32,541 nt of DNA from an uncultured Chitinophagales bacterium (GTDB lineage Bacteria; Bacteroidota; Bacteroidia; Chitinophagales; JAHDHT01). This document shows positions 1 through 32,541 of the stretch, piece after piece. The notes under the pieces are model-generated. The model saw only the letters and a list, made by a program, of their open reading frames with translations, had not been told where the DNA came from and made no database searches. Made by a program: the position numbers and the translations under genes. Location of the stretch: positions 1 through 32,541 of the forward strand of contig CALHDG010000072.1 in the NCBI GenBank assembly GCA_938023075.1. The letters run 5' to 3'. The first letter of the stretch is position 1. Every line of letters starts with the position of its first letter.

Positions 1-374
1 CTTCGCAAATGCTTTCTTCTACACTTAGTTCAAAAGCATCATCTATTAAAATAGTGGTTTCTGTAATACTGTTGCAGCCTTGTTCATTGGTTAAAACAGA
101 GGTATAAATTCCAGCAGTCGAAACAATTGAATCGCCCGGCAAAGTATAACTGCCATTTTCGCAAAGGCGAATTTCTTCTTCAATAAATACAGATGGACTA
201 ACCGTTAAATTGGTGATGACCACGCTATCACAATTTTGAGAAGAACTTAAAACCGTTTCATAAATACCGGCTTCGGTAACTTCTATGCCATTGGGTAAAA
301 TGAACGAACTGCCTTCGCAAATGCTTTCTTCTACACTTAGTTCAAAAGCATCATCTATTAAAATAGTGGTTTCT
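1..374 (-). repeat. Near-identical duplicated stretch in the tandem module array
   Basis: Positions 1-62 and 313-374 are identical at the nucleotide level, an offset of 312 bases, or two 52-residue modules. Neighbouring modules match only loosely in DNA, so this copy is recent: either a two-module duplication or local gene conversion. It encodes the junction TTILIDDAFELSVEES followed by ICEG. Confidence 0.85.
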
Positions 375-2575
375 ATTAATTCCATACATCCGGAGACTTG
401 GGTGATTGTTGTTTCGTACGTTCCAGGACTTGAAACCACAGAATTATCTGGCAAAGTATAGGTACCGCCTTCACAAATACTAACACGTTCTCTGGTAGTT
501 GGCGTGTTTACTCCCAACACAATAGTTATTGTACTATCGCAACCATAAATAGAGGTTAAGGTTGTTTCGTAAGTTCCCTTCTCATCAACTAACTGCCCAT
601 CTGGCAATTCATAGGTTTCTCCTTTACAGATAAAAATCCAGGTATTTACTAAGTCGGTAATATTTACCGTTAGTTTTGTTTCCACCACTTTTGGGCAGCC
701 GTCTTCTCCGGTAATGGTCGAAAAATAAACACCCTCTTCCTGTGCCATAGAACCATCGGGCAAAGTATAACTCTCTCCTGTGCAAATAGTGGCTTCTTCG
801 TCAATTCTTTCCGGAGGTGTAATTGTTAAATTGGTGGTTATAATACTATCACAACCTTGTGCAGTACTTAACACACTTTCATAACTTCCGGCAAAACTAG
901 TTTCAGTTCCGCTCGGCAAAATGTAATTTTGTCCATCGCAAATTGATACTTCTTCTGTGCTTTGGTAAGCGGTTAATTCAGTTAAGTTTGTAATAATTTC
1001 TATGACACAATTTTCATCAGTAAGAATACTGGAGTAAGTGCCCTCCTCAGAAACGACACTTCCATCGGGCAGTGAATACACTTGATTTTCACAAAATGTC
1101 GCCAACTCTATTCGAGCAGATTCCATATCTTCTTCCTCTAACACAAAAGGTATTTGCATTTTTTGACAATTGGATTGTCTTTCAATATAAAGCCTATAGT
1201 TACCTGCCGCTAAATTATCAAAGCTCAATTCCGGTTGATAATTCACATCATCCAAAGAAAGCGTTAAATCTCCAATACTGTCTAATTTCGTCACTTCAAT
1301 TTCACCATCATTTCCTATACATGTGGGTTGAATGATTGTAATTTCTACTCTAATAGGTCCTTGCACTATTGGATTAACTCCTATATCATGTAAGTTTCCA
1401 ACAAAAGGCAAACCTACATCTAAAGCACTTTCCCGCAAAGGGCTTGTGGCTTCTAATTCAAAATGTACTTGAGTCGTATCAATAAATTCAGGTACAATAT
1501 TAGTAGTAGTGGCATTATCCAGATTTTCTTCTAAAAAATTATCCAGACTAATAATTTCACCTATGTTAGAATAGGATACATTCAATTCAGTATTTGAGGC
1601 TTCAGTAAAATATATTGGATTATCCAGGCTGTCTTCCCAAAATATAGAGTTTAGCATATTGATTGAAATAGCATCAGCAATTTGGCTGGTGGATTCAATT
1701 TCTAAAACAGCTTGTTGATTAGCATTGGTAACAGTTGAATTAATAATATGCCACGAACCGGTGGTAAACGATGCCAATTGACCATACAACCCGTTTTTGT
1801 TGTTTACTATTGAAGTGTTGACCAGATAAAACTCGCCGTTGTTCATTTCCTGCGTCCAAAAAACACTGAGTGCCATGCCAGAGTTAGACTCCCGATCATC
1901 TACAATACCATTGTTATAAAAGCTGCAATTGTATACACTGTATTTTCCGGTGCCCGACCAATTGATGAATTCTACCGCACCTTTTCTAACACCATAGCCG
2001 GCATTGGTCATTTCCACTCCTTCTAAAATAAAGGAGACGTCCAAATTATTATTTGCAGATAAACGAGTATCTAAAACTAAAATACTAGCATTCCCTCCTC
2101 CATCAAAAATGGTACGATGGGTGAAAGGATCATAAATTGTAAAATCCGAATTCCAGCCACCTTGAATCATAATTTTAAAGTTAGCAGAAGTGATTGCACC
2201 ATCCGAGCTTGCTCTATCGTAAAATAAATTATAAGTGCCTTCTGCCATTCGAATAACGGTTAAGCCAATTAATCCGCGGTTCATTAAGTTAGTAAATTCT
2301 TGTTGGGTATTTTGCGTGGTAAAATAGGCTATGGCAGGTGAGGCATTATCGTTAGGGTCGGTTTGTAATTGATACTCAAACAGGTTTAAAATTTGATCAT
2401 TATCATAATCACACCAAGCATCTTTCGGGTCGGTTGGGTCTAATTGATGCAGGTTTTCCCAATCATCACTTATCCCATCTTTATCCATATCAACTTGGGC
2501 AAAACTATAACACCCCAATGTAATTAAGGCAATGGTAAAAATCCAATTTAACAAGCCTGCTGATTTATAATACAT
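1..2575 (-). CDS. Giant secreted repeat protein, N-terminal 858 residues (partial)
   Basis: One uninterrupted minus-strand frame from an ATG at 2575 to the left edge; the C-terminus is outside the window. In order: a signal peptide ending near SFAQ; an acidic segment (DMDKDGISDDWE, then DPTDPKDAWCDYDND) of the thrombospondin type 3/EF-hand-like calcium-binding kind; about 350 residues rich in short Asn- and hydrophobic-rich turns, resembling a right-handed beta-helix; a segment with a CIGNDGEIEV core like SprB-type repeats; then about seven and a half modules of roughly 52 residues with the pattern ICxGxxYxLPDGxxVxxxGxYxxxLxxxxGCDSxxxTxLxV. Such proteins in Bacteroidota are usually surface or released products of the type IX secretion system, and a sorting domain would be expected beyond the edge. 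The role is probably adhesion or extracellular matrix; no enzyme motif is visible. Confidence 0.85.
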   Translation of the reverse strand, partial: MYYKSAGLLNWIFTIALITLGCYSFAQVDMDKDGISDDWENLHQLDPTDPKDAWCDYDNDQILNLFEYQLQTDPNDNASPAIAYFTTQNTQQEFTNLMNRGLIGLTVIRMAEGTYNLFYDRASSDGAITSANFKIMIQGGWNSDFTIYDPFTHRTIFDGGGNASILVLDTRLSANNNLDVSFILEGVEMTNAGYGVRKGAVEFINWSGTGKYSVYNCSFYNNGIVDDRESNSGMALSVFWTQEMNNGEFYLVNTSIVNNKNGLYGQLASFTTGSWHIINSTVTNANQQAVLEIESTSQIADAISINMLNSIFWEDSLDNPIYFTEASNTELNVSYSNIGEIISLDNFLEENLDNATTTNIVPEFIDTTQVHFELEATSPLRESALDVGLPFVGNLHDIGVNPIVQGPIRVEITIIQPTCIGNDGEIEVTKLDSIGDLTLSLDDVNYQPELSFDNLAAGNYRLYIERQSNCQKMQIPFVLEEEDMESARIELATFCENQVYSLPDGSVVSEEGTYSSILTDENCVIEIITNLTELTAYQSTEEVSICDGQNYILPSGTETSFAGSYESVLSTAQGCDSIITTNLTITPPERIDEEATICTGESYTLPDGSMAQEEGVYFSTITGEDGCPKVVETKLTVNITDLVNTWIFICKGETYELPDGQLVDEKGTYETTLTSIYGCDSTITIVLGVNTPTTRERVSICEGGTYTLPDNSVVSSPGTYETTITQVSGCMELIETTILIDDAFELSVEESICEGSSFILPNGIEVTEAGIYETVLSSSQNCDSVVITNLTVSPSVFIEEEIRLCENGSYTLPGDSIVSTAGIYTSVLTNEQGCNSITETTILIDDAFELSVEESICE

Positions 2576-2765
2576 TTCTCAATAGGTTATTCTATGCCTC
2601 TAATGTAAAAGCATTGATTTGTAACTACAAATACAATATTTTGGCATTGTCCTTTAATTTTAGCCTAAATAATTATTAATTTTTGATTTATAATATTGAC
2701 TGTCAAACGTTTGCAAATTATTCACAATCATTGAAATGAGCATTTTCTTATTGTTTTGAAGTAAT

Positions 2766-2998
2766 CAGATACTTAAGTTTCGGTAGTAGAATTCATTTCA
2801 TAATAACTTGAATATAAATTATTTATGGAAATTGAAGTACGCAATAAGGTTAAGTAAACTTAATTCAACATATAAAGCATAAAATCATCCAAGTGAACCT
2901 GTTCACTTGTTGTAGTAAAGTTGCCGTGCTTTTGTTGTCACAATGGAACAGGTTCCATTGGAACAGCAATTATTTTACTACCGAAACTTAAGTCAGAT
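2766..2998. mobile_element. 223-bp MITE-like element with 18-bp TIRs and 5-bp target duplication (family D)
   Basis: The arms at 2771-2788 (acttaagtttcggtagta) and 2976-2993 are perfect inverted complements. The unit is flanked by the direct repeat CAGAT (2766-2770 and 2994-2998), as expected for a 5-bp target-site duplication. There is no ORF inside, so it would need a transposase in trans. It lies in the space between the divergently transcribed giant secreted protein and the glycosyltransferase. Two internal 20-bp dyads are annotated separately. Confidence 0.8.
2890..2960. promoter_or_regulatory. Two related 20-bp dyads, 51 bp apart
   Basis: 2890-2909 reads caagtgaacctgttcacttg and 2941-2960 reads caatggaacaggttccattg. 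Each is a perfect 9-bp inverted repeat around a 2-base centre, and both fit CAAnnGAAC-nn-GTTCnnTTG; the differing bases are mirrored in each arm. They could be operator sites or small hairpins carried by the surrounding element. The protein that would bind them is unknown. Confidence 0.6.
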
Positions 2999-3092
2999 AT
3001 TGTAGAAAATCATGCTATTTTAAATTTCGAATCCAATTAGGGTATATTACCTAAACATGGTATGTTTTTCCATTTTGTAATTGATATCTTTT

Positions 3093-3100
3093 TATTTTTG
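3093..3100 (+). promoter_or_regulatory. Bacteroidota-type -7 box (TATTTTTG)
   Basis: It matches TAnnTTTG and sits about 30 bases before the TTG start of the glycosyltransferase. A TTTTG at 3073-3077 is a possible -33 element, but the spacing is a little short. Confidence 0.5.
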
Positions 3101-3129
3101 TAGCAATACTTATTGAATACTAACTTAAT

Positions 3130-4317
3130 TTGTCTATACTACCAGCAGTGATTTTCTGGAGTTTTATATCGTTTGTTCTGGCATTGCTTTACATAGCATT
3201 GTTATTATTTTATGTAGAACATTGGCAAAACCAAGCATCATTTGTTGAAACTGACATTCGCAGAAAAACCACCGTTAGTATTATCATTCCGGCACGTAAC
3301 GAAAGTGCGCGTATATTGACTTGTTTAGATGCAGTATTGCACCAAAATTATCCGGCAAATTTATATGAAGTAATTGTTGTAGATGACTTTTCAAACGATG
3401 ACACATATGCCTTAGCCAGCTCTATTCAAAAGCATAATTTACGCGTTTTTCAATTGGCTACTTTATTGTCAGATGAGCAAGAACACATTCATTCTTATAA
3501 AAAGAAAGCCATTGAAAAAGCCATTGATCAAAGTAAGGCTGAATTAATTGTTTGTATAGATGCTGATGTAGTTATGAATGAAAAATGGTTGCGAACAATA
3601 GTAGCATTTTATGAAAAAACGGAATGCCTGATGATTGCCGCTCCGGTTATGTTTCATCATCAGTCATCCTTTTTAAACCATTTTCAAGTACTCGATTTTT
3701 GTGGTATGATGGTTAGTACAGCAGCCGTTCTTGAAAGTCAACAAGGTATTATGTGTAATGGTGCAAACTTAGCCTATGCCCGCCAAGCTTTTCACTATGT
3801 ACAGGGTTTTAAAGATGTGGATAATTTCGGCTCGGGTGATGATGTATTTTTAATGCATAAAATACATACTGCTTTTCCTGGAGCATGCCGGTTTTTAAAG
3901 TCGAAAGTGGCAACCGTATATACCGAAGCACAACCCAATATAAGCACGTTTTTTAGTCAACGCTTTCGGTGGGCATCTAAAAATAAACATTTTAAAGACC
4001 GGAAGATCAATGCTCAATTGTTGATTGTTTTATGCATCAATATCAGTATAGTACTCAATTTTTGTTGTTGGGTTTTTAACTGTCTCTTTTGTTTTTGGGA
4101 GTCAAGCTCATTTGGCATTTTGTTGCTCTTACAATTGGGTGTAAAGAGTTTGGCTGATTATATTTATCTTTCAACAGGAGCAACTTTTTTTAACCAGAAA
4201 GCCTCCCTATGGTGGTTTGTGCCCGCTCAAATGGCACATATTATTTATATTGTTGTTGTTGGAGTGTTCGGCAATTTTTTACCTTACCAATGGAAAGGAC
4301 GACAGTATAAAAAATGA
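3130..4317 (+). CDS. Membrane glycosyltransferase, family 2
   Basis: A 395-residue GT-A fold glycosyltransferase of the processive type. An N-terminal membrane segment (about residues 8-30) is followed by the nucleotide-sugar pocket (IIIPARNE at 51-58, VVDDFS at 83-88), the metal-binding DAD at 144-146, GSGDD at 234-238 as the acceptor/base region, and QRFRW at 277-281, the Q-x-x-R-W signature of enzymes that keep hold of a growing chain. Two or three further membrane segments lie at about 295-385. The start is TTG: an in-frame stop lies just upstream at 3121-3123 and no ATG occurs until well inside the domain. It probably adds sugars to a lipid or envelope polysaccharide; the sugar and acceptor cannot be read from the sequence. 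A family A hairpin element follows 35 bases after the stop. Confidence 0.88.
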   Translation: MSILPAVIFWSFISFVLALLYIALLLFYVEHWQNQASFVETDIRRKTTVSIIIPARNESARILTCLDAVLHQNYPANLYEVIVVDDFSNDDTYALASSIQKHNLRVFQLATLLSDEQEHIHSYKKKAIEKAIDQSKAELIVCIDADVVMNEKWLRTIVAFYEKTECLMIAAPVMFHHQSSFLNHFQVLDFCGMMVSTAAVLESQQGIMCNGANLAYARQAFHYVQGFKDVDNFGSGDDVFLMHKIHTAFPGACRFLKSKVATVYTEAQPNISTFFSQRFRWASKNKHFKDRKINAQLLIVLCINISIVLNFCCWVFNCLFCFWESSSFGILLLLQLGVKSLADYIYLSTGATFFNQKASLWWFVPAQMAHIIYIVVVGVFGNFLPYQWKGRQYKK

Positions 4318-4351
4318 AGCAATAATTGTCAACACACTAAAAGTTTCAAAT

Positions 4352-4470
4352 ATTTTTTGAAGCAAAACCGTATTCTCTATATAATTTTTGGGTCCTGCTT
4401 TCCGTTCAAATGCTGCGGCAAGGCTTCAAATAGCCAGGCTTCGAGCAGCATAACCACTGCAATCAAGGCT
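4352..4470 (+). repeat. Family A hairpin element, copy 1
   Basis: Box 1 (attttttgaagcaaaa, 4352-4367), then the conserved left flank from 4391 (ggtcctgctttccgttcaa), stem ATGCTGC (4410-4416) pairing with GCAGCAT (4445-4451), then the right flank aaccactgcaatcaaggct to 4470. It lies in the same direction as, and just behind, the glycosyltransferase gene. A 72-codon open frame across this stretch is a by-product of the repeat. Confidence 0.85.
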
Positions 4471-4516
4471 AGTTGGGTGGCTTTAGTTTTTCATATAAAG
4501 GAAACTGATAAATGCT

Positions 4517-4524
4517 TAAATTTG
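4517..4524 (+). promoter_or_regulatory. -7 box (TAAATTTG), near-leaderless start
   Basis: It matches TAnnTTTG exactly and ends 7 bases before the ATG at 4532, so the transcript would begin at or very near the start codon. No convincing -33 box is visible. Confidence 0.5.
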
Positions 4525-4531
4525 CAACTTA

Positions 4532-5425
4532 ATGGACGATATATTAACCCTTATTGGTACACACGAAGTGTTTGAAAGCTTACAACAAAAAGAACTTCAA
4601 ACCTTACAATCTATTATTAAAAGAGAAACCTATAGTAAAAACGGTTTGGTGTATGATACCAGTCAATCACCAAAATTTTTATTTTACATAGAAACCGGTA
4701 GTTTTCAATTAACCTTACCCGGCAATGTTAAGTTAGTTTTACGACCAGGTCAATTAATTGGTGAAGTAGGCGTGATTAACCAAGATTTCAGAAGTGGAAC
4801 AGTCGTTGCTTTAGAAGATTCTTCGTTAATTAGTATTTGTGGCACCCGTTTATTTAATGAAGACTTTGTACAACCTTCTATTTCTTTAAAAATTTTGCGG
4901 GCATTGAGTAAACGCATTACCAATTATCTACGGTCTAAAAATCAAGTAGCTACCAGAGAATTAATTCATCAAGGAGAAAACGAACATGTTGAATTTAAAT
5001 CAACCTTGCGTTGGAACACCTATACCAACAAAAAAGATGCTGCTATAGAACACGCCATATTAAAAACTATTGCTGCTTTTTTGAATGCAGAAGGCGGCGT
5101 TCTATTAATTGGTGTTGCAGATGATGGTGAACTCTTAGGCTTAAACTTCGATCAATTTAACAACGACGATAAAATGTTATTGCATATTACTACAATGGTT
5201 AAAAAAAGTTTGGGCTCTATCTTTTTAAAGTATATCGACTTTTCTATTGAAACTATTGATGAGCAAAAACTGTTGAGGGTAGATTGTAAACCATCGAACA
5301 TACCGGCTTATATGAAAGATGGAAACGCTGAGCACTTTTACATTCGCACCGGACCGGCTACTACCGATTTACAAGTGAGTAAAATTCATACGTATATTAT
5401 GGAGCGGTTTGACCAAGAAATATAA
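4532..5425 (+). CDS. Cyclic-nucleotide-binding domain fused to AlbA_2 (Schlafen-type) domain
   Basis: 297 residues. Residues about 10-120 form a CRP-like beta-roll with a GEVGVINQDFRSGT phosphate-binding cassette, in which the Glu and Arg that contact a cyclic nucleotide in this family are kept. A helix (SISLKILRALSKRITNYLR) leads into an AlbA_2/Schlafen AAA_4-type domain at about 150-290, recognisable from EHVEFKSTLRWN and AFLNAEGGVLLIGVADDGELLGL. There is no helix-turn-helix of the CRP type: the AlbA_2 domain takes the place of the usual DNA-binding output. AlbA_2 domains are thought to bind nucleic acid, so the protein is probably a cNMP-gated regulator, but its targets are unknown. It stands alone as a transcription unit. 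Confidence 0.8.
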   Translation: MDDILTLIGTHEVFESLQQKELQTLQSIIKRETYSKNGLVYDTSQSPKFLFYIETGSFQLTLPGNVKLVLRPGQLIGEVGVINQDFRSGTVVALEDSSLISICGTRLFNEDFVQPSISLKILRALSKRITNYLRSKNQVATRELIHQGENEHVEFKSTLRWNTYTNKKDAAIEHAILKTIAAFLNAEGGVLLIGVADDGELLGLNFDQFNNDDKMLLHITTMVKKSLGSIFLKYIDFSIETIDEQKLLRVDCKPSNIPAYMKDGNAEHFYIRTGPATTDLQVSKIHTYIMERFDQEI

Positions 5426-5444
5426 GCGTATTTTTACTATTGAA

Positions 5445-5648
5445 ATGAAAAAAAATAAATTTTCCATGTTGCTACGAGGTTTGGCTTCAAAAACAATCAA
5501 TGCAAAAGCCTTAGTTAAAAAGTTTAAAAATCAGCCTGATCAAGTATACATTAAAAAACAGATAAACCTTAAAAAGTCAACTCATTTGAAAAACAACCGG
5601 CTGTTCTTTGGTATTTTTAGCTATTGGAAACATCAATTTAAACGTTGA
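5445..5648 (+). CDS. Possible small basic protein, uncertain
   Basis: A 67-codon frame from the ATG at 5445 encodes a Lys/Arg-rich peptide with no recognised domain. It follows the AlbA_2 gene by 19 bases. Its last 72 bases overlap the 3' end of the convergent histidine kinase gene, which argues against it. The part before that overlap, about 44 codons, could be real. No promoter of its own is visible. Confidence 0.25.
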   Translation: MKKNKFSMLLRGLASKTINAKALVKKFKNQPDQVYIKKQINLKKSTHLKNNRLFFGIFSYWKHQFKR

Positions 5649-7496
5649 ACCTGTAGAATCAGTTTTCTCTAATTGAATACTACCGCCATGCGTATTCATA
5701 ATGCGCTTGCAGATAGACATGCCTAAACCCGTGCCACTATAGTCAGATGATTTATGATACCGGGAAAATGCCTTAAATAATTTACCGGCAAATTCAGGCT
5801 TTATTCCAATGCCGTTATCTTTAACAAAAATGAAGTGCTCATTTTCTTCTTTAACCGACCATATATTTACCTTGGCTTTATGGTCGGCATCACCTTTCGG
5901 CTGGTATTTAATGGAATTAGAAATTAAATTATGAAAAACCGTTTTTAACAACCCATTGTTGCCCCAAATAGTTGGTAGTTTTTCTATGTTTAAGTTGGCA
6001 TAGCCCGTGTTAACATCATAAGAGAAAGCCGGATAAACCGAATCAATTACTTCGTTTAGATCAACTTTAGAGAATTCTTGGTCTGCTAAATTTATTCTGG
6101 AGTAAAGCAATAAATCTTCAATAAGTATCGACATAGATTTTGCCGAACTATCAATAAAGTCATTAAATTTTATCACTTTATCTTTATTAAAGCCGTTCTG
6201 AAATTGCTTTTTAATTAGATGAGAAAAAGCGGCAATATTTTTTACGGGTGCTTTTAAATCGTGGCTCATAATGTTTGAAAAGGTCATCAGTTCTTCATTT
6301 TTCTTTTCAATACGTTTTAAAAATCGTTCTTTTTCAATATTCTGTATCTTCAACTGTTGATTGAGGGCTTTTTCGGCTTGTATTTTTCCTTTTTGAAGTC
6401 TAAAATAAACAAATGTAAAAATAGAGAATAAAAGTAAACTTCCAACTAATAGAATTCTACTTATTTTAACGTCATTAAGTTCTCGTCGCCGGGCAATTTT
6501 TTCTTGTTTTTCTTTATAAACCCTAAAATCATCTTGTACATTTAGTAGGTAGCTATTCCCATCGCTTCTGATATCAAAAAATTGAAAATTTAAGTTTTTA
6601 GATTCTATCAATTGCTTAAAAGCTGCTTTGTGGTTGCCAATTTCATTATAAAGCATTGATAAATCAAAGTATACCATAGGCAAAAAATCAAGATGCATTT
6701 TATTTTGCAAACTGGCTTCTATTGATTTGTGATAACTTTCTAAACTCTCTTCAATTTGTCCGAGTGCATAATAAGCTTTTGCAGAGTGGTAATAGGGTAT
6801 AGTCAAATAACCAGGTTGTTCACTTTTCGTTCCTTCAATTACAAAATTAAAAATAGCTAAAGCTTTTTCGTATTGGTGCTCACGAGCTAAGTGTAGCCCT
6901 TTTTCAAAATCTAAAGTGTAGTGTCTCCATTTAATATTGGTACTATCTACCAGTTGATAACAGCTATCTAAATAGATTTTTGCCAAATCAAACCGTTTCA
7001 TAATGTTATACATATGCATTTGGTGTGCATAGAAATTATTCTGCATCTCGTTGGTTATATTGTTGGTAGCTATCAATGTTTTCTTTAATTTAGAAGACGC
7101 GTCGAAATGCTCTTTGGCTTTATCAAATTTTTGTAAATAGCTATAGTAACGCGCAATGTCTAAATGCAGGTCATATTTTTCCTTTTTTAAATTTGCTTCA
7201 TCAGCTAACAATAAGGCTTCCCATAGTGTAGTAAAAATTATGCTATAATTTTTATGTTTATCGTATCGTACGTAGTATTGACATACCTTGATTACACAAG
7301 CAGTATCATAACTTTCAATTAGTTGATTGATAACTATTTTAGCATATTCAATATTGTTATTAAACTTGATGTTTCTTTCAATATTTATTTGCTTTGATAA
7401 ACTATCTGCAGGGCAAAAAGTGCCATTTCCTAATACATTGGAACAGCAAAACAGTATAAAGTATGCTGTTAAATTGATTTTAAATGTAGACACCAA
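5577..7496 (-). CDS. TPR-sensor histidine kinase
   Basis: 639 residues. A signal peptide (about 1-23) precedes a periplasmic helical region of TPR-like repeats (about 45-305), one membrane segment (346-365), a short coiled coil (370-403), and a HisKA/HATPase_c kinase core. The phosphoacceptor is H412 in NIMSHDLKAPVKN; the N box is HNLISNSIKYQ (522-532), G1 is DNGIGI (560-565) and G2 is GTGLGMSI (588-595). No receiver domain is attached and no response regulator lies nearby, so the partner is encoded elsewhere. The start is a TTG at 7496 or a GTG at 7493; no ATG is available. A TATTTTTG box on this strand at 7505-7498 lies almost on the start, so it would give a leaderless message if used. Confidence 0.88.
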   Translation of the reverse strand: MVSTFKINLTAYFILFCCSNVLGNGTFCPADSLSKQINIERNIKFNNNIEYAKIVINQLIESYDTACVIKVCQYYVRYDKHKNYSIIFTTLWEALLLADEANLKKEKYDLHLDIARYYSYLQKFDKAKEHFDASSKLKKTLIATNNITNEMQNNFYAHQMHMYNIMKRFDLAKIYLDSCYQLVDSTNIKWRHYTLDFEKGLHLAREHQYEKALAIFNFVIEGTKSEQPGYLTIPYYHSAKAYYALGQIEESLESYHKSIEASLQNKMHLDFLPMVYFDLSMLYNEIGNHKAAFKQLIESKNLNFQFFDIRSDGNSYLLNVQDDFRVYKEKQEKIARRRELNDVKISRILLVGSLLLFSIFTFVYFRLQKGKIQAEKALNQQLKIQNIEKERFLKRIEKKNEELMTFSNIMSHDLKAPVKNIAAFSHLIKKQFQNGFNKDKVIKFNDFIDSSAKSMSILIEDLLLYSRINLADQEFSKVDLNEVIDSVYPAFSYDVNTGYANLNIEKLPTIWGNNGLLKTVFHNLISNSIKYQPKGDADHKAKVNIWSVKEENEHFIFVKDNGIGIKPEFAGKLFKAFSRYHKSSDYSGTGLGMSICKRIMNTHGGSIQLEKTDSTGSTFKLMFPIAKNTKEQPVVFQMS

Positions 7497-8335
7497 ACAA
7501 AAATATTTATTGCTTTTTTAGAAATACTCTAATTACAAAGCGTTTAAAAATAAAAATTATTCAATTAGTAGATTACCGCATTACCGTTCATCTGTAAAAC
7601 GGTGTACTTGTTTAATAAAGCTAATATACCTGGTTTTGCAATGTTGGCTAAGCTGCCTAAGGAATAATTCAAAAAATAACTGTCCATTTTTACCTTTGAG
7701 ATTTTCCGGTCTACTTCATTAAAAATACTCGGCTTAGCACCACTAAGCCTGCGTTTTTTAACTTGTATATCAAAAAATCTCTTTGCTAAAATTTGAACAT
7801 TTATTTTTTCTTTATTCCTAATTCAATATTGTTGAGGTAAATTAGTTAGTAATTCTTTTATTTTTAAGCATTTTCAAATATAACTAGTAGAAATTGGCTA
7901 CCTGTCTGACACCAGACAAAACGCATCATTCTGAAAAGATGTAGAGCGAAGTGACTCTCCCGTCATTTCGACCCAAGGGAGAAATCCTGCAACATCAAAC
8001 CACCATAGTTGGTTTATGCTTTAGTAAGTTTAAATGCAAAAACATTCCATTCTATTTTACGAACTATCCTGTTGGAGGTGTTGATATTCGGGTATAGGAC
8101 TTGGATCGCTGAAGTTTCACCATTAGTTGTAATTTTATTGCAGGCTTCGTTGTTTATTCAGTTCTGTAAGCATCTAAATTACTCAAAATTATTAACCCGC
8201 AGCCAATCTCACCAAGCGGATAGCACTTTTTAAATAAAAATTTACTATATTAGGTTTTTACTTCCATCAAACAGCAATTAAAAAAACGATAACTATGTTT
8301 GAAAGGAAAATCATTTTAATAAAATTTAATAGAAT
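7497..8335. other. 839-bp intergenic region
   Basis: It contains a family B long-hairpin element (7687-7791) and a short stretch at 7959-7989 (gtcatttcgacccaaggg and following bases) that I recognise as an intergenic repeat common in Bacteroidota genomes. The frame at 8009-8233 has no recognisable product and I do not call it. Nothing else is supported. Confidence 0.5.
7687..7791 (-). mobile_element. Family B long-hairpin element, copy 1
   Basis: Read on the minus strand it aligns along its length with the element at 19504-19613: the same order of gatatacaag, aaaacgcag, central hairpin and ccggaaaatctcaaag. Here the central hairpin is GGCTTAG-TGGTG-CTAAGCC, against GTCTTAG-TGGGG-CTAAGAC in the other copy, so paired bases change together. 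The outer ends form an imperfect inverted repeat (ttttacctttgagatttt against the complement of the far end). Confidence 0.75.
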
Positions 8336-8653
8336 ATGAAGGTCTTTAAAATTACCAGCGTCGTGCTAATAATTACATTAATAACCTGGGGTTGTAACCA
8401 AAGTGGAGAGAAAGAAAGTAAAGGAAAAAGGCAAGACTCAAAGCCAGCGCAAGTGCAACAAACATCTCCTACTGGAGACGTTGACCAATATGGCAGAAAA
8501 CCAGGCGATCAACATTACGGGCACGACCATGATATAAATTCTCATCAACCGGCAACTCAATTGAATACCCCATCAGCCATTCCGCCAACCGGTGAACCAG
8601 ATAAATACGGCAGAAAACCTGGAGATGCGCATTACGGGCATGATCATGAGTAG
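8336..8653 (+). CDS. His-rich lipoprotein with two YGRKPGD-x-HYGHDH repeats
   Basis: 105 residues. The N-terminal hydrophobic segment ends in ITWGC, a lipobox of the relaxed Bacteroidota kind, with C20 the likely lipidated residue. A charged linker follows, then two copies of a roughly 22-residue repeat, PTG(D/E)xDxYGRKPGDxHYGHDH(D/E), at about 45-66 and 83-105; the second copy forms the C-terminus. Clustered His and Asp suggest binding of a divalent metal such as zinc, nickel or copper, but this is inference from composition. No enzyme fold is present. It stands alone, with no metal transporter or regulator nearby. Confidence 0.75.
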   Translation: MKVFKITSVVLIITLITWGCNQSGEKESKGKRQDSKPAQVQQTSPTGDVDQYGRKPGDQHYGHDHDINSHQPATQLNTPSAIPPTGEPDKYGRKPGDAHYGHDHE

Positions 8654-9107
8654 TATCCAATAACGGTTATTGTATTTCATTGTGTGGAAACTCCTGCGCT
8701 AAGGTTTGACTAATTAGATAAGTTTATCTAAATTATAATGTAGATGACACAGTATTAAAATTATTAGCTCAAGTTTCGGCAATAAATTGGTATCTAAAAA
8801 TAGGTTTGAGCTTACTATCTTCTCTAATTAAATGAGAAACCCTCCCTTAATTAAAAGGTAGTTAGTGGTTTATGCTATTCTATTCTTTTGTAGCATTACT
8901 TAGCTCAATTTCACCAAAATAAATTAAAAATTTTAGTGTCGCTTTTTATATTCAAATTTGCTAAGTTATATTTACCATTCTATAAACCAGTTAACATATA
9001 AAAACTGAAGTTCATAAAATAAAGGTTGCCTAACCTATACATTAATTTTTGCTCAACTTAAGCCTATAGCCATCATATAAAATTAGTACTTTTGCAGTAT
9101 AGTAAAA
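8654..9107. other. 454-bp intergenic region with a half copy of family C
   Basis: Positions 8904-8962 (tttcaccaaaataaatt and following) match the right half of the 157-bp element at 15135-15291 almost base for base. The matching left half is absent, so this is a decayed or truncated copy. A TACTTTTG box lies at 9087-9094. The remainder is AT-rich without a recognisable feature. Confidence 0.65.
9087..9094 (+). promoter_or_regulatory. -7 box (TACTTTTG)
   Basis: It matches TAnnTTTG and ends 13 bases before the ATG at 9108, giving a very short leader. No clear -33 box is visible. Confidence 0.5.
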
Positions 9108-9470
9108 ATGGAATTAGATAAAACCATTATTGAAAGTATTGATATTGATATTATTTCTTACGAAGATTATTTGAAAGAAGTAGCAGAGATGGTGATGGCA
9201 AATGAGGTAACTAAATATCCAATTTTTGTACTGCACCAAAAAAACAGCATTAATATAGGGCGACCAATTATTGATTTTAATAGAAGTAAAACAAAATGGT
9301 CGGTCAATATTTCGCATTTGGAAGAGTTTGTATTGAAAGATATTGTGAAGAAAAACAGTGTGGATGCCTTTAGGAAAGTATATAAAAATCCATCAGAATA
9401 TATATGCATTTTTGTGTTGGATAAAAGCATAGCCAATTTCATTTTCAGACCCTTTACTTCTAAAATTTAA
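9108..9470 (+). CDS. Conserved Bacteroidota protein of unknown function
   Basis: 120 residues, no signal peptide or membrane segment, hence probably cytoplasmic. The pattern (acidic N-terminus, YEDYLKEVAEMVMANEVTKYPIFVLHQ, GRPIIDF, WSVNISHLEEFV, then YICIFVLDKSIANFIFRPF) is one I know as a recurrent small Bacteroidota protein without assigned function. It precedes the M16 peptidase operon by 105 bases with its own promoter-like box, so it need not be part of that operon. Confidence 0.75.
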   Translation: MELDKTIIESIDIDIISYEDYLKEVAEMVMANEVTKYPIFVLHQKNSINIGRPIIDFNRSKTKWSVNISHLEEFVLKDIVKKNSVDAFRKVYKNPSEYICIFVLDKSIANFIFRPFTSKI

Positions 9471-9575
9471 TAGTTTTATGGTATGATTAATCTCATCAAA
9501 ATAAATAAAATTATTTATTGAATATAGGAAGCCTTAAAACAGCAACTCAACAATAAATGAAGCGATTACAACAGT

Positions 9576-10817
9576 ATGATCGATTATAAAAAATTTAAGT
9601 TAGACAATGGCCTGCGCTTAATGGTACACGAAGATGATAGCACAGCAATGGCTGCCGTAAATATATTATATGATGTGGGCGCACGCGATGAAACACCAGA
9701 TAAAACAGGCTTTGCCCATTTGTTTGAACATTTAATGTTTGGCGGATCAATAAACGTAGCCGATTTTGATACTGCCTTACAAGCGGCAGGCGGAACCAAC
9801 AATGCCTTCACCACTAGCGACATTACCAATTATTACGACTTAATACCGGCAATTAATTTAGAAACCGCTTTATGGTTAGAAAGCGACCGGATGTTGGGTT
9901 TAGATTTTAGTCGACAAGCCTTAGATGTACAAAAAAAAGTAGTGAGTGAAGAGTTTAAAGAACACTACTTAAATCAACCTTATGGAGAAGTTTGGCACAA
10001 AATGCTATCGATGAGTTATACCAAACACCCGTATGGCTGGCCCGTAATTGGTAAAAATTTACAACACATTGATAATTTTGTGTTAGATGATGTAAAGGCT
10101 TTCTTTAAAAAACATTATTGCCCTAATAAGGCTATTATAACTATTGCCGGTGGAGTAAAAACCGGAGAAGTACTCGAGTTGGTGAAAAAATGGTTTGGCG
10201 ATATTCCGCCTGGGGCAAACTTAAACCGGCAATTGCCAACTGAGCCTGCACAAACACAACAAGTTAAACAACAAATGGAAGCAGCCGTTCCTTTAAACGC
10301 CTTGTATATGGCTTTCAAAATTCCGGCACGCTTGCATCAAAACTATTATGCTGCCGATTTTATGTCGGATATTTTATCGCACGGGCGATCGTCAAGACTA
10401 TACCAAAGCTTGGTGAAAGAACAGCAATTGTTTAGTAACATTAGTGCCTATGTTACGGCTAATATTGATCCTGGTTTGTTGTATATTGAAGGGAAACTGC
10501 ACGAGCAAGTGGCTATGGAAACAGCTGAGCAAGCCGTTTGGGATGAACTCAATCAACTAAAAAGTGAACACTTAAACGAGCAAGAGTTGGTTAAGGTAAA
10601 ACACAAAATTGAATCGCACATAGAGTTTTCGCAAAGTAAAATTTTAAACCGTGCGATAGATTTAAGCTACTTTGAATTAATAGGGGATGTAGAGCTAATT
10701 AATACCGAAGCAACTTGTTACAGCAACTTAACTACTAAGGCTATTAAAGATGCTGCAGAACAATATTTAACAGAAGAAAACGCTTGTACTTTACACTATT
10801 ACGCTTCACAAAATTAA
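9576..10817 (+). CDS. M16 family zinc metallopeptidase, catalytic subunit
   Basis: 413 residues. The inverted zinc motif HLFEH lies at 48-52 (H48 and H52 zinc ligands, E51 base), and the third ligand is in VVSEEFKEH at about 125-126. The rest fits the M16_C domain. There is no signal peptide, unlike many periplasmic members, so it probably works in the cytoplasm unless exported by another route. It is followed after 16 bases by a second M16 gene that lacks the zinc motif. Catalytic/non-catalytic pairs of this kind act as heterodimers on peptides or small unfolded proteins. Confidence 0.9.
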   Translation: MIDYKKFKLDNGLRLMVHEDDSTAMAAVNILYDVGARDETPDKTGFAHLFEHLMFGGSINVADFDTALQAAGGTNNAFTTSDITNYYDLIPAINLETALWLESDRMLGLDFSRQALDVQKKVVSEEFKEHYLNQPYGEVWHKMLSMSYTKHPYGWPVIGKNLQHIDNFVLDDVKAFFKKHYCPNKAIITIAGGVKTGEVLELVKKWFGDIPPGANLNRQLPTEPAQTQQVKQQMEAAVPLNALYMAFKIPARLHQNYYAADFMSDILSHGRSSRLYQSLVKEQQLFSNISAYVTANIDPGLLYIEGKLHEQVAMETAEQAVWDELNQLKSEHLNEQELVKVKHKIESHIEFSQSKILNRAIDLSYFELIGDVELINTEATCYSNLTTKAIKDAAEQYLTEENACTLHYYASQN

Positions 10818-10833
10818 ATTGATTTAAATTAAA

Positions 10834-12108
10834 TTGAATAGAACCAATACGCCGGCAATAAAGCTACTAAATCAAATACCCTTAAACGAAGCTGACAGCA
10901 TAGAATTGGTGCCTGGTGTGAAAGCCTATTTAGTAAAGGGTGGCAAAAAGGAAGTGGTTAAAATACAAACCTATTTTAATGCAGGCAGGTGGCAAGAGCC
11001 GCAAAAGTTAGTAGCTCAACTAACCGCTACTATGCTTAAAGAAGGCACCAAAAATTTATCAGCTAAAGCCCTTGCCGAAAAAATTGATTATTATGGGGCT
11101 ACCTTAAGTGCCAGAGCGCATTTTGATTACGCAAGTATTACCGTAAGTACTATGCGTAAATTTTTACCGCAAGTGATGGACATTAAACGGGAAATTATTG
11201 CTGCCTCAATTTTTCCTGAAAAAGAGTTGAATATTATTTTAAGCAATTTAAAACAAAAACTTGCCGTACTTAAAGAGAAACCAAGTTACCTGGCTTCTAC
11301 TCAATTTTACAAATCTATTTTTGGAGCAGCGCATCCTTATGGTTATGATGTTGATGTGGAAGATTACAATCAATTATCAGTAGAAAAGTTGTTTCAATTT
11401 TATCAAGATCAATATCAATCGAGTTATCCAACCGTATACATATCTGGTAAATTTGGTGAAGCAGAAATTCAAAAGATAAGAGAATGTTATACCGGTTTGT
11501 TTACCATAAAATCTCAACCAAATAAAATTGTTCAACCAAATGAAGCACCTTACCAAGCCAGCACAAAAGTTTTATACAAAAAAGATGCCTTGCAAGCAGC
11601 TATCCGAATCGGCAAACCAATTGTAGGTAAACATCATCCTGATCGTTTTACCCTCAATTTTTTAAATGTTTTATTGGGCGGTTATTTTGGTTCGCGACTT
11701 ATGAGCAATATCCGCGAAGACAAGGGCTATACCTATGCTATCAATTCTTCCATCTCATCTTACATGCATAATTCTTATTTTTTAATTAGTACTGAAGTAG
11801 GCATTGATGTATGTGATGCCGCATTAAATGAAATTTTTAATGAAATTGATCGTTTAAAAAATGAACCGGTTAAACAAAAAGAATTGCAATTGGTTAAAAA
11901 TTATATTTCGGGGGCTTTGCTTCGCTTAATTGACGGACCCTTTAAAACCGATAATATTTTAAAGGGTTTATACGATTTTGGTTTAGATACCCGTTATTTT
12001 CAGGCATATGTTGATAAAGTAAAGCATATAACAGCCGAAGAAATTCAACAATGTGCCCAACAATATTTAAACAAAGAAACCTTAACACAAGTAATAGCGC
12101 GTAAATAA
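10834..12108 (+). CDS. M16 family peptidase-like partner, non-catalytic subunit
   Basis: 424 residues with the M16 fold but no HxxEH: the corresponding stretch reads LTATMLKEGTKNL. It keeps the Arg-Tyr pair in NIREDKGYTYAINSS, which in this family helps hold substrate for the active partner. The start is TTG at 10834, 16 bases after the previous stop; no ATG is near. The gene is followed after 4 bases by the T9SS-exported protein, so the three genes form one operon. Confidence 0.88.
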   Translation: MNRTNTPAIKLLNQIPLNEADSIELVPGVKAYLVKGGKKEVVKIQTYFNAGRWQEPQKLVAQLTATMLKEGTKNLSAKALAEKIDYYGATLSARAHFDYASITVSTMRKFLPQVMDIKREIIAASIFPEKELNIILSNLKQKLAVLKEKPSYLASTQFYKSIFGAAHPYGYDVDVEDYNQLSVEKLFQFYQDQYQSSYPTVYISGKFGEAEIQKIRECYTGLFTIKSQPNKIVQPNEAPYQASTKVLYKKDALQAAIRIGKPIVGKHHPDRFTLNFLNVLLGGYFGSRLMSNIREDKGYTYAINSSISSYMHNSYFLISTEVGIDVCDAALNEIFNEIDRLKNEPVKQKELQLVKNYISGALLRLIDGPFKTDNILKGLYDFGLDTRYFQAYVDKVKHITAEEIQQCAQQYLNKETLTQVIARK

Positions 12109-12112
12109 AATA

Positions 12113-13900
12113 ATGAGAAGCCGTAGTTTTATAAGCCTTATATCTTTTATGATATTAATAGCGATGTCAGTGATGTCTGCTCGGGCACAAAATTTACCGC
12201 CAGTAAGTTTAGATTGTGTCAACAATATTAATAATGGCGTAATTGAAATTACCTGGAGTGCCAATACTGCAGATTGCAATAGCTTCGAAAACTATGGAGT
12301 ATATGTATCGCCGAACCGTTTAAGCGGATTTACTTTAGTTGCCGAAATAGATGATGAGAATAATACCACTTTTGTTGATTCTGTATCGGCTAACTTAAGT
12401 AACACTTTTTTATTTTATTATGTGCTTAGAAATTGTGATGGAGAAACCTCAGTACATTCAGATACTTTGGATAATGAACGCCCTAAATTTCCTATAGTAG
12501 ATTACATAACCGTTGTTGGAGATGAGGTTGAAATAAAATGGCAAGAAAGTGTTTCGCCAGAAGCCGATGCTTATATTGTTCATTACTTTACCGATAATGG
12601 TTTTGTAAGAATAGATACGGTAAATAACAGCAATTTGATATACACGCATACCGCTGCGAAGCCGGCTGAACAAACAGAACGGTACACCATTTCTACCATT
12701 GATGCTTGTAAAGAAGAAGGGGCGCAAAACACCTTAGTATCAGAAACAATTTATTTGCAAGCCCTTAGCACCTCTTGTAGCAATGATGTGTTTTTAAATT
12801 GGACGCCTTATCAGGGTTGGATAAATGGGCTGGACTCCTATGAAATATATGTTTCATATAACGGGGATGCTTTTAGTGTTATTGATACGGTAGATAACGA
12901 TGTAGATCGATATAATTTTTCCAATACCCGGCAAAATATTACTGAATTGTGTGTGCAGGTAAAAGCTTTGCGAGCAGGCGATTTGGCAGAATCTAACTCC
13001 AATACCTCTTGTGTAGACTTAACAGCTTCTAGCTCAAACAACCCAGAATATCTTTACATAAGAAACCTCACCATTTTAGATGATGGAAGTATACAAATAG
13101 AATATTATATAGATACTTCGGTAAATATTGAAACGGTAAGGTATTTTAGTGGATCGTCGGTAGACGATTTAAGCGTGATAGAGACCGAGTTAGTTGGCAA
13201 TAATTTTGGTTCTTTTAATGCTTTTAATGATAGGCTTTCTGATAGTAGAAATCGTATTTTAACCTATCAAGTAGAAGTAGAAGATAGTTGTGGTACGCGC
13301 TACGGATCAAAATTTGCGCGCACCATTCATTTAACCGGTAAGCCCGATGGTGCCAACACCAATTATTTGTTTTGGACGGGCTATGGCATTCATCATGGAA
13401 CGGTAAATGGGTATACGGTTTACCGGCAAGAATTAGATGGTACGTTTGTAGAAGTTGGCAACACCATTGGCGATATGGTTCAGTTTAGTGAAGATGTGCA
13501 ATTTTTGCAACCCAATGAAAATGGAGAAATCTGTTACCGCGTTGAAGCCGATTATAATATTGATTTTCCATTGTTGCCATCCGAACGCTTAACTTCCTTA
13601 TCTAATGTGTTTTGTATTCCTCAACCCGGCAGAATTTTGGCTCCCAATGCCTTTGCACCAAACGGTGTCAATTCTGTTTTTAAACCGGTTACAACTAATA
13701 TTGATCCGTCAAACTATAAAATGGTAATTATGAACCGATGGGGTGGGGTGGTGTTTGAGAGCAACAACCCGGAAGATGGATGGGATGGCACTTACCAAGG
13801 TAGAGATGCATTAGAAGGCGTTTATGCTTACTATTTTAGCTACTCCGGTTTTGATGGTGAATTGCGTGAGAAAAAAGGAACCGTGTTGTTGTTGCGCTAA
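12113..13900 (+). CDS. Secreted protein with gliding-motility-associated (type B) T9SS sorting domain
   Basis: 595 residues. A signal peptide (ending MSARAQ, about 26) is followed by four or five fibronectin III-like beta modules (for example EITWSANTADCNSFENYGVY, EIKWQESVSPEADAYIVHY and FLNWTPYQGW), then a C-terminal domain of about 85 residues beginning APNAFAPNGVNSVFKP with MNRWGGVVFES and GWDGTYQGRDALEGVYAYY. This is the CHU_C/type B sorting domain used by type IX secretion, so the protein should be surface-exposed or released. It lies 4 bases behind the M16 pair. Translational coupling suggests co-expression; whether the peptidases act on it is not shown. Confidence 0.9.
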   Translation: MRSRSFISLISFMILIAMSVMSARAQNLPPVSLDCVNNINNGVIEITWSANTADCNSFENYGVYVSPNRLSGFTLVAEIDDENNTTFVDSVSANLSNTFLFYYVLRNCDGETSVHSDTLDNERPKFPIVDYITVVGDEVEIKWQESVSPEADAYIVHYFTDNGFVRIDTVNNSNLIYTHTAAKPAEQTERYTISTIDACKEEGAQNTLVSETIYLQALSTSCSNDVFLNWTPYQGWINGLDSYEIYVSYNGDAFSVIDTVDNDVDRYNFSNTRQNITELCVQVKALRAGDLAESNSNTSCVDLTASSSNNPEYLYIRNLTILDDGSIQIEYYIDTSVNIETVRYFSGSSVDDLSVIETELVGNNFGSFNAFNDRLSDSRNRILTYQVEVEDSCGTRYGSKFARTIHLTGKPDGANTNYLFWTGYGIHHGTVNGYTVYRQELDGTFVEVGNTIGDMVQFSEDVQFLQPNENGEICYRVEADYNIDFPLLPSERLTSLSNVFCIPQPGRILAPNAFAPNGVNSVFKPVTTNIDPSNYKMVIMNRWGGVVFESNNPEDGWDGTYQGRDALEGVYAYYFSYSGFDGELREKKGTVLLLR

Positions 13901-13907
13901 TTTTTTA

Positions 13908-14126
13908 TTAAGATTTGAATTTGGAATTTATTTTTTGATTCATGATCAGAGCAACTTCTCGATCAATAGAATTATCTGATTTTTTCAACTGATTAATGAT
14001 TTCCTGATGATCTCTTTCATTTCTGTTTTGAGATAACTTATATGCCCCTTGTATGTCAGTTATGAAAACCTTAAAGCCGGTGATTCCGTTTAGCTGTTTC
14101 ATAGTTTGGTCAGAAAAATCTTGCAT
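13908..14126 (-). pseudogene. paiB-like remnant (FMN-binding regulator, C-terminus only)
   Basis: The 72-residue frame (LNGITGFKVFITDIQGAYKL, then SQNRNERDHQEIINQL) matches the C-terminal end of PaiB-type FMN-binding negative regulators, whose members are about 200 residues long. The N-terminal two thirds, including the flavin-binding part, is missing and the match stops near 14126. Beyond it is unrelated sequence carrying a plus-strand membrane ORF. The family assignment is from memory of the motif GFxxxITxxxGxxKLSQNR. Confidence 0.65.
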
Positions 14127-14451
14127 CCGTACCGGATTGTCAACGTTGGCTTGTCTTCAACAAATTAGTAGTATTGGTGGAACTATAGTTGTAATAATCG
14201 TTTTATTATCCTTCAAAAGAAATAAGGATGCTTGTTATAATCCAACATGGTTCATGTTTTGGATATACGTTTCAATTATTACAATAATGTTTGTTGTAAT
14301 AAAATTTTGGATGATCTCGAATGTGTTCCAAACAAATATTCATTATTTGGTTATGATGGCTTTAACTTTTCTATCTTCTTTTTTTGTTGGATTATGTATT
14401 GTCTGTTTTTTCTTTGCTCTAGTTCAAAAAACTTTTTCAAAATTTAAATGA
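14053..14451 (+). CDS. Small membrane protein, uncertain start
   Basis: The frame opens at 14053, but its first 25 codons are antisense to the paiB remnant, so the real start is probably later, for example the TTG near 14145. From there about 100 residues encode three hydrophobic segments: around GGTIVVIIVLL, around WFMFWIYVSIITIMFVVI, and around LVMMALTFLSSFFVGLCIVC. No family is recognised. It begins about where the paiB homology ends, so it may have arrived with the event that truncated paiB. Confidence 0.4.
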   Translation: MSVMKTLKPVIPFSCFIVWSEKSCIRTGLSTLACLQQISSIGGTIVVIIVLLSFKRNKDACYNPTWFMFWIYVSIITIMFVVIKFWMISNVFQTNIHYLVMMALTFLSSFFVGLCIVCFFFALVQKTFSKFK

Positions 14452-14619
14452 ACTAATGGGGGATACCAAATGGAAACACAACGCGCCATAGATATGAAAC
14501 AAAACCGCTTATAGGTTGCAATAAGTTTTCGCCATTACAGGGCTTTTTCAATTAAGCACAATTAAATGTAATAATACTTTACTTTTGGGGTTTATTGATT
14601 AGCGTAGTTTCAAATTTTT

Positions 14620-15135
14620 ATGAAGTGGTTTAATCTTATATTGTTGTTGCTTGTTGGTTTAGCAGTTGTGTTGGTACTTTTTTACGTGTTAAACAGCAAA
14701 AGCACGGGCGATAAAGCGCCACTCTTTACAGAAACACTCATCAATGGCAACACCTTTAACTTAGCTAATCAAAAAGGGCGATACACTTTACTGTCGTTTT
14801 GGGGCTCGTGGTGTCCGCCTTGTTTAAAAGATATTCCGAAATTAGTAGCATTCCATAAAAAATATGAAAACAAATCATTTAAAACTGCGCAGGGTTTTGA
14901 TATGGTTAGCATTGCCATTGAAAAAAGCGACAAACGCACCAAAGCCTTGATTAAGAAACACAATTTGTATTGGCCCTACCATATTATAAAAGTGAGTTCG
15001 TTGGTGTTAAAAGAACCACTTGCCCTAAAATATGGTGTCACTAACTTGCCTGCCAAAATACTGATTGATCCAAATGGAAAAATTGTTGGTAGACTAACTA
15101 TTGAAGAAGTTGATGCTTTTTTGCAGGATAAATAA
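14620..15135 (+). CDS. Membrane-anchored TlpA/ResA-like thioredoxin
   Basis: 171 residues. One N-terminal membrane segment (about 5-25) is followed by a thioredoxin fold with SFWGSWCPPC (catalytic C65 and C68) and the conserved cis-proline stretch NLPAKILIDPNG at about 142-153. Tethered to the inner membrane and facing the periplasm, members reduce disulfides during cytochrome c maturation or envelope protein folding; the CPPC variant fits ResA/TlpA-like redoxins. No cytochrome assembly gene is adjacent, so the substrate is open. Its TAA overlaps the first base of a family C element. Confidence 0.87.
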   Translation: MKWFNLILLLLVGLAVVLVLFYVLNSKSTGDKAPLFTETLINGNTFNLANQKGRYTLLSFWGSWCPPCLKDIPKLVAFHKKYENKSFKTAQGFDMVSIAIEKSDKRTKALIKKHNLYWPYHIIKVSSLVLKEPLALKYGVTNLPAKILIDPNGKIVGRLTIEEVDAFLQDK

Positions 15136-15291
15136 TACCAAATTGACCATAAAATGTAACACAAATTTCGTTTTATTGTTGGTGATATTTTCGTTAAAAA
15201 TACTCGCCGTAGCCGCTGGCTATGACTGCGTTTGAATCTCACCAAAATAAATTCAAAATTTTAGTGTCACTTTTTATAATCAAATTGGTAT
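15135..15291. mobile_element. 157-bp MITE-like element with long imperfect TIRs (family C)
   Basis: The ends ataccaaattga (15135-15146) and tcaaattggtat (15280-15291) are perfect inverted complements. The pairing extends inward for about 35 bases with mismatches: ataccaa-ttgaccataaaatgtaacac against the complement of gtgtcactttttataatc. There is no ORF inside. A clear target duplication is not visible. The element begins exactly at the stop codon of the thioredoxin gene. The right half recurs at 8904-8962. Confidence 0.75.
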
Positions 15292-15334
15292 AAGTTGAGA
15301 TTTATTAGATCGATCTCAAAAAAATGGGGATAAT

Positions 15335-15454
15335 ATTTTTTTAGAAGCGAAACAATCAACAACTAAAAAACATTGGTCCCGCTTTCCGCTCAAATGCTAT
15401 TGCAAGGCTTCAAAATCTGCGCTGCAAAATAGCATAACCGCTGCAATCGGGGCT
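15335..15454 (+). repeat. Family A hairpin element, copy 2
   Basis: Box 1 is atttttttagaagcgaaa (15335-15352). The left flank ggtcccgctttccgctcaa starts at 15375, the stem is ATGCTATT (15394-15401) with AATAGCAT (15428-15435), and the right flank aaccgctgcaatcggggct ends at 15454. The CCCG and CGGG in the flanks can also pair. The core is 80 bases long, the same as copy 1. Confidence 0.87.
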
Positions 15455-15505
15455 AGTTTGCAAACGTTGGTTTTTGTGGAAAGTTATCTGAATGCTCATC
15501 TTATC

Positions 15506-15736
15506 TTACCAAACAATTAATTTTTGTTGCAAACTTTGTTGATTGTTGCTGGTTTTAAAAATATACATACCTGCTTGAAAATTAGACAAATCTAAATAAG
15601 CGGTAGGCGTTTCGCTGATTTGTGTTTGCAATAAAACGCCGTTCATCGAATACAGTTCAATGTCAACAGGCAACTCCCAATCATCTGGAAATTTTACATA
15701 AAACCATCCTTCACTTGGATTAGGAAAAAGGAAAAA
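15506..15736 (-). pseudogene. Orphaned type A T9SS sorting domain
   Basis: Directly after the TAA at 15739-15737 the same minus-strand frame stays open for 76 codons to a TAA at 15508-15506. It encodes FFLFPNPSEGWFYVKFPD..., then IELYSMNGVLLQTQ, LDLSNFQAGMYIFKTS and a Lys/Val-ending tail. This is a complete type A T9SS C-terminal sorting domain (NPSxGxxxV, YxxxG, LxxGxY). It belongs with the upstream 790-residue protein and is separated from it by one stop codon. It has no start of its own. Confidence 0.85.
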
Positions 15737-18109
15737 TTAGTCAATTGCAACAACTTCGTCTGATAAACCATCAATCCATTCCGCCAAATATTTCAAGTAT
15801 TGTTTATCGTTTAAATTTCGAGCTAATGGAGGCATCCTATTTTCTTCTAAACTAGCATCGCGCACCCAAATTTCAGAAGCCTGGTGGTCGCCGGGCTTAA
15901 TTAATTGATGATTAGGATTGGAGGCAGAACTTTGGGTGTCGAAATTAAGGGTGTTCTGAAATTGTAAGGGTATTTCGTAACGCAAATCCATATTAACATC
16001 TGCCACGCCACCCAATTGATGACAAGGAGCACAATTGGAATCCATGTAAGAGCGTATTCTTAATTCTAAATCAGCATTTTCGTCATCTATTGCAAAAGCT
16101 CGATTAAAATTATCGGCGTTAGTAATAGTGCTGCTTAAAACCCCTTTATCACTTAAGTACTCCAATTGATTTTTATGAATGGCTAAATCAGGGTAAAAAA
16201 GTTCACTATTCAACTGATGAGTTTTCACCCCCAAAACATAATTGGCATTTTTATTATGGCAACTTAAGCATTGATCGCGGCTCGGGAAAACCCAATGCTG
16301 TTTAAAAGAAAGGTTGCCATTTTCCATAATGTCAAACTCTTTGGAATCTTGGGTACGTAACAATGTAGCATCAGTGCCGTCTTCATTCCATTTGTACGTT
16401 AAGCCATAGCTTTGCTGGTTTTTACCCACTATAAAAAACCGGGTCTCCAATTTCGAGGTAGCCGAAGATGGGGCTTCACTTAATGGCAATTCAAAATGTT
16501 TAATGAAAACGGTTCCTTCAGGAAAAATCCAATTATCGTTGCTGCTAAATTGAATTTTTTGTTGATCGGGAATTGCCATCCAACGGTATTTAATCGCCCT
16601 GTCCGACCAAAGCGGCGCAATTACCTGATAGGGAATAACTCCATCGGCAACTTGCAAATTAATTAGATCGCTAAACGCACCTAAATCAGATAAACGATTA
16701 GGTGGGTCGGGTTGCACTTTACGTTGTTGTAACTTTAAAAGTTTGCCAGGTTTGGTATGATCTTCTCCAATTACAGTTAACAATACTTCTCCATTAGCTA
16801 AAATATGTACCCCACTAATACCAGGTTTTTCAGGCAGATCAATATTAAGATTGGTCAAATTGGGTATTAAAATTTCGTAGTCGGGTTTCGTACTTTTATT
16901 ATAGGTTAAAGCCATTAATTTGCTTTTCCCAAAATCGGCAAACAGATATTTGCCATAAAGGTTAACAAAAACCGACCCTCGATAAACTCCGCCACCAATA
17001 ATGGCATTATCAATCGAACGGTCATATTCAAAAAGTGGAGGCTTTTCGTTACCGATTAATTCTATTGGTTTTTCGTGTACTTCCGATTTTAAGGTTCCTT
17101 CAATATAGGGCCACTGTAAGTTATCTCCTTTTTTAACTTGACTAATTTCTTCACGTACTTCCGAGCCAACATCCAATACCCAAATGTTATCCTCTATGTT
17201 GTCATAAGAAGTGGAATAGGGGCTGCGAATTCCAATTGCGAAAAACTCTTCTAAAGTTGAACCATCCCCACTCAACCATGGATTATCGTTGGGTATGCTG
17301 TAGCCTTGACTAAAGGTTTTGCCCCAGCCTTGCTGAGGTGTAGCATTGGCTTTGGGTTGTCTATTAATGGGATGACTTTTGTTCGGATCATTATCTATAT
17401 CAATTCGAATAACACCACTAAATAAGCCACCGTCTATACGTTGTGTAGATTCTTCTTGATGTTCTGCTGCGCCTTCATCACCTAATGAAACATATAAAAA
17501 TCCATCAGGACCAAAAAACATAGCCCCACCATTATGCCAGCTACTCCGGTCATACTGCTGAAATAAAATTTCTTCACTATCAGCATCAAAAGTTTGCGTG
17601 TCAGTATTCCACGAAAATTTTGATAGACGATTAAAACCTAATTCTGACCATTCATCTGGTTGAGGTTTAGTTCTGTAAAAAATAAAAATAAGTTGTTTGT
17701 CCAGATTTTCCTCATCGCCAAATTTAGGATGCAATGCCATACCAACTGTACCAGCTTCACCTAATTTAAATGAACGGTCTTTAATATCTAAGATAAGCTT
17801 TTGAGTTTGATTGGCAAAGTTGACCTGCCAGACTTCTCCCAATTTACTCAACACTAAGTTATCATCACTATTCGGGAAAGGTAAAATACGTAAAGGCGAA
17901 GCAATTTTGATCTCCTCAAAACTATCATCTACCGTCCAAGAACCGACTTCTCCTGGTGGCGTTTCAGAAAAAACACCATTTAGATATGGTTGAATATTAG
18001 TAGTGTTTTTGGGTATGTTTAGCGATGCCATACCAAAACAAACCAAAGCAATCCATACAACAAATTTAGTGTTGGTATTCATGTTGGAAAGATATTGAAT
18101 TATTTTCAA
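15737..18109 (-). CDS. Glucose/sorbosone dehydrogenase-like propeller with two CxxCH motifs, sorting domain lost
   Basis: 790 residues. A signal peptide lies at about 10-30, with M10 an alternative start. Residues about 55-465 form a beta-propeller like soluble PQQ-dependent sugar dehydrogenases (GTVGMALHPKF, WHNGGAMFFGPDGFLYVSLGD, GIRSPYS, GGGVYRG). Residues about 470-785 resemble the bacterial family TIGR03806, with CLSCH at 614-618 and CAPCH at 693-697, both able to hold c-type heme. The predicted role is oxidation of a sugar or similar substrate outside the inner membrane, with electrons passed to heme. A TAA ends the frame right before a complete type A T9SS sorting domain, so the product may stay in the periplasm instead of reaching the surface. 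Confidence 0.82.
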   Translation of the reverse strand: MKIIQYLSNMNTNTKFVVWIALVCFGMASLNIPKNTTNIQPYLNGVFSETPPGEVGSWTVDDSFEEIKIASPLRILPFPNSDDNLVLSKLGEVWQVNFANQTQKLILDIKDRSFKLGEAGTVGMALHPKFGDEENLDKQLIFIFYRTKPQPDEWSELGFNRLSKFSWNTDTQTFDADSEEILFQQYDRSSWHNGGAMFFGPDGFLYVSLGDEGAAEHQEESTQRIDGGLFSGVIRIDIDNDPNKSHPINRQPKANATPQQGWGKTFSQGYSIPNDNPWLSGDGSTLEEFFAIGIRSPYSTSYDNIEDNIWVLDVGSEVREEISQVKKGDNLQWPYIEGTLKSEVHEKPIELIGNEKPPLFEYDRSIDNAIIGGGVYRGSVFVNLYGKYLFADFGKSKLMALTYNKSTKPDYEILIPNLTNLNIDLPEKPGISGVHILANGEVLLTVIGEDHTKPGKLLKLQQRKVQPDPPNRLSDLGAFSDLINLQVADGVIPYQVIAPLWSDRAIKYRWMAIPDQQKIQFSSNDNWIFPEGTVFIKHFELPLSEAPSSATSKLETRFFIVGKNQQSYGLTYKWNEDGTDATLLRTQDSKEFDIMENGNLSFKQHWVFPSRDQCLSCHNKNANYVLGVKTHQLNSELFYPDLAIHKNQLEYLSDKGVLSSTITNADNFNRAFAIDDENADLELRIRSYMDSNCAPCHQLGGVADVNMDLRYEIPLQFQNTLNFDTQSSASNPNHQLIKPGDHQASEIWVRDASLEENRMPPLARNLNDKQYLKYLAEWIDGLSDEVVAID

Positions 18110-18124
18110 ATATTGCTCAGCACC

Positions 18125-18580
18125 TTATTTAAAATGTATTTTCATACCCTCATGTGAAGCAACAAAACCGAGATCTTCATAAAACTTTACAGCTTGGGGT
18201 CTTTTTTTATCGGTGGTTAATTGAAGCAAATGGGCTTTTTTTTCTTTTGCCCGCTCAATTGCCCATTCAAACATCAGCTTGCCGTAGCCGTGTCCTCTTT
18301 TATCTTTTCTAATTCTAACGGCTTCTATTTGTGCTCGCACACCACCACGATACGTTAAATATTGTATGAACGTTAGCTGCAAGGTTCCTATAATTTCGTG
18401 GTGTTCATTTTCTAAAATAATCAGTTCTTGATTTTTGTCGGTAGCTATTTTTTCAAAAGCATAGAGGTATGCCTCAGGTAAAGGAAGTTGAAAATTTTCT
18501 CTTTGTTGCCCTAAGTCATCATCTGCCAGCATTTGTACAATGGTTGGAAGGTCTTTTATAGTTGCTTTTCTAAATTTCAT
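18125..18580 (-). CDS. GNAT family N-acetyltransferase
   Basis: 151 residues covering a whole GNAT domain. It begins MKFRKATIKDLPTIVQMLAD, and the acetyl-CoA pyrophosphate loop VRIRKDKRGHGYGKLM (about 88-103) fits the Q/RxxGxG/A pattern; the C-terminal AVKFYEDLGF is typical. It should acetylate a small molecule or protein amine; the substrate is not predictable. The ATG lies one base after the stop of the upstream secreted protein gene, so translation of the two is probably coupled. Confidence 0.88.
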   Translation of the reverse strand: MKFRKATIKDLPTIVQMLADDDLGQQRENFQLPLPEAYLYAFEKIATDKNQELIILENEHHEIIGTLQLTFIQYLTYRGGVRAQIEAVRIRKDKRGHGYGKLMFEWAIERAKEKKAHLLQLTTDKKRPQAVKFYEDLGFVASHEGMKIHFK

Positions 18581-18581
18581 A

Positions 18582-19751
18582 TTAATTCGTTGAAGTGTTC
18601 AGCAACATAATTTCAACTACATTAGAAGTGGAAATGTCTTCTATTAATTGTGTGCGGGTATAATTTGCTTTTAATAGTGTTAGACTGTTAACATTATAAG
18701 TGTAGTTTCTTTCAGATTTTATATACAAAGGTTGTTGTTTGATTTTTCGTTTTTCTTTGGCAGGCACTTTACCATTGAGTTCTTTCAACACTTCTAAGTA
18801 ATAATTTTTTAAGGCGGCTTCATCAGTTGAACTATTGCTTTTTACGGTGACGGTTGAATCGCTTAATTCACAAAGTATTTGCCCTTTACCCGGCACTTTA
18901 CCACTTCCAAAAGTAACCGGAAAATTTTTGTCAAATTCAAGGGTTTCACCATTGATGTATTGCGTGCCATAATTAAAATGAAGCAGTTGTAAATCTTTTG
19001 CAAACAAACTACCAATACCTTCTTGGGTACTTAAAGCATAAGCCGATTCAACCGCATTCTGTCCCCAAAAAATAAGGTCTGATTCGGTTAATTGATTTTC
19101 GACAATTTGCTCGATCTCCTTATATACCAATGTTCGTATGGTTTCCCAATTTATTAATTCTTCTACCAAGCCATAAGCATCGGTGCGATATTCCATTTTA
19201 ATCTCTTTTTTAATTAAAGGACCATACGCATCACCTGTTGTTTTTAAGTCAAGGGTTTCCCACTGCAATAAGTAACCATACTTTGAAGAATCTACCACCA
19301 CCATTTGCAACATTTTGATAGCAGAGGCTAAAGTGTCTGCCTCCCCCTCACCTACGGCTTCCACTACATAGTCTTTTATTTCGTATAATAACGTGTCGTT
19401 CAATTTCCAAGTGGCATCTATTTGAATTTGTTCATCTTGTGCAAGCCCGTTAAACGAAGTAAAGCATAGCCCCAAAATAAGGAATGATGAGAAAATAAAT
19501 TTACTATCTATGATAAAGCAATTTTTTGATAGACAAGGCGAAAAACGTAGTCTTAGTGGGGCTAAGACGAGGCTTTTCAACGGAGTATATCGGAAAATCG
19601 CAAAGTCAGAATGTAAATTTATTTTTTTTTCATTCCTAAATAAGATAAAAACGCAACATATCTTGTTTAACAATTGAAACAATTGATTGTTATATGGTTG
19701 TTGATAATTCAATCTATAGTTTTTAGTTGTGACGATTTTAATTGTAAACAT
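18582..19751 (-). CDS. Secreted protein of unknown function; signal peptide split by a family B element
   Basis: The mature part (about 280 residues from DEQIQIDATWKLNDTLLYEI) has no recognised domain but reads like an exported Bacteroidota protein. The frame is open back to an ATG at 19751, yet the first 84 codons run through intergenic sequence and a family B element. Without the element and one copy of its 8-base flanking repeat, the ATG at 19633 leads towards a good signal peptide (MKKNKFIFSSFLILGL, then cleavage after GLAQ), provided the A9 tract after that ATG is one base shorter. As it stands, no ATG, GTG or TTG precedes the full signal peptide in a natural position, so export is probably lost or reduced. 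The downstream GNAT gene may depend on its translation. Confidence 0.6.
   Translation of the reverse strand: MFTIKIVTTKNYRLNYQQPYNNQLFQLLNKICCVFILFRNEKKINLHSDFAIFRYTPLKSLVLAPLRLRFSPCLSKNCFIIDSKFIFSSFLILGLCFTSFNGLAQDEQIQIDATWKLNDTLLYEIKDYVVEAVGEGEADTLASAIKMLQMVVVDSSKYGYLLQWETLDLKTTGDAYGPLIKKEIKMEYRTDAYGLVEELINWETIRTLVYKEIEQIVENQLTESDLIFWGQNAVESAYALSTQEGIGSLFAKDLQLLHFNYGTQYINGETLEFDKNFPVTFGSGKVPGKGQILCELSDSTVTVKSNSSTDEAALKNYYLEVLKELNGKVPAKEKRKIKQQPLYIKSERNYTYNVNSLTLLKANYTRTQLIEDISTSNVVEIMLLNTSTN
19496..19621 (-). mobile_element. Family B long-hairpin element, copy 2, with 8-bp target duplication
   Basis: The element 19504-19613 (110 bp) is flanked by direct copies of TAAATTTA at 19496-19503 and 19614-19621; the target itself is a palindrome. 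The whole unit folds into an imperfect long hairpin centred on GTCTTAG-TGGGG-CTAAGAC (around 19548-19567). It lies inside the signal-peptide codons of the secreted protein gene. Confidence 0.82.
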
Positions 19752-19961
19752 AACTTTATTGATGGGGAATTTATTATGAAAAAGTCATTAGAAAAAGGAT
19801 TAAATGAATAACAGCTTTGGCGATCGCTTTACCTATTGGACATTACAACTTATGCGTAAAGTAAAATAATTATCCTTAAACAAGTTCAGAGAATTGTAGG
19901 CAATAAACTACTTTTCAATGTCAAGTTTCCTACTTTTGTTTTACCAAATAAAAATAGTAAA
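19752..19961. other. Divergent intergenic region
   Basis: 210 bases between the minus-strand secreted protein and the plus-strand DUF547 gene. It contains a TACTTTTG box at 19931-19938. No other feature is seen. Confidence 0.4.
19931..19938 (+). promoter_or_regulatory. -7 box (TACTTTTG)
   Basis: It matches TAnnTTTG and ends 23 bases before the ATG at 19962. Confidence 0.5.
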
Positions 19962-20717
19962 ATGAAAGTAGGGTTACTTTTAGCGTATTGTGTTTGTTTT
20001 ATCACTTGCCAAAACCAAGCACCACAAAAGATACAATATGGCAAGGCAAATCCGGTTAATCATCAAACTTGGGATGATTTATTACAAAAACATGTAACCG
20101 AACAAGGCAACGTAAACTATAAAGGCTTTATCGCAGATACGGTGTTGTTGAATCAATATCTTAATCAGCTTACCAAAAACAAACCAACTAACAATTGGAG
20201 CGAAAAAGCTCAATTAGCTTATTGGATAAATGTATACAATGCGTTTACCGTAAAATTAATTGTAGATAATTATCCGCTTGCCAGCATAAAAGATATTAAA
20301 AAAGGCATCCCTTTTATCAGTTCAGTTTGGGATATCAAGTTTATTGAATTTGACGAAGAAACCATCGATTTAAATAAAGTAGAACACGGCATTTTACGTA
20401 AACAGTTTAACGAGCCGCGTATTCATTTTGCTATTAACTGTGCCAGCTTCTCTTGCCCTCGTTTACTAAATAAAGCCTACACTGCCGAAAAACTAGAGCA
20501 ACAACTCACTTTTATGACGAAAGACTTTTTGAATGATCCAAAAAGAAATCGCCTAACAGAAAAAGAAGTGCAGCTCTCTAAAATATTCAGTTGGTTTAAA
20601 GGTGATTTTACCAAACAAGGCACTTTAGTAGAATTTTTAAACCAATACGCTCCAGTAAAAATTGCGGACAATGCCAACATCAGTCATTTGGATTATAATT
20701 GGCAATTGAATGAATAA
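19962..20717 (+). CDS. DUF547 lipoprotein
   Basis: 251 residues. The N-terminal hydrophobic segment ends in CFITC, so C16 is a likely lipidation site. The body carries the DUF547 signature: YWINVYNAFTVKLIVDNYPLASIKDI, then HFAINCASFSCPRLLNKAYTAEKLEQQL and SKIFSWFKGDF. DUF547 proteins are widespread and mostly uncharacterised; the Cys/His pattern has been likened to thiol-dependent enzymes, but no reaction is established. It is probably anchored in the envelope. A family A hairpin element follows 12 bases after the stop. Confidence 0.85.
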   Translation: MKVGLLLAYCVCFITCQNQAPQKIQYGKANPVNHQTWDDLLQKHVTEQGNVNYKGFIADTVLLNQYLNQLTKNKPTNNWSEKAQLAYWINVYNAFTVKLIVDNYPLASIKDIKKGIPFISSVWDIKFIEFDEETIDLNKVEHGILRKQFNEPRIHFAINCASFSCPRLLNKAYTAEKLEQQLTFMTKDFLNDPKRNRLTEKEVQLSKIFSWFKGDFTKQGTLVEFLNQYAPVKIADNANISHLDYNWQLNE

Positions 20718-20729
20718 TTTTACAATCAT

Positions 20730-20829
20730 ATTTTTTTGAAGCGAAAGGATTATACACACAAAAAGGCGCAGCTTGCTTTCCGCTCAAATGCCAACACTGT
20801 GTGATTGGCATAACCGCTACAATCAAGGC
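20730..20829 (+). repeat. Family A hairpin element, copy 3
   Basis: Box 1 is atttttttgaagcgaaa (20730-20746). The left flank is cttgctttccgctcaa, the stem ATGCCAA (20787-20793) pairs with TTGGCAT (20804-20810) and continues into CAC/GTG around a TGT loop, and the right flank is aaccgctacaatcaaggct to 20829. This is the shortest hairpin of the five. Confidence 0.85.
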
Positions 20830-20885
20830 TAAATAGCAAAGGGTACTCCGCTGTGGAAGCGTTTCTTTACATAGTACAAACCTAT

Positions 20886-20975
20886 TTTGCCCCTAATTTT
20901 TTGCAAAAATACCCAAAGTTTGCCCCTAATTTTTTGCAAAAACACCCAAAGTTTGCCCCTAATTTTTTGCAAAAA
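20886..20975. repeat. Tandem 33-bp repeats, 2.7 copies
   Basis: Units at 20886-20918 and 20919-20951 differ by one base; a partial third runs 20952-20975. Each unit is tttgcccctaattttttgca followed by aaaa-acccaaag, and contains the near-palindrome tttttgcaaaaa. They lie 120-210 bases upstream of the ATPase start. They could be binding sites, or replication slippage without function. Confidence 0.85.
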
Positions 20976-21096
20976 TTGTACATTTATAGCTTTAAAAATC
21001 ACAAAAATATCGTCATACTCTCTTAAAAATTTGATTATTAATGTTTTAAATAATTAAAAAACAATAACTAATAATTCGTAAATTCTATTGTAAATA

Positions 21097-22416
21097 TTGA
21101 GTTACCTAAAACGACATATCGATGCAACTTTTCTTACCTGGAAAAAGCAAAAAAAAAGGAAGCCGTTACTACTTCGTGGAGCCAGGCAGGTTGGTAAATC
21201 GTCGTCAGTAAAAGCATTTGGTAAAACTTTTGACAATTTTGTAGAGGTCAATTTTGATGAAAATAAAAGTATCCATCAATTATTTGAAGGCGACTACAAT
21301 GTGGCAAATATCATCAATGAGTTATCTGTTTTTTATGGAAAAGCCATTGTACCTGGAAAAACCTTATTGTTCTTTGATGAGATACAAGCCTGTCAACAAG
21401 CCATTGCTTCTTTACGATATTTTTATGAGCAACTGCCGGCATTGCATGTAATAGCAGCCGGTTCCTTATTAGAATTTGCCTTAGAAGAATTACCCTCTTT
21501 TGGCGTTGGACGTATTCGTTCTGTTTTTATGCATCCTTTGTCTTTTAATGAATTTTTAAGTGCCGGAAACCACACTGTTTTATTAAAAGCCAAAAAGCAG
21601 GCAGCTATTCAAAAACCGCTATCAGCATTGAACCATCAAAAACTGGTGGATTTGCTAAGGCAATTTTTAATTATTGGAGGCATGCCCGAAGTAGTGAAAA
21701 CCTATTTTCAAACAAATAATATTATCGAATGTCAAACTGTTTTAAACGACATTTATGTATCTTTACAAGATGATTTTGCGAAGTATAAAACAAGAGTGCC
21801 TAGCTCGCGTATAACCGATGTATTAGATGCCGTTGTTCGTCAAAATGGAAATAAGTTCAACTATTCTAAAACCAAGTCAACAGCCAATCACCGGCAACTG
21901 AAAGAAGCTATCGATTTGTTGATTAAAGCCGGTTTGGTTATTCCCATTACCCATACTTCTGCTAATGGCATCCCTTTAGGGGCAGAAAAAAACATTAAAA
22001 AACAAAAAATGTTAATGATAGATACTGGCTTATTTTTACGCTCTGCCAATCTGCAATTAGCCAACATCTTATTATATCAAAATATTGATTTAGTTAATAA
22101 AGGAGGTTTAGCAGAATTATTTGTAGGTTTAGAAATGATTAAATACCACAGCCACTTTGAGCGGCAACAATTGTATTACTGGTCGCGCGAAAAAGCAGGA
22201 AGCAGCGCAGAAATAGATTTTGTAATACAGCAAGGAGAACAAATTATTCCCGTTGAAGTAAAATCGGGTAAGCAAGGAAAAATGCAAAGTATGTGGCAAT
22301 TTTTAAAAGAAAAACACACGCTAAACGGCATTAGAATTTCATTAGAAAATTATGCGCACGTAAATGGGGTAGATATTATTCCATTATATGCGTTAAGTGA
22401 ATTAATTGACTACTAA
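21097..22416 (+). CDS. AAA_14/DUF4143 ATPase
   Basis: 439 residues. The N-terminal P-loop domain has Walker A GARQVGKS (28-35), Walker B LLFFDE (90-95) and the family signatures ASLRYFYEQ and AAGSLLEFAL...FGVGRI. The C-terminal DUF4143 domain resembles a restriction-endonuclease fold, with acidic and Lys residues in YYWSREKAGSSAEIDFVI and IPVEVKSGK. This arrangement is common, often horizontally spread and usually not in operons; its function is unsettled, with DNA-related or stress roles suggested. The start is TTG at 21097 (MSYLKRHID), with an in-frame stop at 21091-21093. The 33-bp tandem repeats stand upstream. Confidence 0.88.
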   Translation: MSYLKRHIDATFLTWKKQKKRKPLLLRGARQVGKSSSVKAFGKTFDNFVEVNFDENKSIHQLFEGDYNVANIINELSVFYGKAIVPGKTLLFFDEIQACQQAIASLRYFYEQLPALHVIAAGSLLEFALEELPSFGVGRIRSVFMHPLSFNEFLSAGNHTVLLKAKKQAAIQKPLSALNHQKLVDLLRQFLIIGGMPEVVKTYFQTNNIIECQTVLNDIYVSLQDDFAKYKTRVPSSRITDVLDAVVRQNGNKFNYSKTKSTANHRQLKEAIDLLIKAGLVIPITHTSANGIPLGAEKNIKKQKMLMIDTGLFLRSANLQLANILLYQNIDLVNKGGLAELFVGLEMIKYHSHFERQQLYYWSREKAGSSAEIDFVIQQGEQIIPVEVKSGKQGKMQSMWQFLKEKHTLNGIRISLENYAHVNGVDIIPLYALSELIDY

Positions 22417-22655
22417 GCACAAAATCCAGAAGTAAAAAAGCCCAAAACTCAACCTAAACAAGTATAATTATTTAAAAAAAGTGGCAACAGCACTGCTTGA
22501 AAAGCTAAAGAGTATAAATTTTGTCAAATCTATTGAATCGATTGAATAAGGCAACTTATTATTGACCGTCTATATCTCAGAATTAATCAATAAAAAGCCT
22601 ATCTTCAAGCGGTAAATACACAGCCCAAATATAACTTCATATAAATAGTAATAGA
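22417..22655. other. Intergenic region with a possible gene remnant
   Basis: At about 22481-22548 one frame encodes VATALLEKLKSINFVKSIES before a TAA, and the same frame reopens to 22613. It has the look of a small antitoxin tail but is too short to assign. Confidence 0.2.
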
Positions 22656-23768
22656 ATGTCTGCTACACCATTAAAGGGCAAGGTAAAATTTACTAAAGGC
22701 AATAATGTTTTTTTCATGACCGTAAAGCAAAGGGTGCAGCAATATTTTATTGATCAAAATATATCGCAGCATGCCAATTTTACGATGGTGAGTAAAACTA
22801 TTATTTTACTAAGTATGTATGTGGGAGGCATCGTATGGTTGTTTGCAATGCAGCCTCCTTTTTGGTTCGCTCTGTTTATTTGGGCTTGTTTGGGTTTGGT
22901 AAAATCTGGCATTGGTATGAGTATTATGCACGATGCTAATCATGGAGCCTATTCATCTAACAAAAAAACAAATGCTTTATTGGGTAACACTTTGCACTTG
23001 CTTGGTGGTTCGGTACACAACTGGAAGTTACAACACAACATCTTACACCATACCTATACCAATATTACCTATATGGATGATGATATTGATACCAAGTTAA
23101 TATTGCGTTTAAGTCCACATTTTCTGCTCAAAAAATTTCATCGTTTACAATACCTTTATGCGGTTTTGTTGTATAGTATTTCAACCTTGTATTGGATTGT
23201 TTTTAAAGATTTTATTCAACTATCGAAGTACACAAAAAATGGAGTGAATACTAATAGCAGCAAACAGAATACTGCACTTTTTTTTCAAATGATTACGGTG
23301 AAATTGAGCTATCTAATTGGCCTGATTGTTTTACCCATTTATTTGGGTATCCCGTTTTGGCAAGTGTTAATTGGTTTTACCATTATGCATTTCGTAGCCG
23401 GTTTTGTGTTAACCTTAATCTTTCAATTAGCTCATTCGGTTGAAGGAACTACTCACCCGATGCCTAATAAAAAGGGTATTATTGAAAACAACTGGGCTAT
23501 TCATCAAATGCATACTACGGTTAATTTTGCCCCCAAAAACAAGTGGCTTTCCTGGTATGTTGGGGGTTTAAATTTTCAGGTAGAACACCATTTGTTTCCT
23601 AAAATTTGTCACGTACACTATCCTAACATTGCCAAAATTGTAAAGCAGACTGCGCAAGAATTTGGTATACCCTATCTTGAAAACCAAACTTTTTTCAAAG
23701 CCATTAAAGCACATTTCAGATTTTTAAAAAAGTTGGGGCAGTTTAATTTGAATGAGGCTATTGGATAG
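22656..23768 (+). CDS. Fatty acid desaturase (acyl-lipid/front-end type)
   Basis: 370 residues of an integral membrane di-iron desaturase. The three His boxes are present: HDANH at 92-96, HNILHH at 127-132, and QVEHH at 308-312, the Gln-containing third box typical of front-end and linoleoyl-CoA-type desaturases. Hydrophobic segments lie around 46-88 and 205-258. There is no fused cytochrome b5, so electrons come from a separate donor such as ferredoxin. It introduces a double bond into membrane acyl chains, which commonly serves adaptation to cold. The ATG at 22656 leaves a 239-base gap to the ATPase, so it is probably its own unit. Confidence 0.9.
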   Translation: MSATPLKGKVKFTKGNNVFFMTVKQRVQQYFIDQNISQHANFTMVSKTIILLSMYVGGIVWLFAMQPPFWFALFIWACLGLVKSGIGMSIMHDANHGAYSSNKKTNALLGNTLHLLGGSVHNWKLQHNILHHTYTNITYMDDDIDTKLILRLSPHFLLKKFHRLQYLYAVLLYSISTLYWIVFKDFIQLSKYTKNGVNTNSSKQNTALFFQMITVKLSYLIGLIVLPIYLGIPFWQVLIGFTIMHFVAGFVLTLIFQLAHSVEGTTHPMPNKKGIIENNWAIHQMHTTVNFAPKNKWLSWYVGGLNFQVEHHLFPKICHVHYPNIAKIVKQTAQEFGIPYLENQTFFKAIKAHFRFLKKLGQFNLNEAIG

Positions 23769-24075
23769 TTGAAGCGCTCCTATAGGGATCAAATTCAGTT
23801 GATCCCGTTTGTCAATTGAGAACGAAGTAGCAAAGGAACGATACGCAATTGTTTAAGTAAAGTAATAAAGTATCGCTCCTCCGGAGCGAAATTATATTGT
23901 TGTTTATTGTTACCAAGGTTACACATCTCTGGTGCTTTAGCTTTTTTGGTTAGCTTATCCTTGATTCTATATTTGTTGAATTTTGTATCAATATTATACT
24001 GTAAAAAATTGCTGAAAAATAACATCTCTTTACAAAAGTAGTGATACTTTGTGCACAATTGAATATTAAAAAATT
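23769..24075. other. 307-bp intergenic region
   Basis: It contains the hairpin at 23785-23806 and a family E palindrome at 23870-23889. On the minus strand an open frame of 77 codons runs from an ATG at 24025 to 23795, with a TACTTTTG box at 24040-24033. It reads through the palindrome (NFAPEERYF) and has no recognised domain, so I treat it as doubtful. Confidence 0.35.
23785..23806. terminator. Hairpin after the desaturase gene
   Basis: GGGATCAA (23785-23792) and TTGATCCC (23799-23806) pair perfectly around a 6-base loop, 16 bases after the desaturase stop. A T-run is nearly absent (gttt), so it is a weak terminator or a 3'-end stabiliser. Confidence 0.45.
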
Positions 24076-25806
24076 GTGTGCTTCGCTTACTATCTTATTT
24101 TAAATACCATAATTTTTTTGCCTGCTTATGTCATCAATCGAAAAAATACTACTTTTTTTCCCATACAAATTGTCACCGCTCCAGTAAGCCTTAAATCAAT
24201 CATCGCCAATGTTATCCGGCGGTATAATTTTGATATGTTTCGGTGTTGTGCAGATTTTGCCTTATTGGTTATCATCATCTATTTAACAAAAGCTATCTTA
24301 CCAAAACCAATAGCACTTATTGTAATGCTGAGCTATTTAGTTTTTGCCATCATCCATCAAACTTACTATCATAGTATTAAATTTATTTACAATACCGAGC
24401 CTTTATTAATAAACGATTGGATTTTGATAAGACGAGGTTTATCTATTGTTTTTCAGGCTTACCGCTTCTATTTAATAATAGGTATATTTGTTTTGGCTTT
24501 GCTTGGGTATGGCTTGTATCTATTATGTGCTGCATTTTTAAATACTGTGTATTTTCAAAAAGAAATATCCATATTTTGGTTAGTACTTCTTTTAGTTATT
24601 TTTCTATTGGGTTTATATTCTGAAATTCGATATAAAAATTTTAAAAGCATTTATGGCGTGTTGTGTTTTATATTACCTACGTATAAATTTATTCAAAACA
24701 TAAAAAATTCATTTGCAGAGCGAGAAAATTTACAAGCCATTAAAAGCATTAATTTTGCAAGCTGCAACAAAGTCAATTCATTAAACTTAAATATAAAAAA
24801 GAACATAATTTTTATTGCAGTAGAATCGTACGGAGCAGTTTTTTATGATGAAAACCGGTTTACGAATACAGCAAATTTTATTCATCTTATTGAAAACCAA
24901 TTAAACAAAAAAGGCTGGCATATGGCTTCTCAATACAGTACTTCGCCTATTATGGGTGGTGCCTCATGGTTGTCGTATTCTACTTTATTAAAGGGTATAC
25001 ATATTGCATCAGAAAGTATGTATAGTTATTTATTTAAAGATGATGATCATTTAGCCTATGAACCATTGATGCAAAAACTACAACACACGGGTTATGATAC
25101 TTGGTTCATCAGTTCTATTGGTGGTTTCGAAAAAATGAAAATACCTTGGCAAAAAACCTTACAATTTTTAGGTATTGAAAAAGTGATTAAATATAAAGAC
25201 TTAGCCTATAACGGAAAGCACTTTGGTTTTGGTCCTTCGCCACCCGATCAATATAGTTTGAATAAAGCGTATCAGATCATAAAAGAGCAATCTAACAACA
25301 AACCCTTTGCCGCTTTTTGGTTAAGTTTAAATTCTCATTACCCTTGGGATAGCCCTGAGCAGATTGTAGCAGATTGGAACGAGTTAAACGGGCTGAATGA
25401 ACCCTACGGTATCTCTAAAAATTTATTGAACTCGATCAAATATGAAAAGGCAATGCAGTACCAATTGAATTATCTTAGCGACTTTATTTTGAACAATGGT
25501 ACACCAAATGATATTTTTATACTAGTAGGCGATCATCAACCTTTTAACATTGGAGAAATTGATAACCGGCTTACCCCCATACATATTATTTGTAAAGATG
25601 AACACCTTACTAACAACTTTAAAGCTTTCGATTTTGTGCAGGGTATAACTCCAAAACATAATGAAGAAAAATACATCAACCATGCTGGTGTACAGTCCAT
25701 GCTAATTCAGGTTTTAAATACTTGTTATGGAAGTGTTTTGGAAAAAACAACTTACTATCCTAATGGAATTAATAGGAACACCCGAATAATTCCTTCAATA
25801 ATTTAA
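24076..25806 (+). CDS. Membrane-bound sulfatase/phosphoglycerol-transferase-like enzyme
   Basis: 576 residues. Several membrane segments (about 5-20, 58-95, 130-155 and 165-183) precede an alkaline-phosphatase superfamily domain like LtaS and related envelope transferases. FIAVESYGAVF (246-256) provides the first metal-binding acid, GGASWLSYSTLLKG (294-307) is the expected nucleophile region, SLNSHYPW supplies a His, and VGDHQPFN the metal-binding Asp-His pair. The expected reaction is transfer or hydrolysis of a phospholipid head group or sulfate ester outside the inner membrane; the substrate is not predictable. The start is uncertain: GTG at 24076 is the earliest usable codon and leaves a short first segment. 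Confidence 0.78.
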   Translation: MCFAYYLILNTIIFLPAYVINRKNTTFFPIQIVTAPVSLKSIIANVIRRYNFDMFRCCADFALLVIIIYLTKAILPKPIALIVMLSYLVFAIIHQTYYHSIKFIYNTEPLLINDWILIRRGLSIVFQAYRFYLIIGIFVLALLGYGLYLLCAAFLNTVYFQKEISIFWLVLLLVIFLLGLYSEIRYKNFKSIYGVLCFILPTYKFIQNIKNSFAERENLQAIKSINFASCNKVNSLNLNIKKNIIFIAVESYGAVFYDENRFTNTANFIHLIENQLNKKGWHMASQYSTSPIMGGASWLSYSTLLKGIHIASESMYSYLFKDDDHLAYEPLMQKLQHTGYDTWFISSIGGFEKMKIPWQKTLQFLGIEKVIKYKDLAYNGKHFGFGPSPPDQYSLNKAYQIIKEQSNNKPFAAFWLSLNSHYPWDSPEQIVADWNELNGLNEPYGISKNLLNSIKYEKAMQYQLNYLSDFILNNGTPNDIFILVGDHQPFNIGEIDNRLTPIHIICKDEHLTNNFKAFDFVQGITPKHNEEKYINHAGVQSMLIQVLNTCYGSVLEKTTYYPNGINRNTRIIPSII

Positions 25807-26063
25807 AGCTTAACCAAGCTGCCATATTCTTACTAAACTTTGTTTACATTTATTCCAAAATTTAGGTTTTAATAAGTTGCTGATATACCTAAAACGATTG
25901 GGTTTTAAACTATTTCGTATATAACCTGCGCCTGTTTACCGGTTTTTCACAAAAGTAATACCGGCTTTTTTAGCACCCCAGCGAGCCATCAAACAATTAG
26001 GATATATAACAACGTTGGGCTTTGAAGCACCAACCAACAAAGCACTGCCGTCACCAACCTAAA

Positions 26064-26179
26064 CCCGATAGCAGTGGTTATGCCGTTTTGCAGCGGAGGC
26101 TTTGCAGCCGGGCAACGGCATTTGAACGGATAGCGGGACTACCCTCTCATTGAAATAGTCTGTTCGTTTTCAAAAAAAT
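26064..26179 (-). repeat. Family A hairpin element, copy 4
   Basis: In reverse orientation: aaacccgatagcagtggtt, then stem ATGCCGTT (26080-26087) with AACGGCAT (26114-26121), then tgaacggatagcgggact, and box 1 as ttcgttttcaaaaaaat (26163-26179). An inner GGCT/AGCC hairpin sits in the loop. It belongs to the duplicated metH upstream block. Confidence 0.85.
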
Positions 26180-26304
26180 CAAAAACCCAAAATTTAAAAA
26201 CTTTTGTGAGCAACTAACAATTTGTTACGGCAATCGTATAAAATTTTCTCAAGAAAAAACTACTGCTCAGTTACCTTTAAGGATTGCATAGAAAATAGAT
26301 TATC

Positions 26305-26402
26305 CTATTGTTGTGAAGCAGTTTTTTGATAAACCAGTGAAAACGCAGATTTAGTAAAACTAAAATTAGAATAGTTCCAGCGGAACGAAATCTTGGTAGA
26401 AT
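26305..26402 (+). mobile_element. Family B long-hairpin element, copy 3 (degenerate)
   Basis: gaagcagttttttgataaac, aaaacgcag, a central ATTTAG-TAAAA-CTAAAAT hairpin and ggaacgaaatcttggtaga follow the same order as the other two copies. The central stem again differs from theirs on both sides. Confidence 0.55.
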
Positions 26403-26557
26403 ATAAACACAACGAAAGCAAAGCTCCAGAGGAGCGATACTTGACTAAATAGGTGAACAAAAATATTTTATGATCTATATAAAGGAGGTATCGCTCCGCT
26501 GGAGCTATCAAACTACTTGCAATTTTTAGCTACCCAAATTTTACTCCGCCGGAGTAA
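26374..26557. repeat. Cluster of family E palindromes
   Basis: Short palindromes with variable centre: GTTCC-AGC-GGAAC (26374-26386), GCTCC-AGA-GGAGC (inside 26422-26440), GCTCC-GCT-GGAGC (inside 26488-26506) and ACTCC-GCC-GGAGT (inside 26541-26557). A further one, GCTCC-TCC-GGAGC, is at 23870-23889. The sites 26422-26440 and 26488-26506 are also inverted copies of each other with one mismatch. Confidence 0.75.
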
Positions 26558-26697
26558 GGCAATTGTAAAAATTACAGCTACTAAATATTTGAAATTGACT
26601 ATTATAACAAAATAAAAGGGTGAAACATTAGTTTTACATTTTTATGTAATTGCCATAACATTTGCGCCACTTTGCAGTAAATTTCAAATGCTTTGCG

Positions 26698-26920
26698 TAT
26701 CTTCTCAGTCATTTTTATCAAAAATTCATACTTCAACTCCTGAAGTGTTCAGCGGATAGTTTGAGTAGGTCTTTTTGTTATCTAAGTCACTGGTTTCGGG
26801 CTAAACAGAAATTCCGGGATTATTCATTTAACAGAAAACATATAAACTATGGTGCTTTTGCAAAAGTTAGTTCAACAGCGTATTTTGGTTTTAGATGGGG
26901 CAATGGGTAGCCTTATTTAA
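26698..26920 (+). pseudogene. metH: Duplicated metH 5' end: leader plus 23 codons, dead
   Basis: From about 26680 the sequence follows the real metH upstream region. The promoter box is TATCTTCT here (26698-26705) against TATCTTTG at 31359-31366. Then come about 80 leader bases identical to the real copy (from atcaaaaattc to tttcggg), and an ATG at 26849 whose frame matches MetH up to a TAA at 26918-26920 where metH has CAA. Homology stops within about 10 bases after that. Of the coding differences before the stop, four are silent and one changes Met2 to Val. Confidence 0.88.
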
Positions 26921-26921
26921 G

Positions 26922-27338
26922 GTTGATTTGGATGATCTGGCTTCCTTAGAGGCATGTGCTATTGCAATCCCCTGTGTTACAATTACTGATAACAGCGTTA
27001 GTTAAGGTACACCAGAAGCACTATGTGTGCTTCGTGGTCAAAATAATGGAATTGTAGGCAGCACTCCTTTCTCTCAAATTGGCTCCTTTGATACCGGTAC
27101 GAGCTGCTTTTATGTAGAAAATTCATATACTTTTACAGCTCTTTTTGAACCACAAAATATTTCACCGCCAACTCAAATACAAGTGCCTAACAATCCCTCC
27201 CATTTTAATAAAGAAGTAGACATAACGATTATTCCAAAACAAGCTGCTGAAACTAAGAAAACAAAAGCCTCCGGTTTTGTAAAGAAATGGGCTGGTGTGC
27301 TTTCTGAAAAGGGTGTTGAAGATGTTCTTTTAAAATAA
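26922..27338 (+). pseudogene. Broken frame of unknown origin with an antitoxin-like tail
   Basis: One frame encodes VDLDDLASLEACAIAIPCVT, meets a TAA at 27003-27005, and goes on to 27338 (GTG at 27027 is the first later start). The middle part (ALCVLRGQNNGIVGSTPFSQ) is not recognised. The last 50 residues (PNNPSHFNKEVDITIIPKQ, then GFVKKWAGVLSEKGVEDV) resemble the C-terminal half of small Bacteroidota antitoxins that end in FVxKWxGxL. It is probably a composite of fragments. Confidence 0.35.
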
Positions 27339-27360
27339 TCTTAATTAATTACTATCGGTT

Positions 27361-27432
27361 TATAATTTAGTTAGCCAATCAAAAAGACTTGAAAGCTAAA
27401 GTACACAAGTTGAAAAGACTAGCTGTAGAGGA
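27361..27432 (+). repeat. 72-bp direct repeat, left copy
   Basis: tataatttagttagccaatc and the following bases to 27432 recur at 28571-28643 with a few changes and one extra base. The pair brackets the toxin-antitoxin cluster. Confidence 0.85.
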
Positions 27433-27524
27433 GACAAAACCGCATTCAAATCAACTATTGATTTTGTGCTACACCAAATAAAAGATTAACTTTGGGCAAC
27501 AATAACAATAAAGATAAACCAGAA

Positions 27525-27764
27525 ATGGATGAAAATTTAATGAAATGAATTACGCTTAATCCTGATGTTTGTTTTGGTAAACCAAAAGTAAGAAATATGA
27601 GATATCCAGTTGAAATGATTTTAGACTTACTCTCTGCCGGAATGACTAATGGGGAAATATTAGGAGATTACCCAGCTTTGGAAGAGGCTGATATTAAAGC
27701 TTGTTTATTATTTGCATCCAAACTGGTTAAAGTCAATTCAATTAGTAAAGTGATTACTGCTTAA
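27525..27764 (+). pseudogene. DUF433 antitoxin, interrupted by a stop
   Basis: From the ATG at 27525 the frame meets TGA at 27546-27548, then stays open for 71 codons: ITLNPDVCFGKPKVRNMRYP, VEMILDLLSAGMTNGEILGD, YPALEEADIKACLLFA. This is the DUF433 fold (VapB-like antitoxin of PIN-type toxins) with the usual CxGKPxVxxxRxPVxxIL core changed slightly. An internal ATG could still give a shortened protein. Its stop overlaps the start of a truncated toxin gene. Confidence 0.75.
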
Positions 27765-27808
27765 TGAAATTTATTGCTGATGCAAACGCCCTAATGTTGT
27801 TTGCCTAA
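27764..27808 (+). pseudogene. DUF5615 toxin start, truncated
   Basis: The ATG at 27764 shares its A with the TAA of the DUF433 frame, the usual coupling in these modules. It encodes MKFIADANA, the family's N-terminal (F/L)xxDxN strand, and then stops after 14 codons. The rest of the PIN-like domain is missing. Confidence 0.6.
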
Positions 27809-27870
27809 TATTTTTTTGAGAATATTGAAGTTAAGGAAAAATAGATTATTTTTGTACATAAAGTTAATAT

Positions 27871-28110
27871 ATGCTTGAAAATTTCAAATACTTGTCATCT
27901 GACGCCGCTATACTAAACGGGAAACCTTGTATTAAAGGTAGTCGAATTAGTGTTTCGTTAATTTTAGAGTGGTTGGCAAGTGGAGCAAGTCTTCACGAAA
28001 TCCATAAAGCATATCCACATCTATCTATTGAAAGTTTGGAGGAGGCTATTCGATATGCTGCGCTTCTCGGTAAAAATGAGATCTTAATTAATGTAGCTTT
28101 AGCCAAATGA
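27871..28110 (+). CDS. DUF433 antitoxin, intact
   Basis: 79 residues with a complete DUF433 domain: AILNGKPCIKGSRISVSLIL, EWLASGASLHEIHKAYPHLS, IESLEEAIRYAA. Members pair with PIN-like DUF5615 toxins and act as antidote and DNA-binding repressor. The stop overlaps the ATG of a DUF5615 gene (28107) that carries a nonsense codon, so the antitoxin is the only whole member of the two modules here. It differs clearly in sequence from the broken DUF433 frame 100 bases upstream, so the two modules are separate arrivals or old duplicates. Confidence 0.85.
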   Translation: MLENFKYLSSDAAILNGKPCIKGSRISVSLILEWLASGASLHEIHKAYPHLSIESLEEAIRYAALLGKNEILINVALAK

Positions 28111-28487
28111 TTTTAAAGGATTATTCTTTATTAACTGACGAGAATATCCACTCCAAAATCGTTGAGCATCTTAGGTCGAAAAACTTTGCTGTTTTTGATA
28201 TAAAAGAACAAAATTTACAAGGCATTAGTGATAAATAAATTCTTCATTTATCGTATCAGCAAAAAAGTGTTATTGTTACTCAGGATAGTGATTTTGGAAC
28301 GCTTGTCTTTACTGAAAAAACTGATTTTGTTGGCATAATATATCTACGACTAGGCCATTTTCAACCTTCTTTCCACATCGAAACTGTAGGTGCAATTATT
28401 AAAGAAAATGTAGTTATCAGCAAACCCTTTATTATTGTTGCAGAAAAAAAAGAACTTAATATAAAGATAAGAGTTCGTGAATTTTAG
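28107..28487 (+). pseudogene. DUF5615 PIN-like toxin with a nonsense codon
   Basis: It overlaps the antitoxin stop by 4 bases. The frame reads MILKDYSLLTDENIHSKIVE, HLRSKNFAVFDIKEQ, then TAA at 28236-28238 (codon 44), and continues to 28487 with VIVTQDSDFGTLVF and GIIYLRLGH. The acidic residues of the PIN-like site (D11, E12 and the DxDF motif) are kept, but the last lies beyond the stop. GAA to TAA is the simplest change (GISDK-E-ILHLSY). The toxin should be inactive. Confidence 0.82.
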
Positions 28488-28809
28488 AAGAGTAAAAAAA
28501 TAGCTTGACAAACGGACAAGCAAAATACGACTTTGATAACTCTCTTAAAGTAATGTTCATTAGTGCAGTGTATAATTTAGTTAGCCAATCAAAAAGACTT
28601 GAAAGCTAAAGTGCCACAAGTTGAAAAGACTTGCGGTAGTGGAGTGGCTCGCTACGTACTTTTCACTAAAGTGTCTCGCTTGTCTAACATGGGGGTATTT
28701 AAATCCCTTTGCTTAGGTGCAGTAATATTTGAAAAAAAGAAGTATTAAAATTTGTTAAAACAACCTAAGTGCCAATATATATATATATACTACCAAAAAA
28801 TAATCATCT
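28488..28809. other. 322-bp intergenic region
   Basis: It contains the right copy of the 72-bp repeat and, at 28775-28789, an uninterrupted (AT)7.5 tract about 20 bases before the ATG of the next gene. No promoter box matches TAnnTTTG well. Confidence 0.5.
28571..28643 (+). repeat. 72-bp direct repeat, right copy
   Basis: The partner of 27361-27432. Recombination between the two copies would delete the whole 1.2-kb toxin-antitoxin cluster and leave one copy. Confidence 0.85.
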
Positions 28810-29334
28810 ATGAAAATTTTAACGTTTAAAGAGTGTTTTATATTGATTTTGAGTTTGGCATCTCTTGCGATTTTTTTATCCAACACTGCTGGCTGTGGTG
28901 ATGATCAACCCGTTGCTCCGTCTCCAGTTCTCGGCCATTTTTCAACTGGTTTTTCCACCTATGTCTGTGACGACGGTAGTCCGTTGTGGTTAACTAAAGA
29001 AGATGGAAAAGGGTTATTTAATGTTCAGATTACAACTATGAATGCTCCACAATTCCAAAGAAATAAAACTCATGATATTTTTTCTCCTTCAATAGACTGT
29101 GGTAATATTGAAAATTGTTGTATTGCTGCAGACTTTCCAGAAACTGATGATTACAATGTAAACTTAATGTATGCAGAGTTGCCTACACTTAGTTGTATAA
29201 CAGACAATCCAACATACTGTTATAGATGGCTTTTTATGGATATTTTTGATTCTGGTTTTTTGCCAACTTGTTCGAATATAGTTTTTGTCAATACACCTGA
29301 TAATCCAATTACTGGACCGTGTCCTGATAATTAA
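28810..29334 (+). CDS. Cys-rich putative lipoprotein
   Basis: 174 residues. The hydrophobic N-terminus (10-27) ends in NTAGC with C29 followed by GDD; an acidic patch directly after the Cys fits the surface-export signal of Bacteroidota lipoproteins. The mature part carries about eight more Cys (for example CDDGS, DCGNIENCC, SCITDNPTYC, TCSN and GPC), suggesting disulfides. No domain is recognised. An (AT)n tract lies just upstream. It is followed after 28 bases by a second lipoprotein in the same direction, probably one transcript. Confidence 0.6.
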   Translation: MKILTFKECFILILSLASLAIFLSNTAGCGDDQPVAPSPVLGHFSTGFSTYVCDDGSPLWLTKEDGKGLFNVQITTMNAPQFQRNKTHDIFSPSIDCGNIENCCIAADFPETDDYNVNLMYAELPTLSCITDNPTYCYRWLFMDIFDSGFLPTCSNIVFVNTPDNPITGPCPDN

Positions 29335-29362
29335 TTTTTTAAATTTAAAAAAAATAACAATT

Positions 29363-30115
29363 ATGAAGTATAACATACTAATATTATCAATTATTTTACT
29401 TTTTGTTGCTTGCTCAAAAGAAAGTAATGTTTCTGTAGATGAAAAAAAAGTAGAAAACACTTATTTTAAGCTAAGTGAAACTTTAAACAAAAAAGCCTTA
29501 GAGCTTTATAAAATTTATGAAAATAAAGACTATTCTGGCAGTTTTTATGCAACTTCTAATTTTGGAAGATTTGTTTCTGCCAAAGCTAATGGGAAAACAC
29601 CAAATGATTTTATTATTGAAATTAATAAAGATATTGTAAAGCCAGATGAAAATGGAATGTTTTTACATTATGATAAAAAGTATTTAAATTATTTTGGTAA
29701 AACGATTGAATTTAAAGTCTTTGATAGTAAGGTTGCGAACAAATATGAATTATACATACCCAGTCAATTTAGAATGAATGACTTAATTAATGAAAATGAG
29801 ACTTTAGATATTAATCGCATAGGAAATGACTTATACTGGAATGCTGACAAAGCAAATAAAGCAGGTGTTTTATTATCCTATGAGTTGTACAACAAAGATA
29901 CTTTTTTGGAAGGATCAAAAATGATAAGATCAAATTTTGAACTTTTGGAAGATAATGGAAAATATAATTTTGATCATTTGGTTAAAGAAAAATCAGTTAA
30001 AGCAATAAAACTTGTCTTTACAAGGGCAAACGCTGTTAATTTTGTAAATCAAGATAAGAAGAATATAATGATTTCATTTAGAAGCCAAGATCATCATTAT
30101 TACATCATTAAGTAA
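29363..30115 (+). CDS. Putative lipoprotein of unknown function
   Basis: 250 residues from the ATG at 29363 (the frame is open further upstream, but only this start gives a signal peptide). The hydrophobic stretch ends in LLFVAC, so C17 is the likely lipidated residue, followed by SKES. The mature part is Lys-, Asn- and Asp-rich with no recognised domain. A strong hairpin terminator follows at 30127-30158. It probably shares a transcript with the Cys-rich lipoprotein before it. Confidence 0.7.
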   Translation: MKYNILILSIILLFVACSKESNVSVDEKKVENTYFKLSETLNKKALELYKIYENKDYSGSFYATSNFGRFVSAKANGKTPNDFIIEINKDIVKPDENGMFLHYDKKYLNYFGKTIEFKVFDSKVANKYELYIPSQFRMNDLINENETLDINRIGNDLYWNADKANKAGVLLSYELYNKDTFLEGSKMIRSNFELLEDNGKYNFDHLVKEKSVKAIKLVFTRANAVNFVNQDKKNIMISFRSQDHHYYIIK

Positions 30116-30126
30116 ATAATTAAATT

Positions 30127-30158
30127 AAAAGGAATTGCATTAAGGTAATTCCTTTTTT
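30127..30158 (+). terminator. Rho-independent terminator
   Basis: AAAAGGAATT (30127-30136) pairs with AATTCCTTTT (30147-30156) around a 10-base loop and runs into T residues. It ends only about 6 bases before the next ATG. Confidence 0.75.
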
Positions 30159-30163
30159 ATTAA

Positions 30164-30895
30164 ATGAACTTTGAACTTGCGTTAACAGATAGGATATTTC
30201 TTTTTAAAATCATTAGATTTTTCTCTGTTGTTTTATCGCTTACTATTTTTTTGTTGCTCAACAAAACGAGGTATTCAAAAATTAAAAACCTTATGTTGTT
30301 TTTAGTTTACATGAGTCTATGTTTTTTATCATCAAAATTTACAAGCGTATTAGAAAATGTTTTGCTTACTAAACAAGATTTTTTAGATTTGCTTTCAACA
30401 AATGGCGGCGATAGGGTTTCAGGTCCAGTTTTTATTTGTTTATTGATATATACCAACAATCTAAAAAATATTAAGTTAACTAACACAATATTTTTGGCAG
30501 CATTACCTGCATTAGCATTGGGCAAGTTAGGGTGTTTTATACTTGGCGATACTTGTTTTGGCATACAAACTAATAGCTTATTTGGTATTGTTGTAGCTGG
30601 TGTTAACCCAAGTTATTTTAAAGTTCATCCAGTACCTCTTTATGATGCTACGTTTTATATTTTTTCTTTCTTTTTATTTTATTTCGTAAAAAAGAAAAAA
30701 TATCTTAATATTCAAAATTATTTAATCATTTTAGCAATATCAATATATGGATTTTTAATTGAATTTATTAGAACAAATCAATCAGTACTTATAGGAGCAA
30801 CAATTAATCAATTTTTTTATGGAATTACAATTATTGCCACGTTTTTGATTTTGCTATATCTCTACACTCGACGAGATTTCAACTTTAATTCTTGA
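30164..30895 (+). CDS. Divergent Lgt-like membrane protein
   Basis: 243 residues with about seven hydrophobic segments. Several stretches line up with prolipoprotein diacylglyceryl transferase (Lgt): NGGDRVSGPVFI (80-91) for the HGG region, GKLGCFILGDTCFG (120-133) for the GRxGNFxNxE signature, HPVPLYDA (155-162) for the HPxxLYE motif, and FLIEFIR (197-203) near the C-terminus. Residues considered important in Lgt are changed: the His of HGG to Asn, the signature Arg to Lys and its Asn to Cys. It may be a paralogue with another acyl or alcohol donor, or an inactive form. It follows two lipoprotein genes, but with a terminator between. The ATG at 30164 has almost no leader beyond that hairpin. 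Confidence 0.65.
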   Translation: MNFELALTDRIFLFKIIRFFSVVLSLTIFLLLNKTRYSKIKNLMLFLVYMSLCFLSSKFTSVLENVLLTKQDFLDLLSTNGGDRVSGPVFICLLIYTNNLKNIKLTNTIFLAALPALALGKLGCFILGDTCFGIQTNSLFGIVVAGVNPSYFKVHPVPLYDATFYIFSFFLFYFVKKKKYLNIQNYLIILAISIYGFLIEFIRTNQSVLIGATINQFFYGITIIATFLILLYLYTRRDFNFNS

Positions 30896-30932
30896 TAATA
30901 AAAATCAGCACTACTGTGCAACCAATACTCAG

Positions 30933-30957
30933 GTATTTCAACTAATCCTTGAAATAC
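30933..30957. terminator. Hairpin after the Lgt-like gene
   Basis: GTATTTCAA (30933-30941) and TTGAAATAC (30949-30957) pair perfectly around a 7-base loop, 38 bases after the stop. There is no T-run, so termination is doubtful. Confidence 0.4.
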
Positions 30958-31162
30958 TGATTGTTATGAATATAAGGTAGTTTTGAGCAAATCAAAAAAA
31001 TGCTATCTAATACTATTGGATGACTGTTTTGTAACCAAAATTGAAATTCCTTATTTTTACTATTTGTTAATTGATTTTCAATAATTCTATTTTTCAATAG
31101 TCTCTATATTATAGTTTTTTTGTAAAAAAAACCCAGCAACAAAGCCCCGCCGCCACAAACCT

Positions 31163-31282
31163 AAACCCGATAGCAGTGGTTATGCCATTTGTGCGAAGAT
31201 TTGAAGCGCAGGCCAAATGGCATTTGAACGGATAGCGGGACCACCCTCCAATTGAAATATTCCCCTCGTTTTCAGAAAAAAT
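31163..31282 (-). repeat. Family A hairpin element, copy 5
   Basis: In reverse orientation: aaacccgatagcagtggtt, stem ATGCCATTT (31182-31190) with AAATGGCAT (31215-31223), then tgaacggatagcgggacc, and box 1 as tcgttttcagaaaaaat (31266-31282). Flanking sequence matches copy 4, so these two were duplicated together with the metH upstream region. Confidence 0.87.
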
Positions 31283-31358
31283 CAAAACCCAATCTCCAGA
31301 AAAAAATGCCATAAACTAACAATTACGCTGCTTTGCTGTAAATTTCAATTGCTTTGCG

Positions 31359-31366
31359 TATCTTTG
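31359..31366 (+). promoter_or_regulatory. metH promoter -7 box (TATCTTTG)
   Basis: It matches TAnnTTTG. A TTTG at 31332-31335 is a possible -33 element with a 23-base gap. Transcription from here gives a leader of about 140 bases before the ATG at 31513. Confidence 0.6.
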
Positions 31367-31372
31367 CAGCCA

Positions 31373-31512
31373 TTTTGATTATCAAAAATTCATACTTCAA
31401 CTCCTGAAGTGTTCAGCGGATAGTTTGAGTAGGTCTTTTTGTTATCTAAGTCACTGGTTTCGGGTTAAAAATACATTCCGAGATTATTCATTTAACAGAA
31501 AACATATACACT
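31373..31512 (+). promoter_or_regulatory. metH 5' leader, probably structured
   Basis: CTGAA-gtg-TTCAG forms a perfect short hairpin (around 31406-31418), enclosed by ACTC and GAGT. Further on TCGG and CCGA can pair around ttaaaaatacat. In the dead copy one base of this second stem is changed but still pairs as G-U. The first 80 bases are identical between the two copies. I could not match it to a cobalamin, SAM, SAH or folate riboswitch by eye. Confidence 0.45.
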
Positions 31513-32541
31513 ATGATGCTTTTACAAAAGTTAGTACAACAACGTATTTTGGTTTTAGATGGGGCGATGGGTAGCCTTATTCAAGGGTATGATTTAACGG
31601 AAAAAGATTTTCGGGGGGAGCTGTTTAAAGATCATCCGCAAGATTTGAAGGGCAACAACGATTTGTTGTCGGTTACTCGACCGGATGTGATTAAAGAAAT
31701 TCACGCAAAGTACCTGGAGGTTGGTGCGGATATTATTGAGACCAATACTTTTTCGGGGACGACCATTGCGCAGGCAGATTACCAATTGGAAAAAGCAGTT
31801 TACCAAATTAATTATGAATCGGCGAAAATTGCGAAGGAGATTGCGCAGGAATACACGCAAAAAAATCCGGATAAGCCACGCTTTGTGGCGGGTGCTTTAG
31901 GGCCTACCAATCGAACGGCTTCGCTTTCGCCTGATGTCAATAATCCGGGTTATCGGGCGGTTACTTTTAATGAATTAGCGGATGCTTATTTTCAACAAAC
32001 GAAAGGTTTGGTTGAGGGGGGTGCGGATATTTTATTGGTCGAAACCATATTTGATACTTTGAATGCTAAGGCGGCTTTGTTTGCTATGCAAAGTTATTTG
32101 CAGCAAGTGGGTAAAGATATTCCGATTATGATTTCAGGTACGATTACCGATGCGAGCGGTAGAACTTTAAGTGGACAAACAGTAGAGGCTTTTTGGATTT
32201 CGGTGAAGCATAGCAATCCGTTTTCGGTGGGTTTAAATTGTGCTTTGGGGGCGGAAGAAATGCGTCCGTATATTGAAACGCTGCATCAAAAAGCCAACTG
32301 TTTTGTGAGTGCTTATCCTAATGCAGGTTTGCCAAACGAGATGGGCGAGTACGATGAGTCGCCCGAAATGATGGCGAGTTGGATTGAAGATTTTGTGTCG
32401 AACGGATTTTTAAATGTGGTGGGCGGTTGTTGTGGCAGCACGCCCGATCATATTCAAGCCATTGCGGAAGTAGCGGCAAAATATGAAAAGCGAACGCCGA
32501 GCGAAAAAACAATTTACTCGCAGCTTTCGGGTTTAGAACCT
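31513..32541 (+). CDS. metH: Methionine synthase, homocysteine-binding module (partial)
   Basis: 343 codons to the right edge, still open. It is the N-terminal Hcy S-methyltransferase domain of cobalamin-dependent methionine synthase: [14 protein letters not shown] (11-24), [11 protein letters not shown], and the zinc thiolates GLNCALG (C243) and GGCCGST (C306, C307). The enzyme moves a methyl group from methyl-cobalamin to homocysteine. In many Bacteroidota this module is a separate protein of about 340 residues, with the pterin, cobalamin and reactivation modules in the next gene; the edge falls just at that junction, so split or full-length cannot be told. The start may be either of the two adjacent ATG codons (31513 or 31516). 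Confidence 0.92.

Follow-up and report, generated by a model that had tools for sequence, protein, structure and literature searches.

The locus described here raises the question of why a single stop codon stands between a dehydrogenase and a sorting domain for the type A branch of T9SS cargo. A first, sequence-only reading had offered three answers: a recent nonsense mutation, rare readthrough giving one gene two destinations, or an error in the sequence. The window (the whole stretch of DNA that was analysed, 32,541 nucleotides) carries the following features at this site.

15737..18082, minus strand: truncated gene of 781 codons plus TAA, with a signal-peptide-like N-terminus (by eye), a GSDH domain and an SO2930-like diheme cytochrome c domain containing CLSCH and CAPCH
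15737..15739, minus strand: premature stop codon TAA in the linker between the cytochrome and sorting domains, ten residues after the conserved WID at the end of the cytochrome domain; N, K and T codons in relatives
15506..15736, minus strand: complete type A sorting domain of T9SS cargo (76 codons plus TAA), which shares the reading frame of the gene and is severed from the gene by the stop; its first own ATG is at codon 31

Two parts of one reading frame

On the minus strand the frame reads ...LAEWIDGLSDEVVAID, meets TAA at 15739-15737, continues with FFLFPNPSEGWFYVKF...QQKLIVW and ends at a second TAA at 15508-15506. This re-reading agrees with the coordinates and stop position (15737-15739) first reported, and the 76 codons said to be open past the stop are open in the same frame. 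The TAA is the sole interruption, with no other in-frame stop inside the truncated gene. Because the frame is the same on either side of it, an indel error is an unlikely cause.

The likely start of the gene is the ATG at 18082; the mechanical open reading frame begins upstream at TTG 18109. The stretch after this ATG resembles a signal peptide, judged by eye only. A profile search places the glucose/sorbosone dehydrogenase domain in PF07995 (92.2 bits; gathering cut-off, 25). The second domain covers positions 2-313 of the 314 in TIGR03806, the SO2930 family diheme cytochrome, at 226.8 bits against a cut-off of 313.3. With a score below the family cut-off, it is best described as SO2930-like only. 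Its two haem motifs of the CxxCH form, CLSCH and CAPCH, are both intact. In the mechanical open reading frame (790 residues) the TIGR03806 match runs to residue 781, nine residues short of the stop, which puts the cut within the linker and leaves the enzyme whole. No further intact copy of the fused gene was found in the host genome, where the partial matches are a GSDH-only one in contig C44, at the contig edge, and a cytochrome-only one in C12.

Beyond the stop, the 76 residues match TIGR04183 with 50.4 bits (cut-off 23; profile positions 1-71 of 72; E 1.6e-13) and PF18962 with 49.1 bits (cut-off 27; positions 1-75 of 75). These full-length matches bear out the original description of a complete type A sorting domain, and the TIGR04183 match rules out a frame left open by chance. 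The host genome encodes the export machinery, with SprA at 2299 bits and a PorU-type sortase at 1266 bits, and its type A sorting domains number at least 150. The locus thus shares with known T9SS type A cargo (Por_Secre_tail, TIGR04183/PF18962) a full-length tail above the curated cut-offs and an organism with SprA and sortase. It differs in that a stop codon parts the tail from the cargo, so that the tail lies outside the protein as sequenced. The domain does not form the C-terminus of a translated secreted protein, as the in-frame TAA precedes it and no ATG follows until codon 31.

We also considered whether the sorting domain had been copied from elsewhere in the genome. This was rejected, since a whole-genome DNA search found other copies only for the stretch from about 15486 downwards. 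About 50 bases after the sorting domain lies a Flavo-1 RNA, part of which recurs as a dispersed repeat, in about 40 copies genome-wide. A few kilobases from the broken type A cargo gene is an intact protein with a different T9SS signal domain, and an intergenic tandem array lies elsewhere in the window.

15371-15458, minus strand: Flavo-1 RNA (Rfam RF01705; 44.1 bits, gathering 42)
12113-13900, plus strand: intact protein with a CHU_C T9SS signal domain (PF13585)
20886-20976: tandem array with a 33-base unit, 2.8 copies, 96% matches

Ancestry and age of the stop

Relatives were sought in about 100 related, about 395 class-level and about 395 phylum-level genomes, together with a scan of contigs from 84,980 species. 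Three close relatives were found, all in draft genomes: L046 (a Saprospiraceae MAG), L047 (a Lewinella MAG) and L010/L048 (a Saprospiraceae MAG). Each is one uninterrupted gene with a terminal sorting domain, and the body is about 50-53% identical to that of the window. These GSDH plus SO2930-like diheme cytochrome fusions, from Saprospiraceae and related Bacteroidota, share with our locus the domain order, this level of identity and a gapless junction. They differ in that all of them run into the sorting domain without a stop. At the junction, GLSDEVVAID*FFLFPNP in the window aligns with GMPNPAESIENFITFPNP in L046, QLGVEDGEKAKNLVFPNP in L047 and NLVPLEIESTTFTLYPNP in L048. Between the conserved WI(D/G) and FPNP/YPNP these four sequences have no gap, and the TAA of the window faces AAT (N) in L046, AAG (K) in L047 and ACT (T) in L048.

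The sequence-only reading had asked for orthologues with a sense codon at this site, and had named orthologues uniformly lacking the sorting domain as the result that would count against it. All three close relatives have the sense codon and all three carry the domain. Intact relatives, a sense codon at the site and a gapless alignment across the stop are the pattern of a nonsense-truncated gene, so we read the stop as a nonsense change in a gene for T9SS cargo. The uninterrupted relatives likewise indicate that the sorting domain is ancestral and the stop derived. Farther out, the two more remote fusions followed to their ends (L039 and L051) both have a C-terminal sorting domain, and the remaining distant fusions have long uninterrupted frames. 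Relatives in Verrucomicrobia, outside the T9SS phylum, have other tails. No relatives were found in viral contigs, and the one other genome of the same family has no fused relative.

How old could the stop be? The severed domain ranks 37th of the 63 sorting domains in about 0.99 Mb of the host genome; it scores like the working sorting domains of that genome. Its identity to the domains of the relatives is 25-29%, similar to the 17-32% that the relatives share among themselves. When 5% neutral substitution was simulated, the mean score fell from 53 to 42 bits and the chance of a new stop was 50%. At 10% substitution, only 1% of copies were still open with at least 45 bits. The rank and the simulation both uphold the earlier remark that the domain shows no decay. 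The tail is still full-scoring and open, and thus the stop is either recent or not real. If real, it would date, under this model, to less than about 5-10% of neutral change.

Other interrupted genes and the quality of the consensus

A stop that is not real would be a base-call or consensus error, or the product of a chimeric strain consensus, and the living organism would then carry a sense codon and make ordinary T9SS cargo. We consider this possible but on the unlikely side. The assembly is a draft of 288 contigs, and the stop is a single observation in one genome. Several other genes of the assembly also have a single in-frame stop replacing one residue. When about 0.99 Mb of the host genome was surveyed, with contigs from C81 onwards picked in part for their sorting domains, such genes were found in C35, probably in C14, in C82 and, within the window, in a DUF5615 gene. 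Two further cases lie outside the survey thresholds, one within the sorting domain of a hydrolase itself (C271) and one in a T9SS protein (C89).

L105 (G000:C35), 1635: HNH-like gene (by eye), apparent single in-frame TAA replacing about one residue
L084 (G000:C14), 18966: MoaD-like gene (by eye), apparent single in-frame TAA replacing about one residue; probable
L112 (G000:C82), about 3913: T9SS cargo, a repeat protein with a sorting domain, TAA between repeat domains
L128 (G000:C271), about 14856: T9SS cargo (hydrolase), TGA inside the sorting domain
L119 (G000:C89), about 10422: T9SS cargo, TGA before YHLPVTF
Window, 28092-28484, plus strand: DUF5615 PIN-like gene, split by an in-frame TAA at 28236-28238
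Window, 26895-27335, plus strand: candidate in-frame TAA at 27003-27005, with a coding-like stretch of no known family on either side

The pieces of the DUF5615 gene match model positions 3-38 and 40-94, so its stop replaces exactly one residue. Just before it are two DUF433 genes (27549-27761 and 27868-28107), an arrangement that resembles an antitoxin-toxin pair with the second gene broken. The region 25806-28804 has no open frame of at least 120 codons and looks like decayed genes. Counting all three candidates (15737, 27003 and 28236), one 32 kb contig holds three putative in-frame stops, compared with a handful across the remaining 0.96 Mb of the sample. This mild cluster could reflect a locally poor consensus, and it keeps that explanation alive as a rival.

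Two comparisons argue against error as the general cause. Four candidate frameshift splits turned up, which is no excess, and one or more of these resembles an ordinary adjacent gene; an abundance of indel errors is thus not visible in the assembly. Candidate in-frame splits occur at a comparable rate in the control genome G002, and such a rate does not have to point to error. In control stretches, each of 0.4 Mb, one raw candidate was seen in G046 and four in G002, of which perhaps one in G002 looks genuine; all of these are small numbers. An orphan sorting domain in G002 was rejected as an in-frame split, being a decayed remnant. The host rate of single-stop genes is roughly like that of the control genome and not clearly abnormal. 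An enrichment of such genes among T9SS cargo specifically is not established, given that contigs C81 and later were partly picked for their sorting domains. Genome-wide recoding of one stop codon was rejected as well, as both TAA and TGA are seen in the interrupted genes, and TAA is the stop at the ends of normal genes.

Readthrough, relocation and the fate of the product

The same open frame and intact sorting domain beyond the stop would also be expected if the stop were read through, whether programmed or tolerated, with a minority of the enzyme sent to the surface and the rest left in the periplasm. The evidence makes this very improbable. The stop is conserved in no relative, and three have sense codons in its place. 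Its context is TAA followed by T, and a T after TAA makes for a strong terminator. The RNA on either side of the stop has no better fold than its shuffles (z -0.67). The other single-stop genes mix TAA with TGA, have T, G or A as the next base and show no common motif. The more specific proposal that low-level TAA readthrough gives a major periplasmic and a minor surface pool, with the destination set by the efficiency of termination, is if anything more doubtful still. Rare readthrough with two destinations, as first suggested, is therefore not borne out: the stop is unconserved, stands before a T, has no unusual fold and resembles stops in unrelated genes. Recent nonsense mutation, by comparison, gained support from the sense codon and intact domain of the relatives and from the lack of decay.

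We conclude that the locus is probably a gene for T9SS cargo in which one nonsense codon has recently arisen ahead of the sorting tag. As the relatives show, the ancestor was one protein with a Sec signal, a PQQ-type sugar dehydrogenase domain, a diheme cytochrome c domain and a type A sorting domain. A nonsense codon would then have been gained recently in the linker between enzyme and sorting domain, either as a fixed allele or as a variant within the population. The present allele would yield an enzyme with whole catalytic and haem parts, lacking the tag that T9SS recognises. From known T9SS biology, and by analogy with gingipains, this enzyme would stay in the periplasm and not reach the surface. 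The downstream sorting domain would now be an untranslated remnant in the DNA, too young to have decayed.

When the sorting domain of a gingipain loses its last residues, the cargo is reported to accumulate in the periplasm (PMC4804311). The likeness to our locus is that cargo whose sorting domain lacks its end is known to stay in the periplasm. Those mutants differ in being laboratory constructs in another species; here the truncation is natural, or apparently so. A literature search for T9SS with a premature stop codon found no paper in the library that it covered.

Could the shorter enzyme have been selected as a periplasmic form? The catalytic and haem parts are untouched and the cut falls just beyond the cytochrome domain, as such an adaptive relocation would need. 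However, we found no evidence of selection, the stop occurs in one sequence only and unrelated accessory genes hold similar stops, all of which leaves this explanation highly improbable.

With a recent nonsense codon as the probable explanation, the locus is ordinary in kind and neatly placed. If the stop is not real, the case shows again that reads should be consulted before a mechanism is built on a single stop in a draft assembly. If it is real, it would be a clean natural case in which T9SS cargo has lost its export tag at a stroke and kept its enzyme whole, and a plausible first step in shifting a surface enzyme to the periplasm.
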